Shown: positions 1 to 64,000 of the stretch, piece after piece | How the letters are laid out: every line of letters begins with the position of its first letter | Position numbering within the stretch: the stretch's first letter is position 1 | Assembly (NCBI GenBank): GCA_947175495.1 | Contig: CAMWNB010000004.1 | Span: forward strand, 1 to 64,000 | DNA length: 64,000 nt | Reading direction: 5' to 3' | Origin: an uncultured Porphyromonadaceae bacterium | GTDB lineage: Bacteria > Bacteroidota > Bacteroidia > Bacteroidales > Muribaculaceae | Notes under the pieces: model-generated | What the model saw: the letters and a program-made list of their open reading frames with translations, nothing else | What the model was told of the DNA's origin: nothing | Databases searched by the model: none | Program-made: the position numbers and the translations under genes

Positions 1-69
1 CCGAATTTATTTAATTTTTAACCCCGTCCATTTTTAGTGGACAGTAGTGATAGGAGAAATATTTTTATA

Positions 70-81
70 ATAGGGCGATTT
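70..81. repeat. Left copy of 12-bp inverted repeat ATAGGGCGATTT flanking the integrase gene
   Basis: Exact reverse complement AAATCGCCCTAT at 1459-1470. Confidence 0.75.
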
Positions 82-162
82 CAGAAATAGAACAACGAAA
101 GAAAATCAATGCCCTGCCAACATCATGTCATATGTTCGCCATAATAATGCCACCCCGGCATT

Positions 163-1404
163 CTATACATAGACATCCGGAAGACTATTGATTGCTTTGT
201 GCTTCAACTCATCCACTACACGGAGATATTTCTCTGTCATCTCAATGCTGGCATGGCCAATCAGTGACTGTACAGTCTTGATGTTGGCACCGCCATTAAG
301 AATATTTACAGCAAAGCTGTGGCGGGCACAATGCCATGTGATATTCTTGCCGATTTCCGCAGCCTTAACCCATACCTTGAGTTGTTTTACACAGGTTGCC
401 CATGTCGGTAGGTTGAAAATCCGCTGTCGGTAATCACCTGCTATTTCCGGCTCACCGATAATGCGAAGCAACATCGGACTTAACGGAGTTACCACATTAC
501 TGTTTTTGCTCCTTCCTGCAATCTTACTCTGCTCGAATTTCAGGACACACGAAGCAAAATCTACATTCTCATAAGTAAGCTGATTGACATCGCACCATCT
601 GATTCCGGTGTATAGACTGAACAGGAACGCCCGTCTGATATCGTGATAACTTCCTGGAAATGGAGTATCGGCAAGTCGTTTTATTTCATCGAGAATGAGA
701 ACGGGCTTTTTGATTGCGTGGAAATCCTTGTGCAGGGCTATTCCCTTGCATGGATTCTTTTTCATCAGTCCCTCCTCAACGGCCGTGGTGACGACTTTCT
801 TGAACAGCCCGTAACAGCGGGCACCACCTTCACCGACAGATACCTTTTTCAGATAATCTACATATCCGCTGACAATTTCAGGCGTCAGTAAATCCATGCG
901 CAGGAAATCGGCATACCTCTTGTATTTGGGCACACTTGAAAGGAATGCTATGAATCGGCGATAAGCTGTGCCCAATCCCACCCGGATGGGACGTGAATAA
1001 ATCTCGTCGTCCCGTTGCTTGCGGAAATATCGTAGCAGGTCTACCACCTTCTCCTTTTTTAGTCGGTAGCCTTCCCTGTCCTCAAGAAATTCCTGTTCTC
1101 GCTCGAATCTGATTTTCTCTGCAAGGGCAAGAGTGTTGCGGTTCTGAGTCCTCTCCTGTTGGGAACGTGGATGCAGCCGGATGTAGAGATTGAGGTTTTC
1201 CCGTTTGCGATTGTGCTTGATTTTATATTTAGGTCTTCCAGCCATCGCCCCCTCAGTATAGAGAACATGATTCCCTTCTTCATCTATGACCGGGGTCTCT
1301 GTGCGCCCGAGATAATACTCAAGCGCAAGACTCGCCCGACCGTCTTTAAGGACAGTCTGTACAAGTTTTGGATTCTGTTTGTTCTTTGTTTCGACTTTTG
1401 CCAT
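163..1404 (-). CDS. Tyrosine-type site-specific recombinase / integrase
   Basis: 413 aa; C-terminal tyrosine recombinase motifs: YTGIRWCDVNQL (Arg I), HCARHSFA (HxxR), LIGHASIEMTEKYLRV (GH...Y). Confidence 0.93.
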   Translation of the reverse strand: MAKVETKNKQNPKLVQTVLKDGRASLALEYYLGRTETPVIDEEGNHVLYTEGAMAGRPKYKIKHNRKRENLNLYIRLHPRSQQERTQNRNTLALAEKIRFEREQEFLEDREGYRLKKEKVVDLLRYFRKQRDDEIYSRPIRVGLGTAYRRFIAFLSSVPKYKRYADFLRMDLLTPEIVSGYVDYLKKVSVGEGGARCYGLFKKVVTTAVEEGLMKKNPCKGIALHKDFHAIKKPVLILDEIKRLADTPFPGSYHDIRRAFLFSLYTGIRWCDVNQLTYENVDFASCVLKFEQSKIAGRSKNSNVVTPLSPMLLRIIGEPEIAGDYRQRIFNLPTWATCVKQLKVWVKAAEIGKNITWHCARHSFAVNILNGGANIKTVQSLIGHASIEMTEKYLRVVDELKHKAINSLPDVYV

Positions 1405-1429
1405 AAGTGACTAATTTTGTGGATATACG

Positions 1430-1459
1430 CAAAGTTAGTACGAACTCATCATTCGCAAA
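1430..1459 (-). promoter_or_regulatory. Bacteroidetes-type promoter of integrase (TTTG-N18-TAACTTTG)
   Basis: Minus-strand TAACTTTG at 1430-1437 and TTTG at 1456-1459. Confidence 0.6.
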
Positions 1460-1470
1460 AATCGCCCTAT
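1459..1470. repeat. Right copy of 12-bp inverted repeat (AAATCGCCCTAT)
   Basis: Exact reverse complement of 70-81; touches the -33 element of the integrase promoter. Confidence 0.75.
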
Positions 1471-1772
1471 ACAACTATTAACAACTGAATCGTACAAAAT
1501 GTGTACTGAATGCGAAAATTCCATCAAATAGCCCCAAATCAACGCAAATACAAAATTAGCCAACTATCTGATTAGCAGACAAAATAAAAAAATCGCAAAA
1601 TATTCAATAACTCCCTTCTGACTTTTCTTAGGTTTTCACGTATCTTAAGAGTGTGTTTGAAATTAAACCAAATTAAACATTGATTGTAGACACACCCCGG
1701 GCCCAATAATTGTTAGGGCTGGGGTCGTCAGGCGTTAACAGAAATCGGACAGATATTGGAGAAGCCCGCAAA

Positions 1773-1822
1773 GTAATTTTTTTCGCGACGGGATGTAATT
1801 TTTTTCAATACGGTGCGTCTAA
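1773..1822 (+). promoter_or_regulatory. Putative ECF-sigma-type promoter with duplicated GTAATTTTTTTC element and CGTCTAA -10-like motif
   Basis: GTAATTTTTTTC at 1773-1784 and 1795-1806 (22-bp period); CGTCTAA at 1816-1822, just before the ATG at 1830. Confidence 0.5.
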
Positions 1823-1829
1823 TGTCTAT

Positions 1830-2327
1830 ATGGAAAAAGACACGGAACGACAAAAGAAGTTTCTGGAACTGTTGGACGAATACAAAGATCTGATAGTGAA
1901 GGTGTGCTACGTCTATTCGTCGCCCGTAGTGACTATCGACGACCTCTACCAGGAAGTCGCCGCCAACATCTGGACCGGGCTCGACAAATTCCGGGGCGAC
2001 GCCAAGGTGTCGACGTGGATCTACCGCACCGCCATCAACACCTGCATCACATGGGTGCGCCGCAACCGCAACAGCAGCCTCAACACCGACCTCGACCAGG
2101 CGTTGCTCGTCGCCGACGACGGCGAGCAGGCACGCGAACGCATGGCCCGCTACCGCATGCTCTACGACATGATTGCCGAGCTGCAACCGCTCGAAAAAGC
2201 CATAGTCACAATGTGGCTCGACGACAAGCCATACGCCGAGATAGCAGCAGTGACGGGCCTCAGCGTGCCCAACGTGGCCACAAGGCTGCACCGAATAAAA
2301 GAAAAACTCTCCAAACGCGCAAAGTGA
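1830..2327 (+). CDS. RNA polymerase sigma-70 factor, ECF subfamily
   Basis: DDLYQEVAANIWTGLDKFRGDAKVSTWIYRTAINTCITWVRR (region 2) plus region 4 HTH; ATG at 1830 preferred over the ORF-track alternative start at 1710. Confidence 0.92.
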   Translation: MEKDTERQKKFLELLDEYKDLIVKVCYVYSSPVVTIDDLYQEVAANIWTGLDKFRGDAKVSTWIYRTAINTCITWVRRNRNSSLNTDLDQALLVADDGEQARERMARYRMLYDMIAELQPLEKAIVTMWLDDKPYAEIAAVTGLSVPNVATRLHRIKEKLSKRAK

Positions 2328-2335
2328 CATAAAGC

Positions 2336-2914
2336 ATGGAAAACCACGATACACAATTCGACGAAATGCGTCGGCAATGGCAATCAATGCAGCTCGACAA
2401 CGAACGGTTGCGCAAAGCCAACCAACGGCTCACGGATGAGCTTTCGGCCAAGCGTGTGAGCGACAGCAAGCACCGCCTGGCCAACGACTATCGTGTGATA
2501 GGCTGGGTGGCAATACTTCTCATGCCCTTCCTGGCCGTGGTGCAGCTCGAGCAGCTGGAAGCACCCGTCTGGCTCTGCGCGCTCTATGGAGGCGTAGGCG
2601 TGGTGATGGGCATTATCGATCTGTGCTTCGCACGCTTTGTGGATAAGACCGACTACATTTCGATGCCCGTGTGCGATGCCGTCGTCCACGCCCAGCGCGT
2701 GCTGCTGTGGCAGGCACGCCTGCGCTCGGTGGGCATTTGCCTGGCCGCCGTGGTGCTCGTGCCCCTGTTTTTCCACATCGACCGCATAGGATCGCGCTCC
2801 GTCATGTACGGCGCTGTCGCCGGCCTCATAATAGGCGTGATTCTGGGACTGCGCTTCTACTACGCCAAGCGCCGCGCTGCCCGCAAAATCCTCAGCGACC
2901 TCGAACTACGGTAA
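2336..2914 (+). CDS. Hypothetical membrane protein, possible partner of the ECF sigma factor
   Basis: Begins 8 nt after the sigma gene; N-terminal coiled-coil-like segment then several hydrophobic helices. Confidence 0.7.
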   Translation: MENHDTQFDEMRRQWQSMQLDNERLRKANQRLTDELSAKRVSDSKHRLANDYRVIGWVAILLMPFLAVVQLEQLEAPVWLCALYGGVGVVMGIIDLCFARFVDKTDYISMPVCDAVVHAQRVLLWQARLRSVGICLAAVVLVPLFFHIDRIGSRSVMYGAVAGLIIGVILGLRFYYAKRRAARKILSDLELR

Positions 2915-3073
2915 TCCCCCGCCGCGCGGCAACGTCCGCATCGACGCCCGCAGCCATTTTTCCTGTTTTTCCGTCCGCAGACGCTCAAAAACAGATTAAC
3001 GCATTAGCACACTGAACATTAGCGCCATCGCAGGCAATTGTTCCACGTGGAACATTACTGCCCTGCGCCGCCG

Positions 3074-4540
3074 TCAGCTGCGGCCGCGGCGCGCGGCGTC
3101 GAGGCGCAGCATGATGAATAGCAGAATGGTGAAGCCCCACAGCGACGAGCCTCCATAGCTGAAGAACGGCAAAGGAATGCCTATGACGGGGCAGAGACCT
3201 ATGACCATGCCGATGTTGATGCAGAAGTGGAAAATGAAATACGAGGCGACACAGTAGGCGTACACACGCGAGAACACCGACGGCTGACGCTCTGCGATGG
3301 ATATCGTGCGCAGAATGAGCACCAGAAACAGGCATGTGACAGCAAACGACCCCAGGAAACCCTCCTCCTCGCCGATGGTGCAGAAGATGAAATCGGTGTG
3401 CTGCTCGGGCACATACTTGAGCTTGGTCTGAGTGCCGTTCAGAAAGCCTTTGCCGGTGAGACCGCCGGAGCCGATGGCAATCTTGCTCTGATTGACGTTG
3501 TAGCCCGCGCCGCGCAGGTCCTGCTCGATGCCGAGCACCACCTTGATGCGCATCTGCTGGTGAGGCTGCAGATGGTTGAACGCAGCATGCACGCAAAACA
3601 TGAACACCACGCCATAGACGGCCGCGCCGGCGGCGATGAGCAGCCGGTGGCCGCGCGTGCGCAACGCCTCCACCACGATGTAGACCACAGCCCCGGAAAT
3701 GATGCCGAGCATCACCGGCAGCCCCGGCAGTTCCAGACCCGCGATGCCCGCGCACACCCACAGCGCCACGCCCGTGCCGGCAAACCACAGGAAGAGGTTG
3801 CGCGCAATCTCGAAGCGTTTGTTGTAGACCACGGCCATCACCGCTATCATCACCTCTACAATCACAAGCACGGAGAACTCGCCGGCAGGGATACCCATGA
3901 CCGTGTCCTCGGCAAACTTGACCACCACCACGAAAATCACCACCGACAGGATGGCGGCGAAGAGGATGAGCCCGCTCATGCCCTCGCGGTACAGCACGAA
4001 GAACAGAGCCATGAAGGTGAGCGCCGAGCCCGTCTCGTTCTGCGCGAGAATGAGCACGATGGGCAACACTATGATGGTGACGGCGCGCACATAGTTCGAC
4101 GCCTTGGCATTGAGCAGAAAGTGATAGCCGCTGAAGAGCTTGGCCATGGCAAGCGCCGTGGCGAACTTGGCGAACTCGGCCGGCTGCAGGCTCACCGGGC
4201 CGAGCACAATCCACGAGTGCGAGCCCTTGATGTCGGGCGCCACAAACGGCGTGACGGCCAGCAGCACGAGCATGAACACATAGATGGGATAGGCGTACGT
4301 CTCGTACATGCGCGCGTCGATGAGCAGCAACACGAAGGCGAGACCCAGCGAAAGACCTATCCAGCGCAGCTGCTTGCCGGAGAACTCGTCGAAGGAGAAT
4401 ATGTTGGCCTCGTCGAAGTCGTAGCTGGCAGCATAGATGCTGATGGCTCCGGCCACCACCATGAGCAGGTAGATGGCCACGGTGAGCCAGTCGACATTGC
4501 GCAGCGTTAGGGCGAAGTTATTTCTTTCTTGCAGGGGCAT
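3074..4540 (-). CDS. rodA: Rod shape-determining protein RodA (SEDS glycosyltransferase)
   Basis: Polytopic SEDS protein (GSGGLTGKGFLNGTQTKLKYVPEQHTDFIFCTIGEEEGFLG); start set at MPLQERNNFALTLRNVDWLT, overlapping mrdA. Confidence 0.95.
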   Translation of the reverse strand: MPLQERNNFALTLRNVDWLTVAIYLLMVVAGAISIYAASYDFDEANIFSFDEFSGKQLRWIGLSLGLAFVLLLIDARMYETYAYPIYVFMLVLLAVTPFVAPDIKGSHSWIVLGPVSLQPAEFAKFATALAMAKLFSGYHFLLNAKASNYVRAVTIIVLPIVLILAQNETGSALTFMALFFVLYREGMSGLILFAAILSVVIFVVVVKFAEDTVMGIPAGEFSVLVIVEVMIAVMAVVYNKRFEIARNLFLWFAGTGVALWVCAGIAGLELPGLPVMLGIISGAVVYIVVEALRTRGHRLLIAAGAAVYGVVFMFCVHAAFNHLQPHQQMRIKVVLGIEQDLRGAGYNVNQSKIAIGSGGLTGKGFLNGTQTKLKYVPEQHTDFIFCTIGEEEGFLGSFAVTCLFLVLILRTISIAERQPSVFSRVYAYCVASYFIFHFCINIGMVIGLCPVIGIPLPFFSYGGSSLWGFTILLFIMLRLDAARRGRS

Positions 4541-6404
4541 AGTAGAGGGTGCTGTTGAGCATTTGTTCTTCCATATACTTGCGCTCGGGCGCGATGGTGC
4601 CGGTGAGATACTTCTCGATGACGAGGCTGCCGATGGGCACGCCGAAGGTGGCGCCGAAGCCGGCGTTCTCGACATAGGCGGCCACGGCTATTTTGGGCTC
4701 GTTGTATGGAGCGAATCCCATGAACGCCGAGTGGTCCTTGCCGTGGGGGTTCTGCGCGGTGCCCGTCTTGCCTGCCACCTCGATGTCGCGCAGAGCGGCG
4801 CGGCGGCATGTGCCGCCGGTGACGGCCATGCGCATGCCTTCGGCGATGTCGGCGTACCAGTGCTCGTCGATTGTGGGCCTGCGCCGCTCAAGCAGCTCGC
4901 CGGGCATGACGGTGTCCTGTATCTCCTTCACCACATGGGGTGTGATGAACCATCCCCGGTTGGCGATGGTGGCGCAGAGGTTGGCTATCTGCAGCGGCGT
5001 GGCCAGCACCTCGCCCTGGCCTATGGACACGGAAATGATGGTGTTTCCGCTCCAGTGGCCCTCGGTGTAGAATTTGTCGTAGAACTTGGCGTTGGGCAGG
5101 AAGCCGCGCTTCTCGCCGGGCAGGTCGAGACCCAGCTTGTAGCCGTAGCCCATGCTCACGAGGTGGTTTTTCCACACCTCGAAGGCGTTGGCCGAGCTGC
5201 CGTATTTGCTGCGCCGGTCGATCATGTTCTTGAATCCCCAGCAGAAGAAAGCGTTGCACGAGGTCTGCAGAGCCGGCTTCAGCGGCAGAGGCGAGCCGTG
5301 GGCGTGGCATCCCACGCGCAGGCCGCCGTTGATGTAGCCGTGATAGCAGGGATATGTGGTGGTGAGGTTGATGATGCCTTCCTGCAGCAGGATGAGGCCC
5401 TGCGTGGGCTTGAATGTGGAGCCCGGAGGATAGGCGGCCATGTAGGCACGGTCGTAGAGCGGCCACGATTCGTCGTTGACGAGCTTGCGGTAGTTCTCGC
5501 CGCGCTGTCGGCCCACGAGCAGGCGGGGGTCGTAGGTTGGCGACGACACCATGCACAGAATCTCACCGGTGGAAGGCTCGATGGCCACCACGGCGCCGCG
5601 CTTGCCGGCCATCAGCGACTCGGCGTACTCCTGCAGCTTGATGTCGAGGCTGAGGCGCAGGTCGCGGCCGCTTACGGGCGCCACGTCGCGCGCGCCGTCC
5701 TCGTAGCGCCCCTGGATGCGTCCGCGGGCATCGCGGATGAGAATCTCCACTCCCTTGTGGCCGCGCAGGTAAGGCTCGTAGCTTTTTTCCACTCCGAGGT
5801 CGCCGGTGTAGTCGCCGGGCGAATAGTATGTGTCGCGCTCCACATCGTCGGCGTTCACCTCGCGGATGTTGCCGAGCACATTTGCGGCGGTGGCATGGCT
5901 GTACTGGCGCAGGATTCGCTTCTGGATGAAGAATCCAGGGAAGCGGTAGAGTTTCTCCTGCAGGCGTCCGTAGTCCTGCGACGAGAGCTGTGTGATGAGT
6001 TTCTGCGGCGTGTACGACGAGTAGCCCGGATTGAGCCTTTTGTCGCGCATGTCGGCAAAGCGCTTGCGCAGCTGGTCGGGCGTGATGTTGAGCGTGGAGC
6101 AGAAGTCGATGGTGTCGAAGGGCTGCACGTCGCGGGGAATGAGCATGACGTCGTAGGCCGGCTGGTTGAACACCACGAGCTCGCCGTTGCGGTCGTAGAT
6201 GAGACCACGCGAGGGATAGACGGTCTTTTTCAGAAACGCGTTGCTGTCGGCGCTCTGCTTGTAGCGGCTGTCGTTGATCTGCAGGTCGAACAGGCGCACG
6301 AGGTAGATGAGCGCAATCAGGGCAATGAAGCCTCCTATGACGTATTTTCTTTTTTCGAGATTATAGTTTTTTCTCACGGCGGGTGCGGCTTGCGAGGCTT
6401 GCAA
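4518..6404 (-). CDS. mrdA: Penicillin-binding protein 2
   Basis: Transpeptidase motifs PGSTFKP (SxxK) and GKTGTAQNPHGKDHSAFMGFAP (KTG); adjacent to rodA and mreD. Confidence 0.95.
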   Translation of the reverse strand: MQASQAAPAVRKNYNLEKRKYVIGGFIALIALIYLVRLFDLQINDSRYKQSADSNAFLKKTVYPSRGLIYDRNGELVVFNQPAYDVMLIPRDVQPFDTIDFCSTLNITPDQLRKRFADMRDKRLNPGYSSYTPQKLITQLSSQDYGRLQEKLYRFPGFFIQKRILRQYSHATAANVLGNIREVNADDVERDTYYSPGDYTGDLGVEKSYEPYLRGHKGVEILIRDARGRIQGRYEDGARDVAPVSGRDLRLSLDIKLQEYAESLMAGKRGAVVAIEPSTGEILCMVSSPTYDPRLLVGRQRGENYRKLVNDESWPLYDRAYMAAYPPGSTFKPTQGLILLQEGIINLTTTYPCYHGYINGGLRVGCHAHGSPLPLKPALQTSCNAFFCWGFKNMIDRRSKYGSSANAFEVWKNHLVSMGYGYKLGLDLPGEKRGFLPNAKFYDKFYTEGHWSGNTIISVSIGQGEVLATPLQIANLCATIANRGWFITPHVVKEIQDTVMPGELLERRRPTIDEHWYADIAEGMRMAVTGGTCRRAALRDIEVAGKTGTAQNPHGKDHSAFMGFAPYNEPKIAVAAYVENAGFGATFGVPIGSLVIEKYLTGTIAPERKYMEEQMLNSTLYYAPARKK

Positions 6405-6885
6405 AAGCGTAGATAAACACGAAAGTGTAGGCTGTGCTGCACACGATGCGCAGCAGCCACAGACGCAGGTTGAACAGCTCGAAGGCCTCGACGGTGAACA
6501 CGAGGGTGCAATACAGGAATACCATCGTGAGCATGTATTTCAGATAGTTCTCAAGGCCCAGCGAGCGAAGTCCCAGGGGGGCCGGTCCGAGCTCGTCGTC
6601 GAGCGGCAGATAGAGATGCAGCACCGGTCGGCGCACAAAGGCGAGCACCGTGCATGCCAGCGCGTTGAGGCCCGGGGTGTCGGAGAAGATGTCGACGGCG
6701 AGTCCGCTGAGGAATCCGATGGTCATGGTCCAGTTGGTGCCGAGAGTGACGGGGAGCGATATGAGCACATAGATGAACACGAGCGGCAGGGCCACGCCGA
6801 AGATGGCCAGATTGTTGAAAATCACAGCCTGCGCCGGCACGAGCACCAGCAGAAGAATCAAGGCGTTGACAATGGTCTTACTCAT
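6361..6885 (-). CDS. mreD: Rod shape-determining protein MreD
   Basis: 174-aa hydrophobic protein between mreC and mrdA. Confidence 0.85.
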   Translation of the reverse strand: MSKTIVNALILLLVLVPAQAVIFNNLAIFGVALPLVFIYVLISLPVTLGTNWTMTIGFLSGLAVDIFSDTPGLNALACTVLAFVRRPVLHLYLPLDDELGPAPLGLRSLGLENYLKYMLTMVFLYCTLVFTVEAFELFNLRLWLLRIVCSTAYTFVFIYAFASLASRTRREKKL

Positions 6886-7757
6886 CAGTTGAATGCTTTT
6901 TTTGCGCGTTCCTCGTCCTCGGCCTCGCCGGCCTCAAGGCTTTTGACCTCGGCGCTCATGTCGCTGACCACCACCTGCACGTTGTTGAGTGCGGAGAAGT
7001 CGCTGAGCAGGCGCACTTTCAGCGAGAAGAAGTCGCCGTGGTCGCTGCCTGCTTCGTCCATCACTATGCCCACGGGCAGGCCGGGGGGAAACACCGACGA
7101 ATAGCCGGAGGTGACCACTGTGTCGCCGGCCCGGCTGACGGTGTGGCGCGGCAGTTCCTCGAGCTGCGCTACTTCCGGGTCGCGTCCGTCCCACACGAGC
7201 GAGCCGAAATTGTCGGTGCCCTTGAGTTTGCACGACAGGCGGAAGTGGGGATTGAGCAGCGAGATGACGCGCGCGCTCCGCGGCCCCACCACGCTGACGA
7301 TGCCGACGACGCCCGAAGCGTCGATCACGCCCATTTCGGGCTTCACTCCGTCGAGTGTGCCTTTGTTGAGGGTGATGTAGTTGAACGGGCGGGCAATGCT
7401 GTTGTTGATTACATTTGCCACTATGAATCTGAACGGCTGCATGCCGGAGTCCATCACCATCGTGTCGGTGTAAATCTTCTCGGCCATCACTTCAAGCTGC
7501 TGCCTCAAAGCCAGGACCTCGCTCTGCAGTTCGGCGTTTCGCCGGTTGAGGTCGGAGTTGCGTTCGCGCAGGTTGAAGTAGCCTGTGGCGTTGTTGCTGA
7601 AGTCGTAGACCGAGGCCGTCACGCTGTTGGCAGACGTGAGATAGATGTGGCGATGGTAGGGGTCGCCGCCGGAGAGGAGCATTAAACTGAGCACCACATA
7701 GACGGCAAAAACAAACCACTTGCTGTTGCGGGCAAAGAATGTGATAAGTTCGTGCAC
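6885..7757 (-). CDS. mreC: Rod shape-determining protein MreC
   Basis: N-terminal TM, coiled coil, MreC beta domain (GVVGIVSVVGPRSARVISLLNPHFRLSCKLKGT). Confidence 0.93.
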   Translation of the reverse strand: MHELITFFARNSKWFVFAVYVVLSLMLLSGGDPYHRHIYLTSANSVTASVYDFSNNATGYFNLRERNSDLNRRNAELQSEVLALRQQLEVMAEKIYTDTMVMDSGMQPFRFIVANVINNSIARPFNYITLNKGTLDGVKPEMGVIDASGVVGIVSVVGPRSARVISLLNPHFRLSCKLKGTDNFGSLVWDGRDPEVAQLEELPRHTVSRAGDTVVTSGYSSVFPPGLPVGIVMDEAGSDHGDFFSLKVRLLSDFSALNNVQVVVSDMSAEVKSLEAGEAEDEERAKKAFN

Positions 7758-7772
7758 GGCTCGGGCGGGCGC

Positions 7773-8792
7773 TTATCGGATGAGGAATGAGAACTTGTCG
7801 ATGTTCTTGAGCGCTACGCCTGTGCCACGCGCCACGGCCAGAAGGGGATCTTCGGCCACATGGAACTGGATTCCGATTTTGTCGGTGAGGCGCTTGTCGA
7901 GGCCGCGGAGCAGGGCACCGCCGCCGGCCAGGTAGATGCCGTTGCGCACAATGTCGGCGTAGAGTTCGGGCGGTGTCTGCTCGAGCGCGCCGAGAACGGC
8001 CGCCTCGATTTTGGAGATGGTCTTTTCGATGCAGTGGCTGATTTCCTGGTAGCTCACAGGCACTTCCATGGGGAGTGCGGTCATCAGGTTGGGGCCGTGC
8101 ACTACATAATCCTCCGGCGGGTTTTCGAGTTCGGTCAGCGCGGAACCGACGTGCATCTTAATCTGCTCGGCCGTGCGCACGCCTACTTTCACGTTGTGGG
8201 CGCGGCGCATGTGGTTCTGGATGTCCTCGGTGAGGTCGTCGCCGGCGATGGGTATGCTCTTGTTGGAGCAGATGCCGCCGAGGGAGATCACGGCAATCTC
8301 GGTGGTGCCGCCGCCTATGTCGACAATCATGTTGCCTTCGGGGGCCTCCACGTCGAGACCGATGCCGAGCGCAGCCGCCATGGGCTCGTAGAGCATGTAG
8401 ACGTCGCGTCCGTCGGCGTGTTCGGAGCTGTCGCGCACAGCGCGGATTTCAACTTCAGTGGATCCGGAAGGGATGCCGACCACCATGCGGAGCGATGGGG
8501 AAAACCAGTTGCTCTTGTTGCTGGCCTTCTTGACGAGACCGCGTATCATGAGTTCTGCGGCGTTGAAGTCGGCAATCACTCCCTTGCGCAGGGGGCGCAC
8601 GGTGCGGATGCCGGGGTGTCCTTTTCCTTCCATGAGGTGTGCCTCGTTGCCGACGGCAATGAGCTTGTCGGTGCGGGTGTCGAGAGCCACGATGGAGGGC
8701 TCGTTGATTACGATCTTGTCGTTATGGATTATAATCGTATTGGCTGTGCCAAGGTCGATTGCTATTTCTTTGGTGAGAGAGAAAAATCTCAT
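7773..8792 (-). CDS. mreB: Rod shape-determining protein MreB
   Basis: Actin-like: IAIDLGTANTIIIHNDKIVINEPSIVALD, MIVDIGGGTTEIAVISLGG. Confidence 0.97.
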   Translation of the reverse strand: MRFFSLTKEIAIDLGTANTIIIHNDKIVINEPSIVALDTRTDKLIAVGNEAHLMEGKGHPGIRTVRPLRKGVIADFNAAELMIRGLVKKASNKSNWFSPSLRMVVGIPSGSTEVEIRAVRDSSEHADGRDVYMLYEPMAAALGIGLDVEAPEGNMIVDIGGGTTEIAVISLGGICSNKSIPIAGDDLTEDIQNHMRRAHNVKVGVRTAEQIKMHVGSALTELENPPEDYVVHGPNLMTALPMEVPVSYQEISHCIEKTISKIEAAVLGALEQTPPELYADIVRNGIYLAGGGALLRGLDKRLTDKIGIQFHVAEDPLLAVARGTGVALKNIDKFSFLIR

Positions 8793-8862
8793 TTTGCGCT
8801 ATAAATAATGGAATGTTAGCAATTTAGCATGAGCGGGCGAGATTGCACGCTATTGGTGAGTG

Positions 8863-8870
8863 CAAAGTTA
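8863..8870 (-). promoter_or_regulatory. -7 promoter element TAACTTTG upstream of mreB operon
   Basis: CAAAGTTA on + strand 71 nt upstream of the mreB start. Confidence 0.45.
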
Positions 8871-9028
8871 CAAATTTTTTCTCCCATAATTGCACATAAA
8901 TATGTAAAAAAGTGGTGTGTTTTCTACATTATTTCAAATTTTCGGAAGGCACATGCCGTTGGACCTCTTATCGGGAACTTTCGTTTGTTAAATTACCATT
9001 GAATGGTCCGATTTTACAAAAAAATTAG

Positions 9029-9036
9029 TATCTTTG
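9029..9036 (+). promoter_or_regulatory. -7 promoter element TATCTTTG upstream of the exopolysaccharide operon
   Basis: Match to TAnnTTTG; followed by ~145-nt leader before the NusG-like gene. Confidence 0.5.
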
Positions 9037-9181
9037 CAGATGTTGAAACAGCCGTAATCATACGGAATGACAACAAAACGCCACGACAAAGCCGCCCGCT
9101 TTTTTCAGCAAAGGCTCCGAGGCAAGCACATAACAATGTGTATATCAGCGTATTTATCTTCTGCGCCGATATGGCGGAAAT

Positions 9182-10249
9182 ATGTCCCGAGCTAATATGA
9201 ACACACCGGAATCCCGACATACGCAGGAAGCATGCAATCGCGCAAAAGTGCGATGGTATGTGCTTACCCTACCCTATTGCCATCGCGGCCCCGCCCGCGG
9301 GCTGGAGGAGGAGCTTGCCTGGCGCCGCAGTCACGGCGAGCCGGAATTCGAATATTTCGCCCCGCTCTACTCGGACGCATCCTGTGGCGGAACGAAAAAC
9401 GCAAGACGGGCGCTGTATTTCAACTATGTGTTCGTGCATGCGTCCGAAGCTGAAATAATGCGTATGAAGACGCGTCGTCCGCTCTTCAACTTCCTGCGGC
9501 GCGTAACCGAAGCCGACGGCGGCACTCATTTCCCCTACCTTACCGACGAGGCCATGGCCAACCTGCGCCTTGTGGCCGAAGCATATTCCGGCCGGCTGCC
9601 CGCTTATGTGCCTCAGCCCGGAATGCTGCGCCGCGGCGACCGCGTGCGCATAGTCGGCGGCCGTTTCGACGGCGTGGAGGCCACTCTGCTGCGCACGCCG
9701 TCGAGCTCGCGGGACGAACTGGCGGTGTGTGTCGACAACTGGATGTGTGTGCCTGTGGTGCATGTGGCTCCCGGCCATTACGAGATAATAGAACTGAGCG
9801 CCGAGGGCAAAGCCCGGTATTCAGTGCTTGACAACGAGCGCACCACCGCGCGGCTGCGTTCGGCTCTTGTCTGCTCGCTTTCAAGAGGCGCCGCCGACAG
9901 CGCCGACGTGGAGCTGGCGACCGAGACAGCCATGCGCTACGGGCGAATCTCTCCGCCATCGAAAGTGCTGAAGTGCAAGCACGCCGCCCTGATGCTGCAG
10001 GCCTATGCCGTGGCAGGCGACAGGCTGCGCCTCGGCGACACCGTGCGCTCGGCCGAACTGCTGCTGCGCGAGGTCGACGCCGAACAGTCGCGCGCGTTGC
10101 TGCTGGCGTCGCTGTACGGCACCACGCAGAGCCACCGCGAAGAAGCCTTAGCGGCTGTGCGGCCGTGGCGTTCGGAACCCAACCTTAAGAAAAACAAACG
10201 CATGCTGATCGAATGGCTCGACGCCATCGAAAACGCCATAAACAACTGA
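9182..10249 (+). CDS. UpxY/NusG-like transcription antitermination protein with long C-terminal extension
   Basis: N-terminal NGN-like (KVRWYVLTLPY...EFEYFAPL...LYFNYVFVHAS) and KOW-like (GDRVRIVGGRFDGVEATLLR) segments; first gene of the polysaccharide locus. Confidence 0.8.
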   Translation: MSRANMNTPESRHTQEACNRAKVRWYVLTLPYCHRGPARGLEEELAWRRSHGEPEFEYFAPLYSDASCGGTKNARRALYFNYVFVHASEAEIMRMKTRRPLFNFLRRVTEADGGTHFPYLTDEAMANLRLVAEAYSGRLPAYVPQPGMLRRGDRVRIVGGRFDGVEATLLRTPSSSRDELAVCVDNWMCVPVVHVAPGHYEIIELSAEGKARYSVLDNERTTARLRSALVCSLSRGAADSADVELATETAMRYGRISPPSKVLKCKHAALMLQAYAVAGDRLRLGDTVRSAELLLREVDAEQSRALLLASLYGTTQSHREEALAAVRPWRSEPNLKKNKRMLIEWLDAIENAINN

Positions 10250-10256
10250 CAACACC

Positions 10257-10994
10257 ATGTGGCCCTTCACCCACAAGAAATCGCTATATGAACTCGGAGC
10301 CCTGCAAGGCCTCTCCGACCACCACTCGCATGTGTTGCCCGGGGTGGACGACGGCTTCCGCACCACGTCCGACTCGCTGGCTGCGCTCAAGGCATTCGAG
10401 CAAGACGGCGTGGCACATCTGTGGCTCACCCCTCACATCATGGAGGACTACCCCAACACAACGTCCGACCTGCGAGAGCGGTTCGGACGCCTGTGCGAAG
10501 CCTATGCCGCCGAAGCCGGCGACAAGCCTGTGCGGCTGCATCTCGCGGCCGAGTACATGCTCGACACCCTGTTTGCCCGCCGTCTTGCCGACCGCGACCT
10601 GCTGACGCTCGACGACGACGGCCTGCTGCTGGTGGAGACGTCCTATTTCAACGCGCCGGCCAACCTTTACAGCCTGCTCGAGGACATAGCATCGGCCGGC
10701 TACCTCCCCCTGCTCGCCCACCCGGAGCGGTACATGTATATGGGGCCATCCGACTACACGCGGCTTCACGACATGGGCGTGCGGCTGCAATTCAACATTG
10801 TGTCGGCGTGCGGCTGCTACGGTCCGGAAGTGCAGTCGAGGGCCGAGTCGCTGCTGCGCAAGGGCTACTACAGCTATGCCGGCAACGACATGCACAGTCT
10901 GCGCTCCACCCGCATGTGTCTTGAGCGCCCTATTAAGGCATCCGTGGCGCGCATGGCCATAGAACTGATAAATCAACAAAACAACCGTCTATGA
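10257..10994 (+). CDS. PHP-type tyrosine-protein phosphatase (CpsB/CapC/YwqE family)
   Basis: LSDHHSHVLPGVDDGFRTTSDSLAAL; HPERYMYM; AGNDMHS. Confidence 0.88.
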   Translation: MWPFTHKKSLYELGALQGLSDHHSHVLPGVDDGFRTTSDSLAALKAFEQDGVAHLWLTPHIMEDYPNTTSDLRERFGRLCEAYAAEAGDKPVRLHLAAEYMLDTLFARRLADRDLLTLDDDGLLLVETSYFNAPANLYSLLEDIASAGYLPLLAHPERYMYMGPSDYTRLHDMGVRLQFNIVSACGCYGPEVQSRAESLLRKGYYSYAGNDMHSLRSTRMCLERPIKASVARMAIELINQQNNRL

Positions 10995-11806
10995 TACGAA
11001 GAAACACATTGCGCCGCACGGCCACGCGCCTGCTTGCGGCGGCAGGAGCCTGGGCCATCTTATCCCTCGGCGCCTGCAATTCATCGCAAAAAGTAGTGTA
11101 CGTAGAAGACATCCAGCCCAACCAGCTCATCGCTCTTCAGGAAGACAAGCCAATCCGCCTCAAGCCCGGCGACAAGCTCAGCATAGTGGTGCACAGCCGC
11201 GACAAGGAAATCGTGTCGATGTTCAATCTCAACAACGGCACCACCTCCAGCAACGGCGTTTCCGACAACAACGACCACGCCAACTACACCGTTGACGCCG
11301 AAGGAAAAATCGACATACCCGTGCTCGGCCCCATCAACGTGGAAGGCCTCACGCGCACCGAGGTCAGCAACCTCATCAAATACAAGCTGCTGTCGAACCG
11401 TCTGGTGCGCGACCCGACGGTGAGTGTCGACTATGCCGACATGGGATATTACGTGATCGGCGAAGTGAAATCGCCCGGCCGCAAACTCATCACCCGCGAC
11501 AAAATCAATCTGCTCGAGGCCATAGCCGAAGCCGGCGATCTGACCATCAACGGCCTTCGCGAGAATGTGCTTGTGCTGCGCACCGTCAACGGGCAGCAGA
11601 TCCCCTACCGCGTGGACCTCACGAGGGTTGAAAGCCTCTACGGCTCGCCTGCCTACTATCTGCAGCAGGACGACTTCATCTACGTGCTTCCCAACCAGAA
11701 AAAGCAGAACGAAAACGACTGGAACGCAAACGCCACGCATACGCCGACGTTCTGGTTCTCGCTGTTCACGATGGTCACCACCGTGGTATTAATCTTTGTA
11801 AAATAA
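10991..11806 (+). CDS. Polysaccharide export outer-membrane protein (Wza-like, SLBB)
   Basis: Lipobox-like LSLGAC; LKPGDKLSIVVHSRDKE; YYVIGEVKSPGRKLITRDKINLLEAIAEAGDLT. Confidence 0.92.
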   Translation: MIRRNTLRRTATRLLAAAGAWAILSLGACNSSQKVVYVEDIQPNQLIALQEDKPIRLKPGDKLSIVVHSRDKEIVSMFNLNNGTTSSNGVSDNNDHANYTVDAEGKIDIPVLGPINVEGLTRTEVSNLIKYKLLSNRLVRDPTVSVDYADMGYYVIGEVKSPGRKLITRDKINLLEAIAEAGDLTINGLRENVLVLRTVNGQQIPYRVDLTRVESLYGSPAYYLQQDDFIYVLPNQKKQNENDWNANATHTPTFWFSLFTMVTTVVLIFVK

Positions 11807-11814
11807 GCCGCACA

Positions 11815-14304
11815 ATGGAAAGAGTACCCAACGAAGCCGCCACCCCCGCGGCCGACGGCTCCGGCGCACGAAAGAACCGATCGGCATCGCAGGCGCTGCA
11901 GAAGCTGAAACTGCGCGACGTCCTGTATCTGCTCGCTTCCAACTGGAAATGGTTTCTGCTGTCGGTGGCGCTGTGCGTGGGCGCGGCCTATCTGCACGTG
12001 CAACGCCAGCCACGCGTCTACGACCGCAGCGCCAGTCTGCTTATCAAAGGTAAAGAATCGATGAAAGGAGAGGCCGAAGGCATCATCCAGGAGTTAGGAG
12101 CCGTGGGCACGTCGAATCTCAACAACGAGCTGATGTCGTTCCGCACGGTGGCCACAGCCGAAGAGCTTGTGCGACGTCTGCACCTCGACATCGACTATGC
12201 CCACGACGGCACGTTCCACAAAGAAGTGGTGTACGGCATTTCGCTGCCCGTCACCGTGCGGTTCGACAGCATCGACAACGGCACCTCGGCATTCATGGTG
12301 CTGGCGGTGGCTCCCGACAGCACAGCCACCATCAGCGACATGCGGCTGAACGGGCAGGACGTGCCCGGCACGCTGCGCGTGCGGCTGGGCAGCACGGTGC
12401 GCACGCCTCTGGGACGCATCACCGTGGCCGCGACTCCAAGCTACATCCCCGGGGCCACCAAGGACCGCCTCGAGGTGACGCGCAAGCCTCTCGACGCGGC
12501 GGCGCAATCGGTGCGCAGCCGCATCCGCGCCACGCAGCGCAAAGGGGCGTCGATCATCGACATAGCCTTCAGCGACGAGTCGACGGCCCGCGCCGAGGAC
12601 GTGCTGAACACGCTCATCAGCGTCTACAACGAGAACTGGGTGAAAGACCGCAACCAGCGCACCATCAGCACCAACGAGTTCATCAAAGACCGCCTCAGCA
12701 TCATAGAGCAGGAACTCGGCAACGTGGAACAGAGCATTTCCGACTACAAGTCGGAACACCTCATGCCCGACGTGCAGGCCGTAGGCAGCATGGCCCTCGG
12801 CCAGGCAAACGCCGCAGAGCAGCAGAGCACGAACCTCGACAACCAAATCTACATGGTGCGGTATGTGCGCGACTTCCTCACACAAGGGATGCACGAGAAC
12901 GAGCTGCTACCGTCCAACACCGGCATCAACAACGGCACCATCGAAAGCCAGATCGTACGATACAACGATGTGCTAATGCGCCGCAACAGCCACCTGGCCA
13001 ACTCCTCGCTGCAGAATCCGCTGGTCATGGACCTTGACAAAGATCTGGCAGTGATCCGCTCCACGATACTCCAAGGCCTGGACAACGAGATGGCCAAGCT
13101 GAACCAGCAGAAACGCAGCGTGCAGGCCACTTACGGGCAGGCCGTGGCGAAAGTGGCGTCCAACCCCGGCTCGGCCAAATACCTTCTGAGCGTGGAGCGC
13201 CAGCAGAAGGTGAAAGAGTCGCTATACCTGTTCCTGCTGCAAAAGCGAGAGGAGAACGAGCTGTCGCAAGCGTTCACCGCCTACAACAACCAGCTCATCG
13301 AGCCTCCCCACGGCAGCAACAAGCCGGTGTCGCCACAATCGGAAAAGACCATGGTCATGGCGATGCTGCTGGGTCTGGCCATACCGCTTGTCATAATCTT
13401 CGGCCGCGAGTTCAGCAACACCGCCGTGCGCGGTCGCAAGGACCTTGAGAATCTCACCGTGCCCTTCCTCGGCGAGATTCCGCAGCACGGAAAAGCTCCG
13501 CGCAGCGAACGCGCCGTGCTGCGTGCGCGGCGGAAGCAGCGCGAGCACGGCGCCAAGCTTGACGTGCTCGTGAAGCCCGGTTCGCGCGATGTGATGAACG
13601 AGGCATTCCGAGTGATGCGCACCAATCTCGAACTTGTGCTCGGCTACGACGGGCAGCACCACGTGATCATGCTCACATCCATGAACCCCGGCAGCGGCAA
13701 GACCTTCATCTCCGCCAACCTGGCATCCATCATGGGCACCCTCGACGGCAAACGCGTGATCGTGGTCGACCTCGACCTCAGAAAAGGCTCGCTGTCGCGC
13801 TACGTCGGCAACCCGCGCGATGGTGTAAGCGCCTACCTGTCCGGCCGTGTTCCCGACTACGCAGGCCTCATACGGCGCCTGGGCGACATCGATGTGCTGC
13901 CCTGCGGCAAACTTCCGCCCAACCCCTCGGAGCTGCTCATGTCGGCCCGCTTCCGCGACATGATAGCGCAGCTGCGCCGCGACTATGACTATGTGTTCCT
14001 CGACTGCCCGCCGGTGGAAATCGTGGCCGACGCCACCATCATCAGCCGCAGCGTGGACCGCACTCTTTTCGTGGTGCGCGCCGGACTGCTTGACCGCGAT
14101 GCCCTGCCCGACATCGAGAAGTGGTACGACGAAAAGCGCTACAACGGCCTTAGCATAATCCTCAACGGCACCGGCGACGGGTTCAGCCACTACGGCTACC
14201 ACCGCTACGGCAGCCGCTACGGCTATCACTACGGCAACTACGGCTATGGCTACGGCCACGAGGATGAAGATGACGCCCACACCAATTCCCAAGCCAACCA
14301 CTAA
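11815..14304 (+). CDS. Wzc-like polysaccharide chain-length determinant / BY-kinase
   Basis: Wzz domain, GNVEQSISDYKSE coiled coil, Walker A (MNPGSGKTFISANLASIMG), C-terminal tyrosine cluster. Confidence 0.93.
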   Translation: MERVPNEAATPAADGSGARKNRSASQALQKLKLRDVLYLLASNWKWFLLSVALCVGAAYLHVQRQPRVYDRSASLLIKGKESMKGEAEGIIQELGAVGTSNLNNELMSFRTVATAEELVRRLHLDIDYAHDGTFHKEVVYGISLPVTVRFDSIDNGTSAFMVLAVAPDSTATISDMRLNGQDVPGTLRVRLGSTVRTPLGRITVAATPSYIPGATKDRLEVTRKPLDAAAQSVRSRIRATQRKGASIIDIAFSDESTARAEDVLNTLISVYNENWVKDRNQRTISTNEFIKDRLSIIEQELGNVEQSISDYKSEHLMPDVQAVGSMALGQANAAEQQSTNLDNQIYMVRYVRDFLTQGMHENELLPSNTGINNGTIESQIVRYNDVLMRRNSHLANSSLQNPLVMDLDKDLAVIRSTILQGLDNEMAKLNQQKRSVQATYGQAVAKVASNPGSAKYLLSVERQQKVKESLYLFLLQKREENELSQAFTAYNNQLIEPPHGSNKPVSPQSEKTMVMAMLLGLAIPLVIIFGREFSNTAVRGRKDLENLTVPFLGEIPQHGKAPRSERAVLRARRKQREHGAKLDVLVKPGSRDVMNEAFRVMRTNLELVLGYDGQHHVIMLTSMNPGSGKTFISANLASIMGTLDGKRVIVVDLDLRKGSLSRYVGNPRDGVSAYLSGRVPDYAGLIRRLGDIDVLPCGKLPPNPSELLMSARFRDMIAQLRRDYDYVFLDCPPVEIVADATIISRSVDRTLFVVRAGLLDRDALPDIEKWYDEKRYNGLSIILNGTGDGFSHYGYHRYGSRYGYHYGNYGYGYGHEDEDDAHTNSQANH

Positions 14305-14315
14305 CCACCAGTCAT

Positions 14316-15884
14316 TTGTCGCGCAGCCCGCTCATATTGTCGCGTAAGCTCATCGCCGGAAACGCTACGTTTTTAGTGGTGCGCACCGTCATGTCCACTC
14401 TCATCGGCCTGTTCACGTCGCGGGTGGTGCTGCAGGTGCTCGGCACCGACGACTACGGTCTGAGCTCGGTGGCCGGAGCTGTGGTGGGTGTGCTCAATTT
14501 CTTCACCGGCAGCCTTGCCGGGGCCGGCTCGCGCTTTATCACCTACGAGATGGGGCGCGGCGACGACGAGAGTGTGGAGAAGATGTTCTCGGCCACGCTG
14601 TTCATCAACATAGGACTGGCGGTGCTGATAGTGCTGTTCGGCGAAACTGCGGGGCTGTGGATGCTCGAGCACAAGCTCAACATCGCTCCCGAGCGCATGG
14701 GGGCCGCACGCTGGGTGTATCAGCTGTCGGTGATATCGGCTGCCATAGGCATCACCCAGGCGCCCTACACGGCCGTCATCATGGCTCATGAGCGCATCGG
14801 CGTCTACGCGGGCTTCGACCTGCTGGGGATGGCTCTGAAGCTGCTGACAGTGTACGCGCTGATGGTGATTCCCGGCGACAAACTTATTGTGTACGCGACG
14901 CTGGGGGCATGCGTCGGCCTGTTCATGCTGTGTCTGAACCGCGCCTACTGCATGCGCCGCTTTGCCGAGTGCCGGAGGCTGCCTCGCTTCGACAAAGGGG
15001 CCACACGGCGCATTTTCGGCTACAGCGCGTTCACCATGATAAGTTCGTTCTGTGTGATGGTGTGCTTCAGCGGCACCACATTCATGATCAACATATTCTT
15101 CGGCGTGGCGGCCAACGCCGCCGTGGCTCTTGCCGCCACCATCCACGGCGTGACGATGCTGTTCGGCTCCAATATCCAGACGGCATTCCGGCCGCAGATC
15201 GTGAAACAGTACGCTGCCGGCAATACTCCCAACGTGTGGAACCTCGCCTGCATGTCGTCGAAATTCACATTGCTCATCCTGGGTGTGGCGGTGGTGCCGT
15301 TCATCATCGAGGCTCCGCTGGTGCTGAGGCTGTGGCTGGGCGAGGTTCCGCCGATGGCGGTGGAGTTTCTGCGCTGCATGCTTGCCGCGGGGTGGTGCGC
15401 CTGCCTGAGCAACCAGCTCGACACGGTGGCTTACAGCAGCAGCCGCATAGGGCGGCCGACGGCCTATAAGTGTGCATGTTTTCTGCTCAATGCGGCGTGC
15501 ATTTACCTGCTGTTCGCGCTCGGCGCTCCGGCCTGGTCGGCCTATGCAAGCAACGGCGTGATGTATATTGCGCTGTGCTGCGCCACCATGAGTGTGATCA
15601 AACGCCGCATGCCGGAGTTCCGCATCCGCGATTTCGCTGCTGCGGTGGGCCGCAGCTGGTGTGTTGTCGCGCTGTCGCTGGTGCCGCCGGTGGCGTTGTG
15701 CATGTTTATGGAAAGCTCGCTGCTGCGTCTCTGCATCATAGCGGTTGTCTACGTTGCCGCGCTCGCGCCTCTGGCATGGCGATTTGTTCTTACGGCCGAG
15801 GAGCGCCGCGGCATCGCCGCCCTTGCGGGCGAGAAAGCGCCGTGGCTGCTCGGCATCCTGCCATTCAAACCCGTCGACGAATGA
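14316..15884 (+). CDS. Wzx-type flippase / polysaccharide transporter (probable TTG start)
   Basis: Polytopic MATE/MVF-like protein (NATFLVVRTVMSTLIGLFTSRVVLQVLGTDDYGLSSVAGAVV); TTG codon 12 nt after the wzc stop. Confidence 0.87.
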   Translation: MSRSPLILSRKLIAGNATFLVVRTVMSTLIGLFTSRVVLQVLGTDDYGLSSVAGAVVGVLNFFTGSLAGAGSRFITYEMGRGDDESVEKMFSATLFINIGLAVLIVLFGETAGLWMLEHKLNIAPERMGAARWVYQLSVISAAIGITQAPYTAVIMAHERIGVYAGFDLLGMALKLLTVYALMVIPGDKLIVYATLGACVGLFMLCLNRAYCMRRFAECRRLPRFDKGATRRIFGYSAFTMISSFCVMVCFSGTTFMINIFFGVAANAAVALAATIHGVTMLFGSNIQTAFRPQIVKQYAAGNTPNVWNLACMSSKFTLLILGVAVVPFIIEAPLVLRLWLGEVPPMAVEFLRCMLAAGWCACLSNQLDTVAYSSSRIGRPTAYKCACFLLNAACIYLLFALGAPAWSAYASNGVMYIALCCATMSVIKRRMPEFRIRDFAAAVGRSWCVVALSLVPPVALCMFMESSLLRLCIIAVVYVAALAPLAWRFVLTAEERRGIAALAGEKAPWLLGILPFKPVDE

Positions 15885-17032
15885 AAAAACAGGTGCTCAT
15901 AGTGATAGACTCGCTCGGCTGCGGTGGTGCCGAGAAGAGCCTTGCGGCCCTTCTCAATCGGCTCGACTACTCGCGCATGGACGTTGACCTGCTTGTGCGC
16001 TCGCGCGGCGGTGTCAACGAGGCGCATGTGCCCGAGTGCGTGCGCATGCTCGACTATCGTCCGCGGGGAATCAAGGCACGGCTGGGCGCGGCGGCCTACT
16101 CCATCGGTTTCCGGCTGCTCGACGCCGCAGGCGTGCGGCGCCACCGCGCCGAAACGCTGTGGGCGCTCGCGGGATGGAGTTTTCCGCGGCTGCGGAGGCA
16201 CTACGATGTGGCCATCGCCTACCAGCAGGGTGTTCCGACGTTTTTCGCGGCCACGAAAGTGAGCGCCACGCGCAGACTGGCGTGGATAAACGTCGACATC
16301 GCCACGGCCGGCTACCGGCCCGGGTTCTGCGGCAAGTATTACGACCGCTACGACAAGGTGGTGGCCGTGTCGCGGATGCTGCACGAAAGCATCCGCGTGG
16401 CCGGCTACACCGACTCGCGCCGACTGACGACCATATACGACATCGTGGACACGGATGAAATCCGCAGTCTGGCGTGCCTGCCGGCGAAAGTGCGTCCGCT
16501 TCCGGCCGAGGTTCTGCGCATCGTCACCGTGGGCCGCATGGAGCGGCAGAAGAATTATATTCTCGCCGTCGAGGCTGCCGCCGAGCTGAAGCGCCGCGGG
16601 GTGCGGTTCGTGTGGCACTTCGTGGGAGACGGGAGCGAACGGCCGACGGTGGCGGCGGCAGCGAAGCGCCTCGGCGTGGCCGACCGCATCGTGTTTGAGG
16701 GCGCACGCGCCAATCCCTACCCCTGGTTCGCGGCTGCCGACATCTATGTGCAGACGTCCAGCTTCGAGGGTTTCGGGCTGACGCTCGCCGAGGCCCGCGT
16801 GCTGGGCAAGCCGGTGGTGACGACCGACTTCGGCGTGGCGCGCGACCAGATTGCCGACGGGCACAACGGACTGATTGCACAAATGACGCCCGCCAGCGTG
16901 GCCGACAAAATAGAAGCGCTGGCAGCCGACCCCGAATTGCGGCGGCATATCGCGGCCAATGCGGCCGCCGAGAGCAACGACACGGCTATGACAGAGAGCC
17001 GCAAGGTGAACCAACTAATCTGCGAACCATGA
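15881..17032 (+). CDS. Glycosyltransferase family 4
   Basis: MKKQVLIVIDSLGCGGAEKSLAALLNRL; C-terminal EGFGLTLAEARVLGKPVVTTDFG; ATGA overlap with the flippase; ORF-track start at 15470 is upstream read-through. Confidence 0.9.
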   Translation: MKKQVLIVIDSLGCGGAEKSLAALLNRLDYSRMDVDLLVRSRGGVNEAHVPECVRMLDYRPRGIKARLGAAAYSIGFRLLDAAGVRRHRAETLWALAGWSFPRLRRHYDVAIAYQQGVPTFFAATKVSATRRLAWINVDIATAGYRPGFCGKYYDRYDKVVAVSRMLHESIRVAGYTDSRRLTTIYDIVDTDEIRSLACLPAKVRPLPAEVLRIVTVGRMERQKNYILAVEAAAELKRRGVRFVWHFVGDGSERPTVAAAAKRLGVADRIVFEGARANPYPWFAAADIYVQTSSFEGFGLTLAEARVLGKPVVTTDFGVARDQIADGHNGLIAQMTPASVADKIEALAADPELRRHIAANAAAESNDTAMTESRKVNQLICEP

Positions 17033-18114
17033 GAGTGCTGACGGTCACATGCAGTTGCGCCGAGAACTATGGCGCTCGCCTCCAGGCATGCGCTCTGACG
17101 GCGTGGCTGCGCAGCGAGGGTCACGATGCCGCGATAACGGACTATCGTCCGGCCTACATGCGGCATTTAGAGAACATATGGCCCCGCCGTGTGCGCCCGT
17201 TGCGCGAATGGCTGAGCGCGGCGCGAAACTATATCTATCACCGCGACCGCATGGTGCGCCATGAGGAGCTTGAGCGCTTCATGGCCTCCCGCTCGCCGCT
17301 GACACGGACCTACGGCAATGTCAGGTCGCTGCGCGAGAATCCGCCGGCGGCCGACGCGCTGATAGCCGGCAGCGACCAGATATGGAACACGTCGCTGCCC
17401 AACGGCAACGACCCGGCGTTCTTCCTTGACTTCGGCTCGGAGAAATGCCGCCGCATCGCCTACGCCGCCAGTTTCGGAACGGCCACAATAAGCAGGGACG
17501 ACGCGGCGAGAATGCAGCCGCGCCTGGAGCGGTTCGACGCGATAAGCGTGCGCGAACGCTCCGGCGCCGCCATCGTGGCCGGCATGGGGCTCGGCGAGCC
17601 TCCCGTCGTGGTCGACCCGGTGTTTTTGCCGGAGCATGACTACTGGGAGAAGACGGCTGAGAATCCGGGCGTGCAGGGCGACTACGTCGTGGTGTACGAC
17701 TTCATGCGCAGCCGCGAGGTCAAGCGCGTGGCGCAGCGTGTGGCGCGGCTGAAGGGTTCGCGCATCATAGCCACGGGGCCGTTCCGCAGGAGCTATGCGC
17801 ACAACCGCACCACGGCATCGCCGGAGCAGTTCGTGGGGCTGATCCGCGGCGCTCGGTGCGTGGTGAGCAACAGTTTTCACGGCTCGGCTCTGGCGATGAT
17901 ATTCGGACGCGACTTCCTGGTGGTGGACCGCGAGGACGGCCTCAACGAGCGCATGCACGACATGCTGGAGCGCTACGGCCTCGGCTGCCGCCTTGCCTCG
18001 GGCGAGACTCCCGACGCCTTACTCGCCGCGCCTATCGACTACGCCGCTCTGCGGCCTAAGCTCGAGAGAGATATCGAACTGTCAAAGCAATTTCTGAGGC
18101 AAGCCCTGTCATGA
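17029..18114 (+). CDS. Polysaccharide pyruvyl transferase family protein
   Basis: NYGARLQACALTAWLRSEGHDAAITDYRP; AGSDQIWNTSLP; VVSNSFHGSALAMIFGRDF. Confidence 0.92.
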   Translation: MRVLTVTCSCAENYGARLQACALTAWLRSEGHDAAITDYRPAYMRHLENIWPRRVRPLREWLSAARNYIYHRDRMVRHEELERFMASRSPLTRTYGNVRSLRENPPAADALIAGSDQIWNTSLPNGNDPAFFLDFGSEKCRRIAYAASFGTATISRDDAARMQPRLERFDAISVRERSGAAIVAGMGLGEPPVVVDPVFLPEHDYWEKTAENPGVQGDYVVVYDFMRSREVKRVAQRVARLKGSRIIATGPFRRSYAHNRTTASPEQFVGLIRGARCVVSNSFHGSALAMIFGRDFLVVDREDGLNERMHDMLERYGLGCRLASGETPDALLAAPIDYAALRPKLERDIELSKQFLRQALS

Positions 18115-19316
18115 AGAAGCCACGCATACTCATCGCCATGCACTATCTGGAGATAGGCGGAGCCGAATCGGCTCTGGTCGGGCTGCTGCGCGCACTTGAT
18201 CCGTCGCGCGTGGACGTGGATCTGTTTCTGCATGCCCACCGCGGCGAGATGATGCGCCATGTGCCGGAGTGGGTGCGGCTGTTGCCGGAAATCCGCAGCT
18301 ACGCCGCCATCGAGGCTCCGATCAAGGAGGCCTTGCGGCGCGGTTGCTTCGGCGTGGCTCTGGGCCGGTGGCGCGCACTCCGCAACTTCGGCAAGTATCT
18401 GCGCCGCAAGGGCATAAGCGACTGGTCGGGCCATTACGGCTATGTGGCCCGCTATGTGTCGCCATGGCTGCCGTCGCTGCGCCGCTTCGGCCGCTACGAT
18501 CTTGCGGTGTCGTTTCTCGCTCCGCACGAGTATGTGCTGCGCAAGGTCGATGCCACGCGGCGCGTGTGCTGGATTCACAGCGATTACTCGCGCTTCGACG
18601 TCGACGCCGCGCTGGAGCTGCCCGTGTGGGACGGCTATGACCGGATAGCGTCAATATCGGCGGATGTCACCGAGACGTTCTGCAAGCGTTTTCCGTCGCT
18701 GCGCTCCAAGATAGTGGAGATAGAAAACATCGCTCCCGCCGACCTCATCCGCGAGGGCGCCGGCGCGGGCCGTCCGGCCGATATGCCTGCCGCCCCCGGC
18801 CGCACGGCACTGCTCACCATAGGCCGCTACAGCTATCCGAAGAATCTCGAGAGCATCCCGGCTTTGTGCCGGGGGCTGACGGAGCGCGGCATCGACGCGG
18901 AGTGGTACGTCATCGGCTACGGAGCCGACGACACGGCCATACGCCGCGCCATAGCAGCCGAAGGCATGCATGGGCGCGTGCATCTGCTCGGCAAGCGCGA
19001 CAATCCCTATCCTTACATAGCCGCATGCGACTGGTATGTGCAGCCTTCGCGCTACGAGGGGAAAAGCGTGGCCGTGCGCGAGGCTCAGATTCTCGGGCGT
19101 CCGGTGATTGTCACCGCCTACCCCACGGCACCGGCACAGGTGCGCGACGGCGTGGACGGTGTCATCGTGCCCATGCAGCGCGAGGCGTGCATAGAGGCGA
19201 TGGCACGGGCTGTTGCCGACGAAGCCCTGCGCAAGCGCATTATTGACAATATCACCGCCGGGGACTATTCCAACGCCGGCGAAGTCGAAAAATTCTACAG
19301 ACTGGCTGAAGTATGA
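18111..19316 (+). CDS. Glycosyltransferase family 4
   Basis: ILIAMHYLEIGGAESALVGLLRAL; YVQPSRYEGKSVAVREAQILGRPVIVTAYPT. Confidence 0.9.
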   Translation: MKKPRILIAMHYLEIGGAESALVGLLRALDPSRVDVDLFLHAHRGEMMRHVPEWVRLLPEIRSYAAIEAPIKEALRRGCFGVALGRWRALRNFGKYLRRKGISDWSGHYGYVARYVSPWLPSLRRFGRYDLAVSFLAPHEYVLRKVDATRRVCWIHSDYSRFDVDAALELPVWDGYDRIASISADVTETFCKRFPSLRSKIVEIENIAPADLIREGAGAGRPADMPAAPGRTALLTIGRYSYPKNLESIPALCRGLTERGIDAEWYVIGYGADDTAIRRAIAAEGMHGRVHLLGKRDNPYPYIAACDWYVQPSRYEGKSVAVREAQILGRPVIVTAYPTAPAQVRDGVDGVIVPMQREACIEAMARAVADEALRKRIIDNITAGDYSNAGEVEKFYRLAEV

Positions 19317-20032
19317 TACCACATGTGATACATTACTGCTGGTTCGGAGGCGCGCCGCTGCCTCCGTGGGCCGAACGCTGCATAGCGTCGTGGCGCAAGC
19401 ATTTTCCCGGCTGGGAGATACGCCGCTGGGACGAAAGCAACTACGACGTGCGCGTCACCCCTTACACTTCCCAGGCCTATGACGCGCGCAAATATGCCTT
19501 TGTCAGCGACTACGCGCGTTTCGACATCCTGCATCGCCACGGCGGCGTCTATTTCGACACCGACGTGGAGGTGGTCAGGCCTTTCGACGACCTGCTGGCC
19601 TGCGGCGCCTTCATGGGCATGGAGGGCACAAACGTGGCGCCGGGCCTCGGGATGGCCACCGAAGCCGGCAACTCCCTGCTGGCCGAGATGCTCGACTACT
19701 ACAAGGGCTTGCAATTCATCGACGAGCAGGGCTGCCAGACGGCGGGCACGGTCGTCACCTATACCACGGAGGTGCTGCTGCGCCACGGCTACGAGCCGGA
19801 CGGGCGGCAGCAGCGTGTCGCCGGTTTCACTATCTATCCGCCACCGGTGCTGAATCCGTTCGACGATATCACCGGCCGTCTTGTCGTCGCGCCTGAAACG
19901 CACAGCATCCACCACTACGCCAAGAGCTGGTGTGACGTGCATCCGTGGCGCACGCGCCTGTCGCGCCTGTGCCACCGCTATATCGGCCTTGAATGGTCGG
20001 CTCGCATAAAGCAATCACTGAAACTCAAATGA
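19313..20032 (+). CDS. DXD-containing glycosyltransferase (capsular polysaccharide synthesis family)
   Basis: IPHVIHYCWFGGAPLPPWAERCIASWRKHFPGWEIRRWDESNYDV; YARFDILHRHGGVYFDTDVEVVRP. Confidence 0.9.
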   Translation: MIPHVIHYCWFGGAPLPPWAERCIASWRKHFPGWEIRRWDESNYDVRVTPYTSQAYDARKYAFVSDYARFDILHRHGGVYFDTDVEVVRPFDDLLACGAFMGMEGTNVAPGLGMATEAGNSLLAEMLDYYKGLQFIDEQGCQTAGTVVTYTTEVLLRHGYEPDGRQQRVAGFTIYPPPVLNPFDDITGRLVVAPETHSIHHYAKSWCDVHPWRTRLSRLCHRYIGLEWSARIKQSLKLK

Positions 20033-21132
20033 TGGACGCTTCGCTATATCAACCGCTGTTTCTGACCGTCACTGGTGTGCTCGCGGTGTTGCTTGCCGGG
20101 CGCCTTTACATGTCGCCCGACGCACAGCTCACCATCAAAGGGCAGCCGAATAATTTCTGGATCGCATTGCCGATATGTTTTTTACTGGCATTGTGGCTGG
20201 GATTCCGGCCTCCTTATGCGGTTCAGTTCGTTGACTCGTTCAGCTATGCGCACTCCTATGAGAACGTTGAATTCGGATTCAGCAGATTCGACGTGCATGG
20301 AGAGTGGCTGTTCACCAATCTGACGGTGGCATGCCGTGAACTGGGACTGAGCGTGCATGGCTTCTTCACCATCGTGGCCATGGTGTATGTGCTTTCGTCA
20401 CTTTGGGCCATGACTATCCTCGTGCCCAAGAATCCGCTGCTGGGCATTGTGTTCGTGTTCGGCTCGCTGATGTTCTTTACTTTCGGCGTAAACGGCATCC
20501 GAAACGGCATGGCGTGCCATCTGACGCTCCTCTGCATAGCCTTTCTGCTGCAATCCGATTATATGAGTGCCGCAGTTGTGGCGGCGGCCGCATTCTTTAT
20601 CCATCGCAGCACGGCGCTGCCGATAGCCTCGGTGGTGGCTTCCCGATGGCTGGTCAAGAAACCGGAGTACGGTATGTACATATGGCTCGGCGCCATAGCG
20701 TTCTCCCTTCTGGCCGGCAACTGGTTCATGAATATCTTTGCCTCGGCCGGTTTTGACGACCGCATGGAGAGCTACACCAGCAGCGATGCCTCGCAGTTCG
20801 GCTTCAGCAGCACGGGTTTCCGCTGGGATTTCCTCATATACAGTGCGATGCCGATTTTGTTGGGCTACTACGTCCTGATAGTGCGCGGCATGAAGGAGAA
20901 CTGGTATCGCGTGCTGTTCAATACCTACTGCATCGCCAACGCTTTCTGGGTTCTCGTCATACGCGCCGCGTTTTCCAACCGCTTTGCCTATCTCTCGTGG
21001 TTTCTTTATCCGGCCGTCATAGTGTATCCGCTCATAATGATGCGCGTGTGGGACGACCAGGACCGCAAAACAGCACAGATACTCCTGGCCTATGTGGGCT
21101 TTACAATCATAATGAACACACTTTACTGGTAA
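20029..21132 (+). CDS. EpsG/Wzy-like polysaccharide polymerase
   Basis: Polytopic protein; FGVNGIRNGMACHLTLLCIAFLL and FIHRSTALPIASV resemble the EpsG family; ATG overlaps the preceding stop. Confidence 0.8.
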   Translation: MMDASLYQPLFLTVTGVLAVLLAGRLYMSPDAQLTIKGQPNNFWIALPICFLLALWLGFRPPYAVQFVDSFSYAHSYENVEFGFSRFDVHGEWLFTNLTVACRELGLSVHGFFTIVAMVYVLSSLWAMTILVPKNPLLGIVFVFGSLMFFTFGVNGIRNGMACHLTLLCIAFLLQSDYMSAAVVAAAAFFIHRSTALPIASVVASRWLVKKPEYGMYIWLGAIAFSLLAGNWFMNIFASAGFDDRMESYTSSDASQFGFSSTGFRWDFLIYSAMPILLGYYVLIVRGMKENWYRVLFNTYCIANAFWVLVIRAAFSNRFAYLSWFLYPAVIVYPLIMMRVWDDQDRKTAQILLAYVGFTIIMNTLYW

Positions 21133-22022
21133 TGGCATTTCTGACCGTATTCACTCCCACCTACAACCGCGCGCACACTCTCGCGCGCACCTACCGCAGC
21201 CTGTGCGCCCAGACACGACGCGACTTCGAGTGGCTCGTGGTGGACGACGGCAGCACCGACGGTACCCGAAGCCTTGTGGAAGGCTTCATGGCGGAGGGGC
21301 GCATCCCCGTGCGCTATATATATAAGGAAAACGGCGGTCTTCACACCGGCTACAACACAGCATATGCCAACATCGACACGGAACTGTGCGTGTGCGTGGA
21401 CAGCGACGATTTCATGCCAGCGGATGCTGTGGAGATTATCGCCGACACATGGCAGAAACGCGGCTCCGACCGCTATGCGGGCATATTGGGACTTGATTTT
21501 GACGCGCACACCCACGAGCCTCTCGGTGGCTATTTTCCCGAAGGCATGGGCGAATGTTGGTATCTCGACCTGTACGCCAAGGGTATCCACCGCGCCGACA
21601 CAAAAGCCGTGATGCGCACGGATCTGATGCGCTCTGTCGCTCCGCAGACCGGATTTGAGGGCGAGAAGCATTTCAATCCCGTGTACATGATGCTGCAGGT
21701 GTGCGATGTGCGCCCGCTGATAGTGGTGAACCGCAATCTGTGCAACGTCGATTATCAGACCACGGGCGACAGCATGTCGGCCGCTATCTGGCATCAATAT
21801 GTGGACTCGCCACGGAGTTTCACCAAACAGCGCATTCTGGAAATGACGCTGAAACACAACACGAAGCTCAACCTTGTGCGGACGGCAATCCACTATGTGG
21901 CCACCTGTATCATCTCCCGCAACCAAAGATGGCTCAAAGAGTCGCCGCGCCCTGCGCTGACCCTGGCAATGGCACCGGCGGGCGTGCTTCTGTGGCTTCT
22001 CATCCTATATAAAACTCGCTGA
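21132..22022 (+). CDS. Glycosyltransferase family 2
   Basis: MAFLTVFTPTYNRAHTLARTYRSL...FEWLVVDDGSTDGT...CVDSDD. Confidence 0.93.
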   Translation: MAFLTVFTPTYNRAHTLARTYRSLCAQTRRDFEWLVVDDGSTDGTRSLVEGFMAEGRIPVRYIYKENGGLHTGYNTAYANIDTELCVCVDSDDFMPADAVEIIADTWQKRGSDRYAGILGLDFDAHTHEPLGGYFPEGMGECWYLDLYAKGIHRADTKAVMRTDLMRSVAPQTGFEGEKHFNPVYMMLQVCDVRPLIVVNRNLCNVDYQTTGDSMSAAIWHQYVDSPRSFTKQRILEMTLKHNTKLNLVRTAIHYVATCIISRNQRWLKESPRPALTLAMAPAGVLLWLLILYKTR

Positions 22023-22073
22023 CCACACACCACCCACTATCCTAATCCTATCCTTCTTACTAATCTTCAACAC

Positions 22074-23231
22074 ATGAATATCGCCTATTTCATCAACAGC
22101 CTGTCCAATGCGGCAGGAATGGAGCGCATTTTCATAGACAAAGCCAATCTGCTCAGCGAGCGGGAGGGCATGAACGTGACTCTCGTCAGTCTGATGTCGT
22201 CCGACGACGAACAGCCGGCTTTCAAGGTGTCGCCCCGCGTAAAATTCATTCACCTGAATCTGGTTTTCGTCCCCGGGGACACGTCTCCGAGAAAACGTCC
22301 TTTCACGTTTCTGTGGAAATGGCTGAAATGGCGGCGGGAGGTGCATCGTGCTGTTGCGGATGTAATCAGACAGAACAACATAGACATTGCCATATCAAGC
22401 ACCTATGATGCGTCGCTGCCGCTGAACGCCATTGACTGCCACCTCATCGTGGAATCCCACGCCTACCGCCGCGACGCCGTGCAGGGCTCGGCTCTGCCCA
22501 CTCTGCGCCGCTATCTGATGTCGAGACGCGTCGCTGCCTCCGACGCCCTTGTGGCGCTGACGCATGCCGACGCTTCCCTATGGAACGAGGCGCGGCGCGT
22601 GGAAGTGATCGGCAACTTCACCACCATACGGCCCGTTGCGCCCTACCGCCCGGACACGAAGCGCATAATGGCAGCCGGACGCATCGACTCCCAGAAAGGC
22701 TTCGACATACTGGTGGACGCATGGCGCATCGTGGCACGCCTTCATCCCGACTGGAGCCTTGACATCTACGGCAGCGCCACGCACAACACCGACTGCACAC
22801 ACGCCGACCTTCAGTCGCGCATCAACGAGGGCGGCATGAGCCATTGCGTCACCTTGTGCGGCACATGCCACGATATGCCGCGCGCCTACGCCGAGCACTC
22901 GGCTTTTGTGCTCAGCTCGCGCTACGAAGGTTTCGGTCTCGTGCTCCTCGAGGCCATGGCGTGCGGGGTGCCGTGCGTCACATTCGATTGCCCTTACGGT
23001 CCCTCGGACATCGTCGGCGACGGCGACGACGGCATTGTGGTTCCTTTTGCCGGGATGACCGACCGCCAGAGAGCCGAAAAGCTCGCCCAAGGGCTCTGCA
23101 GCATGATCGAGGCCGGAGACTCCGGCCGCATGCGCATGTCGGAAGCCGCCATAAAAAACGCCGCGAGATTTTCTCCCGACGCAACCATAGACAAATGGGT
23201 GTGTCTCTTCAACGACATAATGCGACAATAA
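22074..23231 (+). CDS. Glycosyltransferase family 4
   Basis: MNIAYFINSLSNAAGMERIFIDKANLL; RYEGFGLVLLEAMACGVPCVTFDCPYGPSDIV. Confidence 0.92.
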   Translation: MNIAYFINSLSNAAGMERIFIDKANLLSEREGMNVTLVSLMSSDDEQPAFKVSPRVKFIHLNLVFVPGDTSPRKRPFTFLWKWLKWRREVHRAVADVIRQNNIDIAISSTYDASLPLNAIDCHLIVESHAYRRDAVQGSALPTLRRYLMSRRVAASDALVALTHADASLWNEARRVEVIGNFTTIRPVAPYRPDTKRIMAAGRIDSQKGFDILVDAWRIVARLHPDWSLDIYGSATHNTDCTHADLQSRINEGGMSHCVTLCGTCHDMPRAYAEHSAFVLSSRYEGFGLVLLEAMACGVPCVTFDCPYGPSDIVGDGDDGIVVPFAGMTDRQRAEKLAQGLCSMIEAGDSGRMRMSEAAIKNAARFSPDATIDKWVCLFNDIMRQ

Positions 23232-23257
23232 CATGCGCATAAACAACACATGATTTA

Positions 23258-24379
23258 ATGAGAATAGCATACATATACCGCGATTTTTCGTCCAAAGGCG
23301 GACTGGAGCGCATCCTGTGCGAAAAAGCGTCGGCGCTCGCCGAAACGGGGCACGACGTGCACATCGTGTGCAGCCACCACGGAGGCAAGCCCCTCTTTGC
23401 CTATCCTTTGGACCGGCGCGTGCATGTGCATGACATAGGGCTTGAATTCGCCGGAGCATCCAGCAGGATCGCACTGCCTTTCAAATGGCTGAAATATAAA
23501 TTTGAAGAGTGTCGGGCCGTCGCAAAGATCCTGGACGACATTCATGCCGACATTGTGGTGGCCACCCCTATATGGCTTCCGATGAGCATATTCCGCAATC
23601 GCAGGAAGGTCGTGCTGGAATCTCATGTGAGCCGCAACAAACTTAACACAAGCAGCATTGCGCCGGCCGTGCACCGATACGTCAACCGCATGGCAGAGAA
23701 GAAAGCGGAAGCCGTGGTCACCCTCACAAGCGAAGATGCGGCGTTATGGGGCAAGGCGCGGCGGACGGTCGTCATACCCAATTTCACATCCCTGACCGGT
23801 TGTGACGGCACGCGCATGCAATGCTCCAAACGGGCAATAGCCGCGGGACGCCTGCACGAGCAGAAAGATTTCGGACTGCTGACTGACGCATGGGCAAGAG
23901 TGGCAGAAAACCATCCGGACTGGTGTCTTGACATCTATGGCGACGGCCCGGAGCGACAGTACCTGCAGAATAAAATCAATGAGCTCGGCCTGTCGCACAC
24001 CATTTTCCTACGGGGCAACTCCGACTGCATCGAAAAAGAGTATTCCGCACACGACTTTCTTGTGCTGAGCAGCAGAAGAGAAGGATTCGGGCTGGTGCTC
24101 GCCGAGGCGATGGCGTGCGGATGTCCCTGCATAAGCGTGGACTGCGAGTGCGGCCCGCGGGAGATTATCGCCGACGGCAACGACGGATTGCTTGTTCCAT
24201 ACCGCGACCGCACACACGACGAGCGGGTGCGGCTGCTGAGCGAGGCAGTGTGCAAAATGATAGAGAATCCCGGGATGCGCGCACGTTTCAGCGAAGCCGG
24301 CCGCAAAAACATGCGCCGCTTCGACAAGGAAGCCATCATGCGGCAATGGATAAATCTTTTCGAGGAAATCACAGGATGA
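23258..24379 (+). CDS. Glycosyltransferase family 4
   Basis: MRIAYIYRDFSSKGGLERILCEKASAL; RREGFGLVLAEAMACGCPCISVDCECGPREII. Confidence 0.92.
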   Translation: MRIAYIYRDFSSKGGLERILCEKASALAETGHDVHIVCSHHGGKPLFAYPLDRRVHVHDIGLEFAGASSRIALPFKWLKYKFEECRAVAKILDDIHADIVVATPIWLPMSIFRNRRKVVLESHVSRNKLNTSSIAPAVHRYVNRMAEKKAEAVVTLTSEDAALWGKARRTVVIPNFTSLTGCDGTRMQCSKRAIAAGRLHEQKDFGLLTDAWARVAENHPDWCLDIYGDGPERQYLQNKINELGLSHTIFLRGNSDCIEKEYSAHDFLVLSSRREGFGLVLAEAMACGCPCISVDCECGPREIIADGNDGLLVPYRDRTHDERVRLLSEAVCKMIENPGMRARFSEAGRKNMRRFDKEAIMRQWINLFEEITG

Positions 24380-25533
24380 AAATAGTCTACTGCATAAACA
24401 GCATCAGCCACACGGGCGGAATCGAGCGTGTGACCATAGCAAAGGCCAATGCCCTTGCCGACATCCCCGGCAACGAGGTGTGGATAGCATACACGGATGT
24501 GAATCCCGCGCATCCCGAGCCGGTGCTTCCGGTTGATGCGCGCGTCCGCCTGTCGGACTTGAACATCCGCTATTACGCCGACGACTACAAGGGATGGTAC
24601 TACCGCATGAAGAGCAATCTGAGGCGGCGGAAACACAAGAAGATACTAAAAGAGCTGCTTGACGACATCCGGCCCGACATTGTGGTGTCGACGGGTCAGT
24701 GCGAGAAATATTTTCTGCCCGGGCTCTGCCGTAAGCACACGCCTGCCTATGTGCGCGAATTCCACTACCACCGTTACTATCGCAAAGAAGGCGCGAAAAG
24801 CCTTGCCGGACGAATAAAGGCAGCAGTCACCGATTTTTACGATTTCCGCCTTCAGCTGCCGCGTTATGATGCGACGTGCGTACTTACACAAGAGGATTTC
24901 GACCGTAACTGGCGCCACTCGCACATCGCCGGCAAAGTCCACGTCATACCGAATCCGCTGACAGAACATACATCGGCAAGAGCGCATTATGATGCCCATA
25001 CGGCAGTGACCGTCGGACGCATAGCCGCGCAGAAGAATCATGCGTCGCTCGTGCGGGCATGGGAGCGTGTGGCCGAGACGCATCCCGACTGGAAGCTCGC
25101 CATCTACGGCGACGGCGAGCTTATGGAGGCCTTGCGCACACAGGTGGCAGAGGCAGGGCTGGAGGAGAGTGTTCTGCTCAAGGGGAGAGTGGACGAGGTG
25201 TCGGAGCGCATGGCAGAATGTTCCATATTTGTGCTCACATCCCGCTTCGAGGGATTCGGACTGGTGCTTGCGGAAGCCGCCAACGTGGGTCTGCCGATGG
25301 TCAGCTACGCATGTCCGTGCGGCCCTCGCGACATCATCAGCGACGGCACCGACGGCATGCTCGTGCCTCCCGAGGATGAGGAAAGCCTTGCCCGCGCACT
25401 TAAGAAACTGATGCGCTCCGAGCCGCTGCGCCGCAGAATGGGCGAAGCGGCCCTGCAGACCGCCAGGCGCTACGACCCTGCCGCAATAGCCCGGCAGTGG
25501 ATGGAACTGTTCAACAAACTTACCAATCTCTGA
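24376..25533 (+). CDS. Glycosyltransferase family 4
   Basis: MKIVYCINSISHTGGIERVTIAKANAL; RFEGFGLVLAEAANVGLPMVSYACPCGPRDII; ATGA overlap with the previous gene. Confidence 0.92.
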   Translation: MKIVYCINSISHTGGIERVTIAKANALADIPGNEVWIAYTDVNPAHPEPVLPVDARVRLSDLNIRYYADDYKGWYYRMKSNLRRRKHKKILKELLDDIRPDIVVSTGQCEKYFLPGLCRKHTPAYVREFHYHRYYRKEGAKSLAGRIKAAVTDFYDFRLQLPRYDATCVLTQEDFDRNWRHSHIAGKVHVIPNPLTEHTSARAHYDAHTAVTVGRIAAQKNHASLVRAWERVAETHPDWKLAIYGDGELMEALRTQVAEAGLEESVLLKGRVDEVSERMAECSIFVLTSRFEGFGLVLAEAANVGLPMVSYACPCGPRDIISDGTDGMLVPPEDEESLARALKKLMRSEPLRRRMGEAALQTARRYDPAAIARQWMELFNKLTNL

Positions 25534-26525
25534 TGCTCACCTATTCCATAGCAATACGCACCCTCGGCACCGGCGGCGACAACTACCGGCGCGAACTCGA
25601 GAGCATCGTCCGACAGACCGTGCAGCCGGAGCGGGTGGTGGTCTACATAGCCGAAGGCTACCCTGTGCCGGAATTCCGCATAGGCAGGGAGGAATATGTG
25701 GCCGTAGCCAAAGGCATGACCGCACAGCGGGCGCTGCCTTACGACGAGATAGACAGCGACTGTATCCTCACACTCGACGACGACGTGGAGCTCGCACCCG
25801 ACGCCGCCGAGCGGCTGCTCCGGGCTATGGAGCAATACGACGCCGACTGCATAAGCCCGGACACCTTCGGCAACTGCCTCATGGCTCCGAAGCAGAAGCT
25901 GCGCGAAGCGCTTGTGGGCCTTGTGTTTCCGTCGCGCCGTCAGCGCAAGGCCTTTCGCCTGCGGCGGTGCGGAGCGGTCAGCTACATGTCGCGGCCGGCC
26001 ACCGGCAGCTGCCACCCCTCCGACCGCGCCGACGGCCCGGCCCAGCTATGGCGCCGGCAGCGGCTCACCGGCCTGCGGCCGGCCGACGAACTTTGGGTGG
26101 AACGCGACGGATTCGCCTATGGAGAAGACACCGTGCTCACCCACAAAGTGCCCGTCAACGGCGGGCGCCTCTTCGTGTTGTACGACCACGCCCTCGCCCG
26201 CCATCTCGACAGCGGCAACTCTTCGGCGGCTTTCCGCAAGGGCAACCGCCGCATGTATATCCGCACAAAAAACTCATTCATCATATGGTGGCGCTGCATC
26301 TACGAACCGGCCCCGTCTGCTCTCACCGCAGCAGCTTTCATCGGCCGCAGCCTGTGGAATCTTGTGATAGCGGCCGGGGCGGCCGTGGCCATGCGGCGGC
26401 TGTCGATGCTCACACAATTCTTTTCGGGGCTGCGCGACGGCGTGCGTTTCGTGTGCTCCGACGACTACAAACAAATCCCCAAATACAAGCTACAAACGAA
26501 TAAACCCCTCATAAACACACATTGA
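25533..26525 (+). CDS. Glycosyltransferase family 2
   Basis: TYSIAIRTLGTGGDNYRRELESIVRQTVQPERVVVYIAEGY; CILTLDDDVEL. Confidence 0.85.
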   Translation: MLTYSIAIRTLGTGGDNYRRELESIVRQTVQPERVVVYIAEGYPVPEFRIGREEYVAVAKGMTAQRALPYDEIDSDCILTLDDDVELAPDAAERLLRAMEQYDADCISPDTFGNCLMAPKQKLREALVGLVFPSRRQRKAFRLRRCGAVSYMSRPATGSCHPSDRADGPAQLWRRQRLTGLRPADELWVERDGFAYGEDTVLTHKVPVNGGRLFVLYDHALARHLDSGNSSAAFRKGNRRMYIRTKNSFIIWWRCIYEPAPSALTAAAFIGRSLWNLVIAAGAAVAMRRLSMLTQFFSGLRDGVRFVCSDDYKQIPKYKLQTNKPLINTH

Positions 26526-26527
26526 CA

Positions 26528-27391
26528 ATGAAAAACCTCTTACGCTCCGCTGCATGCGCCCTGGTGGCGCTCGCAAGCATCTGCGCCGCCGCGCAGGACA
26601 AACCGGCATGGGCAGAAAAAGGCACCCGCACCATCAATGCCGACCGCTCCAACGACAGCTATACCGTGGTGGCGTTCGACACCCACAACGCGGACAAGAC
26701 ATTCCTGGAGAGCAAACGTTTCGAGCCGCTGTTCATGTATGTGCGCGAAAACTTCTCCGCTCAGCCCGAAGGCCTCGCCGTGGACAGCGTGCAGGAAGAC
26801 GGCGTGACCACCTACATCATCGCCTACACCGACAAGGACAAAGGCACACGCCACACCCTGCAGGCCCGCCGCATCGACCAATACAGCGAGTACGACGACT
26901 TCGAGAGCAACGACTACGAATGGTATCTCTACCAGCTCTACGCCGTGGGCCGTCCCGACGAGACACCACGCTTCGACGAGTTCGAGCTTACGCGCGCCTA
27001 CAACGCCAAAGCCACCGCCATGTCGATTGTGCCCGGCTGGGGCCAGATCTACAAGGGGCAGACGGCGAAAGGCTGCGTCATCATCGGCCTTGAGGCTGTG
27101 TCGGTGGCCGGCATCATCATCGGCGAGCACAAGCGCAGCCGCATGATGGACGACGCCGCCAAGCACCCCGAAGTCTACGACAGCTGGGTGGGCAAGGCCC
27201 ACAGCTGGCGCAACGTGCGCAACGTCAGCATAGGCGTGGCCGTGGCCACATATGTCTACAACCTTATCGATGCCGCCACAAGCAAAGGCGCACGCCGCGT
27301 GAAGGTGCACAAGCGCGCCGGCGAAGGACTGTCGTTCGCGCCCACGATGTGGAACGACGGCGCAGGCATGACGTTCAGCTACAGCTTCTGA
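26528..27391 (+). CDS. Secreted/membrane hypothetical protein with DUF5683-like C-terminus
   Basis: N-terminal signal peptide; C-terminal KATAMSIVPGWGQIYKGQTAKGCVIIGLEAVSVAGI resembles DUF5683-type segments. Confidence 0.6.
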   Translation: MKNLLRSAACALVALASICAAAQDKPAWAEKGTRTINADRSNDSYTVVAFDTHNADKTFLESKRFEPLFMYVRENFSAQPEGLAVDSVQEDGVTTYIIAYTDKDKGTRHTLQARRIDQYSEYDDFESNDYEWYLYQLYAVGRPDETPRFDEFELTRAYNAKATAMSIVPGWGQIYKGQTAKGCVIIGLEAVSVAGIIIGEHKRSRMMDDAAKHPEVYDSWVGKAHSWRNVRNVSIGVAVATYVYNLIDAATSKGARRVKVHKRAGEGLSFAPTMWNDGAGMTFSYSF

Positions 27392-27393
27392 GA

Positions 27394-28563
27394 GTGACAC
27401 AGACACGCCGACCCAAGATTGTGCGTGCGGCCACTGTGCCGATGTCGCTCGACGTGTTCTGCCGCGGATTGCTGCGCGAACTGGCCGACGACTACGAGGT
27501 AGTGGCCCTGAGCTCTCCCGGAGCGGAGCTCGACAGGCTGGGCGCCCGCGAGAATGTGCGGACATGCGCCGTGGCCATGCGCCGCGACATATCTCCGCTC
27601 GCCGACCTGCGCTCGCTCGCGGGCCTGTGGCGTCTTTTCCGCCGCGAAAAGCCCGACATGGTGCACAGCATGACCCCCAAGGCCGGGCTGCTGTGCATGG
27701 CGGCGGCCCGGATGGCCGGAGTGCCTGTGCGCGTGCACACCTTCACCGGGCTGCTTTTTCCCACTGCCACAGGCCTGAAGCGACGTCTGCTCATGCTCAC
27801 CGACCGCATCACCTGCGCATGCGCCACACATGTGGTGCCCGAAGGCGAAGGCGTGCGCGCCGATCTCGCATCGGCCGGCATCACCCGCAAACCCATGCGC
27901 GTGCTCGGCCACGGAAACGTGCGCGGCATCGACCTCTCCCACTACAGCCGCACGGCAGCCGTGCAGGCCGAGGCCTCGGCTATGCGGCGGAGCCTCGGCT
28001 ATGCCGACACGGACGTCGTGTTCGTGTTTGTGGGCCGCGTGACGGGCGACAAAGGCATCCGCGAGCTTGCTGAAGCATTCGGCACGCTCGGCCCGGCGGC
28101 ACGTCTGGTGCTCGTGGGAGAGCAGGAACCCGCTCTCGACCCGCTCGACGAGACGACACTGCGCAGGCTGCGCAGCGACAGGCGCATCCATGAAGCCGGC
28201 GCGCAGACCGACGTGCGGCCGTGGCTCGCCATGGCCGACGTGCTTGTGCATCCGAGCTATCGCGAGGGTTTTCCCAACGTTGTAATCGAGGGCGGCGCAA
28301 TGGGGCTGCCGGCCATCGTCACCGACATCAACGGCTCGCGGGAGATAGTGGAGCATGGCCGCAACGGACTGATAGTGCCGCCGCACGACAGCAGCTCCCT
28401 GGCCCGGGCCATGCAGCGTCTTCTCGACGACGCCGAAGAGCGGAAGCGCCTCGCCGCACCTGCCAGGCAGATGGTGGCCGAGCGCTATGAGCAAGGCTAT
28501 GTGCGCCGCTGCCTCAAGGACTTCTACCGCTCCATCCTATTCGGACGACAGTACCATGTATAG
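27394..28563 (+). CDS. Glycosyltransferase family 4 (GTG start)
   Basis: HSMTPKAGLLCMAAARMAGVPVRVHTFTGLLFPT; VHPSYREGFPNVVIEGGAMGLPAIVTDINGSREIV. Confidence 0.92.
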   Translation: MTQTRRPKIVRAATVPMSLDVFCRGLLRELADDYEVVALSSPGAELDRLGARENVRTCAVAMRRDISPLADLRSLAGLWRLFRREKPDMVHSMTPKAGLLCMAAARMAGVPVRVHTFTGLLFPTATGLKRRLLMLTDRITCACATHVVPEGEGVRADLASAGITRKPMRVLGHGNVRGIDLSHYSRTAAVQAEASAMRRSLGYADTDVVFVFVGRVTGDKGIRELAEAFGTLGPAARLVLVGEQEPALDPLDETTLRRLRSDRRIHEAGAQTDVRPWLAMADVLVHPSYREGFPNVVIEGGAMGLPAIVTDINGSREIVEHGRNGLIVPPHDSSSLARAMQRLLDDAEERKRLAAPARQMVAERYEQGYVRRCLKDFYRSILFGRQYHV

Positions 28564-29164
28564 CAGATTCTTCAAACGCCCCATCGACATCGCGGTCGCC
28601 GCCGCGGCTCTATTGTGTCTGAGCCCGGTGCTGGCCGCAGTGGCCGTGTGGCTGCATTTCGCCAACAAAGGCGCCGGCGCGTTTTTCTCGCAGCTGCGGC
28701 CCGGGCGCGGCGGCCGCATCTTCCGGCTATACAAGTTCAAGACCATGACCGACGAGCGCGACGAGCACGGGCAACTGCTGCCTGACGCCGCCCGCCTGAC
28801 GCGCGCCGGGCGCCTGGTGCGCTCCACTTCGCTCGACGAGCTTCCTCAGCTGTGGAATGTGCTGCGCGGCGACATGTCGCTCATCGGTCCGCGGCCGCTA
28901 TTGCCGGAGTATCTGCCACTTTACAGCCCCGAGCAGGCGCATCGCCACGACGTCCGGCCCGGCATCACCGGCTGGGCGCAGTGTCACGGCCGCAACGCGC
29001 TTTCGTGGAAGCGCAAGTTCGAGCTTGATGTGTGGTATGTGCGCCATCTGTCGTTCGCCACAGACTGCCGCATCGTAGCGCTCACCATCGGCAGCGTGCT
29101 GCGCCGCGAAGGCATTTCCGGCGAAGGGCATGCCACATCCGAGCCCTTCAACGGCCGGAACTGA
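28556..29164 (+). CDS. Initiating sugar transferase (bacterial sugar transferase, WcaJ/PglC type)
   Basis: RPIDIAVAAAALLCLSPVLAA; FRLYKFKTMTDERDEHG; STSLDELPQLWNVLRGDMSLIGPRPLLPEYL; PGITGWAQCHGRNALSW. Confidence 0.95.
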   Translation: MYSRFFKRPIDIAVAAAALLCLSPVLAAVAVWLHFANKGAGAFFSQLRPGRGGRIFRLYKFKTMTDERDEHGQLLPDAARLTRAGRLVRSTSLDELPQLWNVLRGDMSLIGPRPLLPEYLPLYSPEQAHRHDVRPGITGWAQCHGRNALSWKRKFELDVWYVRHLSFATDCRIVALTIGSVLRREGISGEGHATSEPFNGRN

Positions 29165-29285
29165 CGGCTGTACTATTTTATCCATTTATACCATTATGTT
29201 AGCTGTCATGCCCGAACCGCGTGTTTTTAACACTTAAACATGGAATTTTCACGGCTGCAAAGAGCGATGTTTTTTTCTTTTTTTG

Positions 29286-29293
29286 TATATTTG
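29286..29293 (+). promoter_or_regulatory. -7 promoter element TATATTTG upstream of the CapD-like gene
   Basis: TAnnTTTG match in a 190-nt intergenic gap. Confidence 0.4.
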
Positions 29294-29357
29294 CAGTCAA
29301 TAAGTCCGAAAGGACCGCATTTCTGCATATCCAAACCGGCCCTTCTCCTTGAAACTG

Positions 29358-31001
29358 ATGCACAAACGTATTTTAAACTGGTATTTATCCCGCGAATGTG
29401 TGCCCTACTGGTACGTCCTTGCAGCCGATTGTCTGATTGTTCTGGCAAGCGGCCTCATGGCTTATGCCATAGGCCACGGGGCAGCCTACATGGTGGTCAA
29501 CTTCGGAACTCTGCTACAGTCTCTGCTGCTCTATCTTCTCTGCTTTGTGGTCGGTTTCCGCGCGCTCCGCACCTATAGCGGCATCATCCGCGACACGTCG
29601 ATGGCCGACCTCATCCGTGTGACGGCCGCGCTGGCCATAGGCGTGGTGCTCGTCATGGGCATGCGTGTGGTGATGCACACCGACGACTGGCTGATGCCGC
29701 TGCGCCTGCGCGATTTGCTTCTGCTGACGCTCATCGCCGCCCTGGGCATGTGCGGTCTTCGCGTCGTGGCCAAAGAAATGTACGATATCTACCTGCGCAA
29801 CTATTCGGGAGGCGGAGCCTACGGCCTCAATTCCAACGACCTGCTGGACATGGAGCTAAACGAGTTGCTGCCGCGGCATCCCATCCACGTGGACATCTCC
29901 GCCATTTCGGATGCGATGAAGGATCGCAGCCTCATGGTGACGGGCGCGGCCGGCAGCATAGGCAGCGAGCTCAGCCGCATGCTGGCCGGTTACCATCCTT
30001 CCGAACTTGTGCTCATCGACCAGGCTGAGACACCTCTCCACGACCTTTGCCTGCACATGCAACGCGAGCATCCGGAGGTGAAATGCCACTGCATAGTCAC
30101 GAGTGTGTGCCACTCCAACCGCATGGACGACGTGATGCGCCGCTACAAGCCGGAAATAATCTTCCACGCGGCGGCCTACAAGCATGTGCCCATGATGGAG
30201 GACAACCCCGAAGAGAGCGTGCTCAACAACGTGGACGGCACATGCAAGCTGGCGCGCCTCGCCGTGAAACACGGCGTGCGCAAGTTCATAATGATTTCCA
30301 CGGACAAAGCCGTGAATCCGACGAGTGTCATGGGCTGCAGCAAGCGTATCTGCGAGATTTTCTGCCAGAGCCTCAACAACACGCCCGAAGCCGCCGGCAC
30401 GCAGTTCATCACGACGCGCTTCGGCAATGTGCTGGGCAGCAACGGCTCAGTCATCCCCATATTCCGCGAGCAGATCCGCCGCGGAGGGCCTGTGTGTGTG
30501 ACCCACCCCGACATTATCCGCTACTTCATGCTTATTCCCGAGGCATGCCGTCTTGTGCTGCAGGCCGCCATCATCGGCCGCGGAGGCGAGATATTCTGCT
30601 TCGACATGGGCGAGCCGGTGCGCATCGCCGACCTTGCCACGCGCATGATTGAACTCAGCGGCAAGCACAACATAAAAATAGAATTCACCGGCCTGCGGCC
30701 CGGCGAGAAACTCTACGAGGAGCTGCTCACCGACGATGAGACCGTGCTTCCCACGCGCCATCCGAAAATAAAAATCGCCAAGGTGCGTAACATCGATTTT
30801 GAGTCGGCCCGGCGCGAAATCGACAATCTGATAGCAGCGGCTCGCACCTACAACACCGACGCCACGCTGCGGCTCATGCACCGCATCGTGCCCGAGTACC
30901 GCCACCCCGACACTGACGCCTGCGCGCTCAAGCAGCAGAAGGAGGCCGCGCCCATCGGGCCCATGCCGGGCCTCGCGTTTCATCACATTGCAAATAAATA
31001 A
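29358..31001 (+). CDS. CapD/FlaA1-like nucleoside-diphosphate-sugar epimerase/dehydratase with N-terminal TM helices
   Basis: VTGAAGSIGSELSRML; IIFHAAAYKHVPMMEDNPEESVLNNVDGT; FIMISTDKAVNPTSVMGCSKRICEIFCQ. Confidence 0.93.
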   Translation: MHKRILNWYLSRECVPYWYVLAADCLIVLASGLMAYAIGHGAAYMVVNFGTLLQSLLLYLLCFVVGFRALRTYSGIIRDTSMADLIRVTAALAIGVVLVMGMRVVMHTDDWLMPLRLRDLLLLTLIAALGMCGLRVVAKEMYDIYLRNYSGGGAYGLNSNDLLDMELNELLPRHPIHVDISAISDAMKDRSLMVTGAAGSIGSELSRMLAGYHPSELVLIDQAETPLHDLCLHMQREHPEVKCHCIVTSVCHSNRMDDVMRRYKPEIIFHAAAYKHVPMMEDNPEESVLNNVDGTCKLARLAVKHGVRKFIMISTDKAVNPTSVMGCSKRICEIFCQSLNNTPEAAGTQFITTRFGNVLGSNGSVIPIFREQIRRGGPVCVTHPDIIRYFMLIPEACRLVLQAAIIGRGGEIFCFDMGEPVRIADLATRMIELSGKHNIKIEFTGLRPGEKLYEELLTDDETVLPTRHPKIKIAKVRNIDFESARREIDNLIAAARTYNTDATLRLMHRIVPEYRHPDTDACALKQQKEAAPIGPMPGLAFHHIANK

Positions 31002-31019
31002 CCAATCATAACACAGACG

Positions 31020-32921
31020 ATGCTTATAAAAAAGTTACTGAAAATATCAGCAGCCGCCATGGCGATAGCATGCGTGGCGGCTCTGACACCGACAAAGTCG
31101 GCAGCACAGAGCTACAACAGCATTGACGAGGCATTGGCCGACTCCACCTTCCAGGAGGTGTACCGCGGCACCCATCAGTATGTAGCGCCCACTGTCACCG
31201 AGGTTCTGCGCGACAGCGTGTTCGACCCCACGAGAGTGGTGACCAACAAGTTCAGCAAAAACTGGTTTGTGTTTGCGACAGGCGGCGTGCACTCTTTTGT
31301 CGGAGACTACAGCGGCTGCGGCAAACTCGCCGGCACGCTCTCGCCCGACTGGAGCGTGGGTGTCGGCAAATGGTTCACACCCGGCGTGGGCCTGAAAGTA
31401 GAGTTCATAAAGTCCGACTCCAAGGGCTACACCGAGTATCTGACCGGCCACTACGGCTACGGCGACATCATGTTCCGCGCCGACGGCACGCCCTACCGCA
31501 AGATGAAGACAAGATGGTGGGACATCAGCCTCGATGTGGTTCTCAACCTCACCCGTCTCTACAAAGGCTACGAGGGCTACAACAGCCGCAAGGCCATGAA
31601 CCAGTTCATGCTCAACCTGGGCATCGGCGGCGTGCATCACCTCGGCTTCGAGCACAACCACGGCTCCGACAACGAGCTCAGCTTCCACTCCGAGCTGCAG
31701 TACAGCCGCTTCTTCACCCCCGCCAAGCGATGGAGCCTCGACATCAAGGCTCGCGCGCTCTTCTATCAGACGAACTTCGACCTTGAGTACGGCCAGGCCA
31801 ACCACGCCGCATCCAAATTCGACGCCAACGTGGGCATCGACATAGGCGTCACCTTCTACCTCGGCAAGAAACGCGCCAACGGCTGGGGTCACGGCGCCAC
31901 AAAGGTGTACCAGCGCGACTATCGCGAAGAAAAGACCGTGGTCATCCGCCAGAAGGACGCAGAGCAGAAGCCCGTGCAGTACCGCACGCTCTCGTTCTAT
32001 GTGTTCTACCCCAACAACTACTCCGGACGCAACGACGCGCCCCAGATTGCCGACGCCACGGTCAACGCCATCGACTACCTCGCCGGCGGTATCTTCACTC
32101 AGAAGCGATTCAAATCCACGGCCGACGCCGACGGCCGCATAGGCGCCGGCATCAACACCAACTCGCTGCCCTTCACCGATGTGGCCACCGAGAACGCCTC
32201 CGAGCCTTTCCGCTTCGACTTCGTGCCGCGAGGCTATGAGATGAGCGCGTCCACTCCCCTCAGCCTCAGCATGAGCAGCAAGGACATGCAGGACTTCGCC
32301 CGCAAGGCCGGCTACTACTACGCTCCCATCTGGGACGGCAAGCACCAGTGGCACTACCGCATCGACGACGCCACCCTCGGCCAGCAGCTCCTGCTCGACG
32401 CCAACTACAAGGAAACCGAGACCTACGGCCTCAACTCCCATCTCGGCCTCCCCATCGTGATGGAGCGCATGGAGCAGCGCAACGGCAAGAAAGTGAACGA
32501 TGACGAAATCGTCAGCTTCGCCGACGTCTACGCCGCCCTCAACGGCGACAGCCCCTATCTGGAGCAGTTCACCGACTCGGCCACGGTGGCCCACATCCGC
32601 GAAGTGCTCGACAACGGCACCATCGCCCTCATCCAGTTTGAAGGCCTCGCCACGAGCCAGGACAACTACACCGGCCAGAACGCCAAGCAGGTGGGCCTGG
32701 ACCGCAACAACGCCCTTTCGGAGAACCGCGCACGCACCGTGCTCGTGTGGCTTCAGCAGCATCCCAACATGAAGGATGTGCACCACCTCACGTCCAACGA
32801 GCCTTTCTTCGCCAACGGCATCCGCCCCGTCAACGACCCGTCGACGCGCGGTCTTGACGCCAAGCTCGGCCGCTCCGTGAAGGTGAAGATCCACTACCTC
32901 ATCCCCGAGAGCAAGCGATAG
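31020..32921 (+). CDS. Outer-membrane beta-barrel protein with OmpA-like C-terminal segment
   Basis: Signal peptide, repeated barrel-like strands, C-terminal LIQFEGLATSQDN...NALSENRARTVLVWLQQHP. Confidence 0.65.
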   Translation: MLIKKLLKISAAAMAIACVAALTPTKSAAQSYNSIDEALADSTFQEVYRGTHQYVAPTVTEVLRDSVFDPTRVVTNKFSKNWFVFATGGVHSFVGDYSGCGKLAGTLSPDWSVGVGKWFTPGVGLKVEFIKSDSKGYTEYLTGHYGYGDIMFRADGTPYRKMKTRWWDISLDVVLNLTRLYKGYEGYNSRKAMNQFMLNLGIGGVHHLGFEHNHGSDNELSFHSELQYSRFFTPAKRWSLDIKARALFYQTNFDLEYGQANHAASKFDANVGIDIGVTFYLGKKRANGWGHGATKVYQRDYREEKTVVIRQKDAEQKPVQYRTLSFYVFYPNNYSGRNDAPQIADATVNAIDYLAGGIFTQKRFKSTADADGRIGAGINTNSLPFTDVATENASEPFRFDFVPRGYEMSASTPLSLSMSSKDMQDFARKAGYYYAPIWDGKHQWHYRIDDATLGQQLLLDANYKETETYGLNSHLGLPIVMERMEQRNGKKVNDDEIVSFADVYAALNGDSPYLEQFTDSATVAHIREVLDNGTIALIQFEGLATSQDNYTGQNAKQVGLDRNNALSENRARTVLVWLQQHPNMKDVHHLTSNEPFFANGIRPVNDPSTRGLDAKLGRSVKVKIHYLIPESKR

Positions 32922-32943
32922 GCTCGCATCTCTGTCTCATCCG

Positions 32944-32977
32944 CATCGCCGCGTTCCCCGCCGGGGGCGCGGCGATG
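32944..32977 (+). terminator. Strong GC-rich hairpin after the OmpA-like gene
   Basis: CATCGCCGCG/CGCGGCGATG 10-bp stem with inner CCCC/GGGG pairing; no clear T-tract. Confidence 0.5.
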
Positions 32978-33034
32978 TTGCATTTGCACACATCCTATAA
33001 CATTATTTAATAAATTGGCGGGCGAAAAAAAGTA

Positions 33035-33066
33035 TTTGCGCGTATCGCGCTTTTTTCGTAGCTTTG
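33035..33066 (+). promoter_or_regulatory. Bacteroidetes-type promoter of korAB (TTTG-N20-TAGCTTTG)
   Basis: TTTG 33035-33038, TAGCTTTG 33059-33066. Confidence 0.7.
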
Positions 33067-33092
33067 CCGTGCAAACTCAGAAACCGAATCTT

Positions 33093-34946
33093 ATGTCTGA
33101 AAAACATCAGGTCAAAACTCTTGATAAAGTAGTGGTCCGCTTCTCGGGCGACTCCGGCGACGGCATGCAGCTGGCCGGCAATATATTCACCAATGTGTCG
33201 GCAGCGCTCGGCTGCCGCGTGTCCACCTTCCCCGACTATCCTGCCGAAATCCGCGCCCCGCAGGGCTCTCTCAGCGGCGTGAGCGGCTTCCAGGTGAGCG
33301 TCGGCAAGGACGTGCACACACCCGGCGATGCCTGCGACGTGCTCGTGGCCATGAACCCCGCGGCCCTCAAGCAGAACATCCGCTTCCTGCGCCGTGGCGG
33401 CACAATCATTGTCGACATAGATTCTTTCCGCCCGGCCGACCTCCGCAAGGCCGAGTTCGCCACCGACGATCCTTTCGGCGAGCTCGGAATCGACGACAAC
33501 TGCCTGCTGCAGGTGCCCGTCACCCAAATGACGCGCGACGCCCTGGCCGACAGCGGCCTCGACAACAAGAGCATGCTGAAGTGCCGCAACATCTTCGCCC
33601 TCGGCCTGGTGTGCTGGCTGTTCGACCGCCCGCTCGACGAGGCCGTGGCCCATCTGAGCAGCAAATTCGGCCGCAAGCCCGCCATCCTCGAGGCCAACAA
33701 GCGCGTGCTGCAGGCGGGCTTCGACTACGGCCACAACGTGCACGCCTCCGTGCCCACCTACCGCATTGAAAGCGAGAATCCTCGCCCCGGCGTTTACACC
33801 GACATCAACGGCAACACGGCCACCGCGTGGGGCCTCATCATGGCGTCGGAGAAGAGCGGTCTGCCGCTGTTCCTCGGCTCCTACCCCATCACCCCCGCCA
33901 CCGACATCCTCCACGAACTTGCCAAGCGCAAGGACCTCGGCGTGAAAGCCGTGCAGATGGAGGACGAGATAGCCGGCGTGTGCTCGGCCATCGGCGCGTC
34001 TTTCGCCGGCAATCTGGCCGTGACCTCCACTTCCGGCCCCGGCCTGGCTCTCAAGAGCGAGGCCATCGGCCTGGCCGTGATGGCCGAACTGCCTCTCGTG
34101 GTCATCGACGTGCAGCGCGGCGGTCCCTCCACCGGCCTGCCCACCAAGACCGAGCAGACCGACCTGATGCAGGCCCTGTACGGCCGCAACGGCGAGTGTC
34201 CGCTCTGCGTGGTGGCTCCCGCCACTCCCACCGACTGCTTCGACATGGCCTTCCAGGCCTGCCGCATAGCCGTAGAGCACATGACGCCTGTCATCCTGCT
34301 GAGCGATGCCTTCATCGGCAACGGCGCATCGGCATGGCGCGTGCCCGACGACAACGACTATCCCGCCATCCACGCTCCCCGCGTGCCGGAGGAGCTCAAG
34401 GCGTCCGGCAAGTGGCAGCCCTACAGCCGCGATCCCGAAACGCTCGTGCGCTACTGGGCCGTGCCCGGCACGGAAGGCCTGGCCCACCGCATCGGCGGCC
34501 TTGAGAAAGACTGCGCCTGCGGAGCCATCAGCACCGACCCTGCCAACCATGCCCGCATGGTGGAGACCCGCCGCGAGAAAATCGACCGCATAGCCGCCGA
34601 CATCCCCGAGCTTGAAGTGCTGTGCGACGCCGATGCCGACACGCTGCTCGTCGGCTGGGGCGGCACCTACGGCCACCTGCACGCTGCCGCCTCGGAGCTC
34701 TGCGCCAAAGGCGTGCCCACGGCTTTCGCCCACTTCCGCTATATCAACCCGCTGCCTGCCAACACCGCCGAGGTGCTCGGCCGCTACAAGCGCGTGATTG
34801 TGGCCGAACTCAACTCCGGCATGATGGCCGACTGGCTGCAGTGCCACTTCCCGGGCATCAACATCCGACGCATCAACAAGGTGCAGGGCCAGCCCTTCCT
34901 CGTGGGCGAGCTCGTCGACGCCGTAGAGAAAACAGTTGCAGAATAA
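33093..34946 (+). CDS. korA: 2-oxoacid:acceptor oxidoreductase subunit alpha (KorA-like)
   Basis: VVRFSGDSGDGMQLAGNIF...FPDYPAEIRAPQGSLSGVSGFQV; GSYPITPATDILHELAK; ATSTSGPGLALKSE-like segment. Confidence 0.95.
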   Translation: MSEKHQVKTLDKVVVRFSGDSGDGMQLAGNIFTNVSAALGCRVSTFPDYPAEIRAPQGSLSGVSGFQVSVGKDVHTPGDACDVLVAMNPAALKQNIRFLRRGGTIIVDIDSFRPADLRKAEFATDDPFGELGIDDNCLLQVPVTQMTRDALADSGLDNKSMLKCRNIFALGLVCWLFDRPLDEAVAHLSSKFGRKPAILEANKRVLQAGFDYGHNVHASVPTYRIESENPRPGVYTDINGNTATAWGLIMASEKSGLPLFLGSYPITPATDILHELAKRKDLGVKAVQMEDEIAGVCSAIGASFAGNLAVTSTSGPGLALKSEAIGLAVMAELPLVVIDVQRGGPSTGLPTKTEQTDLMQALYGRNGECPLCVVAPATPTDCFDMAFQACRIAVEHMTPVILLSDAFIGNGASAWRVPDDNDYPAIHAPRVPEELKASGKWQPYSRDPETLVRYWAVPGTEGLAHRIGGLEKDCACGAISTDPANHARMVETRREKIDRIAADIPELEVLCDADADTLLVGWGGTYGHLHAAASELCAKGVPTAFAHFRYINPLPANTAEVLGRYKRVIVAELNSGMMADWLQCHFPGINIRRINKVQGQPFLVGELVDAVEKTVAE

Positions 34947-34968
34947 CCATCTCAGACACATGCACAAA

Positions 34969-35982
34969 ATGGAAAACCAAACATACACAGCATCCGACTA
35001 TAAAAACGGACAGAGCGTGCGCTGGTGTCCCGGATGCGGCGACCACGCCATTCTCAACACCCTGCACAAGGCCATGGCCACCCTCGGCGTGCCCCCGCAC
35101 CGCACGGCCGTAATCTCGGGCATAGGCTGCAGCTCGCGCCTGCCCTACTACATGAACACCTACGGCTTCCACACCATCCACGGACGCGCGGCAGCCATTG
35201 CCACCGGCTTCAAAATCGCCAATCCGGAAATGAGCGTGTGGCAGATTTCGGGCGACGGCGACGGCCTCGCCATCGGCGGCAACCACTTCATCCACGCCGT
35301 GCGCCGCAACATCGACATCAACATCGTGCTGTTCAACAACAAGATATACGGTCTGACCAAGGGACAGTACTCGCCCACGAGCCCCCGAGGCTTCGTGTCG
35401 AAATCGTCGCCCTACGGCACCGTCGAGGACCCGTTCATCCCCGCCGAACTCGCTTTCGGCGCGCGCGGCAATTTCTTCGCCCGCAGCATCGACGTGGAGC
35501 TGGCCACATCGCAGGAAGTGCTCGTGGCCGCCGCACGCCACAAAGGCACATCGGTGGTCGAGATTCTGCAGAACTGCGTCATCTTCAACAACGGAATCCA
35601 CAATGCCATCACCGACAAGGAATACCGCGCCGACCGCACCATCCATCTGCGCCACGGCGAGAAGATGCTTTTCGGCGCCGAAGGCAACCGCGGCCTGGTG
35701 CAGGACGGTTTCCTGCTCAAGGCTGTGACGCTGGGCGAGGACGGCTACACCATCGACGATGTGCTCGTGCACGACGCCCACACTCCCTCCAACTTCCTCC
35801 ACCAGCAGCTGGCCATGATGGACGGCACCGACCTGCCTCTGGCTGTCGGCGTCATCCGCGACGTGGAAGCGCCCACCTACAACGACACTCTGGACGCCCA
35901 GGTGGCCGATGTGCGCGCCCACAAGGGCCACGCATCGCTCCGCGACATGATTCTCGCAGGAAGCACCTGGGAAGTCAAATAA
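34969..35982 (+). CDS. korB: 2-oxoacid:ferredoxin oxidoreductase subunit beta (KorB-like)
   Basis: RWCPGCGDHAILNTLHKAMATLGV; SGIGCSSRLPYYMNTYGFHTIHGRA; GDGDGLAIGGNHFIHAVRRN TPP-binding motif. Confidence 0.95.
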   Translation: MENQTYTASDYKNGQSVRWCPGCGDHAILNTLHKAMATLGVPPHRTAVISGIGCSSRLPYYMNTYGFHTIHGRAAAIATGFKIANPEMSVWQISGDGDGLAIGGNHFIHAVRRNIDINIVLFNNKIYGLTKGQYSPTSPRGFVSKSSPYGTVEDPFIPAELAFGARGNFFARSIDVELATSQEVLVAAARHKGTSVVEILQNCVIFNNGIHNAITDKEYRADRTIHLRHGEKMLFGAEGNRGLVQDGFLLKAVTLGEDGYTIDDVLVHDAHTPSNFLHQQLAMMDGTDLPLAVGVIRDVEAPTYNDTLDAQVADVRAHKGHASLRDMILAGSTWEVK

Positions 35983-37285
35983 GCCAGCGATAGAATTTCA
36001 CCACACAAAACGACACCATGCCGGCCAGCGATACGGGTAGCAGATACTCGTAGCTGGCCGTCATTTCTATTGTGAGGAATATGGCCATGAGCGGCGCCTT
36101 GATGGTGCCGCCCATCACCGCCGCCATGCCTCCGAGCACAAAGACCGGCATGGGCAGCCCTACGCCGAACAGCGACTTCGCGGCCATCACAAACAGATAG
36201 CCGGCTATCGCTCCGGCGAACAGTGTGGGAGCGAAATCGCCGGCCACGCCGCCGCCGCTGTTGGAGGAGAATGCAGCCACACCCTTGGCCAGAAGCAGGC
36301 CCAGGCCTATGAGCAGCAGTCCGTAGTCGCCCCAGTGGTTGAGCACATACAGCGGACTGTAGTCGCCCAGGGTGTAGTCGGCCTTGTTCATAAGATTGTT
36401 TACCACCTCATAGCCTTCGCCGTAGAGCGCAGGAAACAGAAACAGCAACAGGCCGACGCACAGCCCCGACACCACGTTGCGCAGCCACGGATTGCCTATC
36501 GCCACAAGGCGGCGCGCGGCGTAATGGCCCGTGTAATTGTAGTAAACGGCATAGCATCCGCAGCAAATGCCCAGCAACACCACAGCCGGCAGACAGTCGA
36601 GGCTCTGGGGCACGAAGCGCGTAAGCGACAGATCGGGCACGCACCCCGACAGCACATAGGCCGTCAGCGACGCCACCATGCAAGTGGCAAGAATGCCGAT
36701 CACCGGCACGGTGGTGAGCGTCAGTCCCATGTATTCAAGCGCGTAGAGCATGCCGCCCACCGGCGCCTGGAATATGCCTGCGATGCCTGCCGCGGCACCG
36801 CAGGCTATGAGCACGCGCACCTTGTGGTCGGGGAGGCCTATGCGGCGCGACAGGTTGCCGCCGAGAGCCGCGCCCACGGTGGCAATGGGCCCCTCGGCTC
36901 CGGCCGAGCCGCCGAAGCCCAGGGTCATGGTGCTTGCCACAATCGGGCCGAAAATGAGTTTTGTGGAGATAAATGTAATGCCGCGGTGCAGGCGGTCGTT
37001 GATTTTGTCGCTGGCGTGTTCTATGTCGTCGCGCAGGATGTAGCGGGTGAAGATGCCTGTGCACACAATGCCGGCCACGGGCAGCAGAATGAGCATCCAG
37101 TTGCCTTTCTCAAGGTGCATCATGCTGTGGGCCACAAGCGACATGTGCTGAATGAGCCATCGCAGCAGCGCAGCCGAAGCGCCGCAGACGAGGCCCACCG
37201 TCAGACACATCGACATGCCGACGAACAGGTCGGGTGCCGACACAAACTTAAGGCGCAGCCGCCGCGGTAAATCTCTGATGCTCAT
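35975..37285 (-). CDS. ClC-family chloride channel/transporter
   Basis: GGSAGAEGPIATVGAALGG (GxEGP), GIFQAPVGGMLYALE, SNSGGGVAGDFAPTLFAGA; start at MSIRDLPRR preferred over 37324. Confidence 0.93.
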   Translation of the reverse strand: MSIRDLPRRLRLKFVSAPDLFVGMSMCLTVGLVCGASAALLRWLIQHMSLVAHSMMHLEKGNWMLILLPVAGIVCTGIFTRYILRDDIEHASDKINDRLHRGITFISTKLIFGPIVASTMTLGFGGSAGAEGPIATVGAALGGNLSRRIGLPDHKVRVLIACGAAAGIAGIFQAPVGGMLYALEYMGLTLTTVPVIGILATCMVASLTAYVLSGCVPDLSLTRFVPQSLDCLPAVVLLGICCGCYAVYYNYTGHYAARRLVAIGNPWLRNVVSGLCVGLLLFLFPALYGEGYEVVNNLMNKADYTLGDYSPLYVLNHWGDYGLLLIGLGLLLAKGVAAFSSNSGGGVAGDFAPTLFAGAIAGYLFVMAAKSLFGVGLPMPVFVLGGMAAVMGGTIKAPLMAIFLTIEMTASYEYLLPVSLAGMVSFCVVKFYRWLI

Positions 37286-37362
37286 ATGCCGTGATGATAT
37301 AGATATCAACAACGGCGGCTGCACTAATGTTTAGACCCGGCTTATAGCCGATGTAAAAGCTC

Positions 37363-38187
37363 CTAATCCCAGAACTTGAAGAAATGGTGCACGGGGCCGT
37401 GGCCGTGGCCTATGGCGTAGCGCGACCCGGCGGCGATGGCGGCCGCGATATAGTCTTTGGCGGCCGCGGCAGCATCGTCGAGCGAGAGCCCGTGGGCGAG
37501 CGACGCTGCGAATGCCGACGACAGCGTGCAGCCGGTGCCGTGGGTGTTGGGCGTCGAGAGGCGTTCCGACTCAAGGCGCAGCACGGTGTCGGTCTCGGCG
37601 TTGTAGAACACGTCGACGAGCAGTTCGTCGTGCAGATGTCCGGCTTTGAGCATCACCGACACACCGCCGCAGGCATCGCTCAGGCGTCGCGCCGCATCCG
37701 GCAGCTCGTCCTGCTTCGACAGCTTCCGGCCCAGCAGGATTGATGCCTCGGGGATGTTGGGGGTGATCACTCGTGCCCTCGGGATGAGCACCGTGCGCAG
37801 CGCGTCCACCGCGTCGGCCTGCAGCAGCGGGTCGCCGGAAGTGGCCACCATCACGGGGTCGAGCACGATGTCGCGCAGGTCGGGATACTCGTCGAGCGTG
37901 GCGCGCACGGCAGCGATGAGCTCGGCCGAGTGCAGCATGCCGATTTTGACGGCGTCGGTGCCTATGTCGTCGAGCACGCTGTGTATCTGCCCCGTGACGA
38001 AAGGCACGGGGATGGGATGCACGCCGGTGACACCCACGGTGTTTTCGTCGACCACGGCCACTATGGCCGAGGTGCCGAAACAGCCGAGGGCCGAGAAGGT
38101 CTTGAGGTCGGCCTGCACGCCGGCTCCGCCGCTGGGGTCGCTGCCGGCGATGGTGAGCGCGCGGCGGTAGGTTTTCATATCTTCCAT
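37363..38187 (-). CDS. thiD: Hydroxymethylpyrimidine/phosphomethylpyrimidine kinase
   Basis: RALTIAGSDPSGGAGVQADLKTFSALGCFGTSAI; STPNTHGTGCTLSSAFAASLAHG; start 38187 or 38178. Confidence 0.95.
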   Translation of the reverse strand: MEDMKTYRRALTIAGSDPSGGAGVQADLKTFSALGCFGTSAIVAVVDENTVGVTGVHPIPVPFVTGQIHSVLDDIGTDAVKIGMLHSAELIAAVRATLDEYPDLRDIVLDPVMVATSGDPLLQADAVDALRTVLIPRARVITPNIPEASILLGRKLSKQDELPDAARRLSDACGGVSVMLKAGHLHDELLVDVFYNAETDTVLRLESERLSTPNTHGTGCTLSSAFAASLAHGLSLDDAAAAAKDYIAAAIAAGSRYAIGHGHGPVHHFFKFWD

Positions 38188-38828
38188 TGTTCGAGGTTCC
38201 AGGCGCTGTCCCAGAAGAGCCACTCCATGCGGGTGCAGCGCACAAAAATTTCTGTCATCTGTTTTCTTACTTCGGGCGTGGCTGCTTCCGCCAGTTCGTC
38301 GCATATCTCAATGGCACGGCGTGTGGACTCCACAAATGCCGGGTCGGAATAGGTGTCGATCCATGCCTTGTAGGGGTTGTCGGCCACTCCGGCCTGCTTT
38401 TCCGCGATGGAGAGCCCCACGCGCAGATACACCCAGAAGCACGGCAGCACTGCCGCCGCCTCCACTTCCACGCTGCTGTAGGAGCATGCTTTCAGCAGCG
38501 ATGTGTAAAGCAGGCATGCCGGCGACATCTCCGACGGGTCGGGACGGTCGCCGTCGAGAAACACTTCGTGGAGCGCCCGCTCCACATACACGCCGTCGCC
38601 TGCAAACTTTATGAAGTCGGCGGTCTGGTCCATCACGGGCAGACGCGAGGCTATGTGGGCGAGCACACGCGAGTACTCGGCGATGTACAGCGAGTCCTGT
38701 CGCTGATATTGCAGAAACTTCTCCCGCGACAGCGTGCCGTCGGCAAGCTGTGTCACAAAGGGATGGCGGGTGATGCTGTCGTAGATACCCTCAGCCGCTT
38801 CCCAGGCTTCTTCGCTCCAGCGTTTCAT
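38175..38828 (-). CDS. tenA: TenA family aminopyrimidine aminohydrolase (thiaminase II)
   Basis: HPFVTQLADGTLSREKFLQYQRQDSLYIAEYSRVLA; AVLPCFWVYLRVG; between thiD and other thi genes. Confidence 0.92.
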   Translation of the reverse strand: MKRWSEEAWEAAEGIYDSITRHPFVTQLADGTLSREKFLQYQRQDSLYIAEYSRVLAHIASRLPVMDQTADFIKFAGDGVYVERALHEVFLDGDRPDPSEMSPACLLYTSLLKACSYSSVEVEAAAVLPCFWVYLRVGLSIAEKQAGVADNPYKAWIDTYSDPAFVESTRRAIEICDELAEAATPEVRKQMTEIFVRCTRMEWLFWDSAWNLEQWKI

Positions 38829-39535
38829 GCTTCGAGAGGTTTTACGGCGCTGACGGCCACATAGTCGCCGCGGTCGCAGCCTTCAAGCGGCTGCTCCTCG
38901 CGCAGGTCGGAGTAAAGCGGATGCGCGGTCAGAGTCTGCGCGTATTTCAGATCGGCAAAGCCGGCGTCCTTGAGGATGACAGCTTTCTCGGCGGTGGTGC
39001 GCCAGTTGGCCACATCCACGAACTCAATCGGATAGGGGTTTGGGGGATACACGCCTTCAAGCAGCGGGTGGTCCCATGTGCCGAGAGCCTTGGCCAGATT
39101 GTACATGGTTCCGTAGCCGCTCTCCTTCGGCACGTCCACCAGCACGATGCGTCCGCCGGGGCGCAAAGCCTTGAACACTTTGGCCACCACGGCCTCAAGG
39201 TCGGTGATATAGCTCGGCGAGCCATTGAAGAGGATGGTGTCGTACGTGCCCTCGCCGAAGTCGGCCTCCTCGGCCGTGGCTATTGTCACGTTCATTCCGC
39301 GCTTGCGGGCTATCTCGGCCATGCCCAGCGAGGGTTCTATGCCGTCGCGCACGTCGATGCCGCGCTCCTCGCGCATAATTTTCTCAAACAGTCCGCTGCC
39401 GCAGCCCACGGAGAGCACGCGTCCCGCCCCCTCGAGCACGGAGGCCACGAGATTCACCTCGGAATAGAGCACGTTGCGGTTGTCGAGGAACCATGCGTCG
39501 TATTTCGAAGCATACTCGTCAAATCCTTTTCCCAT
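38825..39535 (-). CDS. Class I SAM-dependent methyltransferase
   Basis: RVLSVGCGSGLFEKIMREERGIDVRDGIEPSLGMAEIARKRG; LRPGGRIVLVDVP; ATGA overlap with tenA. Confidence 0.9.
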   Translation of the reverse strand: MGKGFDEYASKYDAWFLDNRNVLYSEVNLVASVLEGAGRVLSVGCGSGLFEKIMREERGIDVRDGIEPSLGMAEIARKRGMNVTIATAEEADFGEGTYDTILFNGSPSYITDLEAVVAKVFKALRPGGRIVLVDVPKESGYGTMYNLAKALGTWDHPLLEGVYPPNPYPIEFVDVANWRTTAEKAVILKDAGFADLKYAQTLTAHPLYSDLREEQPLEGCDRGDYVAVSAVKPLEA

Positions 39536-39601
39536 AAATAGTTGTCTATGTAGTTTATAAATATATTCAATAAGCGTTGAGCACAGCTGAACCGGAGCCC
39601 G

Positions 39602-40711
39602 TCAGTCGAACACTTTGTCCCAGTCTTTCCACACCACTTCGCATCCGGCCTTGCGCAGGGCTTCGGCCACTTCGGCCGGCGTGCGCTCGTCGCTGACGGC
39701 GAACTGTTCGAGCGCCTGCGGGTAGGTCTCGTAGCCGCCCGGCTCGGTCTTCGAGCCGGCGCTCATGCTGGTGGCGCCCAGTGTGGCTATGTTGTTGCGG
39801 AACTCCGGGCGCTCGCGCGTCGACACGGAAATGTCCACATCCTCGTCGAAGATGCGGAAAGCGAAAGTGAGCTGCGCCAGCTCCCGGTCGGTCATCACCA
39901 CATTGGGCTGATAGCCGGTCTCGCTCGGGCGCATGCGGGGGAAGTTCACGCTGTAGCGCGTGCGCCAGTAGTGCTTGCGCAGGTATTGCAGGTGCAGGGC
40001 CATCATGGTCACGTCCGTGCGCCAGTCTTCCAGGCCTATCAGCACGCCCATTCCTATCTTGTGCACCCCTGCCCGGCCCATGCGGTCAAAGCCGTTGACA
40101 CGCCATTCGAAGTTGCTCTTCATGCCGGCAGGGTGGTAGACCTTGTAGCGCTCGCGATGGTAGGTCTCCTGGAAGCACACGACGCCGTTGAGGCCCGAGT
40201 GGGTCAGCCGTTCGTAGTCCTCGGCCGGGAGCGGCATCACTTCCATGGTGAGATTGTTGAAGTAGGGGCGGCACACGCGCAGAGCCTGCTCCAGATAGTC
40301 CGTGCCGGCCGCGCGGGGATTCTCGCCCGTGACGAGAAGCAGATTCTCGAAAGGCGCGAGGCGGCGTATGGCGCGGCACTCGGCCTCAATCTGCGCGGGG
40401 GTGAGGACGACACGCGGGAATTTGTTGTGGCGGTTGAAGCCGCAGTACACACACGAGTTGGTGCAGGAGTTGGTGATGTACATGGGTATATACATCGATA
40501 TCACTTTGCCGAAGCGCTTTTGTGTGAGCGCCCGGCTCATGGCGGCCATGCGCTCGAGATAGGGCGCGGCCGCGGGCGAGACGAGAGCCATGAAGTCGTC
40601 GATGTCGCGCCGTCTTTTTCCCAGCGCGCGCTCCACGTCGGCGCCTGTCTTGGCGGCGATGCGGGCGGTGGTCTCGTCCCAGTCGTATTTCAGGAGTTCT
40701 TCGGAAAACAT
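39602..40711 (-). CDS. thiH: 2-iminoacetate synthase ThiH
   Basis: MYITNSCTNSCVYCGFNRHNKFPR radical-SAM cluster (CxxxCxxC); SFPRMRPSETGYQP-like (NFPRMRPSETGYQPN). Confidence 0.95.
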   Translation of the reverse strand: MFSEELLKYDWDETTARIAAKTGADVERALGKRRRDIDDFMALVSPAAAPYLERMAAMSRALTQKRFGKVISMYIPMYITNSCTNSCVYCGFNRHNKFPRVVLTPAQIEAECRAIRRLAPFENLLLVTGENPRAAGTDYLEQALRVCRPYFNNLTMEVMPLPAEDYERLTHSGLNGVVCFQETYHRERYKVYHPAGMKSNFEWRVNGFDRMGRAGVHKIGMGVLIGLEDWRTDVTMMALHLQYLRKHYWRTRYSVNFPRMRPSETGYQPNVVMTDRELAQLTFAFRIFDEDVDISVSTRERPEFRNNIATLGATSMSAGSKTEPGGYETYPQALEQFAVSDERTPAEVAEALRKAGCEVVWKDWDKVFD

Positions 40712-41478
40712 CAGTCAAGGAATGAAGTGAGAGGGCTGCTGGCCTCGGCGCATCGCGACTGCGCGCCCAGGCCGGCTTCGTAGGCTTCGCGTCCGGCCTC
40801 GACGGCGCGGGCGAATGCGGCAGCCATGCGCACGGGGTCGCCGGCCACAGCGATGGCCGTGTTCACGAGCACGGCATCGGCGCCGAGTTCCATGGCTTCG
40901 GCGGCATGGGAGGGGGCGCCCAGGCCGGCGTCGACCACTACGGGCACGCGGCTCTGCTCGATGATGATCTCAAGCAGTTCGCGGGTGACGAGGCCTTTGT
41001 TGGTGCCGATGGGCGCTGCCAGCGGCATCACTGTGGCCGCGCCGGCTTCTTCAAGACGCTTGCACAGCACGGGGTCGGCCTGTATGTATGGCAGCACGAC
41101 GAATCCCATGCGGGCGAGTTCCTCGGTGGCTTTGAGCGTCTCCACGGGGTCGGGAAGCAGATACTTAGGGTCGGGATGAATCTCGAGTTTTATGAAATTG
41201 GTTCCGAATGCTTCTCTTGCAAGCTGGGCCGCAAGCACAGCCTCGGCGGCATCGCGCACTCCGGAGGTGTTGGGAAGCAGCTGTATGCCCGGGCGGCGCA
41301 CATGTGCCAGCATGTCGTCGGCAGGGTCGTTCATGTCGATACGTTTCATGGCCAGCGTCACCATCTCCGTGGCGGAAGCCTCGATGGCGCGTGCCATCAC
41401 TTCGTTGCTCTGAAATTTTCCCGTGCCCACGAACAGGCGCGAGGCGAACTTGCGTCCGCCGATAATCAGTTCACTCAT
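40711..41478 (-). CDS. thiG: Thiazole synthase ThiG
   Basis: [65 protein letters not shown]. Confidence 0.97.
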
Positions 41479-42098
41479 ATCTCTTGGTTTGAAAGTATTT
41501 CTAATATATGTGCTGTTTCGCCGGCCGGGTCGGCCGAGCCGAGTATGGTTCCGGAAAGTGCTATGCCGGTGACGCCCGTGGCCATTATCGCGGGGATGTC
41601 GGCGGCAGTGATGCCTCCGATGGCCACCACGGGGATGTCGCTGCGCAGGCGCAAGGCGGCCATGATGCCGCGGTAGCCTTCGGTGCCGAGAACGGGGCTG
41701 AGGCGTTCTTTGGTGGTGGTGAAACGGAATGGCCCCACGCCGAGATAGTCGGCGCCGGCGTCCACTGCCGCGAGCGCATCGTCGAGGGTGTTGGCCGTGC
41801 AGCCTATGATTTTGTCCGGGCCGAGGATGCTGCGCGCCTCAGCCGGGTGCATGTCGTTCTTGCCTAAGTGGACGCCGTCGGCGCCGAGCGCGCCCACAAG
41901 GTGCACGCGGTCGTCGAGTATGAATGTGGCGCCTGCGGCGCGGCACAAGCGGCCCACCTCGCGGCCCGTGGCAAGGAACTCGTCGTCCGACGCATGTTTC
42001 ATGCGCAGCTGCACCCATCGGCAACCGCCGCGCAATGCCTCGCGCACGCCGTCGGCATAGCCCAGGCGCTCGTTTTCGTGGCTTATGAATTGGAGCAT
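41475..42098 (-). CDS. thiE: Thiamine-phosphate synthase
   Basis: [61 protein letters not shown]. Confidence 0.95.
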
Positions 42099-42655
42099 AT
42101 TGCTTTTATGAAATTTTCAAGTCTGTCTTTTGAGAAATCGCGCCACACGCTGCCCAGCATGGCGGCGCCGCCGAATCCGGCCCGGCGCAGTTCCGACAGC
42201 CGCCCGGGAGTGACGCCTCCGAGCGCTATAACCCTGTCGTCGACCTGTCCGCACAGCTCTTCCGGCGAAAACCCGGCGCGGTAGCCCTGCTTGGAGATGC
42301 TGTCGTAGACGGGGCTGAGAAAGACGTAGGCAGCATCGGCCCGCCGCCGCACGTCCTCAAGGCTGTGGCACGACGCGCTGTACAGGCCGTTGAAGCCTGC
42401 GGGCGCCTCGGGGCACCGGCCGTTGAGATGCACGCCGCATCCGTATTCCGCGGCCAAATGCTGACAATCGTGCAGGCTCAGCCGCGCGCGCAAACCGGCC
42501 GGCACGGCTTCTATGAGCTTTCGCATGTCGCTCTCGCCGCATCCGGGCTTGCGCAGATGCACGCGCCACGCCGCGCCGCTCTCGAGCAGCCGCGCCACAG
42601 CCTCCGCCTCGCCGTCGAAGAAAGGCTCGTCGGTGATGACGACCACACGCATCAT
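42083..42655 (-). CDS. Second ThiE/TenI-like protein
   Basis: RVVVITDEPFFDGEAEAVARLLESGAAWRVHLRKPG; CGVHLNGRCPEAPAGFNGLYSASCHS; FLSPVYDSISKQGYRAGFS; ORF-track start at 43045 crosses thiS in another frame. Confidence 0.85.
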   Translation of the reverse strand: MMRVVVITDEPFFDGEAEAVARLLESGAAWRVHLRKPGCGESDMRKLIEAVPAGLRARLSLHDCQHLAAEYGCGVHLNGRCPEAPAGFNGLYSASCHSLEDVRRRADAAYVFLSPVYDSISKQGYRAGFSPEELCGQVDDRVIALGGVTPGRLSELRRAGFGGAAMLGSVWRDFSKDRLENFIKAICSNS

Positions 42656-42852
42656 CCGCCGCACACCGCGCGTATCACTGTCAGGCGGGCGCCGTCCGCA
42701 AGCCTGCGGGCGCCCCATTCGGCACGGGGCACAACTTTGTTGTCGACGGCCACTGCCACGCCCGGCCCGTCGAGGCTCTGCGCGGCAAGCACGTCGAGCA
42801 GGCTCGCGCCGTCGGCCGCCTGCACTGCATTGTTGTTGATGTGGATAGTCAT
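42652..42852 (-). CDS. thiS: Sulfur carrier protein ThiS
   Basis: 66 aa, ends ...VIRAVCGG (C-terminal GG), first gene downstream of the TPP riboswitch. Confidence 0.9.
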   Translation of the reverse strand: MTIHINNNAVQAADGASLLDVLAAQSLDGPGVAVAVDNKVVPRAEWGARRLADGARLTVIRAVCGG

Positions 42853-42912
42853 AATTATAGCCTTTAATCCATATTACGGAGGGGCGGGCGCCCGAAAAAT
42901 CAAGGCTATGAA

Positions 42913-42995
42913 CAAGTCCTTTCGGCGGTACGGACCGCATCAAGTTCATAGGGTATAATCTCAGCCCCGGCTTTCGGCACGCGGGCACCCCTCTT
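42913..42995 (-). ncRNA. TPP riboswitch (THI element) aptamer
   Basis: Minus strand AGGGGTGCCCGCGTGCCGAAAGCCGGGGCTGAGATTATACCCTATGAACTTGATGCGGTCCGTACCGCCGAAAGGA; conserved CUGAGA, ACCC-GAAC-UGAU and GGUxx(C/G)CGxAGGA-like parts. Confidence 0.93.
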
Positions 42996-43006
42996 GCATT
43001 ACACCG

Positions 43007-43014
43007 CAAAGTTA
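43007..43014 (-). promoter_or_regulatory. -7 promoter element TAACTTTG upstream of the TPP riboswitch
   Basis: CAAAGTTA on + strand just upstream of the aptamer. Confidence 0.55.
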
Positions 43015-43057
43015 CTCTTTTTTCCCAACAATCGCAAGCAGGCACAAAAAAAGTGAG

Positions 43058-43065
43058 TATCTTTG
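43058..43065 (+). promoter_or_regulatory. -7 promoter element TATCTTTG upstream of the TamA/BamA-like gene
   Basis: TAnnTTTG match 62 nt before the ATG, divergent from the thi promoter. Confidence 0.5.
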
Positions 43066-43126
43066 TGCGTCGACCAACAAATCGCCGTGTGTGCTTGTTA
43101 CTATTGCAAGCATTTCATCACATCTT

Positions 43127-45445
43127 ATGCCAATTATGCCAAGCGGACTACGACACATCTTTGCCTTTGTCGCGACAGCGGTGCTGCTCGCGGCATGTTC
43201 CACGACACGGCGCATCCCCGAAGGCGAATATCTCTTCACGGGCAACAAGAAAGTGGACTACATCGTGCCCGCCGACAGCGCCGGCCAAAGACAGAAGCTC
43301 GCTCCGGGCCTCGGGAACGCCATTTCCGAGGCCATCGCCGCCGCACCCAACAACTACATCAAGATGCTCGACTGGCGCTACCCCTTTCCTCTCGGGCTAT
43401 GGGTCTACAACAACTGGAATCCCGACTCCAAGGGACTGAAGCGCACCATCTACAACTGGCTCGTGGAACAGCCTGTGCTCGTCAGCGACGTGCGTCCCGA
43501 AGCACGCGTGCGCATGCTCGACGATATCCTTGACAACAACGGCTACTTCCGCGGCCATGCCTCCTACGAGCTCATACACCCCAAGAATCCCAAGAAAGCC
43601 GCCATACGCTACACAGTAGACACCGGCGAACCCTACCCAATCGACTCGGTGCAGCTGCTGCCCGACACCTGCCATCTCTACCACCTCATCGACTCCGTGG
43701 CCTCGCGCGACCCATATCTGAGCCGCCCGCAACGCTACTGCACCGACTCGCTGAGCGTGGCGCGCACGCGCATCACCAACTCGCTGCGCAACCACGGCTA
43801 CTACTACTTCAACCCCGAGTACATCGAATATCTGGCCGACAGCATCATGAATCCCGGCCACATCGCCCTGCGGCTCACCGTGGCCGACAACGCTCCCAAA
43901 TTCGCACTCAAGCGCTGGCGCACAGGCAGTGTGACCGTGCGCACCTTCCGCCACCAGGGCGGAGGCACTCCCGACACCATCGCCACGCCGCGCGCCACAC
44001 TCATCCAGATGCAGCCCTCGCGTCTGCGCCGCAGGCTCATCCCCGAGTGTGTGCTCTTCCGCACGGGCCGCATTTTCAGCGTGCGCAGCATGGACATCAC
44101 GCAGAGCAACCTCTCGCGCCTCGGCATCTTCAACGCCATCAACATCTCGGCCACACCCGACTCCGCCGCCTACCGCCGCGGCGAATACGTGCTCGACGTC
44201 GACGTGGACTGCACGTTCGACGCTCCGCTCGAGGCCACGCTCGAGGTGAATGTCACATCCAAGAGCAACAGCTATCTCGGCCCCGGGCTCTCGGTGGGCC
44301 TCACTAACCACAACGTGTTCGGCGGCGGCGAGCAGCTGTCGGTGCAGCTCACAGGCGCCTACGAGTGGCAGACGGGCCGGGGACGCAGCACTCTGTTCAA
44401 CTCCTACGAGGCCGGCATCTCCGGCTCGCTGGCCTTCCCGCGCCTGCTCGCGCCTAAATTCATCCCGCGCAGCCGCTTCAACCTCAACTGGACACGCTTC
44501 CAGCTTTCGGCCGAGCTGCTGAACCGCCCGCACTACTTCAAGATGGCCCAGTTCAACGCCTCCGTAAACTACGACTGGCGCCTGCGCCGCTACGTCAGCA
44601 ACACTCTCACGCTCTTCAAGCTGTCGTACACTAAAACAATGAACACCACGGCCGACTTCGACTCCATCATGGCCGCCAATCCGGCCGTGGCGCTGAGCTT
44701 CCGCAACCAGTTCATCCCGCAGATGGCCTACACCTACACCTACGACCGCCAGTTCGGCCGCAACAACACCCTCAACTGGACGTTCACCTTGCAGGAGGCT
44801 GGCAACATCTTCTGGGCCGTCTATCAGGCCTGCGGCAAGCATGGCGAGAAAAAGCTGTTCGGCACGCCGTTCTCGCAGTTCGTGAAGGGCCAGACACAGC
44901 TCGTGTGGGGACGCCGTCTCGTCGGCGACACATGGCTCGTCAGCCGCGTTGCAGCCGGCGCCGCGCATGCCTACGGCAACGCTTCCGAGGTGCCCTACGC
45001 CGAGCAGTTCTATGTGGGCGGCGCCAACAGCGTGCGCGCATTCACCGTGCGCAGCATCGGTCCCGGCAGCTACTCACCCCCGAAAGGCACACCTGCCGAG
45101 AATTTCGACCGCACCGGCACATTCAAGTTCGAGGCCAACACCGAGCTTCGTTTCCCGCTCTTCGGCCCTCTCAACGGCGCTCTGTTTGTCGACGCCGGCA
45201 ACGTGTGGCTGCTCAAGGCCGACCCGCTTCGCCCCGGCGGCCAGCTGCGCGCCGGGTCGTTCCTCAAGGACCTCGCCCTCGGCACGGGCTGCGGCCTGCG
45301 TCTCGACATCAGCATCCTCGTCATCCGCGCCGACCTGGGCATAGGCATACACGCGCCCTACGACACGGGGCGCCGCGGCTACTACAACATGACGTCGTTC
45401 GGCAATTCGCTCGCCTTCCACCTCGCCATCGGCTATCCTTTCTGA
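43127..45445 (+). CDS. BamA/TamA-family outer-membrane protein with lipoprotein signal
   Basis: VLLAACSTTRRIPEGEYLFTGNKK lipobox; C-terminal surface-antigen barrel (FYVGGANSVRAFTVRSIGPGSY; FEANTELRFPLFGPLNGALFVDAGNVW). Confidence 0.92.
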   Translation: MPIMPSGLRHIFAFVATAVLLAACSTTRRIPEGEYLFTGNKKVDYIVPADSAGQRQKLAPGLGNAISEAIAAAPNNYIKMLDWRYPFPLGLWVYNNWNPDSKGLKRTIYNWLVEQPVLVSDVRPEARVRMLDDILDNNGYFRGHASYELIHPKNPKKAAIRYTVDTGEPYPIDSVQLLPDTCHLYHLIDSVASRDPYLSRPQRYCTDSLSVARTRITNSLRNHGYYYFNPEYIEYLADSIMNPGHIALRLTVADNAPKFALKRWRTGSVTVRTFRHQGGGTPDTIATPRATLIQMQPSRLRRRLIPECVLFRTGRIFSVRSMDITQSNLSRLGIFNAINISATPDSAAYRRGEYVLDVDVDCTFDAPLEATLEVNVTSKSNSYLGPGLSVGLTNHNVFGGGEQLSVQLTGAYEWQTGRGRSTLFNSYEAGISGSLAFPRLLAPKFIPRSRFNLNWTRFQLSAELLNRPHYFKMAQFNASVNYDWRLRRYVSNTLTLFKLSYTKTMNTTADFDSIMAANPAVALSFRNQFIPQMAYTYTYDRQFGRNNTLNWTFTLQEAGNIFWAVYQACGKHGEKKLFGTPFSQFVKGQTQLVWGRRLVGDTWLVSRVAAGAAHAYGNASEVPYAEQFYVGGANSVRAFTVRSIGPGSYSPPKGTPAENFDRTGTFKFEANTELRFPLFGPLNGALFVDAGNVWLLKADPLRPGGQLRAGSFLKDLALGTGCGLRLDISILVIRADLGIGIHAPYDTGRRGYYNMTSFGNSLAFHLAIGYPF

Positions 45446-45446
45446 T

Positions 45447-46025
45447 TCAAAGGAGTTTGTCGGGATTGCGCTTCACAAATTCTTTCCAGGATTTCGGCCC
45501 GGAGGCGCGCTGCGGGCGCGAGCTCTCGTAGAAATGGCACATCGCCGCCGCAAGGGCATCGGTGGCGTCAAGTTCGGGAGGCAGCGCGGAGCGGTCGATC
45601 GACAGAATGCGCCGCAGCATCTCCTGCACCTGCTCTTTTGAAGCCGCGCCGCTGCCGGTTATAGCCATCTTTATCTTGCTCGGCTCGTACTCGGTGATGG
45701 GCACGTCGCGGCTGAGAGCGGCCACCATGGCCACGCCCTGCGCGCGTCCGAGCTTCAGCATCGACTGCACGTTCTTTCCAAAAAACGGCGCCTCGATGGC
45801 CATCTCGTCGGGCAGATATTTCTCCACAAGCCCGAGCACACTTTCATGGATGCGCCGCAGGCGCAGATAGTGGCTCTCGGCCGCGCGGAACTTCACCGCG
45901 CCGAGCGCCACCACCTCCGGCGCACGCGTGGCCACGCCTATGACGCCGTAGCCCATCACGTTGGTGCCGGGGTCGATGCCGATGATCACGCGCTTCCAGC
46001 GGCGCATTGAGCAGTCGTCGCTCAT
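45447..46025 (-). CDS. ruvC: Crossover junction endodeoxyribonuclease RuvC
   Basis: [56 protein letters not shown]. Confidence 0.96.
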
Positions 46026-46321
46026 AGCACCTGCAGATTGGTTTCAAAGTGGACCACGCGCCGGCCCCAGCGCGTGGCGATTTCCCCGGCCAGGGCGGCG
46101 CCTGTGCCGCCCACCCAGCGCTTCACATCGCCAAGTCCCTGCGCAAGCAGCTGCAAGGCATAGCTGTCGGCCAGCGGATCGGCCGAGCCCATCACTCTTG
46201 CGAGAGCCTGCACTTCCAGGCCGGCTTCCTCGGCGCGGGGAATATATTCGGCACGCAGCCACTCCAGGAACACGGGCGCGAGCGTGCGGTCCACGCAATA
46301 TGTTATGTTGTGAATGACCAT
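46022..46321 (-). CDS. DUF4286 family protein
   Basis: [30 protein letters not shown]; 99 aa. Confidence 0.75.
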
Positions 46322-46331
46322 ATGTTCAATT

Positions 46332-47096
46332 TTATGATGTCTGTGAATTTCGCGGCGAGCCTTTGCGATGGGTCAGCGCGCGCCACACAAATCCGATGTG
46401 GCGCCACACTGTCGGCAGTGTGCCGTAATAGTAGCACATGATGCGGAAGCGCTCCACAAGGCTGCGGCGGCGGTTGGCCGTAGTGGCGCCTTCGGCCAGG
46501 TAGTCGGCGGTCACAAATGGCACGGACACGTTGCGCCGGGAGTGCTGCAGACAGCACAGGCACCATTCGTAGTCGGCCGAAAAGCGCCAGCGGGTGTTAT
46601 AGCCGCTTGTAATTCTGCGCAAGGCTACGAATGCCTGGTGGCACACCACCATGCCCTCGGCAAAGCTCGCCAGGGTGAGCGTCTCGGGCGCCTGCAGATG
46701 GCGCGGACCGATGCGCCGCCGCCCGGCGTCGACGACGTCGGTCTGGCCGTAGACGATGCCGGGATAGTCATTGTCCATGATGGCGTCGGCATAGAGCTGC
46801 AAGGTGTCGGGAGCGTGCAGGGCGTCGCCTGCGTTAAGGAACAGCACATAGTCTCCCTTGGCCATTGCGAGGCCCTTGTTCATGGCATCGTAGATGCCTT
46901 TGTCCGGCTCGCTGTGCACGCGCCGCAGCTCCGACGGCCGGCTGTCGAGCCACCCGAGGGTGCCGTCGGTGCTGGCGCCGTCGACCACGATGTGCTCGTA
47001 CAGTCGGCAAGTCTGCGCATCCACGCTTTCCACCGTGGGCGCGATCGTGTCCGCAGCGTTGCGGCACACTGTGATTATAGAAAAAAGCGGATTCAT
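46332..47096 (-). CDS. Glycosyltransferase family 2
   Basis: FSIITVCRNAADTIAPTVESVDAQTCRLYEHIVVDGASTDGTLGWL; GIYDAMNKGLAMAKGDYVLFLNAGD. Confidence 0.93.
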   Translation of the reverse strand: MNPLFSIITVCRNAADTIAPTVESVDAQTCRLYEHIVVDGASTDGTLGWLDSRPSELRRVHSEPDKGIYDAMNKGLAMAKGDYVLFLNAGDALHAPDTLQLYADAIMDNDYPGIVYGQTDVVDAGRRRIGPRHLQAPETLTLASFAEGMVVCHQAFVALRRITSGYNTRWRFSADYEWCLCCLQHSRRNVSVPFVTADYLAEGATTANRRRSLVERFRIMCYYYGTLPTVWRHIGFVWRALTHRKGSPRNSQTS

Positions 47097-50000
47097 TGCT
47101 TTACGGGTTTACAGCTTGCCATCAGTCGCTCAATCTCGACCGCGGCCTGCGGCTGTCCTGCGCGCAGGCGCAGCGTGTAGCCCACCTGGCGCGAGCTGAG
47201 ATTGTCGCTCAAATAATTCTCAAGATGCGGAAGCGCCGAAGTCGCCACCTGCTCCCAGCCGCAGCATGTGGCCACGGGCATCGACAGCACACGCGGCGGC
47301 TGGCCCGTCAGCCGGCTCTCGGCTATCCGGTCGAGCGGAGTGCAGCGGGCGCTGAGGCCGCCGGCGTTGTCGGCGAGCACACACAGCAGCGCGTCGCCGC
47401 TGCGGGCTATGGTGGCAAACTGCAGCGGAGCGCCGTCGTAGTAGCGGCAAGGGGTGTTCTCGGGCTTCTCAAGCAGTTCGCGCAAAGGCACCTTTGCCAC
47501 CGCCTCGCCTTCAAAGGCCATCACAAGGTAGCCTCCTGCGGCATCCTCCGGGCTCACCATCAGCGCGAGGGCGCACGAGGGATCGGTGTCGAGATATATG
47601 TCCGAGCGGCTGTACTGCAGCTCGCCCTTGTCGTTGAAATAGATGTAGAAGGCCGGCGCGTAGTAGCGGTCCTCGTACTCGTGCAGCACGTTGTGGCGCC
47701 ATGCCGAAGTGCTTATCGTCCGGACATGCGTCTCCTGCCGGCTTGCAGGCGTGGCGGGCGTTTCGGCGGGAGCAGCGGCGGGCTGTTCCGGCTCAGCCGC
47801 CTCGTTCTGCGGAATCTCCACGCCCGCTATGCGCATCATCTCGTCGTAGCGCCGCTCGCGGTCGGCAATGAAGATGCGGCGGTCGGCATCGAGCATCGGC
47901 ACCGTCGACGAGCTCTGGCGCACGAAGATATTGCCTCCGAGCATCACGGGGCGGCGGCTCGGGTCGACCTTCACCACTATCACCCCGCGCTCCGACTCTT
48001 CGTCGGGCGCGATGTGCACGTAATTGCCGACTGTCTGCCCCAGGTCGTAGCTGTTGCGCACAAGGTTGTCGAGATAGACACAGAGGTTGTCGGCCGTGCG
48101 CACGTTCTTGGGCAGATAGGCGAAGTCGTCGGCCAGGCCTTTCTCATAGTGCTGGTCGTTGACACCGAGGAACAGGGTGCCGCCGGTGCTGTTAAGGAAG
48201 CCGGCTATTATCTGCAGTATCTCCTGGTGCTGCCGCTCCTTGTCGGCCACGCCGCGGGTCTCGCCTTTCTTGAGTGCCGGGAACACGAGCGAACTCTTGA
48301 ACTCGACGTACTGCGACTCGGAGCCGTAATGCTTCAGATGGTGTGTCTCGCTGTTGACGCCCAGCAGATCGGCGATGCGCTTCTTGATGAAGCGCAGACT
48401 GTCGGTGTCGTCGACAGTGCCTGCTGCGGCCAGCAGATTGTAGCTGCTCACGAGGCGCGCCAGCGTGCCCTCGAGCTCGTTGCGAGGCGTGCCCACATAC
48501 GGGGCGAGGCGCGGAAGGCTGTCGGGATCGCCGAGCTGCGACACTATGCGCAGACGAGTGAACATTCGCTCCGTGAGCGCCCACTTGCGGGCCGATTCCT
48601 CGAGTGCGTCGAGGCTGTCGGCATCGATGCGTGTGTTGTCGGCGTAGAACTGGTGTTGCCCCAGCAGAGCAATATGGGTCTGCAGCATCTCGGCCATGGG
48701 CTCGTTGCCAAGCACAAGCGCGAGCACCCTGGCGAGGCTGAGATAGTCGACGGCTGCGAGCAGTCTGGGCGTCGACAGCGCTTTGAAGCGCAACATCTCT
48801 ATTATTTCCTGCAATTCTTCAGCTCCGAGGATTTCGTCGTCGTCGCGCATGATGTCGTCATCGGCTCCGGTGCCTTCGGCCTCCTCGCCGAGCGCGCGCA
48901 TCAGATAGGCCAGCGAGTCGTCCTTGTCGACGCTCTCGCCGTCGCGGGCATAGTCCACCACCTCGGCCACGATATTGCCTGTCACGGGGATGTCGGTCAT
49001 GCGCACACGCACATAAGTGCGCGGCTCAAGATGTTCGAAGCCCTCGCTGCGTTCCACGAAGAAGCCGAAGCCATGCTCGCCGATGGCGCTGTAGCGCGGA
49101 CCGTCGGCCATGGTTATCACTGCCAGAATCTCGTCGGTGCGGTTGGCCAGCTCGCCGCGCACAAGCTCGTCGGCTGCTTCTTTCAGCGAAAACTCGTAGC
49201 TGCCGTCTTCTTTGCAGCGCTTCACCTCCGCCCAGAACTGCATCGGGCGTCCGTTGTCGCCGATGTAGCAGCGGGTGGCAAAATCCTTCACTTTGAAGTC
49301 CACGATTTCCGAACGGTAGAGATAGCCCGTGCCGTGCTCGTAGCTGGGATCGACAATCTCGCATAGCAGACGCGGGTTGGAACCGATGCGGTCGGCCTCC
49401 GGACGGACCACGCGTATGAGCACTTCGTCGCCCACGTCGGCGTGCGCCAGGCGTTCGCTTGCCTCGGGAGCCACATGCTCCTCGAGCAGCCCGAGCTCAA
49501 TCTGCCTCCACAGCTCCTGGTGGGCCTGGAATTTGCGCAGCTTTGTGGCGTTGGGAGGTGTCACATCCTCCAGATACACCTGCGGCGAGAGCCATTCCAT
49601 CATGCCGTTCGGCAGGACGGCCCGAGGACCGGCTTCGTCGCTGCGCCGCAAGGAGATGCCATCCCGGGAGATTTCCACGCACACATGCCCCGAGCGCAGC
49701 ACGCGCGGTGTCTCCACCGCGAGCTGCGAATCATGCAGCGGCGTCGACAGCGCCGTCACCATCATCGTGTAGTTCTTTATGCTGTCGTAGCTGTACTCCA
49801 GATGTTTGCTGCCGCCGTTCAGCAGCGTGTAGAACGCCTTGTCGAGCAAGGCCTCCCCGGCGCGCGGACGCGCCAGCGATGCGTAGCGATAGAGCCTTGA
49901 GCGGTTCACGCCATAGCCGGGAAAGCGCTCGCTGTCGGCAATGTGCAGCTGCAGCGCGATAGCCGTCAGCACGTTCTCCAGATTGTCGAAATCGGCTGCG

Positions 50001-51115
50001 CTCTCGGGCTGCGGGAGTTCATCGATGCGGTGGCGGGCATTGCCCACATATATCTCGAACTGCTCCACGAAAGCGCTGCGGAAAGGCTCCACGGTCCAGG
50101 TGTCGAGCCGCCACTGCATCACAGCGTCGTAGATGCTGCCCAAAGCCTTCTTGATAAGCTCGGGCTTCAGGCGGAATATGGCCATCATAGTGGCGAACTG
50201 CAGCTTGGGATGATAGAGATAGCCGCTCTTGCGCAGCTTTTCCATAAGGCCCATCACATAGCTTTCGTAGCTGTCGGTGCTGAGCATGGTGATGGCGCGC
50301 AGATACGGCTCCACGCTCTCGGCGGCGGCCGTCAGTATGGCCTGCATGCCCGAGCGCGTGGCTCCGGTGGTGTTGCGCATGAATTCACTGTCCTCCAGCA
50401 GCATGAGCGCGACATCGCGCAATGCACCGAACATGGCCTGCAACGCTCTGCCGTTGCGTGGCACACGCGCCGCGGCAAAAAGGTCGGCCATGTTGCCCGT
50501 CAGCGCCTGAAGCGCCGTCAGCACCCAGCCGGCGCGCTTCTCGCGATGCTCGGCCCGCGCCGTCGACAGTTCCGGCAATCCGGCGAAAAAGCGCCGCAGA
50601 AACCGCTCCATCGCCGGCGAAAGGCTCGTGGCGCCAAGTATGTCGTCGAGCGGCAGAAACTGCAGCGAATCCTCGTCGTAGTCGCGCACTATCATGAAAC
50701 CGCGCTCGGTGAGGCGCTCGAAGCGGCAACGCACCTTCTGGCCAAGCACCAGCCGCGCCTCCCTGTCGTAAAGACGAAACAGGATGCCGTTCGCATCGGT
50801 AAGTTCATAAGGTCCGTCGACACTCTGAGGCAACCTCGACACCCGGAAATCATATGATTCGTGCCGCCAGTCGCGTTCGCCATATAATTTGAAAACATGC
50901 ACCGCCGGCACATGGCTGAGCACGGGAACGCCGTCGCGCAACATCTTCACTCTGCAAAACACCGTCGACGGCAACGCCTTGCCACGCTGATACAGAAATT
51001 TAGGCAACCGCACTTCCGTGCTGCCGTCCACTAATATCCTGAAAAAATCCTCATTAACATCCACGGCCTTGTTCACCGGGAAATCATAACACTGGTCTAC
51101 TGCGTAGTTACTCAT
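47093..51115 (-). CDS. 1340-aa protein with AlbA_2 (Schlafen-type) domain and predicted OB/S1-like segments
   Basis: SQYVEFKSSLVFPALKKGETRGVADKERQHQEILQIIAGFLNSTGGTLFLGVNDQ matches the AlbA_2/Schlafen core pattern (EFK...NSTGG); rest unassigned. Confidence 0.8.
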   Translation of the reverse strand: MSNYAVDQCYDFPVNKAVDVNEDFFRILVDGSTEVRLPKFLYQRGKALPSTVFCRVKMLRDGVPVLSHVPAVHVFKLYGERDWRHESYDFRVSRLPQSVDGPYELTDANGILFRLYDREARLVLGQKVRCRFERLTERGFMIVRDYDEDSLQFLPLDDILGATSLSPAMERFLRRFFAGLPELSTARAEHREKRAGWVLTALQALTGNMADLFAAARVPRNGRALQAMFGALRDVALMLLEDSEFMRNTTGATRSGMQAILTAAAESVEPYLRAITMLSTDSYESYVMGLMEKLRKSGYLYHPKLQFATMMAIFRLKPELIKKALGSIYDAVMQWRLDTWTVEPFRSAFVEQFEIYVGNARHRIDELPQPESAADFDNLENVLTAIALQLHIADSERFPGYGVNRSRLYRYASLARPRAGEALLDKAFYTLLNGGSKHLEYSYDSIKNYTMMVTALSTPLHDSQLAVETPRVLRSGHVCVEISRDGISLRRSDEAGPRAVLPNGMMEWLSPQVYLEDVTPPNATKLRKFQAHQELWRQIELGLLEEHVAPEASERLAHADVGDEVLIRVVRPEADRIGSNPRLLCEIVDPSYEHGTGYLYRSEIVDFKVKDFATRCYIGDNGRPMQFWAEVKRCKEDGSYEFSLKEAADELVRGELANRTDEILAVITMADGPRYSAIGEHGFGFFVERSEGFEHLEPRTYVRVRMTDIPVTGNIVAEVVDYARDGESVDKDDSLAYLMRALGEEAEGTGADDDIMRDDDEILGAEELQEIIEMLRFKALSTPRLLAAVDYLSLARVLALVLGNEPMAEMLQTHIALLGQHQFYADNTRIDADSLDALEESARKWALTERMFTRLRIVSQLGDPDSLPRLAPYVGTPRNELEGTLARLVSSYNLLAAAGTVDDTDSLRFIKKRIADLLGVNSETHHLKHYGSESQYVEFKSSLVFPALKKGETRGVADKERQHQEILQIIAGFLNSTGGTLFLGVNDQHYEKGLADDFAYLPKNVRTADNLCVYLDNLVRNSYDLGQTVGNYVHIAPDEESERGVIVVKVDPSRRPVMLGGNIFVRQSSSTVPMLDADRRIFIADRERRYDEMMRIAGVEIPQNEAAEPEQPAAAPAETPATPASRQETHVRTISTSAWRHNVLHEYEDRYYAPAFYIYFNDKGELQYSRSDIYLDTDPSCALALMVSPEDAAGGYLVMAFEGEAVAKVPLRELLEKPENTPCRYYDGAPLQFATIARSGDALLCVLADNAGGLSARCTPLDRIAESRLTGQPPRVLSMPVATCCGWEQVATSALPHLENYLSDNLSSRQVGYTLRLRAGQPQAAVEIERLMASCKPVKQ

Positions 51116-51180
51116 ATTTACAATAATACTAATAAAATTTAACGTCTTTACAAATTTACTGACTTTTCTTGGAAAATACG

Positions 51181-51188
51181 TATTTTTG
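51181..51188 (+). promoter_or_regulatory. -7 promoter element TATTTTTG upstream of the DUF2027/Smr gene
   Basis: TAnnTTTG match 28 nt before the ATG. Confidence 0.45.
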
Positions 51189-51215
51189 CGTCAGAAATAA
51201 AACTACACACTCATC

Positions 51216-52310
51216 ATGACACCCAAGACAGGCGACACAGTCCGCTACCTCAACAGCGTGGGCGGCGGCAGAATAGTGAAAATATCAGGCAACATGGCCT
51301 ATGTCGACGAAGACGGCTTCGAGACGCCAGTGCTGTTGCGCGAATGCGTGGTAGTGGCTGCGGCCGGAACGCCTGAACCGGCCAAAGGCATTTTCAAAGA
51401 ACCCGCACGCCCGGCTGCCACGACACCGGCGCCCGCGGCCGCGCCGACGGTCAAGGCCGAGCAGCCGGCGCCCATAGAGGAGACCGAGGGCGGCGACACG
51501 CTGAACATCGTGCTCGGATTCGAACCCACCGACATCAAGAATCTAAGCCAGAGCACCTTCGACTCGTTCCTCGTCAACGATTCCAACTACTGGATTGATT
51601 TCGCCGTGCTCACCCGCGCCGACTCGGACACGCAGTGGACGCTGCGCCATCGCGGCACCGCCGAGCCCAACATGCAGGTGTTCGCCGGCGAATTCTCGCG
51701 CTCCGACCTGCCGGCGATGGACCGCCTTGCCGTGCAGCTGTGCGCCTACAAGACCGACCGCCCATTCGACCTCAAGCAGCCTGCGCTCGTGGAGTTCAAC
51801 CTCGACACCACCCGCTTCGCACGGCTTCACTGCTTCACCCGCAACGAATATTTCGACACGCCGGTCATAGCACTCGACATCGTGCGCGGCGACCGACCGT
51901 CGCGTCCGCTGCGCATCGACCCCGCGCAGCTCGAGCGCGCCATGGCCGAGAAGCGCCGCACCGACTCCACCCCCCGCCGCAAGCCTGCTCCCAAGCCCGC
52001 AGGCAAGAACGGGCCCATCGAAGTCGACCTCCACGCCAACGCCATCTTCGACGACATGCGCGGCCTCAGCAACGCCGACATCCTCAACGCTCAGGTGGAC
52101 CGCTTCCGCGAAGTCATGGACGCCCACCTGCGCCATGCCGGCACACGCATCGTCTTCATCCACGGCAAAGGCAACGGCGTGCTCCGCGAGGCTCTCATGA
52201 AAGAACTCAACCACCGCTACAAGGGCCACGACGTGCAGGATGCATCCTTCCGCGAGTACGGCTTCGGCGCCACACAGGTGACCATACGCCCCAACGCCGC
52301 CCGCCGATGA
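51216..52310 (+). CDS. DUF2027 / Smr-domain protein
   Basis: C-terminal IEVDLHANAIF...RIVFIHGKGNGVLREALMKEL Smr motif; N-terminal GDTVRYLNSVGGGRIVKISGNMAYVDEDGFETPVL. Confidence 0.9.
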   Translation: MTPKTGDTVRYLNSVGGGRIVKISGNMAYVDEDGFETPVLLRECVVVAAAGTPEPAKGIFKEPARPAATTPAPAAAPTVKAEQPAPIEETEGGDTLNIVLGFEPTDIKNLSQSTFDSFLVNDSNYWIDFAVLTRADSDTQWTLRHRGTAEPNMQVFAGEFSRSDLPAMDRLAVQLCAYKTDRPFDLKQPALVEFNLDTTRFARLHCFTRNEYFDTPVIALDIVRGDRPSRPLRIDPAQLERAMAEKRRTDSTPRRKPAPKPAGKNGPIEVDLHANAIFDDMRGLSNADILNAQVDRFREVMDAHLRHAGTRIVFIHGKGNGVLREALMKELNHRYKGHDVQDASFREYGFGATQVTIRPNAARR

Positions 52311-53113
52311 TTATTGTGTTCTCCGGCTGCGGCAACACCGCCGCCACCGCCTCGCGCCTGGCTGCCATCACCGGCGACGAGACCGTGCGCCTCTCTCCGG
52401 CCGTGCTGCGCGCCGAAGCGCCCGTGCTCAAAGCCACCGGCACGCGCATCGTGTGGGCTTTCCCCACCTACTCGTGGGGAGTTCCGCCCGTGGTGCGCCG
52501 CTTCATGCGCCGCGTGCGCCTCGACGGCGCCGACAGGCTGACGCACCTGATGCTCACCACCTGCGGCGACGACATCGGCGACTGCGCCGCCATGTGGCGC
52601 GCCGACGTGAGCGCACGCGGCTGGGAGCCGGGGCGCGCGTTCAGCGTGCAGATGCCCAACACCTATGTGACCATGCCGGGCTTCGATGTCGACACGCCCG
52701 CCGTGGCCGAGGCCAAAGTGGCCGCCATGCCTGCGAGAGTGTCAGAGATAGCCGCCGAGCTCGACAGGCCGGGTCCCGACCTCATCGTGCGCGGCTCGTG
52801 GCCATGGGTCAAGACCCGCATCATCTATCCATGGTTCGTGCGCATGGGCATGTCGCCACGCCCGTTCCACGCCACCGAAAGATGCACGGGCTGCGGAGCC
52901 TGCGCACGCCGTTGCCCCATGGCCAACATCGCCCTCGACGCCGACCGCCGCCCCCGCTGGAGCACTGAATGTGCCTTCTGCCTCGGTTGCTACCACGCCT
53001 GCCCCACCGGCTCCGTGGCCTACGGCCGCGCCACCCGCGGCAAAGGACAATGGCCGGGAATCCGGACCCGGCATCCCAATCAACACCCGACGACAGAGCC
53101 TAAGGAATGTTAA
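52307..53113 (+). CDS. Flavodoxin-like protein with C-terminal 4Fe-4S ferredoxin domain (EFR1-like)
   Basis: IIVFSGCGNTAATASRL; CTGCGACARRCPMANI and CAFCLGCYHACPTGSV clusters; ATG overlaps previous stop; ORF-track start 51635 is spurious. Confidence 0.9.
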   Translation: MIIVFSGCGNTAATASRLAAITGDETVRLSPAVLRAEAPVLKATGTRIVWAFPTYSWGVPPVVRRFMRRVRLDGADRLTHLMLTTCGDDIGDCAAMWRADVSARGWEPGRAFSVQMPNTYVTMPGFDVDTPAVAEAKVAAMPARVSEIAAELDRPGPDLIVRGSWPWVKTRIIYPWFVRMGMSPRPFHATERCTGCGACARRCPMANIALDADRRPRWSTECAFCLGCYHACPTGSVAYGRATRGKGQWPGIRTRHPNQHPTTEPKEC

Positions 53114-53175
53114 GCCGGTGAACCGGAGGTGCTGTCGGAGCGTTTCAGTGTCGCATAACAAAAATTCAAAACACT

Positions 53176-53475
53176 ATGAACTGCAACTGCAACAAACCCA
53201 AACGCTCCTACCACTTCAACGTGACCGAAGTAGTCGACGGCAAAATACAGGACGTGATGAGCTTCAATTTCGGCGGCCACCACGACCTCGCCGCCCTCGT
53301 AGAACTCGCCAAACAGGACAACAATCTCAGCGACAAGCATGCGAAAGAACTCGTGCTCGGCATACGCTTCCTGCACCATGTGCTCAAGAAATATCCCGAC
53401 AATCCTCTTTTCGCCAACTTCGCTCCCGCCCTCGACGCCTTCAAGCACGCGCTCAAGGACAGCCACAAGAAATAA
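53176..53475 (+). CDS. DUF3861 family small protein
   Basis: KRSYHFNVTEVVDGKIQDVMSFNFGGHHDLAALVELAKQ; 99 aa. Confidence 0.7.
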   Translation: MNCNCNKPKRSYHFNVTEVVDGKIQDVMSFNFGGHHDLAALVELAKQDNNLSDKHAKELVLGIRFLHHVLKKYPDNPLFANFAPALDAFKHALKDSHKK

Positions 53476-53493
53476 AAGACCTGGAAAACCCCA

Positions 53494-53531
53494 CAAAGCA
53501 GCGGATCCGCCTCACGGAATCCGCTGCTTTG
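53494..53531 (+). terminator. Intrinsic terminator-like hairpin
   Basis: CAAAGCAGCGGAT ... ATCCGCTGCTTTG perfect 13-bp stem followed by TTTT. Confidence 0.8.
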
Positions 53532-53607
53532 TTTTGGGCTTTCACCAAATATTATCTAAAGAACATGAAAAAACACACTCGTTTTCAAGCGATACGCAAT
53601 TATTTAT

Positions 53608-53615
53608 TACCTTTG
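53608..53615 (+). promoter_or_regulatory. -7 promoter element TACCTTTG upstream of nhaC
   Basis: TAnnTTTG match 26 nt before the ORF. Confidence 0.45.
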
Positions 53616-53641
53616 CATCCTGAATAAAAAAAGGTACTACG

Positions 53642-55099
53642 TTGAATAGCATATTGTTTCCAAGCTCCGGCCGGCTGCAGCGCCCGTCGCTCGCCGTTTC
53701 AGCCCTCCCCATAGTATTCCTGCTGCTGATGCTCATTGGCATCATCGTGTGCGGCAGCGCCGATCTCATCAACACCTACAGCCCTGCCATCCTGCTGTCG
53801 GCCACGGCTCTGTGTCTGATTCTCGGACGCATAAGCCGCAGTTACTCTCCGCGCTCGCTCGCGACAGGCATCCGACGCAGCGCCACGCAGATTCTCCCCG
53901 CGGTGCCCATGCTGCTTTTCATCAGCATGGTGGCCACCACATGGATGCTCAGCGGGGTAGTGCCGACGCTCATCCGCTACGGCCTGCTCATCATCAATCC
54001 CACCTATTTTCTGGCCATAGCATGCGCCGTGTGCGCAGCCGTGTCGGTGCTCACCGGCAGCTCATGGAGCACCATCGCCACCATCGGCGTGGCCTTTATG
54101 GGCATCGGCACCGTGCTCGGCTACTCCGAGGCGTGGATTGCGGGAGCCATCATCTCCGGCGCCTATTTCGGCGACAAGATGTCGCCGCTCAGCGACACCA
54201 CCGTAGTGGCATCGTCGGCCTGCGGCGTCGACCTTTTCAAGCACATCCGCTACATGATGCTCACCTCGGCTCCGGCCATGGCTGTGGCTCTCATGGTATA
54301 TGCAGTCGTGGGACTTTTCATCGGCAACGGCGCACAGGCTTCCGCCGAGGATATGATACACAGCCTGCAGACCACATTCAACATCACCCCCTGGACACTT
54401 GTCATCCCGGCCATCACCGTGACGCTGCTTCTGCTTCGCGTGCCCACGCTTTGGGTGCTCGCTGCAAGCGCCACAGCCGGTGCCGCCGGCATATTCATCT
54501 TCCAGCCCGATCTGTTGCCCGAGCTTGAGCAAGGCATCTCCGCCCTCCCCCGCATCCTCTGGAGCGAGACTACTCTGCACACCGGCTCCGAGCTGCTCGA
54601 CTCGCTGGCCGCCACATCGGGCATCACCGGCATGCTGCCCACCATCGCCCTCGTTCTCAGCGCCATGACCTTCGGCGCCGCCATGCTCGGCACCGGCATG
54701 ATAGCCACCATCACCCGCGCCATCACCCGACGCCTCACCCGACGCAGCTCCATCGTGGGCACCACCGTGGCCAGCGGCCTTTTCCTCAATTCCTGCACCG
54801 CCGACCAATATCTGTCGCTCATCATCGGCGGCAACATGTATCGCAACGTCTACCGCCGCGCAGGTTTCGAGCCACGCCTGCTCAGCCGCACCATGGAGGA
54901 CAGCGTCAGCGTCACCTCTGTGCTCATCCCGTGGAATTCCTGCGGTGTCACTCAGAGCGCCGTGCTCGGCGTCGCCACCATTGCTTACCTCCCCTGCTGC
55001 ATCTTCAACCTCATGTCGCCTGTCATGTCGATTGTCCTCGCCATGACAGGATTCAAAATCCGCTCTACACGGCGTGTGCACGTGCCGGCAACCGCCTGA
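53642..55099 (+). CDS. nhaC: Na+/H+ antiporter NhaC family
   Basis: GSSWSTIATIGVAFMGIGTVLGYSEAWIAGAIISGAYFGDKMSPLSDTTVVASS; NSCTADQYLSLIIGG. Confidence 0.93.
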   Translation: MNSILFPSSGRLQRPSLAVSALPIVFLLLMLIGIIVCGSADLINTYSPAILLSATALCLILGRISRSYSPRSLATGIRRSATQILPAVPMLLFISMVATTWMLSGVVPTLIRYGLLIINPTYFLAIACAVCAAVSVLTGSSWSTIATIGVAFMGIGTVLGYSEAWIAGAIISGAYFGDKMSPLSDTTVVASSACGVDLFKHIRYMMLTSAPAMAVALMVYAVVGLFIGNGAQASAEDMIHSLQTTFNITPWTLVIPAITVTLLLLRVPTLWVLAASATAGAAGIFIFQPDLLPELEQGISALPRILWSETTLHTGSELLDSLAATSGITGMLPTIALVLSAMTFGAAMLGTGMIATITRAITRRLTRRSSIVGTTVASGLFLNSCTADQYLSLIIGGNMYRNVYRRAGFEPRLLSRTMEDSVSVTSVLIPWNSCGVTQSAVLGVATIAYLPCCIFNLMSPVMSIVLAMTGFKIRSTRRVHVPATA

Positions 55100-55109
55100 C
55101 TGACGCTCG

Positions 55110-55135
55110 GAAAAAGCAAATCCATTTGCTTTTTC
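55110..55135 (+). terminator. Hairpin inside repeat unit 1 (GAAAAAGCAAAT-CC-ATTTGCTTTTTC), recurring at +73 and +146
   Basis: Perfect 12-nt inverted repeat with T-rich 3' arm one unit downstream of nhaC stop. Confidence 0.65.
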
Positions 55136-55270
55136 TCTCGACTTATTCGTAACTTTGGCTGCGCCTTAGTTACTGACGCTCGGAAAAAGCAAATCCATTT
55201 GCTTTTTCTCTCGACTTATTCGTAACTTTGGCTGCGCCTTAGTTACTGGCGCTCGGAAAAAGCAAATCCA

Positions 55271-55303
55271 TTTGCTTTTTCTCTCGACTTATTCGTAACT
55301 TTG
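55271..55303 (+). promoter_or_regulatory. Promoter in repeat copy 3 (TTTG-N21-TAACTTTG), repeated at -73 and -146
   Basis: In copy 1: TTTG 55125-55128 and TAACTTTG 55150-55157; same spacing in the other copies; copy 3 lies 4 nt from the ATG at 55308. Confidence 0.65.
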
Positions 55304-55307
55304 CGTT

Positions 55308-57038
55308 ATGATACACGCATGCCGCACTTTCCTGCTACGCCATGCCGCCACGGCGTGGTGGCTCGTGTGCGCTGTCGCTCTGCTGGCCACTACATGGCAT
55401 TTCTACGTCGACATGGGCGTTGCGGCCAACTGTTCGGGACGCGAGTTTTATCTCAAACCTGCAGCGGACGTCCTTGTACTGCTCCTTCCCTACTGGATTT
55501 TGCCGCCACGCCGGCGTGGCTCCATTCTCATACCGCTGTGGGGCCTGTCGGTGCTCTACTTCACCGATGCCGTGTACAGGCGCTTCACCTCGGAGTGTAT
55601 GCCGCTGAGCCTTCTTATGCAGGTGTCCAACGTCGACACTCCGCTCCTCGACAGCGCTTTCTCGCTGCTGCGCAAGGCCGACATCATCTATCTTTTCTGG
55701 CCTGTCATGGCCACGGCAGCATGGTGCATACGCTCCATCCGGCGCGCTGTCTGCTCCGCCACCATCCATTGGTCGGTGCGCGCGGCCGCCGCTGTTGTCA
55801 CAGCTATCATTTTCTGGAAATCCCAGGTGTATTTCTCGCGTGCCTACAGCCAGGTGTGGCACTTCTTCAACGGCAGCCGCATGTCGGTGGCCGAGGCCAC
55901 ATGGAGACGCACCGTCGACAGAAGCGCCGAGGCCCGCTGCGACCACTCCTTTGCGCTCTACAACTCCGGCGTGGCCGTCTACATCATCACTGAACTGTGG
56001 GACACTCTCACCTATCAGAACGCCATCGCCCTCACAGCCGGTGAACGCGCCGGCTTCGATGCATATCTGCGGCGCGACGCCGCATGCGACAGCCTCCCGC
56101 AGCGCCACAAAAACATCGTGTTCGTCGTCGTGGAGTCACTCAACGCCGAGGCCGTCGGCACGCACGTCGGCCCGGAGCCCGTCACACCCGTGCTCGACTC
56201 GCTCATCAAGGCTTCCGGCACCATCAGCAGCCTCAACATGGTGCCGCAGGTGGGCGACGGCATTTCGTCCGACGGGCAGCTCATCTACAACCTCGGCACG
56301 CTGCCGCTGCTCGACGGAGCAGCCACGCAGAGCGCCATCTACGGCAAGCGCCTTCCGACCCTTCCGGCCGCCCTCGCAGCCACCCACTATCCTGTAGCCA
56401 TATTCGCCGACAGAGGTCTGGGATGGAAAAAGCGCGAGGCATACCCTGCCTACGGCTACCGCCGCGTGCTCACCAGCGACAGCGTAGCCACACGCTTCGA
56501 CCTCAGAGCCATGGGCGCCGACGACGCCACCATGCGCTATGCCGTCAGCCTTCTGCCCGAGTTTCCGCAACCGTTTCTGCTGCAGATTCTCACCATTTCC
56601 ACCCATTACGCATTCGGCGAACGTGCGGCCACCGACTTCAGCGGCGGCGACATCAGCGGCATCGAACGCGACTATCTGCGCTGCGTGCGCTATGCCGACG
56701 CTTCCATCGGCCGCCTTATCGACGGCCTTCGCAACCAGGGGCTGCTTGACAGCACAATGCTAATTATCGCCTCCGACCATCACATGAACATGGACAGCGG
56801 CCTCTCTCCCGCACGCCCCATCGTGTTCATCGCCGCCAACTGCGGCCACACGGAGCACATCGAAGAGCCGGTGCATCAGGCCGACGTGTTCCCCACCGTG
56901 CTCGACCTGCTGGGCGTACACTCAGCGTGGCGCGGAGTTGGCCACTCCATGCTCGGCCCTCGCCGCGGCGACTCCGACCCGCGCCAGGCCACCGTCAGCG
57001 ACTCCGTCCTCCGCTCCGACTATTTCCCCCTGCAATAA
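55308..57038 (+). CDS. LtaS/phosphoethanolamine-transferase-like sulfatase-family membrane protein
   Basis: N-terminal TM helices; NIVFVVVESLNAEAVG; LLIIASDHHMN-like (TMLIIASDHHMNMDSG). Confidence 0.88.
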   Translation: MIHACRTFLLRHAATAWWLVCAVALLATTWHFYVDMGVAANCSGREFYLKPAADVLVLLLPYWILPPRRRGSILIPLWGLSVLYFTDAVYRRFTSECMPLSLLMQVSNVDTPLLDSAFSLLRKADIIYLFWPVMATAAWCIRSIRRAVCSATIHWSVRAAAAVVTAIIFWKSQVYFSRAYSQVWHFFNGSRMSVAEATWRRTVDRSAEARCDHSFALYNSGVAVYIITELWDTLTYQNAIALTAGERAGFDAYLRRDAACDSLPQRHKNIVFVVVESLNAEAVGTHVGPEPVTPVLDSLIKASGTISSLNMVPQVGDGISSDGQLIYNLGTLPLLDGAATQSAIYGKRLPTLPAALAATHYPVAIFADRGLGWKKREAYPAYGYRRVLTSDSVATRFDLRAMGADDATMRYAVSLLPEFPQPFLLQILTISTHYAFGERAATDFSGGDISGIERDYLRCVRYADASIGRLIDGLRNQGLLDSTMLIIASDHHMNMDSGLSPARPIVFIAANCGHTEHIEEPVHQADVFPTVLDLLGVHSAWRGVGHSMLGPRRGDSDPRQATVSDSVLRSDYFPLQ

Positions 57039-57060
57039 TCCGGACCACAACCGGAACATA

Positions 57061-57094
57061 CAAAAACGGCGCCCCGTGCGATTCGGAGCGCCGT
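57061..57094 (-). terminator. Terminator-like hairpin downstream of the GH3-beta-lactamase gene
   Basis: ACGGCGC...GCGCCGT stem with T-tract on the minus strand (CAAAAA on +). Confidence 0.65.
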
Positions 57095-57112
57095 CTGTAT
57101 TCAGACTGCCTG

Positions 57113-60088
57113 TCAGATGATGGCTTTGTAGACCTGGCGGAAGAGCTCGGGACGGATGTTAAGCTCGTTGAACGCCGCGTTGTCGCGGGTAGGGTTCACG
57201 CGGTTGGTAAGGAAAACGAATATTATATCCTCGTCGGGGTCCACCCAGAACACCGTGCCGGTGAAGCCGAGGTGGCCGTAGACCGAGGCGTTCGCCTCGT
57301 CGCATGTGGGCGAATATTCGGGATTTTCCTTGTCCGGCTTGTCGAAGCCGAGACCGCGGCGGCATGTCGGGCTTTTCGATTTGGTGAACAGATCCACAGT
57401 GGCCTGCGAAAGCACACGCTTGTCGCCGTATTCGCCGCCGTTGAGCCACATCTGGCACACCTTGGCAAGGTCCTCCGCGCAGGCAAACACACCGGCGTTG
57501 CCGCTGACGCCGCCCAGCATGGCGGCAGTCTCGTCGTGCACATATCCGTGCACCATCTGGCGGCGCAGGAATGCGTCGTCCTCGGTCGGCGCGATCTTGT
57601 CGAGCGGATGTTTGCCCATGGGGCGGTAGCAGGCGGTGTAGGCTCCCAGGGGAGCCCAGATGCTGTCGGTCATGAAACGGTCGTGAGGCTGCCCGGTGAG
57701 GCGCTGCTCCATGTCCATGAGCAGACAGAAGTTAAGACACGAGTAGGCGTACTTTTTGTTGGGGCGCAGAGTCGACGTGTAGATGCGGTGCATCAGCGTG
57801 TCGATGGTGACCTGGCCCACATACAGTCCTTTAGCGGCCTCTATGTTGAAAGCGCCGCCGGGGTGCGTCGAAGTGATGTCGGTGCGCAGGCGGGCCGAGT
57901 TGTTGCCGTAGGTGTTGCGTTGCACAAAAATTTTGTGGTCGGCGTCGGGGCGCGCGGTGAACAGACGGCCCTTGTAGCTTGCGGTGTCGAACATCGCATC
58001 ATGAACGGCCAGCGAGGGGCGGATGCCCGACTCATGGTACAGCAGCTGCTGCACGGTCACGTCGTTCTTGTCGGTCTTGCGCAGGCCGGGGATGTGGTCG
58101 GCGGCAAGGTCGGAGAGTTCGAAGAGGCCGAGGTCGTAGGCTTTCATCACGCCCGGCAGCGTGCCGATGGCTTTCGACACGGAGGCAAGGTCGTAGACGG
58201 TGGAGGGGGTGACGGCCGGGCCGCCTTTGGTGGTGTGGCCGTAGCTGCGGCTGAACACCACGTCGCCGCCGCGGGCCACGAGCACCTGGCAGCCGGGGAA
58301 AGCGCCTGTGCGCAGACCCACGCCCACGATGGAGTCAATGCTGTCGGCGAGCGACGCGCGCAGGCCGCGGGCCTCGGGCACGGTGTAGCCCAGACGCGTC
58401 TTGCGCAGGCGAAGGCCGGTGCCCTTGTCAAACAGGCCTTTCAGCCCCACGGGCAGCGTGCCGTCCACGTTGATGCCGCCGAACACAGCCTGTGCGGCAT
58501 ATTCACGCGTCAGAGGCGTGTCGTCATAGGCCAGCAGCACTGCCGCAGCACTCTTTATGGCGGCGTCGAAGCGGGCCATGCGGTAGGGGTTGACGAAGAA
58601 CACCTCCACCAGGCCGTCGCAGCCGCGCAGCATGGCGGCGGCTTCACGCGCCCAGGACTTGTCGGAGAACACGCCCATCACCACCACATCGTGCTTGCGG
58701 ATGGCCGCGCCGGTGGCGGCCGTCATGTGGCGTGCCTCGGTGACGGAATAACGGTCGACCTTGGCATAGCGCGAGCACAGTTCGGCAAATTCGTTGTCGG
58801 CTTCGGCGCCGATGCTCACCACAGCCACCGACGTCTTGTCCAGATTGCCCAGAGGCAGAATGTTGCCATTGTTGCGCAGCAGCGTCATGGTGGCGGCAGT
58901 GACAAGACGGTTCACGCGGTCGGCCTGCGGCGAGTTGATCTGTGCGCTCAGTTTCTTGATGTCGGAGGATACGGGGCGCAGACGGTCAAGGCCGAGAATA
59001 TATTTGTAGCGGAGCACGCGCTTGCAGGCGGTCTCTATCACGGAAGCCTTGATGCGGCCGGAGTTGACGGCGGCCACCACGGCATCGATGTCGCTGACGG
59101 TGTTGACACCCGACAGCAGCACGTCGGCACCGGCCTGCACGGCCATGATGCAATTGTTCTTGCCCGCCACCTGCGCGCCCTTCATGTCGAGGGCGTCGGT
59201 GTAGACAAGACCTTCAAAGCCGAGCTCGTCGCGGAGCATGCCTGTGGTGATTTTGTGCGAAAGCGATGCAGGGGTGCCGGAAGCATCCACCGAGGGCACT
59301 GAAAGATGGCCCACCATCACACCGGAGCATCCTGCGCCCACATACTTGCGGAACGGTGCGACATCCACGCTGTCGAGCAGCGCACGGCTGTGGTTCACCT
59401 GTGTGAACGTCTTGTGCGAGTCGGTGGAGGTGTCGCCATGGCCGGGGAAATGCTTGGCCACAGCCTGCACGCCGCCGTCCTCCAGACCCTGGGCATAGGC
59501 CACGCCCAGACGGGCCACCCGGCCGGCATCCTCGCCGAACGAGCGCTGGCCGATTACGGGATTGGACGGATTGGAATTCACATCGAGCACGGGAGCGAAA
59601 TTCACCTGTATGCCCATAAGGCGGCATTCGCGCGCCATCTCGCGGCCATACTGGTAGAGCAGGCGCTCGTCGCGCACGGCTCCGAGGCCCATGTTGCGAG
59701 GAAAGCGCGGAGTGTTCTTGATGCGCATGGAGAGGCCCCACTCGCCGTCGAAGGTCATGAGCAGAGGCACACGGGCCAGTTCCTGGGCGTAATTGGTGAC
59801 AGACGCGTACTGCTCGATGGTGCCTTCGCTGAAGAGCAGACCTCCCACTCCGGCATCGACATAGCGCTTGGCGGCCTGACGGGCGTCGGCACGCCGCGGG
59901 TCGATTTTCGGACAGAAAAGCTGCGCCACGCGCTGGCGCTCGCTGAGAGAGTTGTACACCGAGTCGACCCACCGCTCGCATGCGCGGGTGTCGGCTTTGG
60001 CCACCATCGTGGGCCTCACGGCCACGGCAGCCAATGCGGCCACGGCAAAAGCCATGGCCGGAAGGATGAATTTCAGAGGGTATTTCAT
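57113..60088 (-). CDS. GH3 beta-N-acetylhexosaminidase fused to a serine beta-lactamase-type domain
   Basis: GH3: AVAKHFPGHGDTSTDSHKT; beta-lactamase-like: YDLASVSKAIGTLPG (SxxK), GHLGFTGTVFWVDP (HxG). Confidence 0.93.
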   Translation of the reverse strand: MKYPLKFILPAMAFAVAALAAVAVRPTMVAKADTRACERWVDSVYNSLSERQRVAQLFCPKIDPRRADARQAAKRYVDAGVGGLLFSEGTIEQYASVTNYAQELARVPLLMTFDGEWGLSMRIKNTPRFPRNMGLGAVRDERLLYQYGREMARECRLMGIQVNFAPVLDVNSNPSNPVIGQRSFGEDAGRVARLGVAYAQGLEDGGVQAVAKHFPGHGDTSTDSHKTFTQVNHSRALLDSVDVAPFRKYVGAGCSGVMVGHLSVPSVDASGTPASLSHKITTGMLRDELGFEGLVYTDALDMKGAQVAGKNNCIMAVQAGADVLLSGVNTVSDIDAVVAAVNSGRIKASVIETACKRVLRYKYILGLDRLRPVSSDIKKLSAQINSPQADRVNRLVTAATMTLLRNNGNILPLGNLDKTSVAVVSIGAEADNEFAELCSRYAKVDRYSVTEARHMTAATGAAIRKHDVVVMGVFSDKSWAREAAAMLRGCDGLVEVFFVNPYRMARFDAAIKSAAAVLLAYDDTPLTREYAAQAVFGGINVDGTLPVGLKGLFDKGTGLRLRKTRLGYTVPEARGLRASLADSIDSIVGVGLRTGAFPGCQVLVARGGDVVFSRSYGHTTKGGPAVTPSTVYDLASVSKAIGTLPGVMKAYDLGLFELSDLAADHIPGLRKTDKNDVTVQQLLYHESGIRPSLAVHDAMFDTASYKGRLFTARPDADHKIFVQRNTYGNNSARLRTDITSTHPGGAFNIEAAKGLYVGQVTIDTLMHRIYTSTLRPNKKYAYSCLNFCLLMDMEQRLTGQPHDRFMTDSIWAPLGAYTACYRPMGKHPLDKIAPTEDDAFLRRQMVHGYVHDETAAMLGGVSGNAGVFACAEDLAKVCQMWLNGGEYGDKRVLSQATVDLFTKSKSPTCRRGLGFDKPDKENPEYSPTCDEANASVYGHLGFTGTVFWVDPDEDIIFVFLTNRVNPTRDNAAFNELNIRPELFRQVYKAII

Positions 60089-61599
60089 TTTATCACTTTC
60101 ACGCGGCGTTCGCCGGAGGGATTGATTTTCTTATTGCTGCGGCGCATGTAGTCCATGAGGTCGTCGTAAATCACGTTGGGACTCTGCGCCACCACTTTGC
60201 CGCGGGTCAGCGGCTTCATGTAGTCGCCGCCTGCGCTCAGATAGTCGATTGTGGCCAGGCGGTAGGTCTTTTCGGGGTCGACGGGCTTGCCGTCGATGGT
60301 GACGTCCGATGCTTTTTTCGTAGTGGGGTTCACCGTGGCGCGCACATTGGAGCTTACGCCCTGACCGCCGAAAGCTGCAGTCACGTCGAAGGCGTCGAGC
60401 AGGTCGGAACCCTTGATTTCAATCACGTCGATATAGTTGTAGAACGGCATCATCATGATGATGTGGCCTTCGGAGATATCGCCCTTGGGCAGCGAGCGGC
60501 GCAGGCCGCCGCGGTTCATCATGGCCATGTCCACGTCGGGAGCGAGCTCGCGGCCGCGCTCCAGCACAAAATCGGTCACATAGTTGAGAAGCTCGGGGCT
60601 GCCCTGTTCCAGCGGGATGGCCGACGTGGCCACGCGCACGGAGTTGAGCGAGTCCACGCCCTGGCGGTAGCTGTCGAGCACGGCGGCGAGATCGCTGTCC
60701 ACACGGGAGTCAAGGCGCTTGTCCACGGAAATGTAGCGTGCGGAGGGTTTCAGCGTCTCAAGGTCGATTTCCACAACGCCCAGATTGCGCGCGCCCTTGC
60801 CCGTCTGCGCCACCATCACGGTGTCGCCCGCGGCATTCACGATGTGGCCCATCTCACGGCCTTTCTCCGTGGCGGGGTCGATGACGGTGTGGCTGTGGCC
60901 GCCTATTATCACGTCGATGTCGCGCGAGCTCTTGGCGAGCGTCACGTCGTCGATGTCGTCGCTCACCTTGTAGCCGATGTGGGTGATGGCCACCACGGCA
61001 TCGCAGTGCTCGATGTTCTTGAGCCACCATGCCGCAGCGTTGGCGGATTCTATGGCGTCCTTGTATTTCACGCCGTCGTAGGTGCCCACGCGGGCCAGAC
61101 CCTCGGGGTCGCGGTTGATGCCGATGAAGCCGATGCGCCGGCCGTTCACTTCTTTTATGGTATAGGGCTTGAAGAGCTTGCCTATAGTGCGCGTGTCGCG
61201 CATGTCGTAGTTCGTGGCGATGAGTTCCGCATTCGACATGCGCATCCAGTGGCCTATGCTGTCGATACCGTTGTCAAACTCGTGGTTGCCAAGGATGCGG
61301 ATGTCATAGCCGAGGGCATTGAGCATACGCTCCTCCACCTCTCCGCCGAAAAGAGTGAAGAACAGACTGCCCTGCACCGCATCGCCGGCATCGATGAGCA
61401 GCACGTGCGGTTCGTTGGCGCGCACGCTGTCTATCACCACCTTGCGACGGGCCACGCCTCCGAGATTGTCGTCGTCGAAGGGGTCGATCTGCGAATGCGT
61501 GTCGTTGGTGTGGAGCAAAACTAATTTTTCGGCTTGGGCAGGCACGATGGCTGCCGCAGCGAGAGCGCCCATTACGAGCATTTTGGCTGAAAGTCTCAT
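60085..61599 (-). CDS. 5'-nucleotidase/UshA-like metallophosphatase
   Basis: LVLLHTNDTHSQIDPFD; LGNHEFDNG; IGGHSHT; C-terminal 5'-nucleotidase domain; ATGA overlap with the next gene. Confidence 0.94.
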   Translation of the reverse strand: MRLSAKMLVMGALAAAAIVPAQAEKLVLLHTNDTHSQIDPFDDDNLGGVARRKVVIDSVRANEPHVLLIDAGDAVQGSLFFTLFGGEVEERMLNALGYDIRILGNHEFDNGIDSIGHWMRMSNAELIATNYDMRDTRTIGKLFKPYTIKEVNGRRIGFIGINRDPEGLARVGTYDGVKYKDAIESANAAAWWLKNIEHCDAVVAITHIGYKVSDDIDDVTLAKSSRDIDVIIGGHSHTVIDPATEKGREMGHIVNAAGDTVMVAQTGKGARNLGVVEIDLETLKPSARYISVDKRLDSRVDSDLAAVLDSYRQGVDSLNSVRVATSAIPLEQGSPELLNYVTDFVLERGRELAPDVDMAMMNRGGLRRSLPKGDISEGHIIMMMPFYNYIDVIEIKGSDLLDAFDVTAAFGGQGVSSNVRATVNPTTKKASDVTIDGKPVDPEKTYRLATIDYLSAGGDYMKPLTRGKVVAQSPNVIYDDLMDYMRRSNKKINPSGERRVKVIK

Positions 61600-61767
61600 A
61601 ACTTTGAGGTAAGATTTTTTGGATATGCGAAATTACCATTTTTTTCCCGTAATTCATACTCCCCACATCCAAATTTCTATAAAATTCACACTTATGGGTG
61701 ACATCGGCGGCACTCCGGCCGTCGCAAAAATACAGACAGAACATCGCAATATATTATAAGAAAACAC

Positions 61768-61775
61768 TACTTTTG
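61768..61775 (+). promoter_or_regulatory. -7 promoter element TACTTTTG upstream of glycerate kinase
   Basis: TAnnTTTG match 45 nt before the ATG. Confidence 0.45.
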
Positions 61776-61819
61776 CCGTATGAAATCAAACTGCCGCTTA
61801 ACGCGGAACGTATCATCCC

Positions 61820-62839
61820 ATGATTTTTATTTGTCCTGACAAGTTCAAGGGGACGCTGACGGCATGGCAGGCCGCCGAGGCGATCGAGGCCGGCCTGCGC
61901 GACGCGGGAGTGACTGCGCCCGCGAGGCTGTGCCCCATGGCCGATGGCGGCGACGGGACAGCCGAAGTGCTTGCCCCTCTGCTGCCTGACGGCGAGTGTG
62001 TGGCAGAGTCCAGTCTCCACGTCGGTCCCGAGTGCTTCCGCGGCATCGGGCCGATGCTGCGGTCAAGCCATGCTTTCGGCACAGCTCTGCGCCGCGCGCT
62101 TGAAAGCCACAGCCATGTCTACGCCGCCATCGGCGGCACAGCATGCTGCGACGGCGGCGCCGGCATGCTGCAGGCGCTGGGCATGCGGGCGTTCGCAGCC
62201 GACGGCAGCGAAATCACGCAGCCTCTATCGCCCGCAAAGCTTCCCCTGGTGGCCCGGATCGACTGCACGGGACTCCCGCCCGGCGCCCGCGTCACCGTGC
62301 TGTCCGACGTGCGTGCGTCGCTCGTCCCGGATGGCTCGCAGCCGCTCTCGGCCCTCGACTTTGCCGCCCAGAAAGGATTCACCGACGCCGACATGCCCCG
62401 CCTGGAAGCCGCCTTGCGCCTTTGGCGCTCCGTGGCCTCTCCGTTGCGTTCCGATGCCGACGGCGCCGCAGGCGGCATCGGCTTCGCCCTCGCCTCGGTC
62501 ATGGGCTGCGGCCATCGCTCGGGAGCGGCCTTTGCAGCCGACAGCTACGGCCTGCAATTCGCTCCCGCCGACCTGGTGATTTCCGGCGAAGGCCGCATCG
62601 ACGCACAGACAGGCGCCGGCAAAGTCGTGGGCGAGATGCACGCCCGCGCCCGCGCTGCCGGGTGTGGTTTTCTGGCCATCGGCGGCTCGGTATGCGGCTG
62701 TCATCCGTTCGCCACGCTGAGCGTCAGCCGCCCCGGCGACTCCGTCCCCTCCACTCCCGCCGAGGCTGCCCGCAGACTGCGCGCCGCCGTCAGGCACTTT
62801 TTTTCTTGCACTATTTCAAAAAAAACGCTTACTTTGTAG
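61820..62839 (+). CDS. Glycerate kinase
   Basis: MIFICPDKFKGTLTAWQAAEAIEAGL; PMADGGDGTAEVL; DLVISGEGRIDAQTGAGKVVGEMHARA. Confidence 0.95.
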   Translation: MIFICPDKFKGTLTAWQAAEAIEAGLRDAGVTAPARLCPMADGGDGTAEVLAPLLPDGECVAESSLHVGPECFRGIGPMLRSSHAFGTALRRALESHSHVYAAIGGTACCDGGAGMLQALGMRAFAADGSEITQPLSPAKLPLVARIDCTGLPPGARVTVLSDVRASLVPDGSQPLSALDFAAQKGFTDADMPRLEAALRLWRSVASPLRSDADGAAGGIGFALASVMGCGHRSGAAFAADSYGLQFAPADLVISGEGRIDAQTGAGKVVGEMHARARAAGCGFLAIGGSVCGCHPFATLSVSRPGDSVPSTPAEAARRLRAAVRHFFSCTISKKTLTL

Positions 62840-62880
62840 TCTCTTGCCCTAAACAACCACCACTCTTCCGCAAGCCACAT

Positions 62881-64000
62881 ATGGATTTCGAACTCATTCT
62901 CATCAACATTTCCGGCTCCGACCGTCCAGGAGTGACATCGGCGCTCACCGAGATTCTCGCCAAATACGACGCACGCATCCTCGACATCGGCCAGGCCGAC
63001 ATCCACCACTACCTCTCGCTGGGCATTCTCATACGCACCTCCGGCGAAGTGTCGGGCGACATCATGAAAGATCTGCTGTTCAAGGCCTACGAGCTCAACG
63101 TGAACGTGCGCTTCACCCCCATCTCCGTGGCCGAATACGAGGAATGGGTGGGACGCCAGGGCAAGAACCGCTGGATTATAACAACGCTCGGACGCCGCCT
63201 CAGCTCGCGCCACATAGCGCTCGTCACTGCCGAGATTGCCGAGCAGGGGCTCAACATCGACGGCATACAGCGCCTCACCGGACGCATGCCGCTCAACGAC
63301 GACGACGAACCCAAGTCGAAGAGCTGCGTGGAATTTTCCGTGCGCGGCAATCCCCGCGACGTGTCGGCCATGCAGAAGCGCTTCATGCAGATTTCCGCCG
63401 AGAACGGCTTCGACATATCCCTGCAGCAGGACAACATGTTCCGCCGCTGCCGACGCCTTGTGTGCTTCGACATGGACTCCACCCTCATCGAGACCGAGGT
63501 CATCGACGAACTGGCCATGCGCGCCGGCGTGGGCGACCAGGTCAAGGCCATCACCGAACGCGCCATGCGCGGCGAAATCGATTTCTGCGAGAGCTTCCGC
63601 GAACGTGTGGCCCTGCTCAAGGGGCTCGACGAGAGCGTGATGCGCGAGATTGCCGAAAACCTGCCCATCACGGAAGGCGTCGGCCGCATGATGGAAGTGC
63701 TCAAGCGCTCCGGATTCAAGACGGCCATCCTCTCGGGCGGATTCACCTACTTCGGCAACTACCTCAAGCAGAAATTCGGCATCGACTATGTGTACGCCAA
63801 CGAGCTGGAAATCGTCGACGGCAAACTCACCGGACGCTACCTCGGCGACATCGTAGACGGAAAGCGCAAAGCCGAACTGCTGCGCATCATAGCCCAGGTG
63901 GAGAACATCGACATCGAACAGACCATCGCCGTCGGCGACGGCGCCAACGATCTGCCCATGCTGGCCACCGCCGGCCTCGGCATCGCCTTCCACGCCAAGC
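62881..64000 (+). CDS. serB: Phosphoserine phosphatase SerB (ACT + HAD), truncated by window end
   Basis: ACT-like N-terminus; CFDMDSTLIETEVIDELA; AILSGGFTYFG; VGDGANDLPML. Not listed in the ORF track because no stop lies in the window. Confidence 0.95.
   Translation, partial: MDFELILINISGSDRPGVTSALTEILAKYDARILDIGQADIHHYLSLGILIRTSGEVSGDIMKDLLFKAYELNVNVRFTPISVAEYEEWVGRQGKNRWIITTLGRRLSSRHIALVTAEIAEQGLNIDGIQRLTGRMPLNDDDEPKSKSCVEFSVRGNPRDVSAMQKRFMQISAENGFDISLQQDNMFRRCRRLVCFDMDSTLIETEVIDELAMRAGVGDQVKAITERAMRGEIDFCESFRERVALLKGLDESVMREIAENLPITEGVGRMMEVLKRSGFKTAILSGGFTYFGNYLKQKFGIDYVYANELEIVDGKLTGRYLGDIVDGKRKAELLRIIAQVENIDIEQTIAVGDGANDLPMLATAGLGIAFHAK

Follow-up and report, generated by a model that had tools for sequence, protein, structure and literature searches.

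The gap between an NhaC-type antiporter gene and a sulfatase-superfamily gene in the window (the whole 64,000-nt stretch of DNA that was analysed) holds a 73-bp tandem array at positions 55100-55303. The array was confirmed as real, and the family to which it belongs is probably an unusual promoter-targeting repeat and not a terminator. On balance the array probably marks one place occupied by a REP/MITE-like palindrome of the Bacteroidales, mobile or mobilised, which settles on -7 boxes and restores the promoter there. Sequence comparisons documented the dispersal of the unit, a double palindrome with covariation and lineage-specific variants common to several sites; they also showed that the arrays stand exactly in the register of the native promoters, that the leaders are left intact and that the upstream boxes decay.

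Anatomy of the array and its unit

TRF reported a repeat at 55099-55303 with period 73, 2.8 copies, 99% matches and a score of 403. As a single-stranded RNA the array gave a folding z-score of -8.3 against shuffles and, given this value and the 99% identity over 204 nt, it was judged to lie beyond chance. The following features were assigned in and around it.

53642-55099 (+): upstream gene, Na+/H+ antiporter family (NhaC-type)
55100-55303 (+): whole array, 2.8 copies of the 73-bp unit, promoter side toward the downstream gene (direct reading and TRF)
55110-55135 (+): palindrome HP1, copy 1, with the -33 TTTG (55125-55128) in its 3' arm
55137-55149 (+): conserved block B (CTCGACTTATTCG), copy 1, between -33 and -7; family-specific, near-absent in array-less congeners
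55149-55173 (+): palindrome HP2, copy 1, which covers the -7 box and runs into the next spacer; between sites its arms covary
55150-55157 (+): -7 box TAACTTTG, copy 1
55176-55183 (+): conserved block A (ACGCTCGG), copy 2; one base covaries (pairing) with block B
55183-55208 (+): palindrome HP1, copy 2, with the -33 TTTG at 55198-55201
55222-55246 (+): palindrome HP2, copy 2
55223-55230 (+): -7 box TAACTTTG, copy 2
55256-55281 (+): palindrome HP1, copy 3, with the -33 TTTG at 55271-55274
55296-55303 (+): last -7 box of the array (TAACTTTG), in the register that the native promoter has in G007, an array-less relative
55308-57038 (+): downstream gene, 576-aa sulfatase-superfamily protein (Pfam Sulfatase)

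The nhaC stop codon occupies 55097-55099 and the array begins at the very next base; at the other end, 4 nt separate the last TTTG from the ATG at 55308. All three copies contain HP1 as GAAAAAGCAAAT-CC-ATTTGCTTTTTC (12-bp arms, 2-nt loop), and in each the box TAACTTTG has a TTTG 21 nt upstream, within the 3' arm of HP1. Copies 1 and 2 were identical and copy 3 carried a single A-to-G change, located in the spacer; the geometry given in the first-pass annotation was recovered by direct reading. That annotation lacked the second palindrome, HP2 (GTAACTTTGGC-TGC-GCCTTAGTTAC), which is present at each internal -7 box. The spacer between promoters resembles an inverted, degenerate copy of the promoter, and the array therefore matches itself on the opposite strand. 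Elsewhere in the window, a short 12-bp tandem repeat (CCATCACCCGACG, 3.1 copies) was noted within the nhaC coding sequence at 54708-54745, and 57113-60088 (-) encodes a 991-aa protein in which a glycoside hydrolase family 3 domain is fused to a beta-lactamase-family domain.

Across the order the unit layout was constant, [HP2 right arm]-TAC-TCnCGYTCGG-[HP1]-nCTCR-(A)CTTATTCG-TAnnTTTG, with unit lengths of 71-82 bp and hairpins that vary in sequence while their pairing is kept. These lengths were spread evenly over all three residues modulo 3, and a coding tandem repeat was ruled out. Promoters recognized by sigma-ABfr in the Bacteroidetes consist of TAnnTTTG with TTTG about 20 nt upstream (PMC7366714). 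The same -7/-33 pair, with TTTG 19-22 nt before TAnnTTTG, was found in 166 of 181 units (7.8 expected in shuffles), in agreement with the Bacteroidetes-type promoter that had been claimed for every unit, and each unit is a predicted sigma-ABfr-type promoter set within two palindromes. Ordinary promoters of the genus, by comparison, have neither the CTCGACTTATTCG block nor the two palindromes (an array-less ortholog has, for example, TTTTTCGTAACTTTGCA). With up to one mismatch allowed, the counts of CTTATTCGTANCTTTG were 19, 31, 41 and 31 in the four genomes with arrays that were compared and 1, 1 and 2 in three congeners that lack arrays; the unit motif is therefore not the ordinary promoter of the genus.

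Covariation was assessed on a structure-blind alignment. Shuffles gave 11.3 double-change cells where the alignment itself gave 45 (0 of 500), and sliding lowered the pairing from 93% to at most 44%. At HP2 position 4, which is an n of the -7 box, the pairs were T-A in 93, C-G in 48 and A-T in 23 of the 176 parsed units; the covarying pair of blocks A and B was C-G at 97 loci, T-A at 32, C-A at 18 and T-G at 2; and the left arm of HP1 contained an unpaired T in 110 cases among 181 units. These counts take no account of relatedness. Wobble pairs at HP2 position 5 and in blocks A/B leaned to the minus strand and those of HP1 to neither, and a reading of the strand of action from them was dropped on account of this conflict.

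Dispersal and position relative to genes

The claim that the unit forms a dispersed family of this lineage held when the genome and its relatives were searched. With the array sequence as query, about nine sites with different flanks were found in the window's own genome, which has about 10 in all, and a covariance model built from 41 units detected 22 units there. The same model found units in 14 of 49 congeneric genomes (up to 35 each) and none in the other 35. At least 117 loci were returned by a tandem-pattern search, from MAGs of Prevotella, Alistipes, Muribaculaceae and 'Bacteroidaceae' and from a small number of isolates; Prevotella aff. ruminicola Tc2-24 and Alistipes sp. CHKCI003, both named as isolates, have arrays. 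When the Bacteroidales were sampled evenly, matches were patchy and came from 22 of 294 genomes and 18 of 184 genera, which is a lower bound, the model being genus-specific. Records of phages, plasmids and viral contigs gave no family match and Rfam gave no family above the gathering score for the unit, by which a phage or plasmid vehicle and a known RNA family were ruled out; no such repeat family was found in the literature searched, the nearest being the BrickBuilt and REP papers discussed below.

The genome set comprised one genome per species, mostly MAGs. Arrays often lay at contig ends, and copy numbers are therefore underestimates; extreme ends of MAG contigs carried L017 (G019:C53), L020 (G020:C68), L263 (G020:C39) and L261 (G002:C28). 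Arrays of this kind probably interrupt assembly from short reads, and more copies may be present than were counted. One contig labelled Lachnospiraceae (L098, JAMPGZ010000017.1) carried a typical Bacteroidales array similar to Muribaculaceae loci and probably represents a mislabelled or misbinned MAG. Units from different sites were more similar within one genome (87.9%) than between genomes (80.6%; 0 of 2000 permutations), and some sites were retained across species with diverged hairpins.

An ORF start on the strand of the promoter followed within 250 nt in 139 of 149 arrays, and within 57 nt in about 123 of them. Arrays ended exactly on the TTTG of a -7 box, usually 4-57 nt short of the start codon. 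The downstream genes, assigned by eye from their N-termini, were unrelated and largely housekeeping (ftsY, phoH, trmD, prfA, dnaB, ychF, valS, argS, topA, transporters and lipoproteins); a regulon was ruled out by this diversity. In genome G021, two loci (L018 and L032) belong to a paralogous gene pair (MKISEYPLGIQSFR...) with near-identical starts, and the array lies at the same point in each.

Register with native promoters and decay of upstream copies

In G007, which is array-less and among the three nearest relatives, the syntenic nhaC-sulfatase gap is 38 nt and TAACTTCG lies 4 nt before the ATG. The junction there reads TGA-GGCTGCGGCAGTCTGCCGTTTTTTTCG-TAACTTCG-CGGC-ATG, and that of the window TGA-[array]-TAACTTTG-CGTT-ATG. 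Arrays at the PhoH and FtsY sites were likewise in register with the promoters of array-less orthologs. In both genomes compared at each of three further sites, the BioA site read TTTG-CGGT-ATG although only a single unit is present there, the NeuC site TATATTTG-CACAT(T/C)-ATG and the glycosyltransferase site TATATTTG-CG. At 6 of 9 sites in G000 the -7 box was of the same variant as in one or more near relatives (17 of 1260 permutations, p = 0.013), including both TATATTTG sites of that genome.

At the prfA site of G000 the left flank aligned with array-less G008 through the native -7 box, whose form in G000 is the decayed CATCTTCG. Next come two units, after which the leader restarts at CACAAA. 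The alignment places this array between the old native promoter and an intact leader. As regards a target-site duplication of the MITE type, the insert is flanked by CGCATCTTCG, a decayed CGTATCTTTG, and by CGTATCTTTG, a sequence that the element itself also carries. Both junctions were clean at prfA only. At LptG and in the window no native box was seen to the left of the array, which suggests that it was lost or overwritten there.

Intact -7 boxes were found in the terminal copy of 157 of 168 arrays and in 175 of 230 upstream copies. Only the leftmost box was broken in 34 arrays and only the terminal box in none; the tandem-pattern search that supplied loci had required two intact copies, a requirement which is symmetric. 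The upstream copies therefore appear to be unselected as promoters, and the most natural reading of the sequences is that selection would act on the gene-proximal promoter only. At the NeuC site (L006/L440, G000:C51) the boxes read, from far to near, TATATCCG, TATATCCG, TATATCTG and TATATTTG. The TTTG of upstream boxes there had changed to TCCG, by which the promoter was destroyed and HP2 pairing improved, and this change looks like a palindrome correction.

Origin of the arrays and comparison with known systems

According to the favoured reading, the element would settle at the -7 box of a native sigma-ABfr promoter and supply its own -33, spacer and -7, such that transcription of the host gene could continue in the same register, presumably from the terminal copy, with the leader untouched. 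Each insertion would recreate its target, so that more units could be added at the gene-proximal end and tandem arrays would result; older upstream copies and the native box would then decay. Left array boundaries scatter and the right end is fixed, and a classical insertion with a fixed left end was ruled out by this scatter. If correct, this reading describes a class of repeat that targets core promoters and is rendered harmless by rebuilding them. It would also explain why housekeeping promoters turn over in gut Bacteroidales, and a further prediction is that strains differ in array length in ways missed by short-read MAGs. Test sites are offered by related species in which the promoter of a given gene is either empty or filled. 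Yeast retroelements, which target polymerase III promoters, are comparable in logic.

A serious rival, considered unlikely here, is spread by recombination, in which an ancestral promoter-palindrome unit would pass from promoter to promoter through gene conversion, homologous or driven by microhomology and anchored on the common TTCGTAnCTTTG, and arrays would be resized by slippage at the palindromes, with no transposition enzyme. Native promoters have TTCGTAnCTTTGCA in common with the right end of the unit, the fixed right and variable left ends are as one-sided homology predicts, sites are homogenised within a genome, and no transposase tracks the arrays. However, the local variant tends to persist in the terminal -7 together with a matching palindrome arm, which plain copying from a donor would not produce; the prfA site resembles an addition 3' of the native box; and the family is patchy across congeners. 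We infer that the units spread by insertion and not by gene conversion. Regulation in cis would account for the invariant blocks, the structural covariation and the retention of arrays at the promoters of orthologs in different species (ftsY, phoH, L264/L279); the blocks A/B and hairpins would either bind a trans-acting factor or act as RNA in the 5' leader, and arrays would be retained for their regulation of the downstream genes. This was nevertheless judged very unlikely: the genes downstream (ftsY, prfA, dnaB, phoH, trmD, tRNA synthetases, transporters) share no theme, most congeners manage without the element, and upstream copies decay.

The first-pass annotation had described cassettes of a terminator and a promoter, in which copy number could tune expression and which might yield ~70-nt RNAs. 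Its promoter and its dispersed family stand; the terminator and the dosage role are not supported, and the model as a whole is highly improbable. The T-rich 3' arm of HP1 and the three complete promoters in the window speak for it, but a terminator scan found no intrinsic terminator (a GC-rich stem followed by a U-tract) in the array, the tail being TCTCGACTTATTCG. Nor is the T-run of HP1 a family feature, since at other sites the arms are, for instance, CAAAGTCCAAAT/ATTTGGCTTTG. Genes upstream of arrays were co-directional in 36 cases and divergent in 39, hence without the bias expected of an insulator, and a terminator or insulator role was ruled out by the scan together with this lack of bias. 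Control of dosage by copy number finds no support in the upstream -7 boxes, which are not maintained.

Among known repeats, the BrickBuilt MITE of Porphyromonas gingivalis (PMC4596501) is likewise a dispersed intergenic repeat of the Bacteroidales; it too contains a tandem repeat and shows promoter activity. BrickBuilt has 23-bp repeats between a leader and a tail, inverted ends, distances of 49-591 nt from genes and promoters in both directions (PMC4596501), whereas the present family consists of 71-82 bp double palindromes with one outward promoter that end on the host -7 box. Terminal inverted repeats of the MITE type were not found in the unit, whose two ends (ACTGCGTC... and ...TATCTTTG) are not related by inversion. 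With REP/BIME/REPIN elements and their RAYT (TnpA-REP) proteins (PMC3733652, PMC3116915, PMC8266576) the family shares short structured palindromes dispersed in intergenic DNA, head-to-tail and inverted arrangements, lineage-specific variants, chromosomal location and high turnover. It differs from them in its fixed promoter register, its orientation toward genes and the lack of a tracking Y1 transposase. The REP tag GTAG or CGTC is absent from the palindrome end, where the invariant foot is GYTCG / CTC-R, and no RAYT gene was found flanked by or co-occurring with the repeats.

The ends of IS200/IS605 elements (PMC6006769) are similar in their order of target, left end, target-complementary arm, hairpin and target-like right end, and further in the unpaired T of most HP1 stems. 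In the units an arm pairs and covaries with the -7 box, a candidate counterpart of the guide that pairs with the target in those elements. Unlike IS200/IS605, the units contain no transposase gene and are tracked by no Y1 gene, and their target is an 8-nt promoter box. The hairpins may point to a single-strand intermediate. The left-end arm of HP2 (TTAGATAC, CGAATATAC, TTAGTTAC) might choose the target by base-pairing with the -7 box of the promoter that is entered, which we regard as quite unlikely; subfamilies with different arms would then enter promoters of the matching -7 variant, and the whole would amount to a guide-directed, promoter-specific, self-healing insertion system.

A Y1 HUH transposase acting in trans, as in IS200/IS605, did not accompany the arrays: Y1_Tnp genes do not track them, being absent from array-rich G002, G001 and G019, and none of 30 Y1 loci had a convincing unit within 1.5 kb. 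A Y1_Tnp/RAYT protein was accordingly ruled out as the mobilising enzyme, and the element, which works like those of the REP, MITE and IS200 types, was not filed as such. The array at the dnaB site (L209, G000:C24:16741-16971) has a Y1_Tnp-like gene (42 bits) roughly 3 kb away, around which no unit was found over 1.5 kb.
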